From contig NZ_MAGO01000005.1 in NCBI RefSeq assembly GCF_001687335.1, positions 124,001 to 188,000 on the forward strand: a stretch of 64,000 bases of DNA, given 5' to 3'. The stretch is from Dissulfuribacter thermophilus. GTDB taxonomy: Bacteria; Desulfobacterota; Dissulfuribacteria; Dissulfuribacterales; Dissulfuribacteraceae. Below the pieces are notes generated by a model. That model saw only the letters and a list, made by a program, of their open reading frames with translations, was not told the DNA's origin and made no database searches. Shown piece after piece: positions 1-64,000 of this stretch (positions within the stretch are counted from its first letter, which is position 1; each line of letters begins with the position of its first letter). A program made the translations under genes and the position numbers.

Positions 1-112
1 GCCCAACGGCAAACTCGGTCATATACGTGGGATATGGAAGATCCTTGCCGTGAGAGAGCCGTTGGATCTCTACGACTATCTCAGGGGGATTATGAAACAA
101 GGAGTCCTTCAA
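1..112 (-). CDS. dut: dUTP diphosphatase (dUTPase), N-terminal fragment
   Basis: Reading the minus strand downstream of the M16 protease gives an open frame containing RLSHGKDLPYPTYMTEFAVG, the typical N-terminal strand of trimeric dUTPases, which convert dUTP to dUMP and keep uracil out of DNA. The window edge cuts the gene after about 37 codons, so the catalytic motifs cannot be checked. No ATG exists in frame. I place the start at the TTG at 112-110 because a GGAG lies about seven bases upstream, inside the end of the protease gene, giving a 23-base overlap. A start further downstream cannot be excluded. The M16-dut arrangement downstream of pnp is, from memory, common in related bacteria. 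Confidence 0.7.
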   Translation of the reverse strand, partial: MKDSLFHNPPEIVVEIQRLSHGKDLPYPTYMTEFAVG

Positions 113-1367
113 GTTGTGTCTCCTGCTTTGATGAAACGTTCCCCAATATAAGTGCCGATTTCGGGGCACTAAGACAATCTTGTGCAAGTTTCATGATTAA
201 TTCAGGAGTAACTTCATCAATCCTTTGTATGACTTCTTCAAAAGTGGAATATCTACCGAGAAGAAGTTCAAGCTTTGCAATGCGACTCATACGGGCATCT
301 GTACTCTCAGAAGACAAAAGGATTCCACCTTTTACGTGATCCTTTGCCTGGGTCAATTCTTTTTCGTCCACCGGATGTTCTGCAAGTCTTTTCAATTCAT
401 TCATCATCAATTCAGTGACTTCGTATACCTTGTCAGGCTGTACTCCTGCGTACATACCTATTAGCCCTGTATCCGAATAACCTGTGTGAAATGAATATAC
501 CGCATATGCCAGACCTCTCTTTTCCCTGATCTCCTGAAACAATCTTGAGCTCATGGAGCCACCGAGAATGACGTTAAAGAGAAGGGCCTCATATCTTCTT
601 TCATCTCTATAAGACGGACCTTCGAAGCCTATGAGGCAGTTAGCCTGTTCAAGGTCCTTTCGCACAATCCGTATTCCCTCTTGGGCTATAGGTCGGGTTC
701 TCTCCCTGTTGTCTCCTCCACCGTCCATGGAACCGAAGAAATCCTCTACCTTTTTTAAAAACGAATGATGTTCAACATTACCCGCACATGCCACAAGCAC
801 CTTTTGGGGAGAAAAATTTTCCCTAACATATTGAGACAAATCCCGACCGTTAAAAGAAGTTACCGTGTCTGGAGTACCAAGAACCGGTCTGCCAAGGCCG
901 TGTTCTGGCCAAAAATGCTGATAAAACAGATCGTGTACTAACTCCTCTGGACTGTCCTCCACCATGCTTATCTCTTGGAGGACTACCAATCGCTCTCTAT
1001 CCACTTCCTCTTGGGAAAATTGAGAATTCAGAAAGATATCACTTAATAACTCAAGTATATCTTCCTCGTGGGTGTCCATCACTTTAGCGTGAAAACATAT
1101 CATTTCCTTAGAAGTAAATGCATTGGAGATACCGCCCATCCTGTCAAATGCCTTGGCAATGTCGAGGGCAGACCTCTTTTTTGTACCTTTAAAGATCATA
1201 TGTTCGATAAAGTGGGACACCCCGTTTACATTTGGATGTTCATCCCTTGACCCATGCCCAACCCATATCCCTACAGAAAGGGATCTTACGCCAGGTACCT
1301 TTTCAGTAAGTACCCTGATGCCATTAGGGAGAACACTCTTAATAAAGGTAGTATCTTGCATAGTCAT
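90..1367 (-). CDS. M16 family zinc metallopeptidase (processing-peptidase-like)
   Basis: This 425-residue protein belongs to the pitrilysin/insulinase M16 family of zinc proteases. The inverted zinc motif HxxEH is present as HFIEH at residues 52-56, and the distal zinc-ligand glutamate fits E132, about 76 residues later as expected. An N-terminal PNGIRVL segment and a second M16_C half with GGSMSSRLFQEIREKRGLAY complete the usual architecture. The length suits the single-chain bacterial relatives of mitochondrial processing peptidase beta. There is no signal peptide, so it is probably cytoplasmic. It lies 54 bases downstream of pnp and overlaps dut, so it is most likely part of the same operon. 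The substrate is unknown. Confidence 0.9.
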   Translation of the reverse strand: MTMQDTTFIKSVLPNGIRVLTEKVPGVRSLSVGIWVGHGSRDEHPNVNGVSHFIEHMIFKGTKKRSALDIAKAFDRMGGISNAFTSKEMICFHAKVMDTHEEDILELLSDIFLNSQFSQEEVDRERLVVLQEISMVEDSPEELVHDLFYQHFWPEHGLGRPVLGTPDTVTSFNGRDLSQYVRENFSPQKVLVACAGNVEHHSFLKKVEDFFGSMDGGGDNRERTRPIAQEGIRIVRKDLEQANCLIGFEGPSYRDERRYEALLFNVILGGSMSSRLFQEIREKRGLAYAVYSFHTGYSDTGLIGMYAGVQPDKVYEVTELMMNELKRLAEHPVDEKELTQAKDHVKGGILLSSESTDARMSRIAKLELLLGRYSTFEEVIQRIDEVTPELIMKLAQDCLSAPKSALILGNVSSKQETQLEGLLVS

Positions 1368-1421
1368 CTTGTAGTTTAACCAACTATATTTACAAACGCT
1401 TTAAGCTAGCGTGTATCCAAT

Positions 1422-3494
1422 TTAAAGTAATGCCTTTCGACTGAGTTTTATCCTGCCCATTTGATCGATCTCTATTACCTTAACCATAACCTCATCGCCT
1501 TCTTTCAATATGTCTCGCACATTGTTAACCCGCTTGTTGTCCAGTTCGGATATGTGGACAAGTCCATCTGTTCCAGGGAGTATTTCAACAAAGGCACCAA
1601 AGTCTGTTATGCGCTTTACCTTACCCAGATAAACCTCTCCAACCTGGGCTTCCTTGGTGAGTTCCTGTATCCTCTCAATTGCCTTATCGGCTGCCTCTTT
1701 GTTTGGAGAGAAAATCTTAACAAGACCATTATCATCGACGTCTATCTTTACATCACATTCGCTAATTATGGCCTTGATATTTTTACCCCCTGGTCCTATG
1801 AGATCGCGGATCTTGTCCGGATTGATATTCAATGTTGTCACCTTTGGGGCATATTCAGACAGCTTGGCCCGTGGTTTATCTATGACCTCTTTCATCTTGG
1901 CCAATATGTGGAGCCTGGCCTCTTTTGCCTGCAAAAGGGCCTTTTTCAGAATATCCTTGTCGATCTCCGATATCTTTATGTCCATCTGAAGGGCTGTAAC
2001 CCCTTCTTCAGTACCTGCAACCTTAAAGTCCATATCACCTAAGTGATCTTCATCCCCTATTATGTCGGTGAGAATGATCACTTCATCTCCTTCTTTAATG
2101 AGTCCCATGGCAACTCCGGCTACCATATCCCTTATGGGGATACCGGCATCCATCATGGCAAGAGTACCGCCGCAAACCGTTGCCATTGAGGACGAGCCAT
2201 TGGATTCAAGGACCTCTGATACAATTCTAATAGTGTAAAGAAAGTCTTCTGGTGGAGGCACGATTGCACTCAAGGCCTTTTCTGCCAGTGCACCATGGCC
2301 AATATCCCTTCTAGCTGGTCCTCTCAGTGGCCTTACCTCTCCAACGCAGTATGGAGGGAAGTTATAATGGACCATAAAGTGTTTAAAAAATTCTCCTCCA
2401 GGAGACTCAATCCGCTGTTCGTCTTGGGTACTTCCTAGAGTAGCCACTGCCATTACCTGAGTTTCACCTCTAGTAAAAATAGCTGACCCGTGGGTCCTAG
2501 GAAGCTCACCGACCTTACACCAAATAGGCCTTACTTCATCGAACTTTCTTCCATCAATGCGCTTCTTTTCATTTACGATGAGCCCTCTCATGAGCTCTTT
2601 TTCAAGCTCCTTGAGATAACCAGCAATCTCCTTTTCCCTACCTGGATAGGCCACTGAAAGGTCTTCAATGACCCTTGCTTTGATCTCTTTTTTGGCCTCA
2701 CTCCTAGCCATTTTTGTAGGGATGCGAATGGCCTTTTCCAGATCTTTCAAAGCTAGTTCGCGCACCCTTCCTATGAGCTCATCATCCCTAGGAATATCAG
2801 GAACTTGCATCTTAGGCTTTCCAGCCTTTTCTCTAAGTTCTTCCTGTAGGTCAAGGAGTGGCTGTAGGCCCTTGTGGGCAGCCATTATTGCATCCAGCAC
2901 TTCATCTTCTGGGAGTACTGCGATACCACCTTCTACCATGACAATAGCGTCTTTAGTGCCAGCAACGATGATATTTAAATCCGATTCCATTAACTGGCTC
3001 TTGGTGGGATTCAACACGTACTCACCATTGACCCTGCCAATGCGCACCCCAGCAATAGGACCATCAAACGGGATGTCTGAACAGTGAAGTGCAGCAGAAG
3101 CCCCTGTTATGGCCAAGACGTCAGGGTCATTTTCTGGATCTACCGAAAGAACAGTCGCAATTATTTGGGTATCATACCTGTATCCTTCAGGGAATCTTGG
3201 CCTCAAGGGTCTGTCGATGAAACGAGAGGTGAGAATTTCCTTCTCACTTGGCCGCCCTATCTCCCGCCTGAAATATCCACCTGGGATCCTACCAGCCGCA
3301 TAAAACATCTCCTGATAGTCGACCACCAAGGGAAGAAAGTCTATACCTTCCCTTACTTCCCCTGAGGTAACTGCAGTGACAAGGACAACGGTATCGCCTT
3401 GGCTTACCAATACTGATCCATTAGCCTGTTTGGCGATCCTTCCTGTCTCAATGCAAAATTCTTTTGAATCTACCCACGTCCTTACCTTAATCAT
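1422..3494 (-). CDS. pnp: polyribonucleotide nucleotidyltransferase (PNPase)
   Basis: PNPase degrades RNA 3' to 5' phosphorolytically and takes part in mRNA turnover and RNA quality control. The 690-residue product has the full architecture: a first RNase PH-like domain with [18 protein letters not shown] near residues 75-95, a linker helical domain, a second RNase PH core containing FTRGETQ and [13 protein letters not shown], a KH domain with the GxxG loop in [10 protein letters not shown], and a C-terminal S1 domain over roughly the last 70 residues. Length matches the family. It follows rpsO by 12 bases, the classical rpsO-pnp pairing. In other bacteria that pair is subject to RNase III and PNPase autocontrol; I saw no obvious hairpin in this short spacer. 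Confidence 0.98.
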
Positions 3495-3506
3495 TCCTCG
3501 TTCCTT

Positions 3507-3776
3507 TTATCTTCTTAGTCCTAGTTCATCAATAATTCGTTTATATCTATCAATATCTTTATTTTTTAAATAATTTAAAAGGCTTCTACGTTTTCCCACC
3601 AACTTCAAAAGCCCACGCCTTGAATGATGGTCTTTTTTATGAGTCTTAAAATGTTCTGTAAGATAATCAATCCTGGCGCTTAAAAGCGCAATCTGAACCT
3701 CTGGAGAACCGGTATCACCATCATGGGTTTTGAATCTTTCAATAATTTCCTTTTTCTTTGCAGCATCTAAGGCCAC
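3507..3776 (-). CDS. rpsO: 30S ribosomal protein S15
   Basis: S15 binds 16S rRNA at the central-domain three-way junction and nucleates assembly of the platform. The 89-residue product has the family hallmarks [17 protein letters not shown] and [21 protein letters not shown]. The frame is open upstream to 3836, which would add twenty residues unlike any S15. I chose the GTG at 3776 because it gives the standard start (M)ALDAAKKKE and has a strong AAGGAGG nine bases upstream. The gene lies between truB and pnp in the conserved truB-rpsO-pnp order. Confidence 0.97.
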
Positions 3777-3836
3777 TTTCCTATTCCTCCTTATATTTTT
3801 TATGTGCGGAGATAGACGGCACTTGGCCCTCCACAC

Positions 3837-4829
3837 TTATTTCTCAACTCTGCGCTCAATTCTAGATTCTTTATTCATAGGTGTTACAAAAACCTTGGCC
3901 ATCTTGACCCTTTCATCTCCTAGACAAGGAGGCCAATTGGCTACTGCTACAGTAAATGCTTCACTTCCATTGGGTTCGACCTTCAATCGAAGATATGGAA
4001 TTATTGGATCGACATTTATATTTTGCTTTTTCAACAAACCCTCAATGGTATGAATATCCAATAAAATCCCACGAACCACATCTGAGGCCGTATATCTATC
4101 AATTTCAACCGATGGAATATGACTCAAAACATACTCTTGATCCAACATTATCTCGCTTATTCGACCTTCCTCTAAATATCCTTTTATCTCTTCTAGGTCG
4201 TAGGCCTCATCCAGAGTAAAAGGTCCTACTTTTGTACGCAAAAGCCTGTTTAAGAATGCCCCTGTATTAATTATCTTTCCAAAATCGTCAACAATACTGC
4301 GCACATAGGTACCTTTTGAGCAGACTATCCTGAAATCTACCAGGTTTCCTCCATGGAATCTAACAATTTCAAAATCCTTAATAAAAATTTCCTTCGGTTC
4401 CTTTTCCACCTTTATCCCCTTCCTTGCAAAGACGTACAGGGGAGTCCCCTTGTGTTTTGCCGCTGAAAAAGGGGGTGGAACCTGTTTAATCTTGCCTAAA
4501 AAGTTTTTTGTAGCCCGCCTTAAATCTTCTATGGTCAAGTCACTTGAAACTGGTCTTTCTTCAATGACTTCTCCTTCTCGATCATAAGTGTCAGTCCTTT
4601 TACCAAGGACCATCTGTCCTCTATATTCTTTGAGCCCTACCATTATAAACTGTGTAAGTTTGGTGGCCCTACCTAGACAAAGGGGGAGAAGGCCCGTAGC
4701 CATTGGATCCAGAGTTCCTGCATGTCCTATCCGTACCTTTTTTTTGAGGTATCGCTTGAAAAACTTAACAACCTCAAAGGAACTCATGGACTCTGGTTTG
4801 TTTACCAGAACTACCCCGTCAAACACCAC
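3837..4829 (-). CDS. truB: tRNA pseudouridine(55) synthase
   Basis: TruB isomerises U55 in the T loop of tRNAs to pseudouridine. The N-terminal catalytic region contains LVNKPESMSSFEVV and the signature GHAGTLDPMATGLLPLCLGRATK, whose aspartate (residue 41) is the expected nucleophile. The C-terminal part from about residue 230 is longer than the minimal enzyme and probably forms a PUA-like domain. At 330 residues it is within the usual range. Its start overlaps the end of nrnA by 11 bases and it precedes rpsO, so translation is likely coupled. Confidence 0.97.
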   Translation of the reverse strand: MVFDGVVLVNKPESMSSFEVVKFFKRYLKKKVRIGHAGTLDPMATGLLPLCLGRATKLTQFIMVGLKEYRGQMVLGKRTDTYDREGEVIEERPVSSDLTIEDLRRATKNFLGKIKQVPPPFSAAKHKGTPLYVFARKGIKVEKEPKEIFIKDFEIVRFHGGNLVDFRIVCSKGTYVRSIVDDFGKIINTGAFLNRLLRTKVGPFTLDEAYDLEEIKGYLEEGRISEIMLDQEYVLSHIPSVEIDRYTASDVVRGILLDIHTIEGLLKKQNINVDPIIPYLRLKVEPNGSEAFTVAVANWPPCLGDERVKMAKVFVTPMNKESRIERRVEK

Positions 4830-5868
4830 TTACTCCCTGTGATCCATGATTTTCAAAATAATCATGAACCACTTCAATAACCGATTCTCTAATCTCATGG
4901 GCTGAACCAGCAGTTCTAAAACCTGCTGCATGAAAATGTCCACCGCCACCGAAATGCCTTGCTATCTCTGCGCAATTAACTAGGTGTTTTGACCTAAGAC
5001 TGACTGATACAACCCCTGGTTGAAATTCTTTGACAAATGCAGCTACCTCCACTGTGTCAATGCACCTGGCATAGCTGATGAAGTCACTTGCATCTTCCTC
5101 CGTTGTACCTGTAATCTCAAACATCTTTGGTGTTACGTGGATCATGGCAAAAAGACCCTGTTCATGAACCTCAAGGGTCTTTAACACTAACCCCAAGAGT
5201 TCTAAACGCTTCCTAGGAACGGACTGATAAATCTTATTAGCCACATAATAATTGTCTACACCAGCTTCCAGGAGCCTAGCTGCTGTCAAAAAGGCCTTCT
5301 TATTTGTATTACTATTCCTAAAACTCCCTGTATCAGTGACTATTCCAGTATAAAGTGCCGTGGCACTGTCCTTTCCAATAGGCCAATTGAGAAGTTCTAG
5401 TAGGTCTAGAACAATTATGGAAGTCGAGCTGGCCTCAGTGCAAATATATCCCTCACAGTTTCCAGCCCCGTTTAATTCCCTTTGTTCACAGTGTTTATTT
5501 TCTCCCAAATGATGATCTAGGACTACGACATGCTTTGCAATCTCTAGAAGCCTATCGGCCTGTTCTCCTATTCTAGACGGCTCATTACAGTCAAGAATCA
5601 CCAATACGGCATCTGAGACAAAGTCCTCATCGAAGCTATCTTCAATCCTGGAACTTCCAGGAAGAAATTCTAAGAACCGGGGGACAGGGTCCTGAGAAAA
5701 ATACCTCACAGTTCTCCCGGCCTCTTCCAGGGCAAGCCCTAGTCCAAGCATTGATCCAATGGCGTCTCCGTCAGGACGTATGTGACAGGTGAGCAAAAAA
5801 TTCTCTCCATCATTTAAGATATCAGCAACTCTTTTAAGATCACCTATACAAGCCGATTCCTTTGCCAT
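4819..5868 (-). CDS. nrnA: DHH-family phosphoesterase (NrnA-like nanoRNase / pAp phosphatase)
   Basis: This DHH-DHHA1 phosphoesterase of 349 residues most likely degrades oligoribonucleotides of 2-5 nucleotides and possibly 3'-phosphoadenosine 5'-phosphate. Metal-binding motifs are visible in order: CHIRPDGDAIGS near the N terminus, an aspartate in LVILDCNEPSR, the DHH triad in VVVLDHHLGENKH, and the DHHA1 glycine motif FGGGGHFHAAGF near the C terminus. The rbfA-nrnA-truB order is widespread in bacteria. Substrate preference (nanoRNA, pAp or cyclic dinucleotide product) cannot be told from sequence, so the gene symbol is by family and context. Confidence 0.9.
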   Translation of the reverse strand: MAKESACIGDLKRVADILNDGENFLLTCHIRPDGDAIGSMLGLGLALEEAGRTVRYFSQDPVPRFLEFLPGSSRIEDSFDEDFVSDAVLVILDCNEPSRIGEQADRLLEIAKHVVVLDHHLGENKHCEQRELNGAGNCEGYICTEASSTSIIVLDLLELLNWPIGKDSATALYTGIVTDTGSFRNSNTNKKAFLTAARLLEAGVDNYYVANKIYQSVPRKRLELLGLVLKTLEVHEQGLFAMIHVTPKMFEITGTTEEDASDFISYARCIDTVEVAAFVKEFQPGVVSVSLRSKHLVNCAEIARHFGGGGHFHAAGFRTAGSAHEIRESVIEVVHDYFENHGSQGVSGV

Positions 5869-5874
5869 AATTCC

Positions 5875-6222
5875 CTAGCTTCTTTCCCTAAGCAGTCTCT
5901 CAATCTTCAGGGCATGATCAACACGTTCGTCGAGAACAAACTCAATCTCAGGCACCCTCTTCATATCCAACCGCTTCCATAGTTCATGCCTTATAAAGCC
6001 TTTTGCTCGATTCAAACCTTCCATTGCCTTTTGCCTGGTATCAGTGGCACCATAGACGGAGACAAAAATCTTTGCCTTCCTCAAATCTTTTGTGACCTCG
6101 ACCTCAACTATCGTCACCATACCTTGCAGCCGAGGGTCCTTGACCTCGCGCTGCAACATCTCACTCACCTCGAAGTGTATCAATTCTTTGACCCTATTGG
6201 ATCTCGGATAAGGATTGACCAT
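5875..6222 (-). CDS. rbfA: ribosome-binding factor A
   Basis: RbfA is a KH-fold assembly factor that binds the 30S subunit near the 5' helix of 16S rRNA during maturation, notably in the cold. The 115-residue protein carries the typical N terminus RVKELIHFEVSEMLQREVKDPRL and the later segment RHELWKRLDMKRVPEIEFVLDE. Length and order are standard. It abuts the DUF503 gene with no intergenic base and is followed by nrnA after six bases, so it belongs to the infB operon. Confidence 0.96.
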   Translation of the reverse strand: MVNPYPRSNRVKELIHFEVSEMLQREVKDPRLQGMVTIVEVEVTKDLRKAKIFVSVYGATDTRQKAMEGLNRAKGFIRHELWKRLDMKRVPEIEFVLDERVDHALKIERLLRERS

Positions 6223-6519
6223 TTATTCGCTACCCAAATGTATAATTTCATAGGACGAGCCAACAACTTCAGCCTGGACATTTCTTTCAATAAAATCCAG
6301 GATCTTATCTAGGGCAGAATTTATAGTTGGCCCATCGTTTCCGACTGTTGCAATGCCAATCTCACTTGTCTGCCAAAGATCGTGGTCGGCAACTTCTGAC
6401 ACAGCACAGTTAAACCTAGATGACACCTGCCCAATTATACTCTTAATTACCTTTCTCTTGCCCTTTAATGACTGATTTCCGTTCAATCTCAATCTAATCC
6501 TTGCTGTTCCAACTATCAT
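6223..6519 (-). CDS. DUF503 (YlxP-like) conserved protein
   Basis: A 98-residue protein of the DUF503/YlxP family, recognised from the N-terminal strand VGTARIRLRLNGNQSLKGKR, the following KSIIGQVSSRFNCAVSEVADHD, and the C-terminal EIIHLG-type end. Family members lie beside infB and rbfA in many Firmicutes and deltaproteobacteria, which implies a role in ribosome maturation or translation, but the molecular function is not established. It is separated from infB by about 150 bases and abuts rbfA exactly. Confidence 0.88.
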   Translation of the reverse strand: MIVGTARIRLRLNGNQSLKGKRKVIKSIIGQVSSRFNCAVSEVADHDLWQTSEIGIATVGNDGPTINSALDKILDFIERNVQAEVVGSSYEIIHLGSE

Positions 6520-6575
6520 ATCAAGATTCTTTTAAGGGCGTCTTAAGTCAGCCACCCATTCACTAAACCGCTTTT

Positions 6576-6590
6576 TGACAGCCACTGTCA
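6576..6590. repeat. short perfect hairpin in the infB-DUF503 spacer
   Basis: The only notable element in the 147-base spacer between infB and DUF503 is TGACAG-CCA-CTGTCA, a perfect six-base-pair stem with a three-base loop. It has no T tract on the operon (minus) strand, so it is not an intrinsic terminator. It could be an RNase processing or pausing site between the upstream half of the operon and the rbfA end. A 19-codon GTG frame overlaps it, but I do not call it a gene. Confidence 0.4.
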
Positions 6591-6666
6591 CCTCTTTGTG
6601 CTCTACACAAAAACCATAAAAAGTCTTGAAACATCTGTATAGGACTGTGGCTGATTAAAAATCAAG

Positions 6667-9642
6667 TTACTCAGTCTCATTTGTAGAAAGAGTGGGAGTT
6701 ATTTCCTTCATCTCAAAGGTTTCAATAACATCTCCCACCTTGATATCATTAAAGTTCTCAAGCCCTATTCCACACTCATATCCAGATGCCACCTCTTTGA
6801 CATCGTCTTTAAAGCGCCTGAGGCTTGCTATCTTCCCTGTGTAAACTACTACGCTTTCCCTCAAAAGACGGACCTTTGCACCACGCTTAATTGAACCGTC
6901 AAGCACATAACATCCTGCTATGGTCCCTACCTTAGGTACCCTAAATGTCTGCCTTACCTCTGCGTGTCCAACAATCTCCTCTTCATATTCTGGCTCGAGG
7001 AGACCTACCATGGCCTGCTTAATCTCTTCAATGGCGTGATAGATGACGTCATAGAAACGTATGTCAACCTTTTCTTGCTCTGCAAGGGCCTTTGCCTGAG
7101 CATTGGGCCGCACATTGAAACCCACGATAATTGCATCTGAAGCCGATGCCAGCAGTACATCTGACTCTGAAATAGCACCAATACCTGTTCTAACTAGGTT
7201 AATCTTTACATCATGGGTACTGAGCTTCCTAAGAGCATCACTCATGGCCTCAAGGGAGCCCTGGACATCTGTTTTTAGAACAATATTGAGTTCTTTAACT
7301 TCTTGCTCCTGGAGGCGCTGGAACATAGTCTCCAGACTCATCTTTTGGGACTTAACGAGTTCAGCTTCTCTCTGTTTCCTCTGCCTGTATTCAGCAACTT
7401 CCCTTGCCTTCTTCTCATCCGGAAGAACCACAAATTCTGCTCCAGGCTCAGGTACTCCACTTAGCCCCTGAACCTCAACAGGGGTTGAAGGCCCGGCTTC
7501 ATCTATCCTTTTGCCTCTGTCATTTATCATGGCCCTCACCTTTCCGTAATGAAGGCCACACACAATGGCATCACCCTTATGGAGAGTACCCTTTGATACG
7601 AGAAGAGTAGCTACAGGGCCCCTACCCTTATCAAGCCTTGCCTCAATGACGTGGCCCCTGGCAGGCCTATTGGGATTGGCCTTGAGTTCCATTACCTCTG
7701 CCTGAAGGGCCAAGAGTTCCAAGAAGTCCTCTATACCAATCTTCTTTTTAGCAGAGACCTCAACAAAGATAGTGTCTCCCCCCCATTCTTCTGGCACAAG
7801 ACCGAGTTCACTCAACTCAGTCTTGACACGATCTGGATTTGCTTCTGGTTTATCAATCTTGTTAACGGCCACGATAATGGGGACGCCTGCGGCCTTGGCA
7901 TGATCTATAGCTTCACGGGTCTGTGCCATAACTCCATCATCAGCCGCCACTACAAGGACAACAATGTCCGTAACCTGAGCACCCCTTGCTCGCATCTGAG
8001 TAAAGGCCTCATGCCCTGGGGTATCTAGAAAGACAACGGTGTTCCCTGATGGGAGGGTCACCTGATAAGCACCAATATGCTGTGTGATACCTCCTGCCTC
8101 CTTTGAAGCCACATCTGCATGACGTATGGCATCGAGAAGCGTAGTCTTACCATGATCAACATGCCCCATAACCGTAACCACAGGGGGACGAGGCTCAAGG
8201 TTTGCTTCATCTTCCTCTTCCTCAGAAACCTGCACCAGATCTTCTGCAACTGCCTTCTTCTCAACCTCAAAACCATATTCCGATGCCACTATTGCAGCCA
8301 CATCGTAGTCAATTGACTGGTTGGCTGTGGCCATAACCCCTAGGCTCATAAGCTTCATAATGACGTCGGAGACCTTTACTCCCATGCGCTTAGCGAGTTC
8401 ATCCACCTGTATGGTCTCAAAAATTGCAAATCTCCTCTTACTTGCCTTGGGCGGTGCGGTTGAAGGTGCTTTCTTTTCAGGTTCTTTTTCTTTACCCTTA
8501 TCTTTATCTTTGGCCTTGATAGGCTTCTCCTTTGGAGCCTCCATAAAGGCCTCGGCCTGCTCCATTTCTTCAAGAGGTTCTATTACTTCTTCGCTGAGGA
8601 GCTTATTAATCGGCTTTAGCTTATCCTTACCCTTTTGTTTCTTTGCCTTCTTTTTTCGTACCAGACCTTCAAGCTCTGATATTTTAACAACTCTCTTTCC
8701 CTTCTTTTTGCCCTTTCTCTGTGTCTCTTTGGCCTCCATCTCTCCAGCCTGGACAGATGGAACTTCGGCTTTCCCTGGCTTATGTGGAGCTTTTGGCGGA
8801 GCTGAGACCTTTTCCTCCACTTTTGGAGGAGCCTTAACCGTACTAGGACGGATTTCCTCAATGGGCCTTCTATCGATTACCTTTACAAAACTTTTGGTCT
8901 CTGGCCTCTTAATGGGCTTCTTCGATATTTTTTCCTGAACCTGAGTTTTCCCCTTAGGTTTTTGCTTTTCCTTAGATACTATCTCTTTTTCTATAGGCTT
9001 CTTTTCTACAGACTTGGCTACGGTCTCTTTTTCTACAGCCTTTTCTACGACTTTTTCCTCAGGAGTAGTTTTTTTCACCGAAGAAGGTTTTTCCACTTTG
9101 ACAACCGGTTCAGGCTTCTTTTCCTCTTTCTCAGTCTTTTCAGGGGCAGGGGGCGTTTCCTTTTTAAGTACAACTCTATCTATGATTTTGGCCTCAAATT
9201 TTTCTGAGATCTTTTTCTCTTTTACAGGCTTTTCTTTGACAGTTTCTTCTTTTTCTCTGGTAGGCTTTTCTTTTACTATCGCCTCCTTCTTTAATTCTTG
9301 AGGTTTAGAAGGCATCTCCTTTTTAACCTCTTCAGCAACCTTTTCAGGCGGCTCTTCGGGCTTGACTTCCTGCACCTTTTTCTTGAGGACGATCTTTTTC
9401 TTCAATTTGACAGCGGGGCGTTTTCTCTTAACAACAGTCTTACTGGGGGATTCATCACGGCCTACAGATACGACATCTTGAGCAGCCTCTTTCATGAGCT
9501 TGCGCACCTCAGCTACCTCAAAATCTTCTAAGGTGCTCATATAATTTTTGATATTGAAGCCCATCTTCCTTACTCGAGCTTCCATTTCCTTGCTCGTAAG
9601 CCCAAACTCTTTTGCCAACTCAAATACTCTTACCTTTGCCAT
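6667..9642 (-). CDS. infB: translation initiation factor IF-2
   Basis: IF-2 is the GTPase that delivers initiator fMet-tRNA to the 30S subunit and promotes subunit joining. The 991-residue product has an N-terminal IF2_N domain (about 1-55), then a very long lysine- and glutamate-rich low-complexity linker (about 60-400). A second IF2_N motif follows near 405-465, and the G domain begins about residue 490 with [15 protein letters not shown] and NKID. Domain II and the C-terminal fMet-binding half end the protein. The linker is longer than in E. coli and creates long spurious open frames on the opposite strand. ylxR is directly upstream with a two-base gap. Confidence 0.98.
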
Positions 9643-9644
9643 TA

Positions 9645-9848
9645 TTAAATCAATCCCCCCCGCTTAAAATTCTTCTTTGCTAGTTCCTCGCAATCTTTGC
9701 ACACATAGGTCCCTCGACCCTGCAGCTTGCACTGTCTATCCTCTACCATTTTTCCAGAAATCATCACTAATCTCAATAAATTATCCTTAGGCATCCTTTT
9801 CCTACAAACAACACACATCCTGATTGGCCTATGCCCCTTCTTCGCCAA
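9645..9848 (-). CDS. ylxR: YlxR family RNA-binding protein (RnpM-like)
   Basis: This short protein (67 residues) has the YlxR signature [22 protein letters not shown] and the [16 protein letters not shown] segment, with a CxxC pair and a second CxxC expected near the nucleic-acid-binding cleft. YlxR homologues have been described as RNA-binding and, in Bacillus, as a modulator of RNase P. The gene overlaps the end of nusA by 20 bases and sits between nusA and infB, its conserved place. It is slightly shorter than most homologues, ending shortly after KKNFKRGG. Confidence 0.9.
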
Positions 9849-11157
9849 CTTGAGCAGTCTCCTCTACTTGTGCAAGCTGATCGGCATTTTCCATTGATGC
9901 CAACTCAGAGCCCTCATATTCATCACCCTGAGTCAAGGTCTTGGCTTCCTGAATCAAAGTTTCTGCTAATGCACTGGGAATCCTAGCCTTTTCAACAACC
10001 TCTTCAACTTTTGCATCCTTAAGGGCATTCAGCGTATCAAACCCATTATCAAACAGCTTATCTGCTACATTCTCGCTAATACTTGGAAGTTTAAGCAACT
10101 CAAGGTAATTGGGATCCTGCAAATGGGCGTAACGAGTCTCACTCTTAACATCTATCTTCCACCCCATAAGCTTGGCAGCAAGCCGCACATTTTGCCCCTG
10201 CCTACCTATAGCGAGGCTCAACTGATCATCGGGTACAATAACCTCCAGAGTCCCTTCGCCTTCGTCAACAATAACCTTAGAACACTCTGCCGGCGCAAGA
10301 GCATTGAAAACGTATTTTACTGGGTCTGGATTCCATGGGATAATATCAATCTTTTCACCCCTTAGCTCCTGAACTATTGCCTGCACTCTAGATCCCCTCA
10401 TACCAACACATGCACCAACCGGATCGACATCCGAGTCACTTGAGCTAACCGCAATCTTAGATCTACTGCCTGGCTCTCTGGCCACTCCCATAATCCTGAC
10501 AATTCCTTCAGATATCTCAGGCACTTCAAGCTCAAATAGCTTCACAAGAAAATCAGGATGACTCCTTGAAATTACAACCTGCGGCTCTCTTGTACTTTTG
10601 CGAACATCTACTATAAGGGCCCTAATTCTGTCTCCGCGCCTCCAACTTTCAGACGGAACCTGTTCGGAACTCGGCAGAATCGCCTCTGTCCGCCCAAGAT
10701 TGACGATAATACTACCCCGCTCAAATCGTTGCACTATCCCGTTGACTATCTGCCCAATCCTGTCTCTGAACTCATCATAAATAACATCCTGCTCCGCACT
10801 CTTCATCTTTTGAAGTATAACCTGCCTTGCAGATTGAGCAGCTATACGCCCCAAATTTGAAATATCCATCTTGGTTCCAAGACTGTCACCCAATTCACTT
10901 TCAGGATCAAGCTCTTTGGCCTCATCAAGACTAATTTCCAGTTCAGGGTCTTGAACCTTATCTACCACGGTCCTATATTGAAATACTTCTAGATCTCCTA
11001 CTAAATCGTTATATGACACCTCAAGGTCAAGATTTGCACCATAGCGCTTCTTAACCGCAGATTTTATAGCCTCTTCTAAAGCTGTAATTAGGACATTTTT
11101 ATCAATTCCTTTTTCTTTACAAACCTGATCAATTGTCCTTTTTAGTTCAGTAGCCAT
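9829..11157 (-). CDS. nusA: transcription termination/antitermination factor NusA
   Basis: NusA binds RNA polymerase and nascent RNA, and affects pausing, termination and antitermination. The product has the N-terminal NusA_N domain, an S1 domain (residues about 135-200, [19 protein letters not shown]), and two KH domains with [18 protein letters not shown] and [16 protein letters not shown]. It ends with a single helix-hairpin-helix-like C-terminal repeat and an acidic tail. I chose the ATG at 11157 over the GTG nine bases upstream because AAGGAG is then ten bases away rather than one, giving 442 residues. It follows rimP by 14 bases. Confidence 0.97.
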
Positions 11158-11171
11158 AATTAACACGCTCC

Positions 11172-11648
11172 TTAAATCCTGTCTAAACGGGCCTTCTTTA
11201 TCATGCTCAATGGTATCTCAAACTCTTCGTCCCCAACTTTTATCAACACATTATCACCCTTAAGACCCTTTAACATACCTTTAAACCTATGCCGCCCCAA
11301 TATCTTTTCCTTGGTTTCAACCCTAGCCTTCTCACCTTTAAATCGCTCAAAATCCCCAATCCGTTTAAGAGGTCTATTGATACCAGGCGACGACACCTCA
11401 AGATTATACGGCCCATCAATAGGATCTTTCACATCAAGAATATCACCACAGGTCCTGCTCACCTCTACGCAATCATCGATAGTTACAGGACCGTCAGGCC
11501 TTTCAATAGTAATCCTCAATATTGTCCCACCCGGGCCCCGAGCCAATTCCACATCAACTATCTCAAAACCCAGTAGCTCTACAGAGCCCTTTACCAAGGC
11601 CCAAATCTCTTTTTCCAAATCACTTTTATTATAAATATCTTCAAACAT
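11172..11648 (-). CDS. rimP: ribosome maturation factor RimP
   Basis: RimP assists maturation of the 30S subunit. The 158-residue protein contains LLGFEIVDVELARGPGGTILRITIERPDG and VSRTCGDILDVKDPIDGPYNLEVSSPGINRPL-type motifs diagnostic of the family (quoted in part), followed by an Sm-like C-terminal barrel. It is the first protein gene of the nusA-infB operon. There is almost no space for a promoter between its ATG and the upstream terminator hairpin, and the Shine-Dalgarno is poor (AAAGAAT), so its expression probably depends on read-through from the tRNA promoter. Confidence 0.95.
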   Translation of the reverse strand: MFEDIYNKSDLEKEIWALVKGSVELLGFEIVDVELARGPGGTILRITIERPDGPVTIDDCVEVSRTCGDILDVKDPIDGPYNLEVSSPGINRPLKRIGDFERFKGEKARVETKEKILGRHRFKGMLKGLKGDNVLIKVGDEEFEIPLSMIKKARLDRI

Positions 11649-11667
11649 TTATTCTTTATTTTCAAAC

Positions 11668-11690
11668 AAAAAAAGCGGGCTAGGCCCACT
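11668..11690 (-). terminator. intrinsic terminator between tRNA-Gly and rimP
   Basis: On the minus strand the sequence reads GTGGGC-CTA-GCCCGC followed by seven T residues: a GC-rich six-base-pair stem (one G-T pair), a three-base loop and a U tract. This is a textbook Rho-independent terminator about 95 bases downstream of tRNA-Gly. It lies only 20 bases before the rimP start codon, so it must be partly read through for the nusA-infB operon to be expressed, unless a promoter overlaps it. Confidence 0.8.
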
Positions 11691-11783
11691 TCTCGTAGTA
11701 GAGTGTTTTTTTTAAAAACTCCACCATTTGAAGTAAGGCGCAAAGGACTTACGTCCCAACCGCACAAACCTCAAAAAGGGAAT

Positions 11784-11859
11784 TGGAGCGGGCAACGGGA
11801 CTCGAACCCGCGACCCCAAGCTTGGGAAGCTTGTGCTCTACCAACTGAGCTACACCCGC
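11784..11859 (-). tRNA. tRNA-Gly (anticodon CCC)
   Basis: The minus strand folds into a complete cloverleaf. The acceptor stem is GCGGGTG/TGCCCGC, the D arm GCTC-AGTTGGTA-GAGC, the anticodon stem CAAGC/GCTTG around the loop TTCCCAA (anticodon CCC at positions 34-36), and the T arm GCGGG-TTCGAGT-CCCGT. The discriminator is T73 and CCA is encoded at 11786-11784. The CCC anticodon reads GGG glycine codons. It stands at the head of the rimP-nusA-infB operon, a position occupied by an initiator tRNA (metY) in E. coli. Confidence 0.96.
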
Positions 11860-11886
11860 TCCGCTTTCATTCCTTTTTCGACCCGA

Positions 11887-11915
11887 ATTGTAAAATCAGG
11901 GTAAGTTTATGTCAA
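11887..11915 (-). promoter_or_regulatory. sigma70 promoter of tRNA-Gly and probably the rimP-nusA-infB operon
   Basis: On the minus strand a perfect -35 box TTGACA (11915-11910) is separated by exactly 17 bases from TACAAT (11892-11887). Transcription would begin about 20 bases before the tRNA. The bases just after the -10 box (TCGGGTCG) are GC-rich, like the discriminators of stringently controlled stable-RNA promoters. That regulatory reading is an inference. Confidence 0.82.
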
Positions 11916-11953
11916 GTTCATTCTACACTAGGCCACAACTCTGAGGAGCCCTA

Positions 11954-13897
11954 TTATTTAACCTCTTCAAAGTCTGCATCCACCACATCATCATCTCCAC
12001 CGCCACCTTTACCTGTTCCTCCAGAGGTAGTGCCACCTGAAGTTGCTCCACCAGCTTGTGCTCCTCCGGTAGCAGCGCCTTGTGTCTGCTGGGATGCCTG
12101 CTGGTACATCATCTCTGCCACCTTATGGGCGGCCTGCATTAGTTCATCCTGAGCACGTTTTATTGCATCTACGTCATCGCCCTCCATAGCGGTTCTAAGG
12201 GCCTTTATCTTTTCATTAATATTATCCCTAGTGGCCTGATCAATCTTGTCCCCTAGTTCCTGGAGGTTCTTCTCCGTTGAATATATGAGTGTATCGGCCT
12301 GGTTTCTAACCTCTACCAACTCGCGACGCTTCCTATCCTCTGCAGCATGGGCCTCTGCATCCTTTATCATCCTTTGAATCTCTTCTTCACTCAGTCCACT
12401 TGAAGCCTGTATCCTTATAGACTGCTCTTTGCCTGTGGCAAGGTCTTTAGCAGACACGTTCAGGATACCATTTGCATCTATATCAAAAGTTACCTCTATC
12501 TGTGGTACTCCCCTTGGTGCAGGTGGAATACCTACCAGTTCAAAACGGCCAATACTCTTATTATCCGCTGCCATTTCACGCTCACCTTGGAGCACATGAA
12601 TGGTAACGGCGTTTTGGTTGTCTGTAGCCGTTGTAAATATCTGGCTCTTTCGGGTGGGGATTGTGGTATTCTTTTCAATAAGCTTTGTCATCACACCACC
12701 CAAGGTCTCAATCCCCAAACTAAGTGGAGTTACGTCAAGAAGTAGAACGTCTTTTACCTCACCTTTAAGTACCGCACCTTGTATGGCTGCACCTATTGCA
12801 ACTACCTCGTCTGGATTAACTCCCTTATGAGGCTCTTTACCAAATATTTCTTTCACCTTCTGCTGGACCCTGGGCATACGGGTCATACCACCCACAAGAA
12901 TTACTTCGTCAATGTCTGCTGCCGTAAGTCCAGCATCCTTGAGAGCGGTTTCGCAAGGCGCAACAAGCCTTTCAATGAGGTCTTCACACAATGCCTCTAG
13001 CTTTGCCCTCGTCAACTTCATGACAAGGTGCTTTGGCCCACTGGCATCTGCTGTAATAAAAGGTAGATTGATCTCTGTCTCCATAGTGGTGGAAAGCTCG
13101 CACTTGGCCTTCTCTGCAGCCTCTTTCAGCCTCTGAAGCGCCATTCTATCTTCTCTGAGATCAACACCATGCTCCTTTTTGAATTCCTCTGCGAGCCAAT
13201 CCACAATCCTCAAATCAAAGTCTTCACCTCCAAGAAAGGTGTCACCATTGGTCGACTTAACCTCGAACACACCATCGCCTATCTCAAGAATGGAGATATC
13301 AAAGGTTCCACCACCGAGGTCAAAGACTGCTATCTTTTCTTCCCCTTTTTTATCAAGCCCATAGGCGAGAGAAGCAGCAGTAGGCTCATTGATAATCCTC
13401 AAGACATTGAGCCCAGCAATTCTTCCAGCATCTTTAGTGGCCTGACGCTGACTATCATTAAAATATGCAGGAACTGTTATGACTGCCTCAGTGACCTTCT
13501 CACCAAGGTACTCTTCAGCAGTCTGTTTCATTTTAGTGAGTACCATAGCTGAGATCTCGGCAGGACTGTATTGTTTGCCCTGGACCTCAACGTATGCATC
13601 CCCATTGGGGCCTTCCACTATCTTATAGGGAACTATATCTTTACTCCTCTGGACTTCAGGATCTGTAAATTTCCTACCTATGAGCCTCTTTACTGCAAAT
13701 ATAGTATTCTCAGCATTGGTAACTGCCTGCCTTTTAGCAAGCATACCAACTAAGCGCTCACCCTTATCAGTAAAGGCAACTACCGAAGGAGTAGTCCTAC
13801 CTCCTTCTGCATTTGTGAGGACCTTTGGATCTCCACCTTCCATTATAGCTACACAGGAATTAGTAGTTCCAAGGTCAATTCCAATAACTTTTCCCAT
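11954..13897 (-). CDS. dnaK: Hsp70 chaperone DnaK
   Basis: DnaK is the ATP-dependent Hsp70 chaperone. The 647-residue product starts [17 protein letters not shown] and carries all actin-like ATPase signatures ([27 protein letters not shown]), the interdomain linker [18 protein letters not shown], the substrate-binding domain, and a GGA-rich tail ending in an acidic [13 protein letters not shown]-type motif. Length is standard. A strong AAGGAGG precedes the start by about ten bases. It follows grpE after 187 bases. dnaJ is not adjacent: the next element downstream is tRNA-Gly. Confidence 0.98.
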
Positions 13898-13952
13898 TTT
13901 TTATATTCCTCCTTAAACAACGTTGTTATTCATACGATTAAGCGATTAAGCT

Positions 13953-13975
13953 TCAGTATCAGCTGAACTTGAAGT
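13953..13975. repeat. imperfect hairpin in the grpE-dnaK spacer
   Basis: The 187-base spacer between grpE and dnaK contains TTCAG-N6-CTGAA flanked by further partly complementary bases. There is no following T tract. It might stabilise or process the dnaK mRNA. It does not match the CIRCE consensus. Apart from this and the dnaK ribosome-binding site I see nothing convincing in the spacer. Confidence 0.35.
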
Positions 13976-14084
13976 TACATTAAGCATTTGATTCTATTTG
14001 TCTACTGTCTTTTTAAAACCACTATGAGAGGTCCCCTAGTTTGCCTCAAATGCAGGTGGATATTTATCCCATGATTTGAAGGCC

Positions 14085-14645
14085 TCAATTTGATTTAGGC
14101 TTTTTGGAGACAACAACAAGTGCGGGCCTTAAAACTCGCTCATGTAAAGTATAGCCTTTTAAAAGCTCTTTTACGACTGTGTTTTCTTCAACGCCGTCAT
14201 GTTCCTCTACTCCAAGGGCTTCGTGAAAGTTTGGATCGAACTTTTTGCCTTCAGCCACAAACTGTTTCAAACCAAACTTTTCTAGAGTGCTGAAATACCC
14301 GTTCAAAGTCAGTTCTAATCCCTCTATAATCTTATCAATGTCTGGAGTTTCTTTGGCAGTCTGAAGCGCCCTTTCCAGATTATCCAAAAACGGTAGTAGT
14401 TCCTTAGAAAACTCCTCTAGGGCATACTTCATGTACTCTTCTTTTTCACGCGTTATCCTCTTTTTAAAATTTTCAAACTCAGCAGCGATACGAAGCATTT
14501 TTTCTTTAGTCTCATTCAGTTCTTTTTCTTTTTCTTCAATAATCTTTTTACAATCTTCTAGGGTCATTTTTTCTGTTGATTCCATATCCTTATCCTTTTC
14601 CTTTTCATCTTTTGCTTTCTCTACATTATTATTGTCTTTAGTCAT
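14085..14645 (-). CDS. grpE: nucleotide exchange factor GrpE
   Basis: GrpE dimers release ADP from DnaK. The 186-residue protein has the usual build: a strongly charged N-terminal tail, a long coiled coil (about residues 25-90, LRIAAEFENFKKRITREKEE), then the beta-wing domain with KFDPNFHEALG and a C-terminal GYTLHERVLRPALVVVSK motif. It starts 13 bases after hrcA and has a strong AAGGAGGAGG ribosome-binding site, so hrcA and grpE are co-transcribed. Confidence 0.96.
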   Translation of the reverse strand: MTKDNNNVEKAKDEKEKDKDMESTEKMTLEDCKKIIEEKEKELNETKEKMLRIAAEFENFKKRITREKEEYMKYALEEFSKELLPFLDNLERALQTAKETPDIDKIIEGLELTLNGYFSTLEKFGLKQFVAEGKKFDPNFHEALGVEEHDGVEENTVVKELLKGYTLHERVLRPALVVVSKKPKSN

Positions 14646-14658
14646 GGCCTCCTCCTTA

Positions 14659-15723
14659 CTAAGATTCTTTAATCCGACTACTTAGGACATCGGCAGTATA
14701 TTCTACAAGGCTCATTATTTTCCCATAATCCATCCTCATAGGGCCAAGTATTCCTAAACTACCCCGTACTCCCTGGTCTTCCTCATAGGTTGCCACAACT
14801 GCTCCACATCCTGGGATAAAGGTGGTCAATTCCTTTTCTCCTATAATAATAGTTACAGAATCACCATCTCCAGCTGCTTCAAGAATTTCAACTAGAGTCT
14901 TTTTATCCTCAAATGCCCGCAAAATCTGCTTCAGTCTATTAATATTTTTAAATTCTGGCTGATTTAGAAGATTTACAGCCCCACCAACAAAAACCATCTC
15001 TTCTGGAGAAACACTCGAAACTGATTCAGCTTTATCCAGGGCCTCTTCCATAAGGGAATCAAAGACTCGTTTATCTTCCTGCATCTCCTGTACTATTGCC
15101 CGTCGCACCTCTTTTATTGACATGTATTTTATTTTTTCATTTAGATAGTCATTGATCCTCTTAAGTCTTTCTTCATCGATATCCTGCCTGAGCCTAACAT
15201 GCCTTGTCTGAGCCAGCCCAGAACTATAGACACTTACAACAATTATCTTTGAAGGATTTAGCTTGACCAATTCAACGTGAAGGAGTTCACTCTGAGGAGT
15301 GGAAGGGGCCATTGCAAGGGCTGCTTGCCCTGAAATCTTTGCAAGCACGCCTACTGCCCTTTTGACTAGACGTCCAACATCTTCTCCTATTCCTTCAAGT
15401 TCATTTTTTATAACCTCTTTTTCTTGGGGCGTTAACCCCTTTCTCTCTAAAAGATGATTTACATAGAACCTCAACCCCTTTTCTGTAGGGAGTCTTCCAG
15501 CAGAAGTATGGGGTTGATACAGTAGGCCTATATCTTCTAGGTCAGCCATCACATTTCTAATAGTGGCGGGGCTTACTCCTAAGTCTGCCTTTTTGGCAAC
15601 ACTTCTCGACCCGACTGGCTCAGCACACTCAAGATATATATCTACCACAGCCCTAAGTATTATCTGACTCCTTTCGTTGATATCCGGTTCTTTTATGTCC
15701 TTCATGTGGTCTACACTCCTCAT
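14659..15723 (-). CDS. hrcA: heat-inducible transcription repressor HrcA
   Basis: HrcA represses class I heat-shock genes by binding CIRCE inverted repeats, with GroEL modulating its activity. The product has an N-terminal winged helix (VGSRSVAKKADLGVSPATIRNVMADLEDIGLL, partially quoted), a GAF-like core and a C-terminal GILGPMRMDYGKIMSLVEYTADVL-type end. The frame is open to 15759, but that would place the start inside the promoter -10 box. I chose the ATG at 15723, preceded by GGGGAGGGG at seven bases, giving 354 residues. No CIRCE sequence (TTAGCACTC-N9-GAGTGCTAA) is visible in its leader. Confidence 0.95.
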   Translation of the reverse strand: MRSVDHMKDIKEPDINERSQIILRAVVDIYLECAEPVGSRSVAKKADLGVSPATIRNVMADLEDIGLLYQPHTSAGRLPTEKGLRFYVNHLLERKGLTPQEKEVIKNELEGIGEDVGRLVKRAVGVLAKISGQAALAMAPSTPQSELLHVELVKLNPSKIIVVSVYSSGLAQTRHVRLRQDIDEERLKRINDYLNEKIKYMSIKEVRRAIVQEMQEDKRVFDSLMEEALDKAESVSSVSPEEMVFVGGAVNLLNQPEFKNINRLKQILRAFEDKKTLVEILEAAGDGDSVTIIIGEKELTTFIPGCGAVVATYEEDQGVRGSLGILGPMRMDYGKIMSLVEYTADVLSSRIKES

Positions 15724-15755
15724 GGTAGTTCCCCTCCCCGACTTATCCGTAACTG

Positions 15756-15784
15756 ACAATAAATACGGTCAAAAACAGTGTCAA
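15756..15784 (-). promoter_or_regulatory. sigma70 promoter of hrcA-grpE-dnaK
   Basis: The minus strand has TTGACA (15784-15779), a 17-base spacer and TATTGT (15761-15756), placing the transcription start about 25 bases before the hrcA ATG. A short inverted repeat TGACA-N20-TGTCA (15754-15783) brackets the promoter and could be an operator, but the arms are only five bases. The classical CIRCE operator is absent. Confidence 0.7.
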
Positions 15785-15861
15785 GGATTCCACCAGCATT
15801 AAGGTTGCGATATTAAGAAAATTCTAGTAATGGAACGTAAAATATCTGGGGAGGAATTGAT

Positions 15862-16851
15862 ATGAACAAACTAAATAAAAAGAAATCATTTCTATTAGTT
15901 ACATGTTTATTATTTTTGTTTTCAATTTTTACTCCAAACACACAAGGGGCCGACATGGAGGCCTATCCTAATGGAGCAGAGGCGTTCATGGTTGGTGCTG
16001 CACCGCCACCTGGACTCACCTATGTAAATTACATGTATTTCTACAGTGCCAACGAATTCAAAGACAGCAGTGGTGATGACTCAAAACTACTAGATAGCCT
16101 TACGGTATATGCAGAGGTTGCAAGATTTATCTGGATCTCTAAAAAACAGCTCTTTGGCGCCAATTACGGCCAACATTTCTTTTTCACGCTACTAGACGCG
16201 GATATGAAATTTAATGGACCTGTAGGGCCAAAAGGTGGACGCGATTATCATGACACAGACATACCCTACTTCATTTGGTCTCCCTTTCTGCTCACATGGC
16301 ATTTGATGGATGGGAAGCTTCATACTGTTTTAGACATAGCTGACATCTATATTCCGCTGTACAATGAAAACAATAATAATTTTGCAAGCCTTGGACGAAA
16401 CTACTGGACCATCGAGCCTGTCTTTGCAATAACATATATGCCTAGTCCTGCATGGGAGTTTTCTGCTAAGTTCATGTACGATTTTAACACCCGTCAGGAA
16501 GATTATTCCCCTGGCCCGCCAATTAAGATCGACAGGACCCCAGGCCAGGAATTTCATATGGACTTCAACTGTTCCTATGGATTAAATCCTAACCTGAGGA
16601 TAGGACTCAACGGCTATTATTACAGGCAGGTAAAAAATGACGATTTCCACGGTATTGATGAACTCCCTGCCCCACTCCAAACGGTTGTTAAGGGGCTGGA
16701 AGGAGAGCAGGGTCAAGTTTGGGCCCTTGGGCCTGGAGTCTGGTACAAACACGGAAAGATTATGGCCACATTGCGTTCCCAATGGGAGTTTGAGGCAAAA
16801 AATCATCCAGAAGGCTATAATGTTTGGTTTAAATTAATATATCCTTTCTAA
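15862..16851 (+). CDS. outer-membrane beta-barrel protein of the phenol-degradation MetA family
   Basis: This 329-residue secreted protein has a signal peptide (basic MNKLNKKKS, hydrophobic run to about residue 23, then processing near TQGA). The rest is rich in alternating aromatic and hydrophobic strands and ends in phenylalanine, as expected for an outer-membrane beta-barrel. The conserved opening [22 protein letters not shown] fits the SphA/MetA-pathway transporter family (Pfam Phenol_MetA_deg). Members are putative channels for hydrophobic compounds, but the substrate here is unknown. It starts divergently from hrcA with a strong GGGGAGG ribosome-binding site, and trpB2 begins 26 bases after its stop. 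Confidence 0.75.
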
Positions 16852-16877
16852 TATATAATAGAACTAGGAGAAATATT

Positions 16878-18248
16878 ATGAGTGAAGATTACAAAATTAC
16901 CTTAAGCGAAAAAGACATGCCCGATGCCTGGTATAACATTTTACCAGATCTTCCAACTCCTCTGGCGCCACCACTTAATCCACAAACTGGTAGTCCTGTG
17001 ACACCAGATGATCTCAAACCCATCTTTCCAGATGAACTCATAATGCAGGAAGTGAGCCAAGAGCCTTGGATAGAAATACCCAGTGAAGTAAAAGAGATAT
17101 ACAAGCTCTGGCGCCCTACACCTCTTCATAGGGCAAGGAATCTAGAAAAGGCCCTGGGAACCCCTGCAAGGATTTATTATAAAAACGAAGGAGTGAGTCC
17201 ACCAGGCAGCCACAAACCCAATACTGCCGTGGCTCAGGCATATTACAATAAAAAAGCTGGGGTTAAACGTCTTGCTACAGAAACCGGTGCTGGTCAGTGG
17301 GGAAGCGCCCTTTCCTTTGCATGCAAGTTTTTTGACCTGAAATGCACCGTCTATATGGTTAAGGTGAGCTATGAACAAAAGCCATATAGGCGCATCTTGA
17401 TGCATCTTTGGGACGGAGAGGTCTTCCCTTCACCAACCAACAGGACTAACGCTGGCCGTAAGATATTAGAAGCCAACCCAGACTCAAAAGGCAGTCTTGG
17501 TATCGCTATCTCAGAAGCCGTTGAAGATGCTGCTACCCATGAAGACACAAATTATGCACTCGGAAGCGTATTGAATCACGTCCTCTTGCACCAGACAGTC
17601 ATAGGTCTTGAGACCCAAAAACAATTAGAACTTGTAGGAGAAGAGCCGGATTGCGTAATCGGCTGTGTGGGAGGTGGCTCGAACTTTGGAGGAATGGCCT
17701 TACCGTTCGTGAGAGACAATATCAAAAATGGTAAGGAAATTGAAATCATAGGTATCGAACCAAAGAGCTGCCCAACCCTCACTAAGGGTGTTTATCAGTA
17801 TGACTTCGGAGACACAGCTGGTATGACTCCTCTACTCTTGATGCACACCTTAGGCCACACCTTCGAACCTCCTGGAATCCACGCAGGAGGATTAAGATAC
17901 CACGGAGATGCCCCAATTCTCTGTAAACTCGTACACGATGGCTTTATAAAGGCCAGGGCCTATACCCAGAATCCGGTGTTTGAAGCAGCTGTTCTTTTTG
18001 CAAGGACTGAAGGTATCATACCGGCCCCTGAAACGTCCCATGCTATCAAAGGTGTTATAGATGAGGCCTTAAAATGCAAAGAAACAGGTGAAGAAAAATG
18101 TATTGTATTTTGCTTCAGCGGTCATGGTCATTTCGACCTCGCTGCCTATGATGATTATCTTGAAGGTCGTTTGAAAGATTATGAATATCCAGAAGAAATG
18201 ATTAAGGCAGCGTTAAATGACCTTCCCAAATTTCCAACAGGAATTTAA
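16878..18248 (+). CDS. trpB: tryptophan synthase beta chain, TrpB2 type
   Basis: A PLP enzyme of 456 residues that condenses indole with serine to make tryptophan. The extended N terminus with [17 protein letters not shown] identifies the TrpB2 subgroup common in archaea and thermophiles, as opposed to TrpB1. The Schiff-base lysine is K113 in GSHKPNT, and the phosphate-binding loop is GGGSNFGG. Other family features such as [18 protein letters not shown] are intact. No trpA is adjacent, which fits reports that TrpB2 can act alone as an indole-salvage enzyme or with TrpA2. A tight ribosome-binding site (AGGAG) precedes the ATG. Confidence 0.93.
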
Positions 18249-18274
18249 TTATCTGACAACATAAAAGAAACAGG

Positions 18275-18312
18275 CAGTAAGCGCTTACAGGACATCCTGC
18301 GAGCGCTTACTG
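18275..18312. repeat. perfect 11-bp inverted repeat after trpB2
   Basis: CAGTAAGCGCT (18275-18285) is exactly complementary to AGCGCTTACTG (18302-18312), and the 16-base loop holds a smaller AGGA-CA-TCCT hairpin. An outer GACAAC/GTTGTC pair (18255-18260 and 18326-18331) could extend the structure. It sits between the convergent trpB2 and aat genes. There is no T tract, so it is not a simple intrinsic terminator. It could block antisense read-through or be the remnant of a mobile repeat. Confidence 0.65.
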
Positions 18313-18352
18313 AAATACACTAGTTGTTGTCTTGTAGAAAGTTAAAGGAGAC

Positions 18353-18391
18353 TTTATAGGCCCCATCTTCATTTAGGGCCCTACCTATAAA
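18353..18391. repeat. second inverted repeat between trpB2 and aat
   Basis: TTTATAGG (18353-18360) and CCTATAAA (18384-18391) are perfectly complementary, with a GCCC/GGGC pair inside the loop. Together with the stronger hairpin at 18275-18312 this makes the convergent trpB2-aat junction rich in secondary structure. The function may be transcription termination in both directions, but no clean U tract follows on either strand. Confidence 0.45.
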
Positions 18392-18425
18392 TCGTATCTT
18401 CTGATGTATTTCTTTTTTAAAAAAT

Positions 18426-19061
18426 TCATGTCAATTTTTTTAAAAGTGTAAGAAATATTTGCCTTGGTATAAGGCGTGCACCAAAACTTTTAAGGTGTTC
18501 AGTTTCTACTTGGCAATCTATGAGCCTAATTCCCATTTTTGTTAGATGATCAACTCCTTGGACAAAAGCAACCTTTGAAGCATCTTTTTTCAAGGCAAAC
18601 ATAGATTCACCAAAAAATACCTTTCCAATTTTTACACCATATAGGCCGCCCACAAGATTGTGCTCCTCCCATGCCTCAATTGAGTGTGCATAGCCGGCCT
18701 TATATAATTCAATATAGGCATTTCGCATTTCATCAGTAATCCAGGTCTCAGTTCTTGTATTTTTACAAAGAGTTATAACATCAACAAATGCTTCATCCCA
18801 CGAGACTCTGAATTTATTTTGTTTAATTGTCCTGCGAAGTCTCCGAGAAACATGGAGCTCTTCTGGGAAGAGCACAAGCCTGGGATCTGGGCACCACCAT
18901 AAAATAGGCTCACCCACCCCATACCATGGGAATATTCCGTTTTTATAGGCCAAAATTAAACGCTCAACCCGTAAATCACCGCCAACTGCTAGTAGACCAT
19001 TTGGTTCTGAGAGTTCAGGATCAGGGAAATAAAGCTCTTTGCTTAATAAAAAGACTGGCAT
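18426..19061 (-). CDS. aat: leucyl/phenylalanyl-tRNA-protein transferase
   Basis: Aat transfers leucine or phenylalanine from aminoacyl-tRNA to N-terminal Arg or Lys of proteins, creating N-degrons for ClpAPS. The 211-residue protein shows the family motifs FPDPELSEPNGLLAVGGDL, AYKNGIFPWY and LWWCPDPR near the N terminus, and GKVFFGESMFALKKDASKVAF and LIDCQVETEHLKSFGA later. Length is standard. It is a single gene between trpB2 (convergent) and the REP transposase (same strand, 25 bases upstream). Confidence 0.96.
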   Translation of the reverse strand: MPVFLLSKELYFPDPELSEPNGLLAVGGDLRVERLILAYKNGIFPWYGVGEPILWWCPDPRLVLFPEELHVSRRLRRTIKQNKFRVSWDEAFVDVITLCKNTRTETWITDEMRNAYIELYKAGYAHSIEAWEEHNLVGGLYGVKIGKVFFGESMFALKKDASKVAFVQGVDHLTKMGIRLIDCQVETEHLKSFGARLIPRQIFLTLLKKLT

Positions 19062-19086
19062 TTTAAATTTTATAATCCCCGAAGTC

Positions 19087-20013
19087 TTAATTTGAAAGCC
19101 TCTTTAGTGAATACATCCCCCAAATTCCAGGTATCTTTTTGGGAATTTTGTCTTTTGATGTGAAGTAGTCTCTAAATTCTTTATACCACCTTCTGACAAA
19201 GGCCTTTGAGCCCAAGATCCCAGAATCGGTAAAGTAACGTATTCTTTTTAAAAAGAGTTCATGCCTTGGGAGGCGATACCTCCTTTTCCTTTCTTCATCT
19301 AATATCGCTTTTTTCAGCTTTTGTCCCTTATTGTTTTTTAGACCTCCCTTTTCATAAACATATTCCCGAAGCAGTCTTAACCAATCTCTGGAGACTCGCC
19401 TATTACAAAATTCCTTTAAACACAATTCTGTAGAGAGGAATCCACCTCTATTTCCAGACTGAACATGATAGCCTAAAGAACACCATCTGTAGTCCTCTGG
19501 CCTTTCTACTATGCCGGCCCTTACTGGGTTTAGCTCTATATAGGCCAGACAATTCAACAATGACTCTCCTTCTTCAACGAGTACACTCTTAAACCTCTCT
19601 CCCCAAAAATATCCTCTTCTGCCGTGCTTCTTGTTGTAATATCTGGAAAATCTTTGTTTAATCTCCTTTACGTACTCTGAAAGCCCAGAGAATTTTTCTC
19701 TGAATCTATCTATTTCATGGATATTTACTTTTTTCTTTGTCTCCATGTACCTATAGTAGAGCCTTGCCCTTTTTAGGACATCTTCATCAGAATAATGATC
19801 TTGAGGTCGAATTTTGACTAGCATGTGAAAGTGGTTATCCATAATGCAAAAACCGTAAACTTCTACGAAGAACACCCTTGAGAGCCACTGCATTAGAAAG
19901 AGCAGATATTGCTTTTCCTCCGGCGCTAACACAAAGCCTTCCAAGGCGGTCCTAGAAATTACATGATAGACTGCCTCTTCACCCTGGACCAATAATCTTG
20001 GAATCCTAGGCAT
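19087..20013 (-). CDS. REP-associated tyrosine transposase (RAYT, Y1 HUH nuclease)
   Basis: A single-strand DNA transposase of the RAYT/IS200-like group, 308 residues. The HUH metal motif is visible as HFH in CIMDNHFHMLVKI, and the catalytic tyrosine is probably one of the pair in RFSRYYNKKHGRRGYFWGERF. The segment LAYIELNPVRAGIVERPEDYRWCS is diagnostic. The C-terminal extension after about residue 215 has the basic helices seen in longer RAYTs. It has no flanking terminal inverted repeats or duplicated target, so it appears to be a resident single-copy gene. A very strong AAGGAGGTG ribosome-binding site and a TATAAT box (20053-20048) suggest it is expressed. Confidence 0.9.
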   Translation of the reverse strand: MPRIPRLLVQGEEAVYHVISRTALEGFVLAPEEKQYLLFLMQWLSRVFFVEVYGFCIMDNHFHMLVKIRPQDHYSDEDVLKRARLYYRYMETKKKVNIHEIDRFREKFSGLSEYVKEIKQRFSRYYNKKHGRRGYFWGERFKSVLVEEGESLLNCLAYIELNPVRAGIVERPEDYRWCSLGYHVQSGNRGGFLSTELCLKEFCNRRVSRDWLRLLREYVYEKGGLKNNKGQKLKKAILDEERKRRYRLPRHELFLKRIRYFTDSGILGSKAFVRRWYKEFRDYFTSKDKIPKKIPGIWGMYSLKRLSN

Positions 20014-20077
20014 AATTCCCCACCTCCTTCAATAGTTTGCCTGTCCCATTATACTTAAATACAAAAAAATTGAATTG

Positions 20078-20107
20078 TTGGCAAGTTGGATTGGGAGTGG
20101 TTATAAT
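20078..20107 (+). promoter_or_regulatory. probable sigma70 promoter for the hisHF operon
   Basis: TTGGCA (20078-20083) lies 18 bases before a perfect TATAAT (20102-20107), with transcription expected to start about 20 bases before the ATG I chose at 20136. The divergent REP transposase would be read from the other side of the same short region. Confidence 0.55.
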
Positions 20108-20135
20108 AAATTCTAAATTTCATATGGGGAAGAAA

Positions 20136-21710
20136 ATGATAACGCTACTTGATTACGGTGCAGGCAATGTAAGAAGCGTAATTAATGCTATTGAACGCCT
20201 TGGGGAATCAGTCCATCTCGTACAAGGTCCTGACGACATTCATTCAGCCCAAAGACTCGTCTTTCCTGGCGTAGGAAATTTCGGAAACATGATGGAGACC
20301 CTTAGGACTAAAGGTCTCTATGATGCACTTAAGGAATATCTCCTTTCAGACAGGCCCTTTCTAGGCATATGTCTTGGACTGCAGGCGCTTTTTGAAGAGA
20401 GTGAAGAGGCACCAGGTGTCCCAGGACTTGGAATATTTAAAGGAAAAGTCAGAAGGTTTTCAACCAATCTTTCTATACCGCATATTGGGTGGAACGGACT
20501 TAAATTCAGAAAAGAAAGCCCTATATTCAACGGCCTGACAGGAGAAGAAAAATTTTATTTCGTACACTCCTACCATGTGTGCCCTCTTGACGAAGAAGTG
20601 GTGCTCACACATACGGACTATGGATATGAATTTACGAGTAGTGTCCAGAAGGGAAACGTCTGTGCTACTCAGTTTCACCCAGAAAAAAGTGGAAAGGCTG
20701 GGCTAAAGGTACTTGAAAATTTTGTAAAAGGTCTACAGCAGCCTTATCTCCCTGAGATTAGAGTTACTCAGACAAAACTTGCCAAAAGGATTGTGGCCTG
20801 TCTCGACGTAAGAACAAACGATCAGGGTGATCTCGTAGTGACAAAAGGAGATCAATATGATGTCCGAGAAAAAGGAGAGGTTCGAAATCTTGGAAAACCC
20901 GTAGAACTAGCCAGTCGCTACTATGAAGATGGGGCAGATGAGATCACCTTTTTGAACATAACTGGATTCAGAGATTTTCCTTTAAAAGACATGCCTATGC
21001 TTGAGGTACTCAAGAGGACCTCAAAGCAGGTGTTTGTCCCCTTAACCATAGGTGGTGGCATCAGAGATTATGTAGATAACGAAGGGAGACATTATTCAGC
21101 CTTAGAAGTAGCATCAGAGTATTTTAGATCAGGAGCAGACAAGGTCTCTATTGGAAGCGATGCAGTACTAATTTGCGAAGAATACCTAAAAACTGGGAAC
21201 CCCACAGGTAATAGCTCCATTGAAACAATTTCCAGGGTCTACGGAAACCAGGCTGTCGTCATATCAATTGATCCAAGAAGGGTATATGTAGCAAGCCCTG
21301 AAGATACAAAACACCCTGTAATTGAAACAAAAATCCCTGGGCCAAACGGTGAGAGATATTGTTGGTATCAGTGCACCATAAAGGGTGGTAGAGAAGGACG
21401 CGATCTCGATGCTATAACTTTGGCTAAATTGGTAGAGGAACTCGGTGCAGGAGAAATTTTACTTAATTGTATTGATCGCGATGGTACAAATCTTGGCTTT
21501 GACATAGAACTCATCAGCGCTGTAGAAAAGGCTGTTTCGATACCGGTCATTGCATCCAGTGGAGCAGGGGCACCAGAGCATTTTCTCGAAGTTTTCAAGG
21601 AAACTGATGTAGAGGCTGCACTGGCAGCCGGGATCTTCCACAGACACGAAGTAGAGATCCAAGAAGTAAAGGAGTATCTAAAGATAAATGGGGTCGAAGT
21701 GCGAAGCTAA
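20136..21710 (+). CDS. hisHF: bifunctional imidazole glycerol-phosphate synthase (HisH-HisF fusion, eukaryotic HIS7 type)
   Basis: Both halves of imidazole glycerol-phosphate synthase are on one 524-residue chain. Residues 1-200 form the glutaminase with the LGICLG nucleophile elbow (C79) and the QFHPEKSG His-Glu pair (H182, E184). From about 218 the cyclase barrel starts with RIVACLDV (D225) and continues through [10 protein letters not shown] and [10 protein letters not shown]. The barrel carries long insertions, including [20 protein letters not shown] and a [17 protein letters not shown] segment, that I recognise from yeast and plant HIS7 rather than from ordinary bacterial HisF. The frame extends upstream, but only the ATG at 20136 has a ribosome-binding site (GGGGA). 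It makes IGP and AICAR in histidine biosynthesis. Confidence 0.95.
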
Positions 21711-21897
21711 AAACATTTCAATTAGGTGCCCAATTTGCGAGGCTCCTGTGGATTTCTTCCAAAATCCTTATCGCCCCTTTTGCAGCAAAAGATGCAAAAT
21801 GGTGGACCTTGGGGCATGGTTTAAAGAAGATTATCGAATCAAAGGAGAGCCACAGGTAATTGAGAAAGAGAGGTATAAAAATGGATATCCAGTATGA
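21688..21897 (+). CDS. yacG: YacG-like zinc-binding protein (DNA gyrase inhibitor family, DUF329)
   Basis: A 69-residue zinc-finger protein: [20 protein letters not shown] and the following [13 protein letters not shown] give the CxxC-N15-CxxxC ligand set and the conserved aromatic tail of YacG. In E. coli YacG binds GyrB and inhibits gyrase. The gene overlaps the end of hisHF by 23 bases and the flavoprotein gene by 17, so the three are translationally coupled. A start a few codons later is possible. Confidence 0.88.
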
Positions 21898-22813
21898 CTG
21901 TGTAATATTAGGGCATGGCCCAGCAGGACTTCAGGCGGCAATTCATGCAGCGAGAAAGAAGGCTAAAGTCATTGTATTGGGTAGAGCAGAAGCGAGCAGC
22001 CTATGGCGCGCACATATGGAAAACTACTTTGGGGTAAAAGGCCCTGTGTCCGGAGAAGAACTAATACGTATTGGCATAGAACAAGCAAAGGAGTCTGGAG
22101 CCGAAGTCTTGGAAGAAGACGTGGTCAAGGTCGAACAAATAGAGGGCGATGCCTATATGGTTACCACTGAGACCAAAAAGCATTTGAACACATACACTAT
22201 CATATTTGCCATGGGGGTATCCAGAAAGGGTCTCGGCCTAAAACGTGAAAAAGACCTAATAGGCCGAGGTATAAGCTATTGCGTAGATTGTGATGCAAAT
22301 TTTTTTCGCAATGCCAAGGTGGCAGTAGTGGGAAACGGAAGTGCGGCAGCTGACGGGGCCTTAACACTTTCTAAGATAGCATCAGAGGTCACCATGATAA
22401 CAGACGACCTCAATATTTCTAAATCCCTAGATGAAGAACTTAAGTCAGCCAATGTCGAGCTCATTAAAGGTGACAAGATAAAAGAACTTATAGGAGACAA
22501 TGCTCTAACTGCAATAAGGCTTGAAAGTGGAAGGGTTGTTGAACTTGATGGCCTCTTTATTGAAAAAGGGGCTAAAGGAGCTATGAGTCTTGCAGCCCTA
22601 TTGGGTGTACAGATGGATCCTGAAACCTTTCAATACATTGTTACTGACAGGAAGCAAAGGACCAATCTCCCAGGTATTTATGCAGCTGGAGACATTACAG
22701 GTATGCCCTTTCAGGTGGCCAAGGCAGTAGGAGAAGGCTGCGTAGCTGGCATGGAGGCAGCGAGCTATGCTATCAAAAAGAGGCGGGAACAGAAAGGAGC
22801 TCAAAGTGAATGA
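21881..22813 (+). CDS. thioredoxin-reductase-like FAD/NAD(P) oxidoreductase
   Basis: A pyridine-nucleotide disulfide oxidoreductase of the low-molecular-weight thioredoxin reductase family, 310 residues from the ATG at 21881 (GAGAGG at seven bases). It has the N-terminal FAD-binding GHGPAGLQAA, the redox pair CVDC at C134/C137, a second nucleotide-binding motif VVGNGSAAADGAL, and the FAD-closing TNLPGIYAAGDITG. The CVDC motif differs from the classical CATC, and the NADPH-binding HRR residues are not evident in ITDDLN. The partner may therefore be NADH, a ferredoxin-type donor or a non-thioredoxin substrate. It overlaps both neighbours. Confidence 0.88.
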   Translation: MDIQYDCVILGHGPAGLQAAIHAARKKAKVIVLGRAEASSLWRAHMENYFGVKGPVSGEELIRIGIEQAKESGAEVLEEDVVKVEQIEGDAYMVTTETKKHLNTYTIIFAMGVSRKGLGLKREKDLIGRGISYCVDCDANFFRNAKVAVVGNGSAAADGALTLSKIASEVTMITDDLNISKSLDEELKSANVELIKGDKIKELIGDNALTAIRLESGRVVELDGLFIEKGAKGAMSLAALLGVQMDPETFQYIVTDRKQRTNLPGIYAAGDITGMPFQVAKAVGEGCVAGMEAASYAIKKRREQKGAQSE

Positions 22814-23459
22814 TATTATAGTGAAACGATACGTTGTAGGAAGCTTATCTGTAAATGCCTTTATTATTGGATGCCCTGATACAAAAGAGGCCTTCGTAGT
22901 CGACCCTGCAGGGAGCGAAAATATGCTCATGAACGAGATTCAAAATATGGGCCTTAAGCTCATGGCCATCGTAAATACTCACGGCCATCCTGATCACACA
23001 TCAGGGAATAAAAAGATGAAGGAATTGTCAAATGCTCCCTGCTACATGCATAAAGATGACGATACCCTCTTTAGATCGCCTGAGGCAGTTGCCATGTTCC
23101 GCACATGGGGGTTTGACTCCTTCCCTCCTGCAGATAAATATTTAAAAGAAGGCTCCCCCTTAAAAGTAGGGAAACTTACATTCGATGTCCTACACACCCC
23201 AGGGCACTCACCAGGCTCAGTTTGTCTTTACGGCCACGGCATCGTTATCACAGGAGATACTCTTTTTGTAGGTGCAGTTGGAAGGGCAGATCTTCCAGGT
23301 GGCTCGTTTGAGACCTTGATGAAATCCATAAAAGAAAAACTCCTAGTACTACCTGACGAGACAGTGGTCCTCCCAGGCCACGATTATGGTGATGCTCCAA
23401 CATCCACAATCAAAAAGGAAAAACAGACCAATCCATACATTGTCCAATACTGCAGTTGA
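22806..23459 (+). CDS. metallo-beta-lactamase-fold hydrolase (glyoxalase II-like)
   Basis: A 217-residue MBL-fold hydrolase. The metal motif THGHPDH, then HTPGHSPGSVCLY, GDTLFVGAVGRADLPGG and a final LPGHDYG supply the ligands of a binuclear site as in the glyoxalase II/persulfide dioxygenase branch. The GTG at 22806 is chosen because AAAGGAG lies six bases upstream and it overlaps the preceding gene by eight bases. Substrate is uncertain: a hydroxyacylglutathione-like thioester or a sulfur compound are both possible, and the flavoprotein neighbour hints at thiol chemistry. Confidence 0.88.
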   Translation: MNDIIVKRYVVGSLSVNAFIIGCPDTKEAFVVDPAGSENMLMNEIQNMGLKLMAIVNTHGHPDHTSGNKKMKELSNAPCYMHKDDDTLFRSPEAVAMFRTWGFDSFPPADKYLKEGSPLKVGKLTFDVLHTPGHSPGSVCLYGHGIVITGDTLFVGAVGRADLPGGSFETLMKSIKEKLLVLPDETVVLPGHDYGDAPTSTIKKEKQTNPYIVQYCS

Positions 23460-26400
23460 TCCCTGGAAAGGCGCAAACTTAGCTCCTAATCCCGGGTTAC
23501 CAATTGCTGAATCTTGGTCTGAAATCCTGGATACAATTAAAAGCAACCAGGTCATCTTGGTAGTTGGGGATACTGGTTCTGGTAAGACCACCCAGCTCCC
23601 TAAGGCCTTAGCCGCAATTGGCAAAGGGAGGAAAAAGCGAATTGTCTGCACTCAACCAAGGCGTGTTGCTGCAATTACTGTTGCCAACCGCCTCATGGAG
23701 GAGTTGGGACCTAAGGGAAGAGAACTATGTGGCTACAGAATTAGATTTCGATCTAATGTAAAACCTAGTGCCAGAATCCATTTTGTTACCGACGGCCTTC
23801 TCTTGGCCGAACTACGTAATGATCCCCTCCTTTCCAGATATGATGCAATAATTGTGGATGAGGCCCATGAACGGAGCCTTAATATCGACTTTTTAATCGG
23901 TTTTCTAAGGACTATACTCCCAAAGAGAAGGGATTTAAAACTCATAATTACATCTGCTACCCTCGATATCGAGAGTTTTCAAAAGGCATTTAGCGATGCC
24001 CCTTTAATCAAGGTAAAAGGAAGACAGTTTCCAGTTGAAATCCAATACCTGGACCAATTCAACGAAAAAGACCTAGACCTTCCTCAAAAGGTCGTCCATG
24101 CCATAACGGATTTAAAAAACAAGGGCAAGTATGCCGATACCCTAGTCTTTTTACCAACGGAAAGGATAATTCTAGAGACCTTAAAACTTTTAGAGGGCAC
24201 ATTTGCTGATGATTACGTTGTACTCCCTCTATTTTCAAGACTTGGTCATAGATACCAAAAAAGGGTCTTTCAGCAAAGCAAAAGGCCAAAGATCATATTG
24301 GCTACCAACGTGGCAGAGACCTCTCTTACAATACCAGGTATCAAGATAGTAGTGGATTCTGGTCTTGCTAGGATTTCGCGTTTTAACGTTAAGACCAGGA
24401 CCAAGGCCCTTCCAGTAACCACCATCTCCAAGGCAAGTGCAGATCAGCGGTCAGGTCGAGCGGGAAGGACCAGTCCAGGGTTAGCAATCAGGCTATATTC
24501 TGAATCTGATTACCTAGCTTGGGACGACCATACCCTACCAGAGATCAAGCGCTCAAATCTCGATTCAGTGCTGCTGTCCATGCTTGACATGGGAATTAAA
24601 AATCCCAGCACGTTCCCATTTGTAGATCCGCCCAATCCCAAGGCCATAAATGAAGGGATGAAGACCCTAAGAGAGCTTGGAGCCGTCGATGCCTTTGGGG
24701 TCATTACACCCATTGGTAAGACAATGGCCACTCTTCCCCTAGAGCCAAGGGTATCTAGAATGGTCCTTGAAGGTCAAAGGAGAGGCTCGCTCAGAGAAGT
24801 TGTAGTGATTGCCAGCGCTCTCAGCATCCAGGACCTATGGGAGGCCTCCTGCGGAGGGTCTCCCAAGACATCCCAGATGCGAAGGAGAGGACGAAGCCAT
24901 GATGTAGACTCTATTTCTCAACCCCCTGAAAACAAAGTAAATGAAGGGAGTTGCCAGCGCCTACCTTTTGCAGATCCTCACTCTGATTTCATAACCTTAG
25001 TGAAGTTATGGAATGCCTATAGAGACCTTGCCAAGAAGGGAGCTTCAGCACGGGAAAGAAAATCCTTCTGCCAATCCCATGGCCTCTCATTTCAGAGGAT
25101 GGAAGAATGGCAGGAAATATATTCCGAGATTAAATCGATTCTGATAGAACACGGTTTCAACTTTAAAGGGCACAAAGAAGCCAATTACGAATCAATTCAC
25201 AAGGCCGTACTTGCAGGCTTTCTTTCAAATGTGGCTGTCAAAACCAACGAAGGGAGTTACAAAGGTGTACGTGGGAGAGAAATTTACATATACCCTGGAT
25301 CACAGCTCTTTAAAAAGAAGCCCGAGTGGATTGTATGTGCAGAGGTCATAAAGACTACAAAGCTCTTTGCAAGGACAGTGGCCCAGGTAAAGCCAGAGTG
25401 GATTGAAGAAATAGGTGAGCCTTTTTTAAAGAGCCATTATGGAGAACCCCATTGGGAAAAGTCCAGAGGAGCGGTTGTGGCACTAATGCGCCGCTTTCTA
25501 TGGGGACTCTGTGTGAATCCTGGTAAATCAATCCTCTACGACAAGATTGATCCTGAACTTTCTCGAGAAATCTTCATAAGAGAAGGTCTAGCCAAGGGAG
25601 AAGTCAGCCAAAGGCTTTCATTTCAGCGTCACAATCAAAAGGTTCTTAAAGAAGTTAAGGAACTTGAAGAAAGGGTTCGAGATCCTGAAATTATTGAAGA
25701 TCCCCATAAGATAGAGGCTTTCTTTGACAATGCACTTAGCATCCTCGAAAAAGAGGTCTTAAAAGGAAAGCTGATCACCAATGAAAGGACTTTAAGTAAG
25801 GCAATACGCCTAAAAGGAGACGACTCCATTCTAAGACTCGAAAAAGCCCTTCTCTTAAAGCGCCATCCTACAAGAGAAGAGCTGAGACTTTTCCCAGGAA
25901 TCATTACAGTACAGGGCCAAAAAATAAGGCTCATTTATAGATTTAGCCCGGGAAGAGATGAAGACGGAGTGACTGCCATAATCCCCCAAAGCATACTGCC
26001 TAGTTTAAGTCCTGTGCCATTCGAGTGGCTTGTCCCAGGCCTTCTCCCACAAAAGGTAGAAGCACTTTTAAGAGGCCTTCCCAAATCAGTGAGAAAATCT
26101 CTTATGCCACTGGAAAAGACAGTAAAAGAGGTCTTGTCACATCAAAACTATGATCATTCCACCCCCCTTCGTTCCTGGCTATCACAACGGATTTTCAAGC
26201 TATACAACATTAAGATCCCCCATTACATGTGGCCTTGTGAAGAAAATATTACAGAGAACCTGAAATTCAGATTCGAGGTTGTAGACGATTCTGGGAAACG
26301 GCTAGCGGCAGGGCGAGACCTAGAGGCCATAAAACTATCTATCTTAGGAGATAGAACCTCGATCACTGAAATGGTAGAAAGATATGAACGCCCTGTTAAA

Positions 26401-27291
26401 GATCTATCAGATCTAAAGGAGATCCTAAAACCTACTACTTTAAATAAAAAAATACAGGGAACAGTTACTGTTTGGCCAGCCATAGTAGATGAAGGTGAAA
26501 ACGGCCTTTGGATACGTATGTTTTTGGATGAAAATGAGGCACGCTCATACAGCATTGAGGGCGTAAAACAGCTTTTATTTTCCTCATTAAAAAAAGAGAT
26601 CTCTTATATCAAACGTACACTTATGCCCCAAAAGGTCTCAAAGGAGTTTGTCCTAATTTTTGGCGGAAAAGATGCCCTCTATGAAAAAATCCTATTACTC
26701 ATAAAAAAGGACCTCTTGTGGCCCAAAGACTCTCCAATAACCTATGAAGAAGTCCTTAAGAGATTAGATTTTTTACGGGCCAATCTTTACAAAGATGCAA
26801 GGCCCTATCTATCTAGTCTTGAAACACTCTTATTAAAGTGGGAAAAGGCTCGAACAGAAATTCTAACCCTATTCTCAAAAGGGAAAAAGAGCCACTATAA
26901 CACTTCTTCCAAAATATTTTTAAAGGAACTACAAGACATTCTACCTGTAAACTTTCACGAAACATTCTCTATTCAAGACATTGATGATGCAATACGATAC
27001 ATTGATGCACTAATAATAAGGGCAAGACGATTTTATGCCAATCCTCAAAAAGATGAAAAAAAGCAGGGACTTATTGAACCTTATTCCAATTTCTTTAGAA
27101 TGGCTAAGGAGGTCGCTGCCAAAACCAATGTGCCAAGGCTAAATGAACTTTTAGTCACTTATAGGGAGGCCATTAATGAATACAAAATATCTGTATTTGC
27201 ACCAGAGATAAAGACAAAGTTCCGTGTATCTGAAAAACTACTGCGGGAACTCAAAGAGCAGATAGAGATGGAATTACCCAGAAAAATATGA
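23386..27291 (+). CDS. hrpA: DEAH-box ATP-dependent RNA helicase HrpA
   Basis: A large DExH RNA helicase of up to 1301 residues, the size of E. coli HrpA. Walker A is GDTGSGKT (residues 61-68), the DEAH box is in IIVDEAHERSLN, motif III is SATLD, and motif VI is QRSGRAGR. Winged-helix, ratchet and OB regions follow, then a long C-terminal DUF3418-type domain. In E. coli HrpA rescues stalled ribosomes and is involved in fimbrial mRNA processing. The start is uncertain: the ATG at 23386 lies 74 bases inside the preceding gene with no good ribosome-binding site, and a TTG near 23440 is an alternative. Confidence 0.93.
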   Translation: MVMLQHPQSKRKNRPIHTLSNTAVDPWKGANLAPNPGLPIAESWSEILDTIKSNQVILVVGDTGSGKTTQLPKALAAIGKGRKKRIVCTQPRRVAAITVANRLMEELGPKGRELCGYRIRFRSNVKPSARIHFVTDGLLLAELRNDPLLSRYDAIIVDEAHERSLNIDFLIGFLRTILPKRRDLKLIITSATLDIESFQKAFSDAPLIKVKGRQFPVEIQYLDQFNEKDLDLPQKVVHAITDLKNKGKYADTLVFLPTERIILETLKLLEGTFADDYVVLPLFSRLGHRYQKRVFQQSKRPKIILATNVAETSLTIPGIKIVVDSGLARISRFNVKTRTKALPVTTISKASADQRSGRAGRTSPGLAIRLYSESDYLAWDDHTLPEIKRSNLDSVLLSMLDMGIKNPSTFPFVDPPNPKAINEGMKTLRELGAVDAFGVITPIGKTMATLPLEPRVSRMVLEGQRRGSLREVVVIASALSIQDLWEASCGGSPKTSQMRRRGRSHDVDSISQPPENKVNEGSCQRLPFADPHSDFITLVKLWNAYRDLAKKGASARERKSFCQSHGLSFQRMEEWQEIYSEIKSILIEHGFNFKGHKEANYESIHKAVLAGFLSNVAVKTNEGSYKGVRGREIYIYPGSQLFKKKPEWIVCAEVIKTTKLFARTVAQVKPEWIEEIGEPFLKSHYGEPHWEKSRGAVVALMRRFLWGLCVNPGKSILYDKIDPELSREIFIREGLAKGEVSQRLSFQRHNQKVLKEVKELEERVRDPEIIEDPHKIEAFFDNALSILEKEVLKGKLITNERTLSKAIRLKGDDSILRLEKALLLKRHPTREELRLFPGIITVQGQKIRLIYRFSPGRDEDGVTAIIPQSILPSLSPVPFEWLVPGLLPQKVEALLRGLPKSVRKSLMPLEKTVKEVLSHQNYDHSTPLRSWLSQRIFKLYNIKIPHYMWPCEENITENLKFRFEVVDDSGKRLAAGRDLEAIKLSILGDRTSITEMVERYERPVKDLSDLKEILKPTTLNKKIQGTVTVWPAIVDEGENGLWIRMFLDENEARSYSIEGVKQLLFSSLKKEISYIKRTLMPQKVSKEFVLIFGGKDALYEKILLLIKKDLLWPKDSPITYEEVLKRLDFLRANLYKDARPYLSSLETLLLKWEKARTEILTLFSKGKKSHYNTSSKIFLKELQDILPVNFHETFSIQDIDDAIRYIDALIIRARRFYANPQKDEKKQGLIEPYSNFFRMAKEVAAKTNVPRLNELLVTYREAINEYKISVFAPEIKTKFRVSEKLLRELKEQIEMELPRKI

Positions 27292-27335
27292 CCTAAAAAA
27301 TTCAAGAGATGAGAATAAAACCAAATTATGTGTCG

Positions 27336-27382
27336 ACCAGGCCAAAGAAAATAATTTTTTTAAACTTTCATGACGGCCTGGT
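27336..27382. repeat. inverted repeat downstream of hrpA
   Basis: ACCAGGCC (27336-27343) pairs perfectly with GGCCTGGT (27375-27382) around an AT-rich loop that has its own AAAG/CTTT complementarity. It could end hrpA transcription, although no T run follows. This and the next repeat account for most of the 433-base non-coding stretch before motA. Confidence 0.5.
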
Positions 27383-27415
27383 TCGTCACCCTCGTGGATG
27401 AAAATTAGAATAAGA

Positions 27416-27504
27416 AGAAGGTAGAAGGAAGAAGCTGAGGAGAGGTAGAAGGTAGGGCCTCTGGCTTTTGTACAGGCAGGGCTTGCTTCTTCCTTCTACC
27501 TTCT
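27416..27504. repeat. 20-bp perfect inverted repeat with purine/pyrimidine arms
   Basis: A purine-only-like arm (27416-27435, built of AGAAGG and GGAAGAAGC units) is an exact 20-base complement of the pyrimidine arm at 27485-27504, with a 49-base loop. Inside and outside the arms, further GGTAGAAGG and CCTTCTACC units recur, so the whole stretch 27410-27520 is made of a short repeated theme. It resembles dispersed intergenic repeats more than a terminator. Whether other copies exist in the genome cannot be seen here. Confidence 0.7.
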
Positions 27505-27651
27505 GCCTTCTACCTCTTATATTAGGCGTATTACCCCAACGGGTATTTTCACGGGAAAAGAATATACAAACATCATTCAAGTTCTCATGAAAAATTACAG
27601 ATAATGATAAGCCACAGTATTTAAAATACCCAATTTTGATATAATTTTGTT

Positions 27652-27678
27652 TTAAGAAGATTCCAATGTTGCCGATAA
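27652..27678 (+). promoter_or_regulatory. sigma28 (FliA)-like promoter for motAB
   Basis: TTAA (27652-27655), a 15-base spacer and a perfect GCCGATAA (27671-27678) match the flagellar sigma28 pattern TAAA-N15-GCCGATAA, with the transcription start about 40 bases before motA. A TATAAT further upstream (27640-27645) lacks a good -35 box. Placement before stator genes supports the call. Confidence 0.6.
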
Positions 27679-27724
27679 AGAAATAGATACAAAGCTAAAT
27701 TTAGGTCTCATGAGGTAGTAAAAT

Positions 27725-28483
27725 ATGGATATAGGCACTGTTGCTGGGCTTGTATTTGGTTTTATCCTGATCATTACAGCTATATTCTTAGGCGGCAGTA
27801 TTACCGCATTTATAGACGTTCCGTCTATACTGATTGTCATAGGTGGTACTGTTGCTGCTACTCTAATTAGATTTACACTTTCAGACGTTATCAATAGCAT
27901 AAGCGTTGCAATGAAGGCATTCTTTGCCAAGACTCAACCACCGGAAGAAATCATTCAAGAACTTGTTACATTGTCCAATATCGCAAGGAAAGAAGGACTC
28001 CTAAAGCTTGAAAAACAACCGGTTAGTGACCCATTTCTCAAAAAGGCTATTATGTACTGCGTAGATGGCCACGAGGCAGAATTTATTGAAGACGTATTGA
28101 ATAAAGAGATTGATCTAACCCTAGAAAGACATGGCCTTGGCCAAAATATCTTTGCAGCCATTGGAGATGCGGCCCCTGCCTTTGGTATGATTGGGACATT
28201 AATAGGTCTGGTCAACATGCTCGGCAATATGAAGGACCCTGCAAGCATTGGTCCTTCCATGGCTGTCGCACTTCTTACAACTCTCTATGGCGCAATCATG
28301 GCCAATCTTATAGCACTACCAATTGGTGACAAGTTAAAGAGGAGGAGCCAAGAGGAAGAACTCAACAAAAAACTTGTGGTAGAAGGGGTCTTGGGGCTTC
28401 AAAAGGGTCTCAATCCCAGGGTACTCGAAGAACTCTTAAAGACCTTCCTGCCCCCCAAGAAAAGAGGCAGTGAAGAGGGGTAA
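27725..28483 (+). CDS. motA: flagellar motor stator protein MotA
   Basis: MotA forms the pentameric ring of the stator that couples ion flow to flagellar rotation. The 252-residue protein has four hydrophobic segments (two near the N terminus, two at about residues 145-200) and the conserved stretch DAAPAFGMIGTLIGLVNMLGNM, plus a cytoplasmic domain between helices 2 and 3 with the charged residues expected to contact FliG. A GAGG lies nine bases before the ATG. motB follows five bases after its stop. Confidence 0.95.
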   Translation: MDIGTVAGLVFGFILIITAIFLGGSITAFIDVPSILIVIGGTVAATLIRFTLSDVINSISVAMKAFFAKTQPPEEIIQELVTLSNIARKEGLLKLEKQPVSDPFLKKAIMYCVDGHEAEFIEDVLNKEIDLTLERHGLGQNIFAAIGDAAPAFGMIGTLIGLVNMLGNMKDPASIGPSMAVALLTTLYGAIMANLIALPIGDKLKRRSQEEELNKKLVVEGVLGLQKGLNPRVLEELLKTFLPPKKRGSEEG

Positions 28484-28488
28484 AAACA

Positions 28489-29262
28489 ATGGGAAAAAAG
28501 TGCGAATGTCCTCCAGGAGCACCTAAATGGATGGTTACCTTTGGAGACCTTATGAGTCTCCTTCTGTGCTTTTTTGTGCTCCTTTTATCGTTTAGTACTA
28601 TGGATCCTGCCATGTTCAAAGAGGTATCTGGGTCCTTAAGAAATGCATTTGGTGTACAAAAAAGTGAGATCACATATGAAATCCCAAAGGGAATAGATAT
28701 AGTATCCAGAGAGTTTAACCCAGTCTTCACTGTGGACATAATCCTCGAGAAAATAAAATCTGCAATAAAGCTTGAACTGATAAAAGGTGAAATTGAAATC
28801 GAGGCCCTTAACGACAGAGTAATACTAAGGTTCAATGATGAGTTGACATTTCCTCCTGGAAGCGCAGAACTCATTCCTTCTGCAAAACCAAAGCTTGATA
28901 AGATACGAAAGATAATAGAAGAAGTCCCTGGAGAAGTACTTGTAGCAGGACATACAGATAACATCCCCATTCAAAGCAATAAGTATCCATCAAACTGGCA
29001 TCTATCAGCTGCAAGGGCCGCAACAGTGGTAACGTACCTCTTGAAGGATGGGACTATAGCTCCTAGCAGGCTAGCTGCAATTGGTTATGGTCCAAGCAGA
29101 CCCAGACTGCCCAACGATTCTCCTGAAAACAGAAAAAAGAATAGACGTGTAGAAATCATCTTTATGCAGCCTCAAAATCCAGAAGAATTTGATGTCAAAC
29201 CCATAACAGGCGGTCCTTTAAAGGACCAAGAAATAATGCCAGCCCCAGTATCAATACAGTAA
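28489..29262 (+). CDS. motB: flagellar motor stator protein MotB
   Basis: MotB dimerises inside MotA and anchors the stator to peptidoglycan. The 257-residue protein has one N-terminal membrane helix with the ion-binding aspartate D20 in WMVTFGDLMSLLL, a plug/linker region, and a C-terminal OmpA-like domain with AGHTDNIPIQSNKYPSNWHLSAARA (in part) that binds peptidoglycan. Coupling ion (H+ or Na+) cannot be decided safely from the helix. Confidence 0.95.
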   Translation: MGKKCECPPGAPKWMVTFGDLMSLLLCFFVLLLSFSTMDPAMFKEVSGSLRNAFGVQKSEITYEIPKGIDIVSREFNPVFTVDIILEKIKSAIKLELIKGEIEIEALNDRVILRFNDELTFPPGSAELIPSAKPKLDKIRKIIEEVPGEVLVAGHTDNIPIQSNKYPSNWHLSAARAATVVTYLLKDGTIAPSRLAAIGYGPSRPRLPNDSPENRKKNRRVEIIFMQPQNPEEFDVKPITGGPLKDQEIMPAPVSIQ

Positions 29263-29280
29263 GAATGTGGGAGAAGTAGA

Positions 29281-29871
29281 ATGAAGGAACAGCGACCAGA
29301 AGACAGAAGGGCCCATATCAGAATTACTGACAAGATCCTCTTCAAGATAAAATTCATAGAAGAGACAGAATATCAGCAACTTGAAGAGAAGGTCCTCAAA
29401 GGTATTGAGCAACCATTTGAAGAATTTTCTCTTCAATGGGAATTACCAAAAATAGACGTACCCGCAAGGAAGTTGAGGGAAAAAGATGAAAATTTGGCAA
29501 AGGCCTTGGAGGTCATAGATACAAAATTAAATCTGATTATAAATCTCTTGAATATCAGAATGAGAAAGAATTTCCCTGAAGAGCAAGTTCTCGTGGATAT
29601 GAGTGCATCTGGAATTGCATTCACCTCTAAAGAAGAGATAAAAAAGGGACAAATTTTACAATTAGACATAGGTCTCTTACCTGAACAGTATTTTTTCAGA
29701 TGTTTTGGACGTGTGGTTAGGACTGAAAAAATTCAAGATGGCTACAAGATAGGGATAAAATTCATATGGATTACCGAAACAGACAGGGAAAGATTGATTG
29801 AGCACATCTTTCAAAAGCAGGTACTTCAACTCAGACTCAGACGAGAAAAAAAAGAAAGTGAATCATCATAG
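29281..29871 (+). CDS. PilZ-domain-like protein (putative c-di-GMP effector)
   Basis: A 196-residue cytoplasmic protein that I assign to the PilZ group from two c-di-GMP motifs: RRAHIR at residues 9-14 (RxxxR type) and DMSASG at 106-111 (D/NxSxxG), followed by beta strands ending in IGIKFIWI. Nearly 90 residues, partly helical with a coiled-coil tendency, separate the two motifs, where an ordinary PilZ domain has about 20-30. The RRAHIR motif may therefore sit in an N-terminal arm, or the domain is interrupted. Following motB after 18 bases, it is likely a YcgR-like brake on the motor. It overlaps the convergent fapA by six bases. Confidence 0.7.
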   Translation: MKEQRPEDRRAHIRITDKILFKIKFIEETEYQQLEEKVLKGIEQPFEEFSLQWELPKIDVPARKLREKDENLAKALEVIDTKLNLIINLLNIRMRKNFPEEQVLVDMSASGIAFTSKEEIKKGQILQLDIGLLPEQYFFRCFGRVVRTEKIQDGYKIGIKFIWITETDRERLIEHIFQKQVLQLRLRREKKESESS

Positions 29872-31596
29872 CTCACTCGCTACCATACCCTGGCCTGGAA
29901 TGTAATTTAATTGAATAGTTATCTGAGTCCTTTCGCTGGATGCATCTGCGTACCATTTAAAACTCTGTTCATTACATCTTATATTCAAACAGCCGCATCC
30001 TTTTAGAATTCCTTTTACCCTCACCTCCATGCGTGATAGTTCTTGTTCCAACTCCTTCTTTTGAATCTCAATTGCCTCCAAATCTTGAGTAACTCTAGCT
30101 TCATTCTCTTTTGTATCTATGAATGACTTTAGGGCCTTAACTAAGGGAAGATTCACGTTATTTTCTATTTTCCCCCATTGTTTTAACTGCAAAATGGCCT
30201 CTTCAAATCCAATTTCACCCTTTAATAATCGTGTGCCAAGGTCCTTAAGAAATTCAAACTCTCGGTCCTTATGATTACCAAAAGCATTTTTTATAGTTTT
30301 TATCTTTTCAAGGAATATCATTGCCTTATCTTTAAGCTCAACTCTAAGGCTCTCAATCGATCTCTTTAGCATCTCTCTTTTTTGAAATACCTGATCAAGC
30401 TCGTCAAAAAGGTCTTTACCAATTTCTACGTTTAAATGGCTTCTTATTTCACATCTATCTATGTAGAGACGTCGTGCGGCCACGTCACACTGTCCGATTA
30501 AAATCACTGGTATCCCTTTAGGTTGCATCACAACAATAGGACTAATGATTAAACACCGAGCTACTTCCCTTCGGATCAAAACGAATTCATCTGACTTAAG
30601 TCTTGCATTTAATGCAGTCCATGCCTCAATCTTTTTCCCTACCTTTACAGAACTCCTTATATAAGCTGCCTTGAGTTCACCAGAGACATCTATCCTCTCC
30701 CCTTCAACAGCCCCTTTAACCTCTAAATTTCCATCAATAATAACAGCAAAATTACCCCTAATATCCCCTTCCACTATAACGTCTGCTACACAACGTACCT
30801 CCTCAATCAAGTCTCCAATATTTCCAGTGCTAAAATCGATATTTCTGACTATGAGTCGATTGCGGACCTCGATCTGCCTCAAGTGATATGCATCTCTTAT
30901 ATCATTTTCAAAATCACAGATGATAATCCCTGACCTATCTGCCAGGTATTCATATAAATGCCGTTTTTCTTCATCATCATAATCCCTTCTTACTTCGATA
31001 CCTTCTCCTACATCGACTTCAAAGGCATGTCCTATCTTAGGTGGAATCAAGCGTCCTTCGACATCAGTCCCTGGAGTACCGTTTGTAGGCTCATAGATAG
31101 TTAGGAGAATTTGACCGGCATAGGCCTGGGGAAACTTATTAATAGTGCGGAAATCGATTGTTCCATCTGGCAAAAACTTGCCTGGTTTTTCATTATAATC
31201 AAAGTGTACCTCGATTTTTCCGTCTAGTCCGTCTATAGGTGGTTCACCCCTTATAATTAGGGCCCTTATTTCCGCATTTGTATTGATTGAAACGGTCCTT
31301 GGTCTGAGATCCTTTCCCAAGGCTGGAGCAAGAAACACTGCTTCATGTTGCTGAGTTTCCAATAGTTCCTGTCTGATATCAGAGGGGATCTGTATGTTAT
31401 AATGAGCAAGGATACCTTCAATTGCAGATACGAGGATCTTGGGTTCTGCCTTGCTTATAGGAGGGAGATCCATTGCCACCTTTAGGCAATATCCACTTTC
31501 TGTATTGACCTCTTCTATTGTATTCAGAATCCACTCAGTAATGTCTTCCACAGCTTCTTTTTTGAGATCAAGCTCTTCAGAACTGTTCTCAATCAT
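29866..31596 (-). CDS. FapA family protein (DUF342)
   Basis: A 576-residue DUF342/FapA protein. The N-terminal region is followed by a beta-helical core with the typical repetitive segments (VRCVADVIVEGDIRGNFAVIIDGNLEVKGAVEGERIDVSGELKA, partially quoted) and a C-terminal coiled coil (about residues 420-520). Members are often found beside flagellar, chemotaxis or polysaccharide genes. Biochemical function is poorly defined, with proposed roles in surface sensing or polymer binding. No signal peptide. It ends the hisS-aspS-citrate synthase-radical SAM operon, six bases after the radical SAM gene. Confidence 0.82.
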   Translation of the reverse strand: MIENSSEELDLKKEAVEDITEWILNTIEEVNTESGYCLKVAMDLPPISKAEPKILVSAIEGILAHYNIQIPSDIRQELLETQQHEAVFLAPALGKDLRPRTVSINTNAEIRALIIRGEPPIDGLDGKIEVHFDYNEKPGKFLPDGTIDFRTINKFPQAYAGQILLTIYEPTNGTPGTDVEGRLIPPKIGHAFEVDVGEGIEVRRDYDDEEKRHLYEYLADRSGIIICDFENDIRDAYHLRQIEVRNRLIVRNIDFSTGNIGDLIEEVRCVADVIVEGDIRGNFAVIIDGNLEVKGAVEGERIDVSGELKAAYIRSSVKVGKKIEAWTALNARLKSDEFVLIRREVARCLIISPIVVMQPKGIPVILIGQCDVAARRLYIDRCEIRSHLNVEIGKDLFDELDQVFQKREMLKRSIESLRVELKDKAMIFLEKIKTIKNAFGNHKDREFEFLKDLGTRLLKGEIGFEEAILQLKQWGKIENNVNLPLVKALKSFIDTKENEARVTQDLEAIEIQKKELEQELSRMEVRVKGILKGCGCLNIRCNEQSFKWYADASSERTQITIQLNYIPGQGMVASEL

Positions 31597-31601
31597 AACT
31601 A

Positions 31602-33323
31602 TTACTCCGCAGAGGTCATTTTACACGCACCGCAAAGAATACATCCTGAAAATTTACACCTCGGTGTCTCCTTCTGTTTAACGGCTTTCAGATATTCCGA
31701 TTTTAAATATTTTCGTTTCACCCTAGAACCTATGATCTCCCAGGAAAGCATATTTTCTTTATCTGGTATTCCAGTAAGATATTTATCGAAATCTCCACCT
31801 GTTTCCTTAACAGCTTTTTCAAGGTCAATGCCATTCTTACTGGCCAATGAAATCGCGTTGGCTAGCCTTCTGTCTCCCCTACTCAAAACTGCCTGCAACC
31901 GAGCTTCTCTAATAGAATCAAGTTGAATCTTCACATTTGAAATCTTAGATAATCCCTTTTTTAGAAGGGCACGTCTCCTTCTGAGATTCTCTGGATCTTC
32001 CTGTTTTTCCCACTGAAAGGGAGTAAATGGCTTTGGAACAAAAGTGCTAAAGGAGGCAGTGAGTCGCCCTAGTCTACCTCTAGATCTCCCATAGGTAGCC
32101 ATTATGTCTCGTACCTTTTTGATAAGACCTATAGTCTCTAGAATGTCATCATCATCTTCTTCGGGCAGTCCGAGCATAAAATACATCTTTAGATTCGGAA
32201 TTCCTGCCCACGACAGATATTCCGCAGCCCTTAGAATATCGTCTTCTCTCAGTCGCTTATTGATAGTCTTTCTAAGACGTTCAGAGCCAGCTTCTGCGGC
32301 AATGGTTGCTACTTTTGCACCTGATTTTCTCAAAAAGAGGGAAAACCTCTTTGTAATACGATCTGCCCGAAGCGAGGAAAAAGAAAGTCTCAGTCCCTTT
32401 CTCTCCACAAGATCAACGACTTCGGCAATAGTGTCATCCTCTGCAAATTCAAGCCCAATAAGACCGACAGATTCAACCTCACTACCAATTGTCTCAATAG
32501 TCCTTTTAACCGTATCGATTCTCCACTGTCTTGCAGGACGATATGCAAACCCCGCTGCACAGAAACGGCATCCCTGGCCACACCCACGAGTAACCTCGAT
32601 TAATTGCATGTTCCCAAAAATAGAATGGGGGGTAGTAATTACACTCTTTGGTGCTTCTTTTAATTCTTTAGTCCAAGAAGGTTCTATAGGGAAAGGAGCT
32701 CCAGCCTTTATGTCCCAATGAGAAACGCTTCTATCAGCCTCATATTTTGGCTCATATAACGACGGGACATAAAATGAATTAACCTCCTCAATCAGTCTTA
32801 AAAGTCGCCTCTGCCTGGGCTGATCAGTATCAAGCAGCGTGGGGATTGTATTACGGAATGCCTCTGCACAGGTTTCAAACTCTCCAATGAATATGGCGTC
32901 TATAAAGGGTGCTATGGGTTCAGGATTCAAACTTGGGCCAATTCCACCGGCCAACACCAGAGGAAAGGCATCTGATCTGTCTTTAGAAAAGCAAGGAATA
33001 CCCTGTTCTTCAAGGATTCTGGGGATTTTTAGATAATCCAGTTCAAAACTTATTGAAAAGCAGATTAGATCAAAATCCCTTAGTGGCCTCCCAGACTCTA
33101 TGGAGTTTGAGGCCCTGTCACCTTCCCAGAAGAGCCTCTCACATACAATTTCATCAAAGGAATTGAGGATGGCATATACCCTCTGAAATCCGAGGTTTGC
33201 CATCCCCACTTCATAGAAATTCGGAAAGACCAGGGCAACCGATGCCCGATCTTTCCATTTTTTTCTAATGGCCCCTGTCTCAGTCCTCTTCAGCTTCTTG
33301 TTCCATCTTTGTGAGGTCTTCAA
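31602..33323 (-). CDS. B12-binding-like radical SAM protein (TIGR03960-like)
   Basis: A 573-residue protein with an N-terminal cobalamin-binding-like Rossmann region (VALVFPNFYEVGMANLGFQ and VLAGGIGPSLNPEPIAPFIDAIFIGE, partially quoted). A radical SAM barrel follows, whose cluster motif is CGQGCRFC (CxxxCxxC) near residue 255. The C terminus ends with a cysteine group CKFSGCILCGACK that could hold an accessory Fe-S cluster. It fits the TIGR03960 group, often fused to or paired with DUF2344, which is absent here. The function is unknown and may be RNA- or cofactor-modifying. It overlaps the citrate synthase gene by 44 bases if the TTG start is used. Confidence 0.82.
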   Translation of the reverse strand: MKTSQRWNKKLKRTETGAIRKKWKDRASVALVFPNFYEVGMANLGFQRVYAILNSFDEIVCERLFWEGDRASNSIESGRPLRDFDLICFSISFELDYLKIPRILEEQGIPCFSKDRSDAFPLVLAGGIGPSLNPEPIAPFIDAIFIGEFETCAEAFRNTIPTLLDTDQPRQRRLLRLIEEVNSFYVPSLYEPKYEADRSVSHWDIKAGAPFPIEPSWTKELKEAPKSVITTPHSIFGNMQLIEVTRGCGQGCRFCAAGFAYRPARQWRIDTVKRTIETIGSEVESVGLIGLEFAEDDTIAEVVDLVERKGLRLSFSSLRADRITKRFSLFLRKSGAKVATIAAEAGSERLRKTINKRLREDDILRAAEYLSWAGIPNLKMYFMLGLPEEDDDDILETIGLIKKVRDIMATYGRSRGRLGRLTASFSTFVPKPFTPFQWEKQEDPENLRRRRALLKKGLSKISNVKIQLDSIREARLQAVLSRGDRRLANAISLASKNGIDLEKAVKETGGDFDKYLTGIPDKENMLSWEIIGSRVKRKYLKSEYLKAVKQKETPRCKFSGCILCGACKMTSAE

Positions 33324-35112
33324 ACTTGATGTCTACTCCAAGTACTCCAATTATTTCATCTTCATCATTTCTAATGGGACCAGAAACAGTGATACAAAGG
33401 GCACCAGTGATCTTTGAAGTATAAACATCAGTTACATGGATTTTTCCGTCTTTTATAGGGCCAATAAACCATGGCCTATTGGAAAAATCATCATCGAGCT
33501 TAAATGTGGCATACTTGGCCTTGTCTTCGATGTGAGTGATATTTTTTGTGATCTTTTTACCCTCAATATCAGTAACATAAAGGAATTGTATAAATGGATC
33601 TTCTTCGAGCACTTCCTTAAGGACGGGTTCAATCTTTTCTGGATCCATTGACCTGATTTCTTCCCGGTCAACAAGTTCCGCTACAATATGTGAAGCAAGT
33701 TCCCTTGCCTTCTGCTTAAACTTTTCAAATTCAGAGGTAAACAACTCCGGAAGATATCGCCTTGTTAGGGCCTCCATTTCACCTTTACTAATGGAAGTCA
33801 CCCTGCCGGCCTCATATTCCTTCATTATTTTCTTATAAATCTTCACAACGCCGGGATGGCGTTTATCAACCGCCTTATCACCTTCAAGATGGAGGTGTGA
33901 ATTAATCCAATGGGCTATACCTGCTGTGCCGGACTTATCTGAAATGACGACAGATATCGGCCTTCCAAGTATCTTCTTGGTATCAAAGATATTGTATATC
34001 TCTTCATTTTTGAGGAGGCCATCAACATGTATGCCTGCACTTGTAGCATTGAAGTCTGCTCCTACTAATGGATAATTCTTCGGTATGTGGACACCGAGTT
34101 CTTCTTCAAAGTAACGGGCGGCATCTGTAATAGCCAAGGTATCAATCCCGTCTTCTGTTCCCCTAAGTGCTATCCTCTCTATGAGAACTGCCTCAATTGG
34201 GGCATTTCCAGTACGTTCTCCAAATCCAAATAGCGTACCATTTATGGCCTCACACCCATAAAGCCATGCGGTAATTGCATTTACAAAGACCTTGTGAAAG
34301 TCATTATGTCCATGCCATTCCAGAAGTTCTCCTGGGACTCCCGCCTCTTCAATCATGGTCCTAACGAGTTTAGGCACACTTCTTGGAAGTGCTGCTCCAG
34401 GATATGGTACGCCATAGCCCATGGTATCACAGAGTCTGATCTTTATATCTATCCCGGACTCTTCCCGTAATTTCATCAACTCTATTGCAAAGGGCACGCA
34501 AAATCCATAGATGTCTGCCCTGGTAATATCTTCAAAATGACACCTTGGACGGATTCCAAGCTCAAGGGCTGCTTTAACGATTGCCAGGTAGGACTCCATG
34601 GCCTGGGCCCTGTCTTTCTTGAGTTTTAGGTAGATATGGTAGTCAGAAGCAGAGGTTAAGATCCCAGTCTCGGTGAGCCCCATCTCTTTGACCAATTTGA
34701 GGTCTTCAGCCTTTGCTCTGATCCAACCACTAATTTCAGGGTACTTATAGCCCCTTTCCCTGCAGCGTTCTACTGCCTCTTTATCCTTTTTGGTGTAAAG
34801 AAAGAATTCGGCCTGTCTTATTATGCCTTTCGGTCCACTTAATCTGTGAAGAAAATCAAAAATAGTTAAAATTTGATCTACTGAATATGGGGGTCTTGCC
34901 TGTTGACCATCCCTAAAAGTCGTATCGGTTATGAGCATATTTTTGCACGGGCTTGGGATCACATATTTATGATCGAAGTCTATACGAGGCACACTATCAT
35001 ATGGGAAAATAGTGCGCATGAGGTTTGGTTTTTCTGGATTTTCAAGACGAGGCTTCCAGAATTCTGTATGTTCATGATCCAGTAATCCCCTATTCTCATT
35101 CCATTTTGCCAT
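33280..35112 (-). CDS. Re-type citrate synthase with C-terminal Cache-like domain
   Basis: The N-terminal 450 residues are a homocitrate/isopropylmalate-synthase-fold acyltransferase matching what I recall of Re-citrate synthase of Clostridium kluyveri and Desulfovibrio: DTTFRDGQQARPPYSV (63-78), RQAEFFLYTKKDKEAV, RCHFEDITRADIYGF and the metal motif HGHND (267-271), with D63, H267 and H269 as likely metal ligands. It would form citrate from oxaloacetate and acetyl-CoA. Residues about 500-610 look like a Cache/PDC sensor domain: FLYVTDIEGK, NRPWF, a DVYTSKITGALCITVSGPI strand pair and DEIIGVLGVDI. The protein is about 150 residues longer than usual. No signal peptide or membrane helix exists, so the sensor-like domain would be cytoplasmic, perhaps allosteric. 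A strong AAAGGAG precedes the ATG. Confidence 0.85.
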   Translation of the reverse strand: MAKWNENRGLLDHEHTEFWKPRLENPEKPNLMRTIFPYDSVPRIDFDHKYVIPSPCKNMLITDTTFRDGQQARPPYSVDQILTIFDFLHRLSGPKGIIRQAEFFLYTKKDKEAVERCRERGYKYPEISGWIRAKAEDLKLVKEMGLTETGILTSASDYHIYLKLKKDRAQAMESYLAIVKAALELGIRPRCHFEDITRADIYGFCVPFAIELMKLREESGIDIKIRLCDTMGYGVPYPGAALPRSVPKLVRTMIEEAGVPGELLEWHGHNDFHKVFVNAITAWLYGCEAINGTLFGFGERTGNAPIEAVLIERIALRGTEDGIDTLAITDAARYFEEELGVHIPKNYPLVGADFNATSAGIHVDGLLKNEEIYNIFDTKKILGRPISVVISDKSGTAGIAHWINSHLHLEGDKAVDKRHPGVVKIYKKIMKEYEAGRVTSISKGEMEALTRRYLPELFTSEFEKFKQKARELASHIVAELVDREEIRSMDPEKIEPVLKEVLEEDPFIQFLYVTDIEGKKITKNITHIEDKAKYATFKLDDDFSNRPWFIGPIKDGKIHVTDVYTSKITGALCITVSGPIRNDEDEIIGVLGVDIKFEDLTKMEQEAEED

Positions 35113-35128
35113 GAGTCTTTCTCCTTTT

Positions 35129-36913
35129 TTATGCTTCCTTAATTATCCTAAGGTAAAGCTCGGCAAGTTGCTCCATGCTCACGTTTGATGGAGCACCAGT
35201 CATTAGACACTGTGCCTTCTGGGTTTTTGGGAACGCTATTACGTCTCTTATTGACTCCCTTCCTCCCATGAGCATAACAAGCCTATCCAAACCAAATGCA
35301 ATTCCCCCATGCGGTGGAGCGCCATATTCCAATGCCTCAAGCAGGAATCCAAATTTTTCTCTTGCCTCTTCTTCACCTATTGATAATGCCTTAAATAGTC
35401 TTTCTTGAAGTTCCTTTGTGTGAATACGTATACTGCCTCCTCCAATTTCCACACCATTTAATACCAAGTCATATGCACGGGAACGGACCTTCAATGGATC
35501 AGATTCTAAAAGATCCAGATCTTCTTCCTTTGGAGAGGTGAATGGATGGTGCATTGAGGTCAGCCTCCCCTCGTCTTCATCGTATTCAAGAAGAGGGAAG
35601 TCAGTAATCCATACAAACGAATACTGCCCATCTTTGATAAGACCTGCCATTGCGCCTAGTCTAAGTCGCACTTCGCTCAGGACCTTAAACACCACATCTC
35701 TTTGGTCAGCACCAAAGAAGAGGCAATCACCTGGTTCTGCCCCTGCCCTTTCAGCAATTTGAGCCTTTTCTCCATCGGAGAAAAACTTCTGTATTGGAGA
35801 CTGCCAAGATCCATCATCTTTTATCTTGACCCAGGCAAGCCCCTTTGCACCGAGATCAATTGCAAAATTTGTAAGATCATCAAGTTCCTTTCTGGAAAGC
35901 CCCGCCATGCCTTTGGCATTTATTACCTTAACGACCCCTCCAGATTCTGCTGCCTGTTTGAAGACTTTAAGTCCGCAACCCTTAGCAACATCTGTAATAT
36001 CAACGAATTCCATATTAAAACGTATGTCTGGCCTGTCTGTGCCATAGTGGTCCATGGCATAATCGTAGGTCATGCGTTTAAAAGGCGTCTTTAGCTCCAA
36101 TCCAAGACAATCTGAAAACAGGTGGGATATGAGCCCTTCCATAAGCCCCATAACGTCTTCTTCTTCGACAAACGACATCTCAAGATCAAGCTGTGTGAAC
36201 TCTGGTTGCCTATCTGCCCTTAGGTCTTCATCTCTGAAACACCTTGCAATCTGGTAATATCGCTCGATACCCCCTATCATGAGAATCTGCTTGTAGAGCT
36301 GTGGCGACTGGGGAAGTGCATAAAAATTTCCTGGATTCACGCGGCTTGGAACGAGATAATCCCTTGCACCCTCTGGCGTGCTCTTTGTAAGAATAGGTGT
36401 CTCAACCTCAATAAATCCTTTATTATTTAAAAAGCTCCGCATTTGCTGGCATACCTTATGCCTAAGCCTCAATCCCTCGAGCATCCATGGACGCCTCAAG
36501 TCCATATAGCGGTATTTCAGTCTCAAGTTTTCAGAAACAGCCCCCTCTTCATCCAGTGGAAATGGTGGTGTTTTTGATGTGTTCAAGATCCTCAGTTCAT
36601 TCACAGCCACTTCGATAAAGCCTGTCTTCAACTTTGGGTTTTCCATGCCTTCAGGGCGCCTTCTCACCCTTCCCTTAACAGCTATACAATACTCACTGCG
36701 GAGCCTCTGGGCCTTTTCATGAGATGGTTCATGTATCTGTGGATCGAACACCACCTGGGTTATGCCTTCCCTGTCTCTCAGATCAACAAATATTACGCCT
36801 CCATGGTCTCTCCGCCTGAGTACCCACCCCATGAGCACCACATCGTTTCCGATGTATGATTCGTTAAGCGTTCCACAGTCATGGGTACGTTTAAGTCCAT
36901 TTAGAGATTCCAT
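35129..36913 (-). CDS. aspS: aspartyl-tRNA synthetase
   Basis: A class II synthetase of 594 residues with the bacterial architecture: an N-terminal OB anticodon-binding domain ([19 protein letters not shown]), motif 2 ([18 protein letters not shown]), a GAD insertion domain in the middle, and motif 3 ([13 protein letters not shown]). Whether it is discriminating or also charges tRNA-Asn cannot be decided from motifs alone; gatCAB is not in the window. It abuts hisS with no gap, a common pairing. Confidence 0.97.
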
Positions 36914-38203
36914 TTATTTTGCCTCCTCCTCTTGAGCCTTTTTCTTTTCTTCCTCGTCAACCTTCTTAATGATCTCTTCAACTACGTTATCAAATGGGAT
37001 ACGGACCTGCTCATGGGTGAGCATATCTCTGAGGATAGCCTCTTCTTCATCGATTTCTTCTTCACCAATAATTATAGCATAGCGCGCATTCAGTTTGTCA
37101 GCGTTCCTTAACTGGGCCTTTAAGCTCTTTTTTCCGTAGACAGTATCACATTTTAGCCCGCTTTCTCTCAATCCCTTCATCCATTCAAGGGCGTACTCTC
37201 GACCGTCTTTTTCCAGCACAGCAAAAAAGCAATCTATGCCATGCTCATCCTCAAAATCTTTTATGAGCAATAGGGCCCTCTCCACACCGATGGCCATTCC
37301 CACCCCAGGGACCTTGGGACCACCTAGCTGTTCTACGAGACCATCATAACGGCCTCCAGCGGCCACTGTGTCCTGGGCTCCAAGGTGAGCAGCCTTAATT
37401 TCAAAGGTAGTCCTCTGGTAATAATCAAGCCCCCTTACGAGGTAAGGATTTATCACAAAAGGAATTTGAAGGGTCTCCAAGTTATCTAGGACCTGGCCAA
37501 GGTGTTCAGAACATTCAGGGCACCAATAATGCTTTATTACAGGTGCAAGGAGCAATGCCTTTTTACACGACTCTTTCTTACAATCAAAGACCCTTAAAGG
37601 GTTTGAACGCATTCTTCGCTTGCAGTCAGGGCAAAGCTCTTCAGAGTTGTTTTCAAGAAAGAGTACCAGATCTTTCCGATGACCTGGTCTGCACTTTGGA
37701 CACCCTAGAGAATTTATTTCAAGCCTGACGTCTTCTATGCCAAGGTCATTCAAAATGGTCCATGCCACCCAGATTACCTCGGTATCTGAAAGTGGATCAT
37801 CGCTGCCGATGACTTCGGCATTGATCTGGTGAAACTGGCGAAGCCGTCCTTTTTGAGGCCTTTCATATCTAAACATTGGCCCAATGGTATAGAGCTTTTG
37901 AACACTGGATCGGGCTTGCAGCTTATTTTCTATATATGCCCTGATTATCCCAGCAGTAGCCTCTGGACGAAGAGTAACAGAGTCTCCATTCCTATCTTCA
38001 AATGTATACATTTCTTTTTCTACGATATCGGTGAATTCCCCGATACCTCTCTGAAATACTTCTGTCTTTTCAAGTAAGGGGGTCCGGATTTCAGAAAAAC
38101 CAAAGTTTTCAAAATTGAACCGAGCCGTCTCTTCAATGTATTGCCAGACCTTTGTTTCAGGCGGCAATATATCCTTAAAGCCTCTAATAGCCTTACACGC
38201 CAA
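36914..38203 (-). CDS. hisS: histidyl-tRNA synthetase
   Basis: A class II synthetase of 429 residues with motif 1 around GFSEIRTPLLEKTEVFQRGIGE, motif 2 (MFRYERPQKGRLRQFHQINAEV, partially quoted), the HisA peptide LVRGLDYYQRTTFE and an AAGGRYDGLVEQLGG segment. A short charged tail (EEEKKKAQEEEAK) follows the anticodon-binding domain. The start is a TTG at 38203 with AAGGAG ten bases upstream. It is the first gene of the minus-strand operon hisS-aspS-citrate synthase-radical SAM-fapA. Confidence 0.97.
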   Translation of the reverse strand: MACKAIRGFKDILPPETKVWQYIEETARFNFENFGFSEIRTPLLEKTEVFQRGIGEFTDIVEKEMYTFEDRNGDSVTLRPEATAGIIRAYIENKLQARSSVQKLYTIGPMFRYERPQKGRLRQFHQINAEVIGSDDPLSDTEVIWVAWTILNDLGIEDVRLEINSLGCPKCRPGHRKDLVLFLENNSEELCPDCKRRMRSNPLRVFDCKKESCKKALLLAPVIKHYWCPECSEHLGQVLDNLETLQIPFVINPYLVRGLDYYQRTTFEIKAAHLGAQDTVAAGGRYDGLVEQLGGPKVPGVGMAIGVERALLLIKDFEDEHGIDCFFAVLEKDGREYALEWMKGLRESGLKCDTVYGKKSLKAQLRNADKLNARYAIIIGEEEIDEEEAILRDMLTHEQVRIPFDNVVEEIIKKVDEEEKKKAQEEEAK

Positions 38204-38454
38204 TTTGCCTCGTCTCCTTTGAAAAAAATTCCTCTTTTATTACTCTATTAAAGGATTTTATTCAACCTAAATTGAGCACATCAGATATCGGAGAAATTAA
38301 TATAACACAATTTACCAGAAAAGGCTCTTCATTGACCCAACAGAGATCAACTATCAAACCTCTATCCCTTTTCGAAAATCAGAAAATAAATTTTTTAAAC
38401 AATTACGCAAGAATATAGACTTAAATTTTAAATGGGCCTCAAGTTTCAAACTAT

Positions 38455-38690
38455 ATTTAGAAGGCTGTATCTACTCTAAGGCTGATGTCATCCTCAAGAG
38501 GGTATATTAGGGCCAAAGATTCTATCTATGGCAACACCCTTACGGCCTTTTTTATTCACTACCATAGGGGTACCTTTAAATAAAATGAACACTACCTTTT
38601 TGAGGGCATTAGCCAGGTCTAGAGATGCCTCCATAAGCTTAGATTTCTAATAAAGCCTCTCAAGTTCCAGCTCCTTTTATATTTTAGTCG
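38455..38690 (-). pseudogene. possible decayed gene upstream of hisS
   Basis: On the minus strand a 46-codon ATG frame (38634 to stop 38494) encodes a peptide with NALKKVVFILFKGTPMVVN and GVAIDRI. Its frame can be read further upstream through one TAG as KELELERLY-stop-KSKL. After a frameshift near 38520 another frame gives ALIYPLEDDISLRVDTAF and a stop. Pieced together, these resemble one continuous protein broken by a nonsense codon and a frameshift. There is no ribosome-binding site before the ATG. I do not recognise the family. The alternative is chance frames in non-coding DNA. Confidence 0.35.
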
Positions 38691-38922
38691 CCTTCTGAGT
38701 CAGGCCTAACTAAATTGTCAGACATATTACAAAAGCGAATTTTTCCCTTCATAAACGAGGGCCATAACTCGAGAGCGTTTGTTGCAATTTTAATCTGTGC
38801 TCCACCTAAGTATTATAAATAAAAGCAATAGGTTATGATGTTATTAAAAATCTATTTTCCCATCTTTGGCATCTGTCTTGCTTTGTAAAAAGACAAAACA
38901 AAAAAAATAGAGGCGCATTACC

Positions 38923-38975
38923 ATGAGAAAAATTACTGTTTACAGCAAAAGCGGAAGCTAAATTTTTTCTCTCAT
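38923..38975 (+). other. imperfect inverted repeat enclosing a 12-codon frame
   Basis: ATGAGAAAAATT (38923-38934) is almost complementary to AATTTTTTCTCTCAT (38961-38975). The first arm begins a 12-codon frame (MRKITVYSKSGS) preceded by a GAGG at nine bases, and smaller hairpins lie inside. It may be a leader-peptide or RNA structure in the roughly 960-base stretch between hisS and the frameshifted porin. Its position upstream of the porin promoter at 39003 argues against attenuation of that gene. The rest of the stretch is AT-rich with nothing else I can support. Confidence 0.25.
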
Positions 38976-39002
38976 TTGCAAATAGTCGCCTGCAAGAAAT
39001 AG

Positions 39003-39031
39003 TTGATTTATGCACAAAGTACATATATATA
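39003..39031 (+). promoter_or_regulatory. probable sigma70 promoter of the frameshifted porin
   Basis: TTGATT (39003-39008) and TATATA (39026-39031) are separated by 17 bases. The transcript would have a leader of about 125 bases before the ATG at 39166. Confidence 0.5.
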
Positions 39032-39165
39032 CTCTGCCGGGCTTGCAAGTTCCTACGTTAACAGCGCCTTACAGATATTTTGAGAATTGAAAATTAGGCT
39101 TTTCTGCAATTGGCGCGGAGAATAAACTTGTCTGTGTGTATCTGTTAACAAAGAGAGGAGGAATT

Positions 39166-40706
39166 ATGAGGGAGAATTTATACAGAATTAAGAGCATTTT
39201 TAAACTTTTCATGCTACTAGTCATTATTACATTGTTTTTTGCTCCTGTTTTACCATTAGCAAGGGCCTCTCAACAGGATGAAATAGATGCATTGAAGGCC
39301 CAGGTAAGACAGTTGATGCAAAGGATTGAACAATTAGAAAAAAAAGAGGCATCAAAACCTTCATCCAACGCAAAAGCCTACTGGAAAAACGGTTTTAGAA
39401 TAGATTACAAAGATGCAAGAACCGGAAATGAATACAAATTTAGGTTTAGAACAGGCATTCAGTTTAGATATACCTACATGGACAGAGACGAAGACATAAA
39501 CGGGGCTGAGGAAAACTATAGCTCCTTTAACATGCGCCGCCTTCGCTTCTTCGTAGACGGTACAGCCCCGAACAGAGACTGGAAATACTACGTGCACGTC
39601 CAGCTTGAGCCCAAAAGTAGGGTAAATGTCCACGACGCCTTTGTAATATGGAAAAAACACAAAGAATTCATGGTCCAGTTTGGCCGAATGAAGATTCCAG
39701 GACTCGGAATAGAATATTGGCAGAGTGGATTTAAACAAAACGGTACTAGTAGGACCATTTTTACGGATGATAGTGAAGGCTACTGGCCCTTTGACGGTGG
39801 AACTCCGACCTTGAGGGTTGGTGGCCATATACTCTCAAACGGATTCCCAATTGGAGGTATGTTAAATTACAGGTCTCAGGGAATTTTATTAAACGGATAT
39901 CTAGATTTCATGGCTAAGAAACAGTTTTTATGCTATTGGCTCGGTTATTTTAACGGAAGGGATACCCAAGGAAATCGAGATATAAACAGTGCAGATAAGT
40001 TATACAGCGCGAGGATTGGCATAAACTGGCTGCCAGGTTCAGATCCAAGAGGACCGATGGGGTCCAAGACATTCAATAATTATTTTATGCAGGGCGACTA
40101 TGGCTTTAACAAGGTCCCTGCCTTGGCAACAGTATTTTCTACGTTTTGGGCAAAAGATCGTGTGAACAAATTCTTCGATCTAAATGGAAACGAAAATAGT
40201 GCAAGACACGATACAGAAAATTATGGCTTTGATATAACAGTCCTGTTTCGTTATCTAGGATTCTCCTCAGATATCGAATGGGCATGGGAAGAATTTATTC
40301 AGGCCCCTGACAAGGCACACAGGAAACATGGGATAGGTGGGCATTAAGGGCCAACATCGGATACTTTTTTGTACCAAAAAAGTGGGAAGCGGTTTTCAAA
40401 TACGCCTATTTGGAAAGGCTTGAAGGCAACACTCCCCTCAATTCACTTCAAAGTGGCTTAGGCCTGGTACAGTTGGCAAACGGAAAAATGGGGATAGAAG
40501 ACTATATGCAACAATTTGTCCTGGGTATTAACTACTATTTCCACGGATTCAATCAATACATCACCATGGATGTATCCCTTCTTCAAAGAAACATAAAAGA
40601 TGCATCTAATGCAGAGGCAGCAGAGGTTGGTATGACTGCAGCTGATTTTGATAGCGTAAAGGAAAACGACTGGCGCTTTAGGGTAATGTATCAATTTTGG
40701 TTCTAA
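39166..40706 (+). pseudogene. phosphate-selective porin O/P-like protein, frameshifted
   Basis: Two frames encode one outer-membrane protein. The first (39166-40347) begins with a signal peptide ending near ARA-SQ, a trimerising coiled coil (QQDEIDALKAQVRQLMQRIE), and porin strands such as FNMRRLRFFVDGTAPNRDWKYY. It stops prematurely after AHRKHGIGGH. The continuation lies in the -1 frame from about 40303 (WDRWALRANIGYFFVPKKWE onward) to 40706, ending MYQFWF with the terminal phenylalanine needed for barrel insertion. A one-base deletion between about 40280 and 40345 explains it. No classical slippery heptamer is visible, so this is a mutation or a sequencing/assembly error. Repaired length would be about 513 residues. 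A GGAGG lies four bases before the ATG; an upstream GTG at 39136 is less likely. Confidence 0.82.
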
Positions 40707-40851
40707 CCTATTGCAAAATAGTGTCAGCTTATCTGGGCCCAGACACACACAGACAATCCTTTGTCATCTTCTATAACAGTCCACCCAGCGCTTTGTGAAA
40801 GCCTATCTTTAAGGGCTTGAAACTGGAAGAACTTAAGGTTAACAAGAAGGC

Positions 40852-41718
40852 ATGAACGGGATTATAAGACGTATAAAAATTCTTTTGGAAATGATAAAAT
40901 TTGAACACACAGTCTTCGCCCTACCATTTGCATTCCTAGGGGCGTTTTTGGCTCAAGGGGGGATCCCTCCGTTAAAAGAGAGCCTTCTTATCTTGCTTGG
41001 AATGGTAGGTGGAAGGACTGCTGCCATGGGCTTTAATCGCATAGTTGACCTTCCATTTGATGCAAAAAATCCCAGGACCAAAGAAAGACCCCTTGTTACA
41101 GGTGCAGTTAAAAAGAAAGAAGCTTGGGCCATGGTTATTTTATCGAGCCTTGCCTTTTTCATTTCAGCATACCTGTTGAATCCCATGGCCTTTAAACTGT
41201 CTCCGTGGGTTTATATAGTCCTACTCGCATATTCGTACACAAAACGTTTTACCCCACTGTGCCATCTATTTCTCGGACTTGCCATTGGCATAGCACCCAC
41301 AGCAGGATGGATCGCCATAAAGGGTAGCATCTCTCTTCTACCAATACTCATTTCCATTGGAGTCATGTTTTGGGTAGCGGGCTTTGACATCCTCTATGCC
41401 TGCCTCGACACAGAATTCGACAAAAAAACAGGTCTCCATTCTATACCAGCTGCAATTGGGGTAAAAAACGCCTTTTTTATCTCATCACTATTTCACGTCA
41501 TTGCTTTTTTCCTATTCTTAGCTGTAGGACTATTGGCAGATCTCAGGCTTCCCTACTACATAGGCCTTTTTGGGGTTTCAATCCTCTTTATACTTCAACG
41601 CAGAGTGGTTAGTCCAAACGATCTATCAAAAATGAATCTTGCTTTTTTTACGTTAAATGGTCTTGTAAGCCTAATACTATTTTGCTTTACTGTTATTGAT
41701 ATGACTTTCTTTCATTAA
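40852..41718 (+). CDS. mqnP: UbiA-family polyprenyltransferase (MqnP-like)
   Basis: An integral membrane prenyltransferase of 288 residues with eight to nine hydrophobic segments. The first aspartate-rich motif is NRIVDLPFDAKNPRTKERPL, and the second is DILYACLDTEFDKKTG. Together they bind the prenyl diphosphate with magnesium. The sequence fits the UbiA-other/MqnP group that prenylates the futalosine-pathway menaquinone precursor, rather than the ubiquinone enzyme, which matches an anaerobe using menaquinone. The gene symbol is inferred: no other mqn genes are in the window. The ribosome-binding site (AAGAAGG) is unusually close to the ATG. Confidence 0.83.
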   Translation: MNGIIRRIKILLEMIKFEHTVFALPFAFLGAFLAQGGIPPLKESLLILLGMVGGRTAAMGFNRIVDLPFDAKNPRTKERPLVTGAVKKKEAWAMVILSSLAFFISAYLLNPMAFKLSPWVYIVLLAYSYTKRFTPLCHLFLGLAIGIAPTAGWIAIKGSISLLPILISIGVMFWVAGFDILYACLDTEFDKKTGLHSIPAAIGVKNAFFISSLFHVIAFFLFLAVGLLADLRLPYYIGLFGVSILFILQRRVVSPNDLSKMNLAFFTLNGLVSLILFCFTVIDMTFFH

Positions 41719-41797
41719 AGGATGCGCTTACGCTAGAAAAACCTAGGTCAAGTGAATAATGCTTAATCCTGTTAGAATTTACCATTAAGGAGGCTAG

Positions 41798-42580
41798 GTG
41801 CTCAGAAAAGACCAGTGGTGCAAGGTGTTAAACCACGAAAAGATGGGCCCAGAAGTCTATCTCATATGTCTTGAGTCAAAGGAGATCGCACTTGGGGCCA
41901 GGCCCGGCCAGTTTGTTATGATCTCTGTCAATAGGGGAGATTCAAAAGATCCCCTCCTAAGGCGGCCCTTTTCTATTGCCTGGACAGATGAATCCCGTGA
42001 CGCCTTTTACATACTCTACAGGGTGGTGGGACGTGGAACTTCAATACTGTCAAAAATAAAAAACGGAGAATTCCTCAAGGTCTTAGGCCCGCTTGGTAAT
42101 GGCTTTAACACTATTTGGGATGAACAAAGGTTTCTTGTAGGCGGAGGGCTAGGAATAGCCCCAATCATATTTCTAGCTAAAAAAATGCAATCAAAACAGG
42201 CACCACACAAATGTATAATTGGGATCCGCTCAAAAGAGGATTTTCCGGCCCTGATTGATATTCTTCAAAAGGACATAACCCACATTGAAATAACAAGTGA
42301 GGACGGCTCTGTTGGTATCAAAGGACTCGTTACTACTGCTCTTGAGAGTTTAGTAAAAAATCACAGGAATTGTCTTATACAGACCTGTGGTCCAATACCC
42401 ATGCTCAAGGCCATTTCTGAGATTGTTACCCGTTATGGGATAAAATGGGAGCTTTCCCTTGAGGCCAACATGGCATGCGGTGTTGGACTATGCCTTGGAT
42501 GTGCCTTTGAAGGTAAGAACAGAATAGTACATATTTGTAAGGATGGACCAGTATTCGATGGAAACGAAATTTTCGCCTGA
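41798..42580 (+). CDS. pyrK: dihydroorotate dehydrogenase B, electron-transfer subunit
   Basis: PyrK carries FAD and a [2Fe-2S] cluster and passes electrons from dihydroorotate oxidation to NAD. The 260-residue protein has FAD-binding LLRRPFSIAW, NAD-binding LVGGGLGIAPIIFLAKKM, and the cluster ligands in MACGVGLCLGCAFEGKNRIVHIC. The GTG start is supported by AAGGAGG four bases upstream. It overlaps pyrD by 38 bases, the standard pyrK-pyrD pairing of class 1B enzymes. Confidence 0.96.
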   Translation: MLRKDQWCKVLNHEKMGPEVYLICLESKEIALGARPGQFVMISVNRGDSKDPLLRRPFSIAWTDESRDAFYILYRVVGRGTSILSKIKNGEFLKVLGPLGNGFNTIWDEQRFLVGGGLGIAPIIFLAKKMQSKQAPHKCIIGIRSKEDFPALIDILQKDITHIEITSEDGSVGIKGLVTTALESLVKNHRNCLIQTCGPIPMLKAISEIVTRYGIKWELSLEANMACGVGLCLGCAFEGKNRIVHICKDGPVFDGNEIFA

Positions 42581-43472
42581 CCTTACCACGACGCTTGGCC
42601 CAATATCCCTTAAAAATCCTGTAGTCCTTGCATCAGGAACCTGTGGATACGGTATTGAGTTGTCCGATCTAGTCGAACTCAAGGCCCTTGGGGCAATTGT
42701 CGTTAAAGGGATAAGCCTTGAACCTCGCCCTGGCAATCCTCCACCTAGGATTATCGAGACACCGTGTGGACTGTTGAACGCAATCGGATTGGAAAACATA
42801 GGAATTGATGCCTTTATCGAAAAAAAACTACCGTGGTTACGGGAACAGGGCATTACCACCATCGTTAACATACTCGGAAACTCCATCGACGACTATAAAA
42901 GGCTTTCAGCCATCCTCGACAAAGCAGACGGTGTCGCGGCAATCGAAGTAAATATTAGCTGCCCTAATGTAAAAGAAGGGGGCGTTTCGTTTGGCAAGAC
43001 CCCTGAGGGGACCCATGCCGTAACCAAGGCAGTCCGAGATGAGACAGGGCTCCCGCTGATCGTGAAGCTTAGCCCGAATGTTGGAGATATTACAGTCATT
43101 GCCAAGGCCGCCCAGGATGCAGGGGCAGATGCCGTCAGCCTCGTGAACACCTTCTTAGCAATGGCCATAGATATAGAAAAAAAGAGGCCTGTACTAGGAA
43201 ATACTTTTGGAGGCCTCTCTGGTCCTGCAATAAAACCCATTGCTCTAAGGATGGTTTGGGAGGTCAGTCGGGCAGTTCAAATACCCGTCATTGGAATCGG
43301 CGGGATAACCCAGTGGCAAGACGCAATAGAATTCCTTATGGCAGGGGCCAGCGCTATTCAAATAGGGACTGGCACCTTAATTTCTCCCGATTGCGGTAAA
43401 AAAGTTGTTGACGGCATACGGGATTTTTTGCGACAAAAGGGATATAAAAGGGTAGAAGAATTAAGGATATAA
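42543..43472 (+). CDS. pyrD: dihydroorotate dehydrogenase B, catalytic subunit
   Basis: Class 1B catalytic subunit, 309 residues, oxidising dihydroorotate to orotate in pyrimidine synthesis with FMN. The active-site cysteine is in EVNISCPNVKEGG, and other motifs are LASGTCGYG, VVKGISLEPRPGNPPPRI, and IPVIGIGGITQWQDAIEFLMAGASAIQIGT (partially quoted). The start could be the ATG at 42543 or five codons later. Both lie inside pyrK. Confidence 0.96.
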   Translation: MDQYSMETKFSPDLTTTLGPISLKNPVVLASGTCGYGIELSDLVELKALGAIVVKGISLEPRPGNPPPRIIETPCGLLNAIGLENIGIDAFIEKKLPWLREQGITTIVNILGNSIDDYKRLSAILDKADGVAAIEVNISCPNVKEGGVSFGKTPEGTHAVTKAVRDETGLPLIVKLSPNVGDITVIAKAAQDAGADAVSLVNTFLAMAIDIEKKRPVLGNTFGGLSGPAIKPIALRMVWEVSRAVQIPVIGIGGITQWQDAIEFLMAGASAIQIGTGTLISPDCGKKVVDGIRDFLRQKGYKRVEELRI

Positions 43473-43558
43473 CCAAGCTTTCCATAACGGTCGTCTTTTT
43501 TACGGTCCTTTTGATCGTAACTTGCCACCCCGTTTCCTCGGGGGAAAGGAGATCTCAC

Positions 43559-44020
43559 ATGAAATTTCAATCCGCGGCCTTTGATCACATGGGAGAAATA
43601 CCTGAAAAATACACCTGCGACGGTCAGGACATCTCCCCTCCCCTATCATGGGATGACCTCCCAGAAGGCACTAGGTCGCTGGTCCTCATCGTCGATGATC
43701 CAGATGCCCCAGACCCCAAGGCCCCGAAAATGACATGGGTCCACTGGCTCCTTTACAACATCCCTCCTACGACAAAAGGCCTTGAAGAGGGGATAAGCAC
43801 CTTTCCCAAAGGGACCCTTCATGGTAAAAACGACTGGAGACGTACTGGCTACGGTGGTCCATGCCCGCCTATAGGACGCCACCGCTACTTTTTTAAGCTA
43901 TATGCCCTTGATACTGTCCTGCCTGATCTAAAAATCTCCGACAAAAAGGCCCTGGAATCCGCAATGAAGGGCCACATTATAGAAAGGGCAGAGCTTATTG
44001 GGACATACCAGCGTAAATGA
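43559..44020 (+). CDS. YbhB/YbcL-type phosphatidylethanolamine-binding-like (PEBP) protein
   Basis: A 153-residue PEBP-fold protein with the family motifs IPEKYTCDGQDISPPLSW, LVLIVDDPDAPDP, WVHWLLYNIPP and the ligand loop YGGPCPPIGRHRYFF. The ATG at 43559 has AAGGAG seven bases upstream. The frame stays open upstream and encodes a hydrophobic stretch followed by a lipobox-like LIVTC (about 43476-43529), but no ATG, GTG or TTG precedes that stretch. A lipoprotein form is therefore possible only with a non-standard start. Function of bacterial PEBP proteins is not settled. Confidence 0.88.
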   Translation: MKFQSAAFDHMGEIPEKYTCDGQDISPPLSWDDLPEGTRSLVLIVDDPDAPDPKAPKMTWVHWLLYNIPPTTKGLEEGISTFPKGTLHGKNDWRRTGYGGPCPPIGRHRYFFKLYALDTVLPDLKISDKKALESAMKGHIIERAELIGTYQRK

Positions 44021-44078
44021 CAGCCTGTCTGTTTTTAGCACTCTCCATCGCTTGCTAACAAAAAACCTATGAGCTATA

Positions 44079-46061
44079 TTGGGTTTAAAATTTTTTAACC
44101 GTTCTTTTAAAAAAGTAGTATTGGTGGGCAATACGGCATTGATAGCACCAAAGAGTAAAATAGGCCTTTATTTTTTACCTGGAGAGCCCTTTGAAACTAT
44201 TAAATCCATAGTTCTGGGCATGGGCCATGAGTTTGTCCAGGACTTTGAAGCCTTTGAAAGTGGGGCAAATAGGCCAAGTCTACTCCCTGATATGGCCATT
44301 ATGGACGAACACCATGCTTCAATCCTAGAATCCCACAACAGATCCCGGAACTTTTGTCAAAAATGTCCATCATTCCTCCCCATGCTCGTGGCATTGTGGA
44401 ATCCGCAGCTAATAAGCCTATACATTCAAAAGGGTTTTCACGATTGCATACGTCTTCCCTTTGAAAAGACAGAGGTTGAATCACGGATTATTACTTTTTT
44501 GGCCCTTAAAAATAGGGCCAAACAACTTTTTGGGAAGCTTGAAAGCCAAAAACACCTCTTGTCCACTGCCCTTCAAAAGGTAGACGAGGCAGTAGTCATA
44601 ACTAGTGCCTCCGGAGATATCGTGTATGCCAATGATTCATTCAAAGACCTTACAGGCCATGGAACAGATGAACTTCTGAAAATAAACCTCAGCAATATAA
44701 TTTTTAATGAAGACCTTCCAGAAACCGCCTCCAAGGACAGCGTCCACGGATTCATAGTCAACGGAAATGTCAGGAGGGGTACCTTAAGGCTAAAAAGGGC
44801 AGACGGTACATGTATTGAAATGGACGCGAGTATCACTCCATTTACCGATAGCTCTTTAAAAGGCCTATACTATGTGTACGTCTTGAGGGATATCAGTGAA
44901 AAACGCCTCATAGAGGCCCGTACCATTCAGGCCCAAAAACTCGAGGCATTAGGGGTTTTGGCTGGGGGAATCGCCCATGACTTCAATAACATACTGACTC
45001 CAATCATCGGATATGCAGAACTTTTGAGGACTTTCCCCCACAAAGAAGGGGAGTTTCTAGAGGAAGTTGACCAGATCCTAAAGGCCGCAACAAGGGCAAA
45101 GGAATTGGTGGGAGAACTGCTAAGCTTTTCCAGACAGCAAGATGAGCCTAAGAGGCTCATAAATCCCGTCCCGATCCTAAAAGAGGCCTTAAAACTCCTG
45201 AGAGCCGCAGTACCAGATAACATAAATATTGTTCAGGACATCGATCAGAACACTCCCAAGATCTTCCTCAGCCCAGTACATCTCCACCAGATTATAATGA
45301 ACTTGGTAATAAATGCCTATCAGGCCATTGGAGACAGACAGGGCCGCATAGAGGTAACCCTTGAAAACATAGAAGTAGACGAATTCAGTGCCCGCACACA
45401 TCCAGGCCTAAAACCTGGTCCCCATGTGAGACTCAGCGTCAGCGACAATGGTCCAGGCATTCCAGCATCTTTCCTCCACAGGATCTTTGATCCGTATTTT
45501 ACTACTAAGGAAGAAGGAAAGGGAACTGGCCTAGGTCTTAGCGTGGTCCACAATATTCTTAAAAATGCCAACGGAATGGTGACTGTTTATAGTGAAGAGG
45601 GTAAAGGCGCCACTTTTAGGTGCTATTTTCCCGCACTAAAGGCCGAAGGCAAGGTTCAGATAGAGGAATGGAGTCAAACCCAGCCCTGTTCTTTGGGGCT
45701 AAGGGTCATGCTCGTTGACGATGATGAGATGAATCTCGTTATTACAAATAAGATGTTTAATCATCTCGGATGCATTGTCCAGGCCTTTACCGATCCAAAT
45801 GAGGCATTAAATACATTTAAGAAAGCCCCTAAAGGCTTTGACCTCGTATTCACAGACCAGGTAATGCCAAAAATGAATGGCACGGACCTCTCAAAGGCCC
45901 TGCGGATGATAGAAAAAAATATTCCTATCATAATCTCTAGCGGCTACATAGCTGCTCTCAGAAAACAGGCCCTTACTGAAGCTGGTGTCAACGAAGTCCT
46001 TTCAAAACCATTTACTCTGTTACAACTAAAAGACACTCTAATCAGAATAATGAAAAAGTAA
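44079..46061 (+). CDS. hybrid histidine kinase with pseudo-receiver, PAS and receiver domains
   Basis: A soluble hybrid kinase of about 660 residues. Residues 10-150 look like a degenerate receiver (DMAIMDEHH and a terminal KxPF-like RLPFEK). A PAS domain spans about 160-275 (AVVITSASGDIVYANDSFKDLTG). The dimerisation/phosphoacceptor region has GGIAHDFNN (H300), and the ATPase has N, G1 and G2 boxes ([24 protein letters not shown]). A C-terminal receiver has VMLVDDDE and an acceptor aspartate in FTDQVMPKMNG. No transmembrane helix is predicted by eye. The start is uncertain: a TTG at 44079 without a clear ribosome-binding site. The cognate partner is not adjacent. Confidence 0.87.
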   Translation: MGLKFFNRSFKKVVLVGNTALIAPKSKIGLYFLPGEPFETIKSIVLGMGHEFVQDFEAFESGANRPSLLPDMAIMDEHHASILESHNRSRNFCQKCPSFLPMLVALWNPQLISLYIQKGFHDCIRLPFEKTEVESRIITFLALKNRAKQLFGKLESQKHLLSTALQKVDEAVVITSASGDIVYANDSFKDLTGHGTDELLKINLSNIIFNEDLPETASKDSVHGFIVNGNVRRGTLRLKRADGTCIEMDASITPFTDSSLKGLYYVYVLRDISEKRLIEARTIQAQKLEALGVLAGGIAHDFNNILTPIIGYAELLRTFPHKEGEFLEEVDQILKAATRAKELVGELLSFSRQQDEPKRLINPVPILKEALKLLRAAVPDNINIVQDIDQNTPKIFLSPVHLHQIIMNLVINAYQAIGDRQGRIEVTLENIEVDEFSARTHPGLKPGPHVRLSVSDNGPGIPASFLHRIFDPYFTTKEEGKGTGLGLSVVHNILKNANGMVTVYSEEGKGATFRCYFPALKAEGKVQIEEWSQTQPCSLGLRVMLVDDDEMNLVITNKMFNHLGCIVQAFTDPNEALNTFKKAPKGFDLVFTDQVMPKMNGTDLSKALRMIEKNIPIIISSGYIAALRKQALTEAGVNEVLSKPFTLLQLKDTLIRIMKK

Positions 46062-46069
46062 GATATTAA

Positions 46070-47395
46070 CTAAAGGACTGTATCTATTGTCTTTCCCTTC
46101 AACTTCTCCTTTGCCCCTAGCCTTGCTTCTTTGACTAGGCTGCCTCCAATGCTATCCGGTGTCTCCTTTCCAAGTACTGCATCAATCGCCTCAAATGCCT
46201 CAATATCTTTAGGAAGCCCCTTGGGATAGACCTCACGGTCTTCATTATTGACCACAAGAAGTTTTGATTTACTGAGGGCCATCACAATAGATTCAAGTTG
46301 ATCTTCTGGGATCCTGAGTCTTTTTGAAATATGGTCCAGCCTAGGAGTTGACCTATTAGCAAGGTCTTTGAACACCTCTATGAGTATATCCACTGAAAGG
46401 GCTGCCCGTTCCAATGGCATGAGTGCTTGATCGTGGCCAGGCCTATAGCGTGGCAACGCATAGACTGCATAACTAATCTCTGCCCCTACCAGAAATACTA
46501 TCCAACCAGCATACAACCACAGGAGAAACAGGGGCAAGGTAGCAAAAGAGCCATAGATGGCATTATATTTTGCTACCCCTATTTGTAACTTTATATATGC
46601 CGCCTGTGTAAAGATCCAGCCCAACGCCCCGATCACTCCTCCTGAAAGTGCAGGTATGAATGGAACCTTTGTGTTGGGGAGGAATCTGTACATCGCTGTA
46701 AAGGTGGAAGCAATCACCGAAAACATGAATAAATTTAATAAAAGCGTACCAATCCATGGTGCTGGGAAAAACCTGTGTAAGATGCCTACAAATTTGGGAC
46801 TTTGAAGAAATGCCATAACTGCCAGGCCAACGTTCACAGCAAAGGGTAGGAGTATGAGTAACGCCAAATAGTCCATGACCTTCCTTCCAAAGGGGCGCCC
46901 ACTTGCTGCACGCCAGATCACATTCATTGCGGATTCAATGGTCCCAAATAGCGATATAACGGAAAAAAGCATTCCCACTAAGCCGAATGCCCCAAGGGCT
47001 GCAAAGTTTGTATTGTCCACGTAGTCAAACACTGTATCTGCCATGGTCTTGAGGTGTTTTGAAAAAGTGGTTGTCCCATTTTCATGGGGAATGATTGGGG
47101 CCTCCTGATAGGCAAGCTGATCGATAAATGCATAGGCTGCCTCTCTGATTTTGTCTCCGGCCCCCAGCCCCTTTAACACAGCAGTGCCCATTGCAAGAAA
47201 GGGAACCATGGAAAGTATGACTGTAAAGGTAAGAGCACTGGCCCTTAGGGTGACTGCATCCTTTCTAAATTCAATGGTCACTATGTATATGACTCTGAAT
47301 ATGAGCAATAGAAATCTTTTAAGCCCCTTTGCTTCATCAAAGGAATGGCCCCATATAGTCTTTGTCACACGAGCCAGGGTGCCCTTTTGCACCAA
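46070..47395 (-). CDS. YihY/BrkB family inner-membrane protein
   Basis: A 441-residue YihY/BrkB family protein with about six membrane helices in residues 25-310 (including LRASALTFTVILSMVPFLAMG and a later YGSFATLPLFLLWLYAGWIVFLVGAE-type stretch, partially quoted), then a cytoplasmic C-terminal winged-helix-like region (PRLDHISKRLRIPEDQLESIV). The family was once misnamed ribonuclease BN; its actual role is unknown and transport has been suggested. An AAGGAGG precedes the TTG/GTG start pair. It converges on the hybrid kinase with an eight-base gap and overlaps nothing of known function. Confidence 0.9.
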   Translation of the reverse strand: MVQKGTLARVTKTIWGHSFDEAKGLKRFLLLIFRVIYIVTIEFRKDAVTLRASALTFTVILSMVPFLAMGTAVLKGLGAGDKIREAAYAFIDQLAYQEAPIIPHENGTTTFSKHLKTMADTVFDYVDNTNFAALGAFGLVGMLFSVISLFGTIESAMNVIWRAASGRPFGRKVMDYLALLILLPFAVNVGLAVMAFLQSPKFVGILHRFFPAPWIGTLLLNLFMFSVIASTFTAMYRFLPNTKVPFIPALSGGVIGALGWIFTQAAYIKLQIGVAKYNAIYGSFATLPLFLLWLYAGWIVFLVGAEISYAVYALPRYRPGHDQALMPLERAALSVDILIEVFKDLANRSTPRLDHISKRLRIPEDQLESIVMALSKSKLLVVNNEDREVYPKGLPKDIEAFEAIDAVLGKETPDSIGGSLVKEARLGAKEKLKGKTIDTVL

Positions 47396-47464
47396 TCCAT
47401 CCTCCTTGCAATAAGGCAGGAAATATCCTACTTTTTAGCCATAATAAACAAAAATTGTGTATAT

Positions 47465-47752
47465 ATGCAAGAAAACGAACCAGTAATCTTACCCATAGAA
47501 GACGAACTTGATCTCCACACCTTTAATCCAAAGGAGATCAAACCCCTCTTAGAGGACTATCTTAATGAATGCAGAAAACGCGGGATCCTCGAGGTTCGTA
47601 TAATACACGGTAAGGGTAAGGGCCAACTTAGACGAACAGTACATGCCTTAATGGAAAAATTTGACTTTGTCATCTCGTACTTCACTGCCCCTCCAGAAAG
47701 AGGAGGCCATGGTGCCACCATAGCCTGGCTCAAGGGATGGGATAATACCTAA
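47465..47752 (+). CDS. small MutS-related (Smr) domain protein
   Basis: A 95-residue stand-alone Smr domain with ELDLHTFNPKEIKPLLEDYL, the nucleic-acid-contacting loop IHGKGKGQLRRTVHALM and the C-terminal GGHGATIAWLK. Smr domains can nick DNA or cleave RNA, recently linked to collided-ribosome mRNA cleavage. The frame extends further upstream but antisense to yihY. I chose the ATG at 47465, where homology begins, although it has no clear Shine-Dalgarno. It ends four bases inside the convergent gene. Confidence 0.88.
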   Translation: MQENEPVILPIEDELDLHTFNPKEIKPLLEDYLNECRKRGILEVRIIHGKGKGQLRRTVHALMEKFDFVISYFTAPPERGGHGATIAWLKGWDNT

Positions 47753-48138
47753 TCTTTTTCAACTGGGGGTGATGGGGCATCGAGGGCATTACTCAGCCAT
47801 TCCTTGAGGGCCTGATTTAAGGGGTATACCCCAACACCTGGCCTCCTTCCTGCCTCCTCTATGGATGACTCCACCAGCTCTCTGGGGACCTCGATCTTTG
47901 CGATCTCTTCAACCTCTTTTGAATTTCGCCTAATCAAAGTGACCCCTGGAGGCTCTTCCCAATCATAAATGACAAAGTAAATGGAGTCTTCATCTCCGCT
48001 CCTTGCAAACTCATTTCCCCTAGACCATCCCGCTCCCCACTCAAGGTACATATCTATTGCCTTTTCAGGGGTCATTGTCCAATCGATCTTGTTAACGAGC
48101 TCCCTCTTTGTCTTTAACTCCTCAATAGTTGTTATCAT
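47749..48138 (-). CDS. conserved protein of the DVU0772 type
   Basis: A 129-residue soluble acidic protein with KRELVNKIDWTMTPEKAIDMYLEWG, then WSRGNEFARSGDEDSIYFVIYDWE and a helical C-terminal half that ends in ALKEWLSNAL. I associate it with the DVU0772 family described in Desulfovibrio and relatives, but I cannot check this. No function is known. I chose the ATG at 48138, with AAGGGG six bases upstream, over the TTG two codons earlier. It is a single gene that converges on the Smr gene and diverges from the cytochrome. Confidence 0.65.
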   Translation of the reverse strand: MITTIEELKTKRELVNKIDWTMTPEKAIDMYLEWGAGWSRGNEFARSGDEDSIYFVIYDWEEPPGVTLIRRNSKEVEEIAKIEVPRELVESSIEEAGRRPGVGVYPLNQALKEWLSNALDAPSPPVEKD

Positions 48139-48269
48139 GGCCAACCCCTTGAAACGACTTTCAATTAATCTTTATTTTTAAAGAATATATCATCTTATCC
48201 TTTCATTCCAAGAAAAAACTTTAGCAAGCTATTTGCCAAGTGTTTTATTTCAGGGTAGAAATAATTCAT

Positions 48270-50168
48270 ATGGAAAGCAAAAAAATATTGCGGCAAATAG
48301 GTTATACAATATTCATAATTTTTGTAGCCTACGGAATTTGCTGTGCTGACAGTTCCTGTATCGAGTGCCATAAAGGTATAGAGCCTATCATAGACACCCC
48401 GCCTATGAAGGATCTGCCGTGCGAATTCTGTCATCAAGGAGATCCTAAAGAAATAGACATGAAAATGGCCCACGACGGGCTTCTTTCCAATCCCTCGGAT
48501 TACAGAGTTGTAGACAGGACATGTGGAGTTTGCCACTACGATATAGTTCTCTCCTCTAAAAAGAGTCTTCATGCTACCAGCGCTGGAATTATTAGTGGAG
48601 CAAGGTGGGCATGGGGAGCACAAAATACCAAAAGGGCCATCTATGGCACGTACAACGTGCGCGACACTGATAAGGATATCCCCTCTGAACATGGAGCACT
48701 TACCAACTTGAATAAACTCCCACGCTTTAACCCAAAGAGGCCATTGACTAACAGGAACCACCCTGTTGATGACTATCTGCGCGCGGAATGCCTCAGATGT
48801 CACGTATGGTCCAGGGGAGAAGAAAGGCCCGGAGACTATAGGGCCAGTGGATGCGCAGCATGTCATGTACTATATTCAGATCAGGGACTGTATGAGGGTA
48901 ATGATCAGGCCATTTCAAAGGATCGGCCTGGAAGGCCCATAACTCACCGGATTACTTCTAAGATCCCAACGTTCCAATGCCTTCACTGTCACAACAGAGG
49001 TGATAGGATAGGTACAAATTTCATAGGCACAATGGAATCAGACGGCTATGGTGCTCCGTGGAGCAGGACTGCTGGAGCTAAAGGAGGTAAAAAGCTTCAC
49101 GGAAAATACTATAACTATCTTATTCCAGACATCCATTATGAAAGGGGAATGGCCTGCATTGACTGCCATACCCAAAATGACATCCATGGAGATGGGAACA
49201 TCTACTCCAAGAAAGAACAGGCAGTGGAGATTGAGTGCACAGACTGCCACGGGACCTTGACCCAGAAAAGCACCCTTTATTCCTCCAGAGGTAAGAGAAT
49301 TCCATGGATATGGGAAGATAAGGGTAAAATACTCCTTCAAGGTAAAATTGATGGCAAGATACATGTCATCCCACAGATTAAAGAGATTCTGAACTCCAAT
49401 AATGATATGGCAAAGACTGCCATGGGAATTCCCGGCCATCTCGAAAAACTTGAATGCTATGCCTGCCATGCCAAATGGGCACCTCAGTGTTATGGGTGCC
49501 ATGTGCAGCAGGACCTTTCCCAAAAGGCAAAGGACTGGATTGAATCAAAAAGGTCTGCTGACCTTTCAAAGGCTGGGGAGCGGGGCTACCTGGCGCAATC
49601 TGCCTTTAAATGGCGAGAGACTCGATCCTATCTTAGATGGGACGACCCAACACTTGGAATCAACAGCGAAGGATTGGTTGCCCCCTTCATCCCTGGCTGC
49701 CAAGTCATATTTACTCAGATCGGACCAGGCAGTAACTCCAAGTTCACAAACTATGTATTTACCACTTCAGAAGGCATTTCCGGTATATCCTCAAACCCGC
49801 TACAGCCGCACACCATAAGAAAGGAGGCCAGGGGCTGTGAATCTTGCCATAGCAATAAAAAGGCATTGGGGCTTGGGACTGGGACCTTTATTCCTCAGAA
49901 AAACGGCATCCCCATACCATTTGGACTTGATCAAATCGTAGATGAAAACGGAACCCAGCTTCAGTCTACATCCCATGATGGAGCGCGACCATTTAACAGA
50001 GAAGAAATGTCTAAAATCAACAGGATGGGAGTATGTGCAGACTGCCATAAATTTATGACCGATCCCGTTATATGGAAGCGCATAAAAAAAAGGGTTGGCA
50101 GTGCCCAAACACGGAAACTGCATACAAAAGTCCTGAAACACCTCATAATCTCTGATGAAAACAACTGA
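48270..50168 (+). CDS. dodecahaem c-type cytochrome
   Basis: A secreted multihaem cytochrome of about 632 residues. A signal peptide (basic start, hydrophobic IGYTIFIIFVAYGICCA) precedes twelve CxxCH haem-binding motifs in order: CIECH, CEFCH, CGVCH, CLRCH, CAACH, CLHCH, CIDCH, CTDCH, CYACH, CYGCH, CESCH, CADCH. The spacing is wide for the first six, with paired clusters at CLRCH/CAACH and CYACH/CYGCH. I do not recognise it as octahaem tetrathionate reductase or hydroxylamine oxidoreductase. It is likely a periplasmic electron carrier or oxidoreductase. The start (ATG at 48270) has only a weak ribosome-binding site. The next gene follows after 17 bases. Confidence 0.88.
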   Translation: MESKKILRQIGYTIFIIFVAYGICCADSSCIECHKGIEPIIDTPPMKDLPCEFCHQGDPKEIDMKMAHDGLLSNPSDYRVVDRTCGVCHYDIVLSSKKSLHATSAGIISGARWAWGAQNTKRAIYGTYNVRDTDKDIPSEHGALTNLNKLPRFNPKRPLTNRNHPVDDYLRAECLRCHVWSRGEERPGDYRASGCAACHVLYSDQGLYEGNDQAISKDRPGRPITHRITSKIPTFQCLHCHNRGDRIGTNFIGTMESDGYGAPWSRTAGAKGGKKLHGKYYNYLIPDIHYERGMACIDCHTQNDIHGDGNIYSKKEQAVEIECTDCHGTLTQKSTLYSSRGKRIPWIWEDKGKILLQGKIDGKIHVIPQIKEILNSNNDMAKTAMGIPGHLEKLECYACHAKWAPQCYGCHVQQDLSQKAKDWIESKRSADLSKAGERGYLAQSAFKWRETRSYLRWDDPTLGINSEGLVAPFIPGCQVIFTQIGPGSNSKFTNYVFTTSEGISGISSNPLQPHTIRKEARGCESCHSNKKALGLGTGTFIPQKNGIPIPFGLDQIVDENGTQLQSTSHDGARPFNREEMSKINRMGVCADCHKFMTDPVIWKRIKKRVGSAQTRKLHTKVLKHLIISDENN

Positions 50169-50185
50169 TATTCTAGGGGAAGACG

Positions 50186-50665
50186 ATGTTGAGAGACGAT
50201 ATTGAAAAAAAGATCGAAGGTCTTTTAAAAAAGGGAAAATCCAGACGCCAGATTGTCAAAATACTGAAGGATGAAGTTGAGCCTGCTAAGCTCCTCTTTT
50301 ACCTAAACAATATGCCTGACCCAAAAGACAAAGAGAAATACGTCATTATAAACTTTTTTCTCTTAGGCCTCCTGGCCTTTATTACCGCAAGAAAGGTGGC
50401 AATGGCATTTTCCTTTGGAGGGTTCGACATCTATGCCATTCTCGCCCTTGTGGTGCCCGTGATCAATATCTATATCTTTATGGAGATAAGCAGATTTCGA
50501 AGGATCGGCTACCAATTCCTAGCAGTTCTGTCCTCACTATCCCTAATAAACCCGGAAAATCACCAGGTGCCTGAAGTCTTGTTATTACCTGCTATGGCAG
50601 GACTCTCTGGCTTCCTCTACATCAAGATGTTTCCCAAAAAGAATCTAATTAAAGACGTCCCTTGA
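50186..50665 (+). CDS. small integral membrane protein of unknown function
   Basis: A 159-residue protein, unrecognised. Residues 1-50 form a charged helical region (IEGLLKKGKSRRQIVKILKDEV) that could be a helix-turn-helix-like or coiled element. Four hydrophobic segments follow (about 54-70, 78-97, 105-120 and 130-148). It begins 17 bases after the dodecahaem cytochrome with a GGGGAAG ribosome-binding site, so the two form an operon. It may be a membrane partner or quinone-side anchor for the cytochrome, but no haem or Fe-S motif is present. Its end overlaps the convergent ATP-grasp gene by 21 bases. Confidence 0.7.
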   Translation: MLRDDIEKKIEGLLKKGKSRRQIVKILKDEVEPAKLLFYLNNMPDPKDKEKYVIINFFLLGLLAFITARKVAMAFSFGGFDIYAILALVVPVINIYIFMEISRFRRIGYQFLAVLSSLSLINPENHQVPEVLLLPAMAGLSGFLYIKMFPKKNLIKDVP

Positions 50666-51508
50666 GCAAGCAATGGAATCGAGCCAGGCCTCAACCTCTT
50701 TTTTAAATATTTTGTAAAAACGCTCGGATCCGCCAAGCCCCGTCCTTCCAAAGGTATAGTTCACCTCTAAAAAGAGAGGTTCCTCTCCTCTAAAACACAC
50801 ATCAAATCCCGCAAGGTTAATTCCCGTCTTTTTGCACAGGGAAACAACCATCTCCTCTCCTTTTTTTACCAAATGTGGGTCTTCGCCCTTTATGACCCTG
50901 GCACCCTGGGCCAGATTTGAGTAAAAGGCGCCGGAGGCGGCCTCCCTCCAATAGCTCTCTACATGGCTACCTATGACTACGACTCTCAAGGTCCTGTCAA
51001 TCCCCTCAATATATTCTTGGATAACAAATCCAAAACGCCCTTGAAACTCCTCCTTCTTCAATATCTCAATAACCTTATTAAGCCCTTCTTGATCCTCTAT
51101 AAGCCAGGTCCCCCTGCCCTCTCCTCCATGATTTGACTTTATTACAAATGGCATTGGAGGAAGGCTGAAAGGTGGCTTTCCCATCTCTTCGTGGTCGCCA
51201 AGGAGGGACACAAGCCTGGGGAAAACTGTAGTCTTTGGATGAGGGGCCTTTAAGGACCAAAAAAGCATTGCATCGCCCACCTTTCCCTCCCACTTGAACC
51301 TAATATCATAGTTTGGAAAGGTATTTGGGCATATTGCCTTTACAAAAAAATAAAATTCCCGGGATATGGCCTGGGGCAAGATAACGGCCCTTGCAGATCT
51401 AAGCTCTTTTAAAACGGCCTCGTCCATCCAGTGATTAACCCAGATGAATCTATCTCCTGGGAATATTGGGTTAAAACTTACCACATGGCACCTTGCCTGC
51501 TGCAACAT
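50645..51508 (-). CDS. ATP-grasp protein (RimK/glutathione-synthetase-like)
   Basis: A 287-residue ATP-grasp ligase. The lysine/glycine loop is PFVIKSNHGGEGRGTWLIED, an acidic nucleotide segment is FVIQEYIEGIDRTLRVVVIG, and the metal end is FDVCFRGEEPLFLEVNYTFGRTG with the expected E and N ligands. Such enzymes form peptide or amide bonds to a carboxylate. The substrate is unknown. An AAAGGA lies five bases before the ATG. It is a monocistron upstream of nothing related, and converges on the membrane-protein gene. Confidence 0.82.
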   Translation of the reverse strand: MLQQARCHVVSFNPIFPGDRFIWVNHWMDEAVLKELRSARAVILPQAISREFYFFVKAICPNTFPNYDIRFKWEGKVGDAMLFWSLKAPHPKTTVFPRLVSLLGDHEEMGKPPFSLPPMPFVIKSNHGGEGRGTWLIEDQEGLNKVIEILKKEEFQGRFGFVIQEYIEGIDRTLRVVVIGSHVESYWREAASGAFYSNLAQGARVIKGEDPHLVKKGEEMVVSLCKKTGINLAGFDVCFRGEEPLFLEVNYTFGRTGLGGSERFYKIFKKEVEAWLDSIACSRDVFN

Positions 51509-51677
51509 TCTATCCTTTCTGTACTCGATTAAAGAGCACCCTGAAATCCCAGTTGAATTTATACATGCCGCTTAACCACGCTACTTGAAGAAAGGCATCT
51601 TTTTTATAACACTCTCCCATATTCTAAGTCCAGGCCTTCGGTAAGATGTCTAATAAGCATCCTCACAACTATGGTTT

Positions 51678-52973
51678 CTATACTTTCCTCAATATCAGGC
51701 GCCTCTTACTAAATATTAACTCGGCCACTATGACTGCCAGATAAAATGCCCCGATCCAAGTCAGCGCCTTAAAATCAGTGCGCCAGAGATAGACTATGAG
51801 GACCAGCCAACTTGCTCCGCTCAATATCAGTCCTGTTAGGGGTATGCCCACACTGATTTTTATTCGGTCCCTTAATTTCATGGCCGCTCCATTGATGCCC
51901 ACAAAGGTTAGCAAAAAAGTAGAGCTTGCAAAAGAAGATATTATGGAAAGATTCGTAGTATTTACAAAGATGATGGTCACTACCGTAATAAATATTAGGC
52001 TTACATAAGGGATATCTTTAGACCTTTCTCTATAGGAAAACACCTTGGGCAGATCCTTTTCTTGTGCCATTACCATGCCCAGCCTTGCAGTACCAAAAAG
52101 AGTTGCGTTAATGGCAGAGGCAGTGGAGAGAAGCGCTCCAAGACCGATCAGCGTAAAACCAGCCTGTCCGAGAAATGGCTTTGCAGCTACAGCAAGGGCA
52201 TATTCCTTGTATTTCTTGATGTCTTCAGGCGTAAGATTGCCGACCGCTACCAGTGAAACAATGAAGTATATGATAGCAGTTATTATTATGGCTATCATTA
52301 TGCCTCTTGCCAGATCCTTCTCTGGATTTTTCATTTCATTTACTGCGTTTGGGATGAGCTCAAACCCTTCGTATGCCACAAAAATCAGGGCTGCCCCCAT
52401 AAGAATACCACTAGTACCTTTATTTATTATAGGAAAGATGTTTTCGGGTTTCATAAACACGAGGCCAGCCACGGCAAATAGTCCCAATATGAGTACCTTG
52501 ATTATGACGATTATATCTTCGGTTTTGCCTGCGGCCTGTACGCCATAGAGGTTTACCCCAAGGAAGAGCAGGAGGATGAAAGTTTCAAGTACGTGATGTA
52601 TGACCTCTGTGCCTCCTAACATTGCAGTTCCATATACACCAAAAGTAAAGGCATAGAGAGCCAGTGTCCCAATATAACCTGTAATAAGGAGCCAACCACC
52701 TATCCCCGCAATATTTTTGCTTTTAAATGCGTGCTCCAGATAAGTGAAACTACCTCCATCGTCCCTAAAACATAGGCCGAGCCTAGAATAGGACATGCCA
52801 GTAATGAGCGCGATTACTGCGCCAAGACTGAAGGCTAAAGGAGCGGCATGGCCAGAGAGCGCAACTGAAAGTCCAAGAACAGAGAAGATACCTCCTCCCA
52901 CCATTCCACCAACACCAATGGCAATTAGTTCCCTGAGTCCAAGTTTTTCTGTATCTGTATTTCGTTGGCTCAT
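51678..52973 (-). CDS. APC-superfamily amino acid permease
   Basis: An amino acid/polyamine/organocation permease of 431 residues with about twelve membrane helices. The first helix has the diagnostic GVGGMVGGGIFSVLGLSV, and the consensus region near helix 6 reads GILMGAALIFVAYEGFELIPNAVNEMKNPEKDL (partially quoted). Substrate specificity cannot be inferred. A 169-base spacer to the ATP-grasp gene holds nothing I can support. Confidence 0.9.
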   Translation of the reverse strand: MSQRNTDTEKLGLRELIAIGVGGMVGGGIFSVLGLSVALSGHAAPLAFSLGAVIALITGMSYSRLGLCFRDDGGSFTYLEHAFKSKNIAGIGGWLLITGYIGTLALYAFTFGVYGTAMLGGTEVIHHVLETFILLLFLGVNLYGVQAAGKTEDIIVIIKVLILGLFAVAGLVFMKPENIFPIINKGTSGILMGAALIFVAYEGFELIPNAVNEMKNPEKDLARGIMIAIIITAIIYFIVSLVAVGNLTPEDIKKYKEYALAVAAKPFLGQAGFTLIGLGALLSTASAINATLFGTARLGMVMAQEKDLPKVFSYRERSKDIPYVSLIFITVVTIIFVNTTNLSIISSFASSTFLLTFVGINGAAMKLRDRIKISVGIPLTGLILSGASWLVLIVYLWRTDFKALTWIGAFYLAVIVAELIFSKRRLILRKV

Positions 52974-53098
52974 CTATACATCACCTATCATTCTCCATCT
53001 TTTCGGCCAAACATTGGTCTAACAAAGCCTATCATAGAGATAGCATTGATTTTCTCGTGAAAATTTTCAAAAATAGCCACCTCCATGCCAAAGAGGAC

Positions 53099-53239
53099 CT
53101 ATCTTTTATTAGAGAAGAGGTGTACTCCCATTAAGGCACTTTGACAAGGAATTATAGACTCATTCCCACCTGCCTCCATATCTAAGCCGCTTCTGGTAAT
53201 CTCGCTGGCAGAGTTGAACCTCTGCTCCCAGTCTTGCAC
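53099..53239 (-). other. unassigned 46-codon frame in the spacer before the permease
   Basis: The 459-base spacer between the permease and the TorD-like gene has a GTG frame of 46 codons on the minus strand, with WEQRFNSASEITRSGLDMEA in it. The overlapping frame reads AEVQLCQRDYQKRLRYGGRW. Both have plausible composition, so this may be a decayed gene or mobile fragment rather than random DNA. There is no clear ribosome-binding site. Nearby are a GAAAATTTTC palindrome and CTATC/GATAG arms. Nothing else is supported in this spacer. Confidence 0.25.
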
Positions 53240-53432
53240 TCAGGCTTTCTTTACTCCTCACCTCAAAATCGCGCCTCTGCCATGAGCTAGTAGTTTACGC
53301 TAAGAAAGACTTAGTGGAACAATGGCCCTCTTCATAATGGTTTAGTGAACATTTTCCCCAAGAACTAGGCCGTGTACCTAAGAAAGCAAAATGACGGACA
53401 TATCTTTTTTAGAAAGGAAAATTTTAAAAACA

Positions 53433-54101
53433 TTAACATATGGACTTAACAGAATCTTTTGAGAGTATCTCACTCATGCTATGGCCCACATATATAGTAA
53501 GATGGCCAAGTGCCTTATACATATAACATTCTGCCCTTTCTGTTAATTGTTTACCAAAATTCGATACCCACATACCAAGGTGTTGGGAATAAAAGGAACA
53601 TGCAGTTTGCAACAGTGCACTAGCTTGTTCCTCGTCCCCATTTAAATCGAGCTCTGCAGAGGATCTCAATATGAGTCCTAAAAAAGCCATTTCAAAACCG
53701 ATATAATCCGGCCTATTTATCATCTTGATATAAGAAGGAATATCAAGCAGTTCAGGGTTAAAACCTGCACTAATATAAAAATTTTTAACTGACGCGCATA
53801 AATCAGTTCTCATAGGAATCTGTCTTTGTGCCAATTCAAAAGGTGGTAAGTACTTACCTGAAATTGGTACGAAAAAAAGATCATAAAATTCCTGAGTAAT
53901 GTCTTCGGATGAATCCCTCTCTACGAGAGTTAGCATCTTAGCAAATAGTTCTCCAGGGAAAATTTTTTTGAATTTATGGCCGACTTCCTTACAGCCTGCT
54001 ATGCGTTCCTCATCTGGTTCATTCAAATAGAGGGTCGCAACAAACTCAAAGAAGTCGGCCCATGCATTCTTCTCATCTGAATTCATGAAAATTGAACTCA
54101 T
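53433..54101 (-). CDS. TorD/DmsD-family molybdoenzyme maturation chaperone
   Basis: A 222-residue all-helical protein of the TorD/NarJ group, recognised by EFYDLFFVPISGKYLPPFELAQRQ and a C-terminal helical bundle. These chaperones bind the Tat signal of molybdoenzymes and hold them until the cofactor is inserted. It overlaps the end of ttrA by four bases, so it is co-translated and very probably serves TtrA, whose twin-arginine signal is intact. Confidence 0.85.
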   Translation of the reverse strand: MSSIFMNSDEKNAWADFFEFVATLYLNEPDEERIAGCKEVGHKFKKIFPGELFAKMLTLVERDSSEDITQEFYDLFFVPISGKYLPPFELAQRQIPMRTDLCASVKNFYISAGFNPELLDIPSYIKMINRPDYIGFEMAFLGLILRSSAELDLNGDEEQASALLQTACSFYSQHLGMWVSNFGKQLTERAECYMYKALGHLTIYVGHSMSEILSKDSVKSIC

Positions 54102-57100
54102 ATCTTTTCCAAACTTGCTGGGATTCCTTGTCTAGCATTTGAGCCAACAACAACATCAGCCAGTGTAGAAATACCCTTACGCTTATAGTCTGAAATACCC
54201 AGTAAATTATGGGCGATACCAGCGGCACGAGCGCGATCTCCGTCGATCTTTCTGCCTTTTATTACCACGGAGCGCGAACCAAGCCCCCAATGGCCGAATC
54301 CATGTTCTATACCAATCACTCCAGGAGCTATGCCGCTGCGCACATCTGCCTTGCCTTTGGCCTTTCCACCAGGAGTAACAACCTGTAAGGTATCTCCCCT
54401 TTTGATTCCTAGCCTTTTGGCATCTATCGGATTAATGACAAAGGCATTTTCCCTGTGAATCTGTCTTAGCCTCTTTTCTCCAATGGTATGTGATGATTGG
54501 AGCTGAGATTTAGTGCACACAAGCATAAAAGGCCACCTTGAGCGCGTAAATACCTTCTCTGTAGGTGTACCGTCGGCAAAGGCAGGTGGCTGCCAAGTCG
54601 GAACCCCTGAGAACCGTTCTCCTGTAAGACTATTTCTGGCAAGGGCTACCATCTCATTATAGATGTGCATAGGCTTTTTGTATCGATGAGCAAGCCACTC
54701 GCCCTCATATGCCTTTTCAGCACCTTCGAATCGTCCGCCCCTTGCCATGGCGTAAGCAACCTTCGGCCATTCGTCTTCCTTAAGAACCTTTTTGAGTTTT
54801 GGCAAAAGCCGCTCTACGCCTGTGATCTCCAGTTCCTCCTGAGTGATATCCGGAACTGGCTTGCCTGCGAAAGCGACATTTGCAAAGGCCCTAAGGAAGA
54901 AATCCTCAGGCGTATCAAGAGGATGCAAATTGCCCTTGGAATCTGGTATGGCCTCTTTCCCAAAGCCAGGAAGCCCCATTCTCTTTGCCACGGCTATAAT
55001 AAAGCTTTCCATACACACAGGGACACCCTCCTTAGTCTTTGCCTGAGGAGGATCCGTTACAGGCCAGCGGAAAGAGTTGGTCTTGGTAAGATGTGTTGCC
55101 CAGGGAGATGCAGCTCCCCAAGTCTCGTATAAAACAGTATCAGGAACTATATAATCGGCATAGGCGCTGCTTTCATTTATAAAGGGATCAATAGAAATTA
55201 TTAGCGGCAACCTCTTTGGATCAGCCAGCTTTTCCTTCACCTGCTCATAGAGCCCTGCCTGGCCATAGAGGGGATTGGTGTTCCACATTATCAGTGCCTT
55301 TAATCCATAGGGATATTGATTTAAAGCAGAAGGAATGAACTCTGATTGAAGAGCTGCAGAGAAAGGATACCAAGGGCCATCGGCTGGATATGGTTTTCCC
55401 TTGGCCTTTTTCAGTTTGTACTCTGTAGTCTTTTCGTAAGGGAATCCCTGTCTACTAATCCTTACTCCCCTGGGTTTGACCTTACCAGGAAATTTTTTAA
55501 AGTTGTAACGTGGTCCCTTTCCAAAATCTGGATATCGACCTCCGCCAATAGATGCGCCTCCCTTCCAGTTTAGGTTGCCCACCAATGCATTTAGTACAGC
55601 AACTGCGTAGGCAGTATAAAAGCCGTTGGAGTGCATCGTGCCTCCATGACAGTCTGCCACTGCCTTTCTCCCATAACTTGTAAACTCTTTTGCCAGGTCC
55701 ACAATTGTTTTTTCTGGGATACCACAGATTTGGCTGTACTCTGCCAGCGTATGGCGTCTTGATGCCTCAAGGAGGAGTTGAAGGGCCGTTTTTACTTCTA
55801 CTTCCTCCCCTCCTATCTTTACTGAACCCTTGTAAAAAATAAGGGCGCTTCTGGACTTTTCATTACCAATGGGCTTTCCTGTCTCTTCATCTATCACCAC
55901 GAAGCCGTCTTTGCTGTTAGGACGCCTTTGGGACAGATGGGATTCCCTCAGAAAGCGACCGAAAAGTGGATGGCCTTCTTGTGTGATTACCAAGTGGGAG
56001 GCATTGGACCAGCTTGGCTCAGATGCGGCTTTTGCAGCACGTGCTCCTGGAATTTTCAGGAATTGCTCGTTATACCTCCTGTTTTCCAGTATCCAACGTA
56101 TCATAGCCATTACAAGGGCACCGTCTGTTCCCGGCTTTATGGGAATCCATCTCACCCTGTCAGACGTCGCCATACAGTCTGAATTTGTAAGCAGTGGATC
56201 CACTACCACATACTTCAGATCGCCGTCGCTTCTACCCTTTGCAACCAATTTGCCCTGTCGCTGAAAAGGATTGCCTGCATTGGCTGGGGCAGTCCCTATG
56301 TTCAAAACAAATTTAGTATTCTTAAAATCTGGCTTTATATGCGGGTATTTCTTGAAATCTCCGAGCATAGCTGCATACCCGGCCCTCATTGAGAGACCAC
56401 AGTTACCCCTGTGGCCTGTAAAGTTGATGGTTCCAAAGGAGTTAACCGCAAATCGCTTGATGAGTTGTAACCGTCCCTCTTTGAATCCTGCCATTATAGC
56501 CAACTGGTTGGCCCGCGGACCCAGTTCTGGTCGGTTTGGATCGATTGGCCTCTTGAGGTCTCTGATTTTCCTCAGTCCATCCACATGTCCTTCGCCAAAA
56601 AGGTCTCCACCCTCAACTATCTCCTCGACCAGCTTTTCAAAATCGATGGGACGCCATTTGCCTGAATTTCGGGGTCCCACCCTTTTGAGAGGCACAAGTA
56701 CCCGATATGGATCATAAAGTTTCTCCAATACTGCATTCCCTCTGGCACATGCGGTGGCTCTGTGTTCAAGCCCTGCTTCCTCCTTCCTACTCAATTTGAC
56801 CAAGCTTTCTTTTAAAGGGGTCTCATATGGCAAAAAAGAGTCAGTTGCCAACACATGATATGGATTTCCAGCCACTCGCAGGATCTTTCCAGTCTTCTTG
56901 TCCACACGCAGCCTCACACCGCACAGGCTCACGCAACCCACACATACGGAATTGGATATGTACTGATTTTTATTTGGTCTTACTGCTCCTGTCTTTGGAT
57001 CAATGGAATATTCTGGCTCCAGAGCGTTTCCATAGATATGATGAGGAGGCTTCTCGCCTGCCCACCAGCCTTTTGCTATTCCCTTAAGAGTATGACGATA

Positions 57101-57172
57101 TCCGAGGCCAAATATACCAAGAGATGTTATCAAACCTGCTGCCTTAATTATATTTCTACGCTTTTTGTCCAT
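54098..57172 (-). CDS. ttrA: tetrathionate reductase subunit A (molybdopterin oxidoreductase)
   Basis: The catalytic subunit, 1024 residues, of a DMSO-reductase-family enzyme. A twin-arginine signal (KRRNIIKAAG) leads. The proximal [4Fe-4S] ligands are C77, C80, C84 and C142 (CVGCVSLC and ATACARG). The presumed molybdenum ligand is C258 in HRGNCGLSMRAG. Sequence landmarks such as EGGDLFGEGHVDGLR, NALVGNLNWKGG and the final ARQGIPASLEKI match Salmonella TtrA as I remember it, and length is the same. The product would reduce tetrathionate to thiosulfate in the periplasm; related substrates (trithionate, thiosulfate, selenate, arsenate) cannot be excluded. Gene order ttrB-ttrC-ttrA equals that of Salmonella. 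Confidence 0.87.
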   Translation of the reverse strand: MDKKRRNIIKAAGLITSLGIFGLGYRHTLKGIAKGWWAGEKPPHHIYGNALEPEYSIDPKTGAVRPNKNQYISNSVCVGCVSLCGVRLRVDKKTGKILRVAGNPYHVLATDSFLPYETPLKESLVKLSRKEEAGLEHRATACARGNAVLEKLYDPYRVLVPLKRVGPRNSGKWRPIDFEKLVEEIVEGGDLFGEGHVDGLRKIRDLKRPIDPNRPELGPRANQLAIMAGFKEGRLQLIKRFAVNSFGTINFTGHRGNCGLSMRAGYAAMLGDFKKYPHIKPDFKNTKFVLNIGTAPANAGNPFQRQGKLVAKGRSDGDLKYVVVDPLLTNSDCMATSDRVRWIPIKPGTDGALVMAMIRWILENRRYNEQFLKIPGARAAKAASEPSWSNASHLVITQEGHPLFGRFLRESHLSQRRPNSKDGFVVIDEETGKPIGNEKSRSALIFYKGSVKIGGEEVEVKTALQLLLEASRRHTLAEYSQICGIPEKTIVDLAKEFTSYGRKAVADCHGGTMHSNGFYTAYAVAVLNALVGNLNWKGGASIGGGRYPDFGKGPRYNFKKFPGKVKPRGVRISRQGFPYEKTTEYKLKKAKGKPYPADGPWYPFSAALQSEFIPSALNQYPYGLKALIMWNTNPLYGQAGLYEQVKEKLADPKRLPLIISIDPFINESSAYADYIVPDTVLYETWGAASPWATHLTKTNSFRWPVTDPPQAKTKEGVPVCMESFIIAVAKRMGLPGFGKEAIPDSKGNLHPLDTPEDFFLRAFANVAFAGKPVPDITQEELEITGVERLLPKLKKVLKEDEWPKVAYAMARGGRFEGAEKAYEGEWLAHRYKKPMHIYNEMVALARNSLTGERFSGVPTWQPPAFADGTPTEKVFTRSRWPFMLVCTKSQLQSSHTIGEKRLRQIHRENAFVINPIDAKRLGIKRGDTLQVVTPGGKAKGKADVRSGIAPGVIGIEHGFGHWGLGSRSVVIKGRKIDGDRARAAGIAHNLLGISDYKRKGISTLADVVVGSNARQGIPASLEKI

Positions 57173-57174
57173 TT

Positions 57175-58389
57175 TTACTTCACTCCTTTCACATTCACTG
57201 CCGATGTATTTAGTGGAATTTCAGAGTTAACCCCTCCCGACACTTTATCTTCGTTGGGTTCCCAGGGCATAAACCATGTAAAACCTAGAAAAAGGGCCAT
57301 CCAGATAGCCCAGTTGCTAACGACATGCATAATACCGGTTGCACCCCAGAAGCTGGGGAAATAGTGAGCAACACCTGCTGAGATCTTTGGCAGTTCCTGT
57401 CCTCCAATGACGGTATCCCATCTGAAAAGCCATACACCGCAAATCGCGACAAAGGATGCGAAAAGAAACAGAGGCCTAATGCGTCTCAATGGAGCAAAAA
57501 GTGAAACTATAAGTGGAAATAACAGCCCAAATCCCAATTCAAGGACAACGGCCTCGAAAAAATGTCTCTTGAACACGTAGGGAAGTGCCTCTTGAAAAAT
57601 TTTAAAAGAATAGGCATAGCCTATTGAATACCAAAGAAGCCTTAAAAGCAGATCACCCAATATGCTCCAGACCAGCAACTTGCCTAGACTATCCATGAGA
57701 TTCCAAGGTATCTTTCCCCTCTCATCCCTCACCATTATGGCAGTAACCAGTATCATCAGGGCTATACCGCTTACCATTGCAGAAATAAGAAAAATTAGTG
57801 GCATAAGCGAGGTGTGCCAAAGAGGCCTTGCCTTTACTACCCCTAGGATGTAACCAGTATATCCATGAACTGCGAGGGCGGCCGGTATACCTATCATGCC
57901 AAGAACACGTCCTACTTCGTGGTCCCGTTTAATGGAGGCAGATGTAATGTCCGTGTTTCCAAGAGCTAGCAAGGTGTAGATGGCTTTTAAAAAGCCAGAA
58001 CTATTCTTTGCCTTTCTAGCAAATCCTGCCCGAAAGACAAAAAGCATCTCAAGGCTGATCAGTATAGGATAGAAAGTGAGCAAAAACACGCCCCAACTCA
58101 TAGGAGAAGTGGAGTGTAAGTGATAATATAATGAATAAAATCTCCCTGGTTGAGCTAGGTCGGCAATAAGGTTAAGCGGAGCTGCTAAAAGCACCGTAAA
58201 AGCCATTATTAAAGCCAGACCAGCTATCGGTTCGTACTCTTTGTTGTTAAAAACATAAGTCAGTGAAGATATCAGAAAGGCGGCTGCGCTCACCCCTGTG
58301 AAGAAGAAATATTGGGGTACTGCCACACTCCACTGAACACTGGCTGCAGTATTTATTATTTCTACTATACTAGTCTCCATTTCAAACAA
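57175..58389 (-). CDS. ttrC: tetrathionate reductase membrane subunit (NrfD family)
   Basis: An NrfD/PsrC-type quinol-oxidising membrane anchor, 404 residues with nine to ten hydrophobic helices, beginning QWSVAVPQYFFFTGVSAAAFLISSL, and containing the long periplasmic-side segment LIADLAQPGRFYSLYYH seen in this family. It passes electrons from menaquinol to TtrB. It is slightly longer than Salmonella TtrC, with a charged C-terminal tail. It overlaps ttrB by eight bases and lies two bases before ttrA. Confidence 0.87.
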   Translation of the reverse strand: MFEMETSIVEIINTAASVQWSVAVPQYFFFTGVSAAAFLISSLTYVFNNKEYEPIAGLALIMAFTVLLAAPLNLIADLAQPGRFYSLYYHLHSTSPMSWGVFLLTFYPILISLEMLFVFRAGFARKAKNSSGFLKAIYTLLALGNTDITSASIKRDHEVGRVLGMIGIPAALAVHGYTGYILGVVKARPLWHTSLMPLIFLISAMVSGIALMILVTAIMVRDERGKIPWNLMDSLGKLLVWSILGDLLLRLLWYSIGYAYSFKIFQEALPYVFKRHFFEAVVLELGFGLLFPLIVSLFAPLRRIRPLFLFASFVAICGVWLFRWDTVIGGQELPKISAGVAHYFPSFWGATGIMHVVSNWAIWMALFLGFTWFMPWEPNEDKVSGGVNSEIPLNTSAVNVKGVK

Positions 58390-59113
58390 CCTCCTCTTCT
58401 ACTCCACTCCCAGCAGGCGATATAACGGCCTCTCCCTTGATCTGTCCGCTGAGAGTCTCATCCAGCCCGATATAAAAAACCATAGGACCCGTTCCCATAG
58501 CTCTTTTGAGTACCTGAACAGGATACTGACTGACCAACCTTGAAACTTTGCTATTAGGATCGTTAAAATTACCAAATACCCTTGCCTCTCCCACACATGT
58601 CTCGACACAGGCCGGATAAAGACCTGCTTCGAGCCTGTGCAGGCAAAACGTGCATTTGTCTGCAGTACGCGTGAGAGGATTGATAAATCTCGCCTCGTAG
58701 GGACATGCCTGGATGCAGTATCCACACCCCACGCAGACGCTATTATCCACAACAACTATTCCATCTTTTCTCTTCTTTGTTGCCTGCGTGGGACAAACCT
58801 GCACACAGGCGGGCTTTTCACAATGATTGCAGAGACGGGGAAGATTGATCCTATGGGTAGTTCCGTATCTTTCTATTTCATATGTTGAAACTATTGTACG
58901 GAACTTGCCCACTGGAATCTGGTTTTCTATTGAACACGCCACTGTACATGCCTGACACCCTATGCATTTCCTCAAGTCTATCACCATGCCCCATTTGGCC
59001 TCGCTCTTCCCTGCGAACTGAGTCGCCTGAGCAGAATCAGGACTTTTTAGGATTGAGAAGGAGGCCGCCGCCCCTCCTAACAGCTTGATAAAACTACGAC
59101 GTGAGCTATTCAT
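58382..59113 (-). CDS. ttrB: tetrathionate reductase iron-sulfur subunit
   Basis: A 243-residue ferredoxin-type subunit with a classical Tat signal SRRSFIKLLGGAAASF and four cysteine clusters: CIGCQACTVAC, CNHCEKPACVQVCP, CVGCGYCIQACP and CTFCLHRLEAGLYPACVETC. It would carry four [4Fe-4S] clusters and relay electrons from TtrC to TtrA in the periplasm. The gene begins 16 bases after the porin stop, so the porin and ttr genes share a transcript. Confidence 0.9.
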   Translation of the reverse strand: MNSSRRSFIKLLGGAAASFSILKSPDSAQATQFAGKSEAKWGMVIDLRKCIGCQACTVACSIENQIPVGKFRTIVSTYEIERYGTTHRINLPRLCNHCEKPACVQVCPTQATKKRKDGIVVVDNSVCVGCGYCIQACPYEARFINPLTRTADKCTFCLHRLEAGLYPACVETCVGEARVFGNFNDPNSKVSRLVSQYPVQVLKRAMGTGPMVFYIGLDETLSGQIKGEAVISPAGSGVEEEVV

Positions 59114-59129
59114 CTTTTTTCGCCTCCAT

Positions 59130-60434
59130 TTACTTAAAAACTACAGTTACCTGTGCCATAAAACGATTGTCTATGGCCGGATTCCAATGACTATCACGGA
59201 TCTCGTAGTTCACTGTCGCTCTGGCCCTTTTATGGAAAAAGTACTGAAGACCAAGGGTGAGATTATCTTGGCTCACATCTACGGATAGGTCATTTCCATT
59301 ATCCGGATCGTAATAGGAATATCTAAAATCAAGCTCCAACTTCTTATTGAATACAGGTGGACGGTATCCCAGATCTATGTACCAGCCAAAAGCATCGAGA
59401 TCTGCATGAGGAACGCCATGACCGCTAACAGAGGTATTATCAGTAAAATATCTGTTAGAGACTGGTACTGCTCCATTGAAAAAGCCTGGAGCATAAACCC
59501 ATCCGTTTCCCCATACTCCTTCTGTTACTACCCTAAGCGCCCCGTAAGATTTCAAGTCTTTTTTGAAATAAAACTCAATTCCATAGCGCTTCCTATCCTG
59601 CTCCGTCTTCTCTCCATTAACAGGTCCGGGCGTGGCAAAGGTGAATCCTGTCCTCTTGCCATTGATGAACCATAGTCCGAGGTGAATTTCCTGACGGAAG
59701 GGCCCCTTTGTATTATTAAAAATCCGGCTCACTACGATCTTTCCCGCTATATCCTTATTCCTATCATTGTCCTGAGAATTGATTCCATTTCCGTTCGATA
59801 ACATGAGTGCGTAGGCAAGTTCATACTGTTTGCCCTGACCAAACCTGAACCAGTCGAAGATTTCCACACCAATATCCCTATAGGCACTGACCGAACGATT
59901 CTTGCCAAATCTTTCCAACATGAGATTGAAAAAAACATCTGAGAATTCTATATAATTATGGAGGTGAATAGCCTGAAGTCCGTCAATACCCATTGGCAAC
60001 TTAAATTGGCCTAACCTCAACCGCATTCCTGGTATATAGTTTAGGGTAACACTAGCATCAGTCAGCGCGGCAAAATTGCCCTGGTCTCCATTCGGATTTT
60101 CCGTTACTCCATTCCTTCCAAACTCGCCCAGCACAAAGTAGTTGACTCTGCCATCCGTGTTGGGAACTATACCTCTCACTCCAAGTCGTGCCCTGCGAAT
60201 GTTAAAATCGTCTTTCCTCACATCTGCATATGGATCAACATCATCCTGAGATTGGTAATAAGTAGGCTGAACAAATCCCCATGGGCTAAAAGATTTTGGG
60301 TTCTTCACCCATGTTTCAGTGCCTTGCACCCTAAGCCAACAGGCAGCCATTGCCTGTACTGAAAAAAACAGAGTGATAGCAAAAACAACGAATGACCTGA
60401 TAAGAATTGTTCGTTTTTTTAATTTGATTTTCAT
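59130..60434 (-). CDS. phosphate-selective porin O/P family protein of the ttr operon
   Basis: A 434-residue outer-membrane porin. A signal peptide (VVFAITLFFSVQAMAA) precedes a barrel rich in alternating strands, with FNIRRARLGVRGIVPNTDGRVNYFVLGEF (partially quoted) and RLRLGQFKLPMGIDGLQ characteristic of the OprO/OprP family. The C terminus ends QVTVVFK, with the near-terminal phenylalanine. Being the first gene of the porin-ttrBCA-chaperone unit, it may admit an anionic sulfur substrate such as tetrathionate or release thiosulfate. That is an inference from context. GGAGG lies five bases before the ATG. Confidence 0.85.
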   Translation of the reverse strand: MKIKLKKRTILIRSFVVFAITLFFSVQAMAACWLRVQGTETWVKNPKSFSPWGFVQPTYYQSQDDVDPYADVRKDDFNIRRARLGVRGIVPNTDGRVNYFVLGEFGRNGVTENPNGDQGNFAALTDASVTLNYIPGMRLRLGQFKLPMGIDGLQAIHLHNYIEFSDVFFNLMLERFGKNRSVSAYRDIGVEIFDWFRFGQGKQYELAYALMLSNGNGINSQDNDRNKDIAGKIVVSRIFNNTKGPFRQEIHLGLWFINGKRTGFTFATPGPVNGEKTEQDRKRYGIEFYFKKDLKSYGALRVVTEGVWGNGWVYAPGFFNGAVPVSNRYFTDNTSVSGHGVPHADLDAFGWYIDLGYRPPVFNKKLELDFRYSYYDPDNGNDLSVDVSQDNLTLGLQYFFHKRARATVNYEIRDSHWNPAIDNRFMAQVTVVFK

Positions 60435-60481
60435 ACGACCCTCCTCTTTTTTTTCGCATTTACTGTGCTGCTGGGCCTCAT

Positions 60482-60497
60482 TTCAACTGCCATGCCA
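60482..60497 (-). promoter_or_regulatory. candidate sigma54 promoter of porin-ttrBCA
   Basis: The minus strand reads TGGCATG-GCAG-TTGAA, close to the -24/-12 consensus TGGCACG-N4-TTGCA, with correct spacing. The one important mismatch is A for C in the -12 GC. The start would be about 60471, some 37 bases before the porin ATG. It fits the NtrC-type activator encoded divergently. Confidence 0.5.
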
Positions 60498-60590
60498 TGA
60501 AGTAAAACTTTACACAAAATTTATAACTCATTGTTTTTATAAAGAAAAAAAATCATTGACTAACCATAGTCACCCAACTATTCTTTGGCA

Positions 60591-60607
60591 GGGTGCATTC
60601 TGCACCC
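60591..60607. promoter_or_regulatory. operator-like inverted repeat 1 in the kinase-porin control region
   Basis: GGGTGCATTCTGCACCC is a perfect seven-base inverted repeat around TTC. It is centred about 128 bases upstream of the predicted porin start, the usual distance for an enhancer-like activator site. The remainder of the 262-base region (60435-60696) is AT-rich. Confidence 0.6.
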
Positions 60608-60633
60608 ATAAAATCATCAAACAGGTAAACTTT

Positions 60634-60649
60634 GGGTGCAGAATGCATC
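60634..60649. promoter_or_regulatory. operator-like inverted repeat 2 in the kinase-porin control region
   Basis: GGGTGCAGAATGCATC is the reverse complement of site 1 except for one base over 16 positions, and is itself an inverted repeat. The centres of the two sites are about 43 bases apart, close to four helical turns, as for cooperatively bound activator dimers. It also lies just upstream of the kinase gene and could mediate autoregulation. Confidence 0.6.
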
Positions 60650-60696
60650 ATCATGAAACTAAAATCTTTATTGTTAAGAAGGGATGTAATTTTTAA

Positions 60697-62649
60697 ATGA
60701 AATTAAAACTGGGAATCGGCAACAAAATCCTAATGACAATGTTAGCAGTGGCAGTCCCTTTCCTCATCATTTTTTCAATCTTAATTTTAAATACAGTGGA
60801 AGAAATATTAAAAGCAAATGTTACCCGTCAAATAACTAGGCTTGCAGAAAAATCTGCGGACAATCTAAATGATCTAATAGAAAGGTCTAAAACACTCCTC
60901 CTTACCATTGCCATATCCCCTTCCGTGACTGATCTCATTGAGGCACGAGAACTGGAAAGCCCCGAAAAGATTAAGCAGTCAATACACAATTTAGAAGAAT
61001 ATTTTCTAAAACTTCAAAAGCTAAATGATATCATCCAAGCAATTCGATTTATAGATGAAAAAGGCAATGTTTGGGTCAAAGTTAGAGAGGGCAAGATTAT
61101 TCCACGAAAAGGACCACTGATAGCCAATCTTGGTATTAGGGCAGTTAGCATAAAAAAAGATCGTGATTTTTTTAAAAAGACTATGCTCTTGAACAATGGC
61201 GAAGTCTGGATCTCCAATTTGGAAAAAGGATGGATGGAAGGACAAAAAAAATGGTGTCCTGCTATGGTTCGTTTTTCTACCCCTCTTTTTTTCTCTAATG
61301 GGAAAAGAGCTGGGATACTAATTATCAATGTATGGGGTAAACAAGTAGGAAAAATGATAAATCGTCTAATATCTCCACAAGAGGGGATGGCATTTCTGAT
61401 TGAAAGAAATTTATTGGACGAAAAAAGAAATGGCATTTTTTTATTTCATAAAAAATGTTCGTGCGAATTTGGTAATCAAACCGGCAGTCATATCACAGTA
61501 TTTCAGCGTTTCCCTGATTTCATAACTAAAGCCTGGATGCACACTGACAAAGGAATAATACTCAACCCAAAAACCAAAGATATACTGGCCCACAGATTCT
61601 TTTCTCCCTATCATAGTAAAAAAAGAGGTTGGGTAGTAGTGGTACAAGCCAATAGTTCTTTTTTTATGGCTCCTTTGACCATAATAGAAAATAGAATCAT
61701 AATCTCTGCCTTGCTAATGGTATTGCTAGCAGTACTTGCTGCACTCTACTTTGCTCAATCTATTACTGAACCTATCAAACAGGTTATTGATGGCACCCAT
61801 CGTATAAGTCAAAACCTTTCAAACCGTATATCTATAAAATCAACTGACGAAATAGGAATTTTGGCCCAAAAAATAAATAACATGGCATCGCAATTACAAA
61901 AAAATATTGAGGAACGCAAAAAACTAGATGCCCAAATTTATCAATCTGAAAAACTGGCTTCCATAGGAGAAATGGCAGCTGGCCTCGCTCATGAGCTAAA
62001 CACTCCCCTCAGTAATATAAAAGCTATTGCCTCTCTTTCTAAAAAAGACCTGGATACTGGAAAGATAAATTTGGATGCTGTAAAAGAGGATCTTAACGAC
62101 ATAAAAGAACAAACAGAAAAATGTAGTGAAATTATCTCTGGTTTACTGAGTTTCGCAAGAAAAAGGAATCCAGAATTTGCCTTATTTAATATAAATGATC
62201 TGATTGAAAAGGCTCTATCACTACTTCGCCTAAAAATTGAAAAAAAAGGCGTAACCGTGAGATTCCAAAAGAACGAGGATCCACTCTCTGTCAATGTAGA
62301 TGCAAATCAGATACAACAAGTTTTTGTCAACATTCTTCTTAATGCACTAGATGTATTAGACTTTGGCGGCCTTATCACAATCATTTCAGAAAAAGCGGGT
62401 AATCACCTAAAGATAAGCATAAAAGATAATGGTCCCGGAATCCCTCCAGATATCATGCCTAAAATATTCAATCCCTTCTTTAGTACAAAAGAAGTGGGTA
62501 AGGGAACCGGCCTGGGCCTGTCAGTCAGCTATGGCATTGTGAAAAATCATGGTGGCACTATTGAAGTGCAATCAAAGCCCGGTCAAGGTACAACTTTTAC
62601 AGTTAAACTCCCAATGAATTCCTTGCAAAACAATGGCAACGACAAATAA
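60697..62649 (+). CDS. membrane sensor histidine kinase with Cache-like periplasmic domain
   Basis: A sensor kinase of 650 residues. Membrane helix 1 spans about 11-31. A periplasmic domain of roughly 300 residues (32-333) contains Cache/PDC-like motifs ([37 protein letters not shown]). Membrane helix 2 is 334-353, followed by HAMP (354-405), the phosphoacceptor H432 in [17 protein letters not shown], and the ATPase boxes [19 protein letters not shown] and GKGTGLGLS. The periplasmic part has three cysteines, two in CSC at 254-256. Co-directional with the sigma54 activator downstream and divergent from porin-ttr, it is probably the sulfur-oxyanion sensor of that operon. Confidence 0.88.
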
Positions 62650-62713
62650 TGTAATCCAATCAACAATCAACTTGGACGGAATGGCTTATAACTAAAGTAG
62701 AAAGGAAAAAGTT

Positions 62714-64000
62714 ATGCGCATTATTATTGTAGATGACGATCCAACAGCATGCAAAATTTTACGGCGAATGCTGGGAACTGAATATGAAGTTAATATATTT
62801 TACAATGGAGAAACCGCTTTCAAGTTTTTTTTACAAAATGGGGCAGACATAATAATAACAGACATCCGAATGCCAATGATGGATGGATTACAACTGCTTA
62901 CCAAAGCAAAGGAAATAGATCCAGAAGTTATTATTCTTGTCATTACTGGATATTCGTCAGTTGATTCAGCGGTTAAGGCAATTAAAAAAGGTGCTTATGA
63001 TTACATATCCAAGCCTTTTGAACCAGATGATGTACTTATACGCATAAAAAGGGCTATAAAGGAAAAGAAACTTGAAGCAAAGGTAAGATCCTGCCAACAA
63101 GAACGACAATTAAAATTTGATAAAATTCAAATTATTACCCAAAACCCCAAAATGATGCATATGCTCGAAATAATTCGAAAAGTTGCAGCCACAGACAGTA
63201 CCGTCCTCATATATGGAGAAACAGGTGTTGGAAAAGAACTCGTAGCACGCATGATTCATTACTGGAGTCCTAGAAAAGACTATGCATTCATTCCAGTGAA
63301 CTGCAGTGCTCTGTCTGAAGGAATTATGGAAAGTGAGCTTTTTGGTCATGAGAAAGGGGCTTTTACTGGCGCAACCAACAAACACATTGGTTTCTTTGAA
63401 CTCGCAAACAAGGGGACCATATTACTTGATGAAATCGGCACAACAAATAATAGGTTCCAAGTAAAATTACTCCGAGTCTTGCAAGATAAAATCATCTATC
63501 GGGTGGGAAGTACATCAGCTATCCCTATCGATACTAGAGTACTTGCTGCAACAAACCAGGACCTAGAACGTGAGGCAAACGAAAATCTTTTTAGACCGGA
63601 TCTATATTACAGACTAAGTGTAGTCACTATCAAAATCCCTCCACTCAGAGAAAGAATGGATGATGTTCCTCTTCTAGCAAATCATTTTCTAAAAAAATAT
63701 TCACATATAAATCCAAAAGTTAAGGGCATATCAAAAGAAAGTAAAAAAATTTTAATGGAATATCCATATCCAGGGAACGTGCGTGAACTGGAAAATATCA
63801 TTGAAAGGGCTATGATACTTGAAAATAGCGATATGATCACTCCTTCCAGTCTCATGATGACATCCAAAAGCACTGCTCAATTAGAAAATACTAGCAACTC
63901 CTCATTAGAAAACAGTCAACCTGCAGATGAAGCGCTACGCCTAGAACACGTGGAAAAGGAACATATTTTAAAAGTATTACTCATGTGTAATGGTAGAAAA
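62714..64000 (+). CDS. NtrC-family sigma54-dependent response regulator (3' end cut by window)
   Basis: The frame runs open to the window edge (429 codons). The receiver domain starts MRIIIVDDDPTACKILRR, with the phosphoacceptor D50 in ITDIRMPMMDG and K in YISKPFEPDD. The AAA+ domain follows with Walker A GETGVGKE, the sigma54-contact GAFTGA loop, and the RLSVVTIKIPPLRER and YPYPGNVRELENII motifs. The final visible residues EHILKVLLMCNGRK are the beginning of the Fis-type DNA-binding helix region. AAAGGA lies eight bases before the ATG. It forms an operon with the sensor kinase 64 bases upstream. Only the last helices are missing. Confidence 0.92.
   Translation, partial: MRIIIVDDDPTACKILRRMLGTEYEVNIFYNGETAFKFFLQNGADIIITDIRMPMMDGLQLLTKAKEIDPEVIILVITGYSSVDSAVKAIKKGAYDYISKPFEPDDVLIRIKRAIKEKKLEAKVRSCQQERQLKFDKIQIITQNPKMMHMLEIIRKVAATDSTVLIYGETGVGKELVARMIHYWSPRKDYAFIPVNCSALSEGIMESELFGHEKGAFTGATNKHIGFFELANKGTILLDEIGTTNNRFQVKLLRVLQDKIIYRVGSTSAIPIDTRVLAATNQDLEREANENLFRPDLYYRLSVVTIKIPPLRERMDDVPLLANHFLKKYSHINPKVKGISKESKKILMEYPYPGNVRELENIIERAMILENSDMITPSSLMMTSKSTAQLENTSNSSLENSQPADEALRLEHVEKEHILKVLLMCNGRK

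Follow-up and report, generated by a model that had tools for sequence, protein, structure and literature searches.

A synthase of the Re-citrate synthase type with a C-terminal Cache domain in Dissulfuribacter thermophilus

Layout of the locus and of the protein

Within the window (the whole stretch of 64,000 nucleotides that was analysed), an intact open reading frame with an ATG start encodes a 610-residue protein in which a catalytic barrel is followed by a helical region, a linker helix and a Cache/PDC domain (Table 1). The preliminary description had read this protein as a Re-citrate synthase about 150 residues longer than usual, and the landmarks it quoted are all present in the translation: DTTFRDGQQARPPYSV (residues 63-78) and HGHND (267-271) in the synthase part, NRPWF (545-549), ALCITVSGP (571-579) and EIIGVLGVDI (586-595) in the Cache part. 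Its estimate of the extra length also holds. Homologues that lack the tail terminate just past the post-barrel helical region, near aligned residue 456-475, so the additional part amounts to about 150 residues and consists of the helical linker (461-490) and the Cache domain. Except for the N-terminus, this linker is the most variable stretch of the protein. No membrane segment was found in the full protein (the highest 19-residue Kyte-Doolittle mean is 0.98), which rules out a periplasmic protein; we therefore predict that the synthase-Cache protein is soluble and its Cache domain cytoplasmic, as had been proposed.

Table 1. Features of the synthase-Cache gene and its upstream neighbours (positions in the window)
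Feature	Position	Strand	Basis
Whole gene, 610 aa: Re-citrate-synthase-type DRE-TIM synthase with C-terminal Cache/PDC domain	33280..35112	-	ORF and Pfam
HMGL-like catalytic TIM barrel, residues 60-333	34114..34935	-	PF00682, E 1e-31; Foldseek of full model
DTTFRDGQQ active-site motif, residues 63-71	34900..34926	-	D63, R67, D68, G69, Q70, Q71 kept with or without tail
HGHND metal-binding motif, residues 267-271	34300..34314	-	kept in tail-bearing and tail-less homologues
Post-barrel helical region, residues 341-458	33739..34092	-	weak HCS_D2 match 356-404; tail-less end points
Linker helix between synthase and Cache, residues 461-490	33643..33732	-	helices 461-481 and 484-487 in full-length model
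Cache/PDC domain, residues 494-602	33307..33633	-	PF22673, AlphaFold, Foldseek
R546-P-W548-F549, equivalent to PctA R126, W128, Y129	33466..33477	-	HMMER alignment to PctA
Y564-T-S566, equivalent to PctA Y144, D146 (Ser replaces Asp)	33415..33423	-	alignment
D594, equivalent to amine-binding D173 of PctA	33331..33333	-	alignment; 141/141
aspS (aspartyl-tRNA synthetase), directly upstream, context	35129..36913	-	named from translation
hisS (histidyl-tRNA synthetase), next upstream, context	36914..38203	-	named from translation

We sampled 80 genome loci of this gene from Desulfobacterota, Nitrospirota, Spirochaetota, Elusimicrobia, Lentisphaerae, Omnitrophota, Fibrobacteres and other groups. 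An aspS homologue flanks 35 of them, always upstream and on the same strand and within 300 bp in 28, and a hisS homologue lies in the flanks of 25. These counts suggest a hisS-aspS-synthase cluster in Desulfobacterota; that the cluster has any bearing on the ligand of the Cache domain is speculation.

The tail has a Cache/PDC fold

Pfam assigns residues 494-602 to MCP-like_PDC_1 (PF22673) with an E value of 5.8e-22; its score of 78.7 bits is well above the cut-off of 27 bits. The dCache_1 score falls slightly below its own cut-off, and LeuA_dimer has no Pfam match anywhere in the 610-residue protein. An AlphaFold model of the tail alone, built on 84 homologues, reaches a pLDDT of 86.7 and a pTM of 0.82 and displays the features of a PDC domain, a long helix at the N-terminus together with the sheet. 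The best Foldseek match of this model in the PDB is KinD (E 2.9e-8, TM 0.67), and Tlp3, CitA, DcuS, DctB, Mlp24, CtaA, PctC and the cytosolic YkuI match as well. The full-length model (pLDDT 89.8) retrieves homocitrate, isopropylmalate and citramalate synthases, its top match being 6ktq, an entry solved without its RAM domain.

Sequence profile and predicted structure thus agree with the earlier assignment of the last 110 or so residues to Cache/PDC. A LeuA-type regulatory domain or a plain linker, the outcomes against which that assignment had been set, is ruled out because LeuA_dimer does not match and the top Foldseek matches of the tail are Cache/PDC domains. Chance similarity is likewise ruled out, by the PF22673 score, by strong conservation across 141 tail-bearing homologues and by the PDB matches of the tail-only model.

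In the 2016 census of Cache domains most families are mainly extracellular, YkuI_C and Diacid_rec being mainly intracellular; 78 % of the domains are extracytoplasmic by confident prediction, a location that is usual and not defining, and signalling outputs are reported for every family except one (PMC4822843). The domain described here departs from the usual location, as it belongs to a protein with no membrane segment and is fused to a CoA-dependent enzyme. It is also a single PDC module and lacks the double Cache of dCache_1AA, so that it may work like a dCache_1AA sensor and is not filed as a member of that family.

The synthase as a candidate Re-citrate synthase

The D. thermophilus genome (2.52 Mb, 99.97 % complete) contains no match to PF00285, the Si-citrate synthase family, a search that was positive in 13 of 14 control genomes. 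It encodes aconitase and NADP-isocitrate dehydrogenase, each matching its own equivalog model; two further HMGL proteins turned up in the genome with this query, and equivalog models identify them as LeuA and CimA. The synthase-Cache protein has an HMGL/DRE-TIM barrel with the active-site Arg-Asp and metal-binding HxH motifs, and is the sole citrate-synthase candidate found in the genome. Since PF00285 is absent but aconitase and isocitrate dehydrogenase are present, and since LeuA and CimA are encoded separately, the protein would be a citrate synthase by elimination. PF16114, searched for ATP-citrate lyase, was positive in no control genome; PF00285 also matches the C-terminal part of ATP-citrate lyase, and its absence argues against that enzyme.

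One alternative is that the protein is some other Claisen condensing enzyme, making homocitrate, citramalate or a new 2-alkylmalate. Its highest NCBIfam score does go to homocitrate synthase NifV, though at 151 bits against a cut-off of 463, and tail-less relatives of 41 % identity on Deinococcus plasmids are annotated merely as pyruvate carboxyltransferase. However, it scores under the cut-off of the LeuA, CimA, NifV and LysS models, and far under that of all curated homocitrate, citramalate and isopropylmalate models; two of these activities already have their own genes; and this alternative would leave a genome with aconitase and isocitrate dehydrogenase yet no PF00285 protein. We consider it improbable. 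From distribution and elimination we infer that the protein belongs to the Re-citrate synthases, and the reaction and its stereochemistry are predicted from this membership.

The Re type has been reported in Firmicutes, Chloroflexota and Thermodesulfobacteriota, including Desulfovibrio vulgaris (PMC12016533). The enzyme known from Clostridium kluyveri and Syntrophus aciditrophicus (Li 2007 and Kim 2013, as cited there) likewise has an HMGL barrel related to homocitrate and isopropylmalate synthases, and its users are anaerobes without Si-citrate synthase, Thermodesulfobacteriota among them. Compared with tail-less homologues from Bacillota, which end at about residue 460, the Dissulfuribacter protein adds the Cache domain.

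The fusion is common and old

Almost every complete copy among the 80 sampled loci has the Cache tail. We also counted genomes, taking phylum labels from anchoring records and tails from search tables. The tail is present in 140 of the 144 classifiable Desulfobacterota genomes (4 without, 1 further genome not classifiable) and in 29 Nitrospirota genomes (none without, 2 not classifiable), and in a family that includes a Syntrophaceae MAG it is carried by 26 of the 27 genomes that have the protein (none without, 1 not classifiable). Spirochaetota are mixed, with 13 genomes with the tail, 19 without and 1 not classifiable, both forms occurring in two genomes. In the phylum of a Bacillota MAG the tail is found in 1 of 44 genomes and lacking in 43. 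These counts answer two points left by the preliminary description, the spread of the fusion among Desulfobacterota and whether the tail is standard in all relatives, which it is not. They rule out a fusion private to D. thermophilus, and the tail-less forms in Bacillota and Spirochaetota show that the tail is not universal in the family. This fusion is both common and old and, with hundreds of relatives, is the normal form in several anaerobic phyla.

Catalytic residues are common to tail-bearing and tail-less forms, and no alignment column separates the two classes. Because many homologues have these catalytic residues but no tail, the tail is dispensable for catalysis. Distances among tails correlate with those among the synthases (Mantel r 0.68, p 0.001), as expected if the tail stayed with its enzyme, and mean identity is 44 % for the Cache tail versus 62 % for the barrel. 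On the synthase tree the tail must have been gained or lost at least 5-6 times, and starred branches force at least 2 of these changes. A tree with all tail-bearing enzymes in one clade is not rejected (p-AU 0.18), so that a single fusion followed by losses and several separate events are both compatible with the tree.

Conservation of the putative ligand pocket

The amino-acid motif of dCache_1AA comprises Y121, R126, W128, Y129, Y144 and D173 in PctA (PMC10104139, PMC11245519). In the HMMER alignment the last five coincide with R546, W548, F549, Y564 and D594, and conservation was counted over the 141 collected tail-bearing homologues. W548, S566 and D594 are invariant (141/141), F549 is kept in 140 and R546 in 131, and the position of Y564 is Tyr or Phe in 139. 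Five of the six motif positions are retained together in 128 of the 141 tails; the sixth, that of PctA Y121, varies. Taken together with this lost position, the seven PctA pocket positions show less variation than sets drawn at random from the domain (p 0.0005), and this is also true of the six motif positions alone (p 0.004). At the position of PctA D146 the tails have an invariant Ser, as do KinD and the cytosolic MCP tails described below.

The tail therefore resembles two kinds of sensor. With the dCache_1AA sensors PctA and Tlp3 it shares the PDC fold and the R, W, aromatic, Y and D pocket positions, but it differs from them in being a single, cytosolic, C-terminal module on a metabolic enzyme, with Y121 lost and D146 replaced by Ser. 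With the KinD sensor domain (4jgp, solved with pyruvate) it has in common the Arg and a YxSxITG stretch; in KinD, however, the sensor is extracellular, has two modules and belongs to a histidine kinase, and no equivalent of D594 stands at the aligned position. The loss of the Y121 equivalent and the change of D146 to Ser, as in KinD, make amino-acid specificity uncertain. Judged by its residues, the pocket looks intermediate, D594 favouring an amino acid and a 2-oxo acid coming second. The small carboxylate proposed in the preliminary description is thus only partly upheld: the amino-acid motif fits at least as well and acetate is not the leading candidate, since the pocket residues match that motif, and a 2-oxo acid is still a candidate.

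Relatives of the tail outside the synthase

A search of 148 Desulfobacterota genomes with the tail only (E 1e-8 or better) returned just six matches outside the synthase, and no second copy of the tail was found in the D. thermophilus genome at E 1e-8. Five of the six (L270-L274), and with them two proteins found separately (L118 and L119), combine an MCP signalling domain with a Cache domain placed after it at the C-terminus (7 of 7). Five of these seven MCPs look soluble from their sequences and two have N-terminal hydrophobic segments. At 30-37 % identity, the C-terminal Cache domains of chemoreceptors are the closest relatives of the tail that we found, and all seven retain the R, W, F/Y, Y, S and D set. 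The cytosolic chemoreceptors thus share with the synthase both the pocket set and the C-terminal position of the Cache domain, an MCP signalling domain replacing the enzyme. YkuI_C (2bas, 2w27; PMC4822843) is also a C-terminal intracellular Cache domain on a protein that is not a receptor, and shows weak Pfam and Foldseek similarity to the tail, but it sits on an EAL domain of c-di-GMP signalling and not on a central metabolic enzyme.

We tentatively hypothesize that one cytosolic Cache lineage serves as an internal amino-acid sensor both on the Re-citrate synthases of several anaerobic phyla, where it would control TCA entry by direct allostery, and on cytosolic chemoreceptors, although we hold this to be rather unlikely. 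If it were true, metabolism and taxis would read one shared internal metabolite.

Proposed function and alternatives

We propose, with a probability of roughly 0.6, that the Re-type citrate synthase of this organism carries a cytosolic Cache/PDC domain acting as an allosteric sensor. The enzyme would form citrate from acetyl-CoA and oxaloacetate on an HMGL/isopropylmalate-synthase scaffold, and a small metabolite from inside the cell would occupy the pocket formed by R546, W548, F549, Y564, S566 and D594. This ligand would most probably be an alpha-amino acid such as glutamate or aspartate, with a 2-oxo acid as second choice; glutamate is the end product of the citrate-isocitrate-2-oxoglutarate branch, and aspartate is the amino counterpart of oxaloacetate, a substrate of the enzyme. 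Binding would be signalled to the barrel, either along the helical linker (461-490) or by way of a Cache dimer, and would adjust activity.

LeuA and the RAM-domain homocitrate synthase carry C-terminal regulatory domains, and it is by analogy with these that the Cache domain may regulate the synthase. LeuA, 2-isopropylmalate synthase, has the same barrel family and the same C-terminal position of the sensor, and its leucine-responsive domain offers a model for the proposed control, although that domain is unrelated in fold to Cache. The tail thus sits where the allosteric module suggested in the preliminary description would be expected. That description further envisaged control of flux between the oxidative and reductive TCA cycle; feedback on the glutamate-forming branch is the more economical reading.

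A different explanation is that the tail is a dimerisation or stability module, structural in role and without small-molecule signalling. Cache/PDC domains frequently dimerise, the linker is variable, the Cache domain diverges faster than the barrel, and the tail-less enzymes have the same catalytic residues, all of which would fit. Such a module alone, however, would not predict a conserved R546 or D594, and the best-conserved residues of the tail are largely the PctA pocket positions; we regard a purely structural role as unlikely. The same device could instead read a TCA carboxylate or 2-oxo acid, such as citrate, 2-oxoglutarate, pyruvate or acetate, in place of an amino acid. The pyruvate-solved KinD is the top Foldseek match and its Ser and Arg align with S566 and R546, and citrate-bound CitA and succinate-bound DctB also match; the likeness to CitA is nevertheless one of fold and not of sequence, and the invariant D594, at the amine-binding position and absent in KinD, would serve no evident purpose with a simple carboxylate. 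Such a ligand is possible but the odds are against it. The reading of the tail as a sensor on an enzyme is well supported by predicted structure and conservation, its regulatory function being a prediction.

Significance

Cache is regarded as the main extracellular sensor of prokaryotes and its outputs are described as domains of signalling systems only (PMC4822843). Here it is found on the probable citrate synthase of many sulfate-reducing and syntrophic bacteria and of Nitrospirota, a large part of each group. In the literature searched, which left out most subscription papers, we found no paper joining a Cache domain with Re-citrate synthase, HMGL or pyruvate carboxyltransferase, and no study of the control of TCA entry in those anaerobes; the fusion is unremarked in that literature, and public domain databases may well show it. 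The fusion points to a mechanism that could switch the first TCA-cycle reaction in these organisms, and the ligand of the synthase Cache may also identify the signal of the related cytosolic chemoreceptors.

Genomic context of the synthase gene

The synthase gene closes a head-to-tail array with hisS and aspS, in which the intergenic gaps are 0 and 16 bp. Among the 80 related loci, 35 have an aspS homologue in the same orientation upstream of the synthase gene. At its 3' end the gene overlaps a radical SAM-like ORF by 44 bp, if the TTG start of that ORF is used.

Genes adjoining the synthase in the window
Feature	Position	Strand	Basis
hisS, aspS, synthase array	33280-38203	-	
Downstream ORF, radical SAM-like	31602-33323	-	sequence reading

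Relatives with and without the tail

The C-terminal Cache domain of chemoreceptors L118, L119 and L270-L274 shares its lineage with the synthase tail. It is apparently cytosolic in these proteins, several of which have no evident membrane segment.

Tail-less relatives with an identity of about 41 % are encoded on Deinococcus plasmids NZ_CP031163.1 and NZ_CP097152.1, where their annotation is pyruvate carboxyltransferase. Two Spirochaetota genomes carry tail-bearing and tail-less Re-citrate-synthase-like copies together (L153/L194 in G742; L154/L193 in G706). Their tail-bearing copies group with Desulfobacterota sequences, which points to a possible transfer.

Follow-up and report, generated by a model that had tools for sequence, protein, structure and literature searches.

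A cytochrome gene with twelve haem motifs

We analysed a window of 64,000 nucleotides from the genome of Dissulfuribacter thermophilus, in which a gene coding for a multihaem cytochrome c is followed on the same strand by a gene coding for a small membrane protein. The features of interest are listed below, with positions counted from the first nucleotide of the window.

48270-50168, + strand: gene of an ExtM-like dodecahaem cytochrome c of the Cys type, 632 residues (open reading frame from the ATG at 48270 and its translation; NCBIfam model NF040943; CxxCH count)
48357-50048, + strand: span of the twelve CxxCH motifs, from residue 30 (first) to residue 589 (last) (motif count; register conserved in the 55 rows of alignment A2)
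49692-49703, + strand: PGCQ motif, in which Cys477 is encoded by the TGC codon at 49698-49700; this is the UGA (selenocysteine, Sec) site of a sister branch
50186-50665, + strand: gene of a small membrane protein of 159 residues, a neighbour only (open reading frame; neighbourhood comparison)
53433-59113, - strand: TtrA-, TtrB- and NrfD-like genes and the gene of a TorD-like chaperone (NCBIfam/profile reading)

The CxxCH motifs of the cytochrome start at residues 30, 51, 85, 174, 195, 237, 296, 323, 396, 407, 523 and 589. In 2000 shuffles of its residues, the mean number of such motifs was 0.05 and the maximum was 2, which rules out a chance origin. The direct count thus confirmed the twelve motifs reported in an earlier sequence-only reading of this DNA, and the gap of 17 bases that it gave between the cytochrome and membrane protein genes (50168 to 50186) was also found. 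The predicted protein should carry twelve haems. Its N-terminus is hydrophobic and signal-like, with the mature part starting at about residue 27, and as judged from these features the cytochrome is an exported protein. Its non-haem cysteines are Cys24 and Cys25, in the probable signal sequence, and Cys477, which is the sole non-haem cysteine of the mature protein.

Relationship to the ExtM family

The NCBIfam model of ExtM (NF040943) matched the window cytochrome with an E-value of 9.7e-81 and a score of 272 bits, and the match covers positions 18-306 and 337-592 of the 599 of the model. All 55 rows of alignment A2 match ExtM, and their twelve haem sites align in register. With both full-length similarity and twelve haems in the ExtM register, the window cytochrome is, by sequence comparison, a full-length but divergent ExtM homologue. 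As its score of 272 bits falls below the equivalog cut-off of 800, the function of ExtM cannot be transferred to it. In our sample of the phylum, 59 of 297 genomes contain ExtM matches at an E-value of 1e-15 or better, and the equivalog cut-off is exceeded in only seven.

The haem spacing had initially been considered to fit no known family. It does fit ExtM, a family that the earlier reading had not listed, but the statement stands for octahaem tetrathionate reductase, hydroxylamine oxidoreductase and NrfA. The model of octahaem tetrathionate reductase (TIGR04315) gave no match to the window cytochrome at E-values up to 1. For NrfA, hydroxylamine oxidoreductase and octahaem nitrite reductase, the matches are only local, covering roughly 50-85 residues and not extending across the haem core, with best E-values of 4e-4 (phmmer) and 1e-4 (profile). 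OmcS, for which the list of sequence hits served as the sole comparison, was absent from it. A comparison by sequence with solved structures yielded no relative beyond short local haem-motif matches, and an AlphaFold model of the cytochrome built from four sequences was discarded (mean pLDDT of 32).

In the portions available to us of two reports (PMC2825233, PMC5877670), Geobacter ExtM is described as a twelve-haem protein whose cluster also comprises a cytochrome b, a Rieske protein and ExtN with 10 haems. A link of ExtM to a bc complex was stated in 2010, and the porin ExtI of the cluster affects selenite/tellurite reduction. In those passages, this phenotype is in print for ExtI only, and no biochemical function is stated for ExtM. 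As far as the published passages go, selenite/tellurite and Fe(III) have each been connected with the ext cluster of Geobacter, which also holds rhodanese, porin and Sec genes. ExtM is described there as one of a small number of cytochromes common to the six Geobacter genomes under comparison.

An invariant cysteine and its probable replacement by selenocysteine

Cys477 of the window cytochrome lies in the sequence PFIPGCQVIF, and the equivalent stretch of a paralogue in the same genome reads IIVPG*QDF, where the asterisk denotes TGA. Among our collected loci, 72 rows display the PG[C/U]Q signature, 40 with a Cys codon and 32 with TGA; three of the latter represent a single gene of genome G005, which leaves 30 distinct TGA sequences. 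The other rows with at least 11 haems have xPCQ or TGCQ at this site, and the residue is lacking only in the tandem partners with 9-10 haems and in one gene truncated at the end of its contig. The Cys or Sec residue and the following Gln are thus invariant among the 12-haem members examined, and the Cys477-Gln478 pair of the window cytochrome follows this rule, which is defined here and unpublished.

In alignment A2, Cys/Sec477, Gln478, Glu450, Arg573, Arg243, Arg246, Asp287 and Asp298 are invariant in all 55 rows, as are His68, His289, His390 and His514. Cys residues are found elsewhere in columns near residue 383 (27 of 55 rows) and residue 614 (33 of 55), and every Sec member of the alignment has a further free Cys. 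The window cytochrome has no second free cysteine, which makes dithiol chemistry within its chain unlikely. It has 15 His residues outside the haem motifs, so that full bis-His ligation of its twelve haems is possible. In 10 of the 55 members of A2, non-motif His residues are fewer than haems, with a minimum of nine for twelve, and hence at least three haems lack a second-side His in the lowest cases. The shortage in these ten members leaves room for a haem that would be open or ligated by Cys/Sec.

Many relatives have tandem pairs of genes, one coding for a haem-rich protein with the Cys and the other for a 9-10-haem paralogue without it (loci L077, L081, L073, L082-L085, L074, L076, L078, L080 and L006). 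This arrangement suggests pairs of catalytic and non-catalytic subunits, like ExtM and ExtN.

Our search for homologues in related genomes returned close orthologues of the window cytochrome (53-66% identity) and a second group with ~35% identity, most members of which carry exactly one in-frame TGA. This TGA occupies the same codon as that of Cys477 and is followed by a SECIS-like hairpin. The TGA form is found in 37 of the 46 genomes of the class, as well as in other families; its position was determined at codon level for 32 rows (30 of them distinct) rather than in all 37 genomes. The equivalent gene of G015 is free of stops and was left unassigned at this site, the copy of G008 ends before the site at a contig end, and the pieces found in G043 carry extra stops and were left out of the TGA count.

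The hairpin was searched for sequence by sequence, with codon shuffles and the Cys sequences as controls. A hairpin with a score of at least 12 within 45 bases 3' of the codon was found in 29 of the 30 distinct TGA sequences, compared with 8 of the 46 Cys sequences. Hairpins with GG in the loop are present in 25 and 1 of them, respectively. Codon shuffling of the TGA set, repeated 200 times, gave at most 7 of 30. This search thus gave a clear result, unlike a fixed-column test of a single SECIS stem, which was weak (74% of paired cells at shift 0 versus 70% at shift +2) because the stems vary in length and place. The letters of the stems vary among families, and the pairing is kept.

The genome of D. 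thermophilus codes for SelB and for a tRNA-Sec with the anticodon TCA. SelB scores above its cut-off in 35 of the 37 genomes with the TGA form, but it is weakly discriminating, as it exceeds this cut-off in 54 of the 60 relatives overall; the two exceptions, G016 and G018, are 83% and 90% complete. Altogether, the sequence data argue strongly that the TGA is read as selenocysteine. The window gene, with TGC at codon 477, does not itself code for a selenoprotein, and the UGA and the SECIS-like element are found in its paralogue, as follows.

G000:C6:155276-156814 (loci L002 and L036): UGA-containing ExtM-like paralogue in the same genome, whose Sec site aligns with Cys477

Near the 3' end of the gene of this paralogue, the reading frame changes within a stretch of T just upstream of the last haem motif. 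Roche 454 sequencing is prone to errors of this kind. According to the available part of its description, the genome of D. thermophilus S69 was made by that method, and the frame change is therefore likely a sequencing error. The same genome contains a second SelB-like gene (285 bits; G000:C11:19880-21882) directly beside a 90-base tRNA-Cys with the anticodon GCA (L120) that scores as tRNA-Sec (58.8 bits). This tRNA-Cys appears to be of the selC* type, served by an elongation factor of its own.

Distribution and phylogeny

Orthologues of the window type were found in 12 of the 46 genomes of the class, and all 12 also have the TGA form. Thus, the Cys form is a parallel paralogue and not a stand-in that followed the loss of Sec. 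In a tree of 80 rows, obtained by a quick search and rooted at its midpoint, the Sec label needs 2 changes, compared with a mean of 24.3 after shuffling. This is consistent with a single gain of Sec among Cys-type proteins and a single reversion to Cys, in G011. The clade of the window cytochrome and a sister group of longer proteins fall outside the Sec branch. Among the tree labels, row L112 stands under 'none' despite its PGCQ motif, and the true number of rows without the residue is three.

The longer proteins are Cys-type ExtM-like proteins of about 730-815 residues, which six of the 46 class genomes encode (G017, G021, G031, G040, G041 and G042). None of these six genomes has a window-type orthologue. 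The two members placed in the tree (L031 and L033) fall in the sister group of the window clade.

Genetic context

The cytochrome and membrane protein genes had been proposed to form a two-gene electron-transfer unit, in which the cytochrome would dock on a four-helix membrane protein linking it to the quinone pool. The two genes are on the same strand, 17 bases apart, and they are adjacent again in a sister genus (74.5% identity). A comparison of the neighbourhood of the pair, set beforehand as the test of this proposal, revealed that the membrane protein gene is not conserved beside the cytochrome gene. It adjoins it in 2 of the 12 class genomes with a clear orthologue, D. thermophilus (G000) and G002, which belong to one family and have in common a wider syntenic block composed of a DVU0772-family gene, the cytochrome gene, the membrane protein gene and an ATP-grasp gene. 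In two genomes (G010 and G044), the cytochrome gene is too near a contig end for its 3' side to be seen.

Homologues of the membrane protein at E-values of 0.01 or better are found in 23 of the 60 relatives. In the other 10 genomes with an orthologue of the cytochrome, they are located on other contigs, and they also occur in several genomes devoid of such an orthologue. Of eight further loci read, six (L127-L131 and L133) have the gene directly after DAHP-synthase and glutamine-amidotransferase genes, which were named using Pfam for L128 and by similarity for the other loci. One more gene intervenes in L132, and L134 has a different context. Hydropathy analysis of the protein showed overlapping hydrophobic stretches at residues 49-79 and 70-105 and another at 128-151; three helices are thus clear and the fourth is only possible. 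No NCBIfam match to the 159-residue protein was found at E-values up to 1, and it has no family match that would suggest haem or quinone binding. We also considered that the gene might code for ExtQ, which was rejected on the same search. From these comparisons, the membrane protein is judged to be a coincidental neighbour outside the cytochrome system, and the two-gene unit is very improbable.

The TtrA-, TtrB- and NrfD-like genes and the chaperone gene at 53433-59113 raise another hypothesis, namely that the cytochrome is a tetrathionate or thiosulfate enzyme that would work with TtrABC. TsdA and SoxA are known examples of cysteine-based chemistry at a haem. The sequence-only reading rightly placed the cytochrome in the same neighbourhood as tetrathionate reductase genes; nevertheless, these are on the opposite strand, at a distance of over 3 kb, and two genes unrelated to them, coding for an ATP-grasp protein and a permease, lie in between. 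The fetched flanks of the other orthologues contain no TtrA homologue, and the TtrB-like iron-sulfur matches near them amount to two weak ones (29-31% identity). With no match of the cytochrome to TIGR04315 in addition, such a role seems improbable, and a linkage to the tetrathionate reductase genes was dropped after the comparison of the flanks. The gene set at 53433-59113 on the - strand can be read as coding for a tetrathionate reductase or as a MOLY cluster. The MOLY cluster is proposed as a marker of sulfur disproportionation in the available part of a report (PMC12998232).

Rieske and cytochrome b (ExtP-like, NF040969) genes are located directly upstream in 8 of the 18 Sec loci fetched with flanks, directly upstream of one Cys-type locus (L006) and alongside the sole true-ExtM locus fetched with wide flanks. 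Genes for ExtN, Rieske ExtO and cytochrome b ExtP are absent both from the immediate surroundings of the window gene and from the flanks retrieved for its orthologues. In the orthologous loci read, the block common with G002 is the only case of conserved neighbours of the window gene. The Rieske/cytochrome b pair is often encoded elsewhere in the genomes of the class, and D. thermophilus has its own copy on C13. Its genome also codes for an ExtN-like 9-haem protein (C12) and for ExtKL (C4:161543-162739). The genome thus contains components of an ext-like system at dispersed sites, and we infer that they may work jointly.

The NCBIfam model NF040968 ('iron-sulfur subunit ExtO') matches the 10-haem ExtN at L114:7891-9186 (- strand) with a score equal to that of the ExtN model, and it does not match the Rieske protein. 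The model thus appears to be misnamed.

Proposed function

We propose that the window cytochrome is an exported dodecahaem oxidoreductase of the ExtM family with Cys477 at its active site and that the adjacent membrane protein gene is a coincidental neighbour, a reading to which we assign a probability of roughly 0.6. That Sec and Cys replace each other at a position belonging to no haem motif points to a reactive residue in an active site. The members of the ExtM family with this Cys or Sec are thus probably enzymes and not just wires. Cys477 would act as a nucleophile or a haem ligand, either reacting with a small substrate or holding the substrate at a haem, and the haem chain would carry electrons to or from it. 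Electrons would be exchanged with the periplasmic electron pool, in the case of the Sec paralogue probably through the Rieske/cytochrome b quinol module.

The alternative is a pure electron-transfer wire, in the form of a periplasmic or outer-membrane relay in which Cys477 would play a structural part, for instance by stabilising the fold or by tuning, as axial ligand, a haem without catalytic function. Many cytochromes of the multihaem type do no more than conduct electrons, and the 15 non-motif His residues suffice to provide bis-His ligation for all twelve haems. However, selenocysteine is normally found at redox-active or metal-ligating sites, and its presence in a whole branch, with a SECIS-like hairpin, is costly. 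A wire would not need the invariant Glu450, Arg573 and Gln478, and the 9-10-haem partner subunits manage without the Cys/Sec residue. In the published passages available to us, Geobacter ExtM is described in a bc-type cluster, which fits a wire, and this cluster rises with Fe(III). We consider the wire unlikely, though a serious contender to the enzyme.

As to the substrate of the proposed enzyme, it may be a small sulfur or other chalcogen species, such as polysulfide, thiosulfate, tetrathionate, selenite or tellurite, and the window cytochrome is probably a periplasmic multihaem oxidoreductase acting on a compound of this kind. Such a substrate is favoured by the Cys/Sec residue, the sulfur-based life of the host and the presence of rhodanese, porin and Sec genes in the Geobacter cluster; it is the weakest step of the proposal. 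In a more specific and rather doubtful version, Cys477 (Sec in the proteins of the sister branch) would be the distal ligand of a haem at which catalysis takes place. The Sec paralogues would then be natural selenolate-ligated haem enzymes, working as terminal sulfur-/selenium-oxyanion or polysulfide oxidoreductases fed by the Rieske/cytochrome b quinol module, and the window gene would code for the thiolate version, maintained alongside the selenolate one in the same cell.

The ExtM family itself is already known, and the new point is the Cys/Sec exchange at an invariant residue. We did not find the invariant Cys and its exchange for Sec in this family in open-access papers, nor did we find a proposed active site for ExtM there. 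As seen in part, a 2026 review of the prokaryotic selenoproteome lists ExtKL and an octahaem cytochrome; a text find in this review, whose table was covered incompletely, returned no occurrence of ExtM, NF040943 or PGUQ. The exchange at one invariant non-haem residue gives the ExtM-type cytochromes one testable catalytic candidate, and the ExtM-like branch with UGA adds a probable selenoprotein family. Dissulfuribacter thermophilus is described, in the available part of the source, as an elemental-sulfur disproportionator. In the accessible portion of another paper (PMC8780430), the reaction that initiates S0 disproportionation in sulfur disproportionators is called unknown. The window cytochrome is a concrete candidate enzyme in such an organism.

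Comparison with known systems

With octahaem tetrathionate reductase, NrfA and octahaem nitrite reductase, the window cytochrome shares only short local matches around the His...CxxCH stretch, and it differs from them in haem number, length and register. ExtKL (NF040886), which is present in the same genome, is likewise a Sec-containing cytochrome c of the Geobacter cluster that encodes ExtM. However, in the passages available, ExtKL has five haems in its N-terminal part and a C-terminal part like no characterised protein, and it represents a separate family.

The UGA-containing paralogue encoded on C6 is of the same ExtM family as the window cytochrome, and its Sec aligns with Cys477. The two proteins have about 35% identity and differ by UGA in place of TGC and by extra Cys residues of the paralogue in columns where the window cytochrome has none. 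Haem 3 is bound by a CxxCH motif in the window cytochrome, whereas this motif has a longer spacing in the Sec-type relatives. At position 101, Met is found in most relatives and His in the window cytochrome.

Geobacter ExtM (GSU2935; NF040943) differs from the window cytochrome, which scores 272 bits against a cut-off of 800 and has no adjacent ExtN, Rieske or cytochrome b gene. The two nevertheless have in common the full-length match to the same model, twelve haems in the same register and a PGCQ motif with the same Cys.
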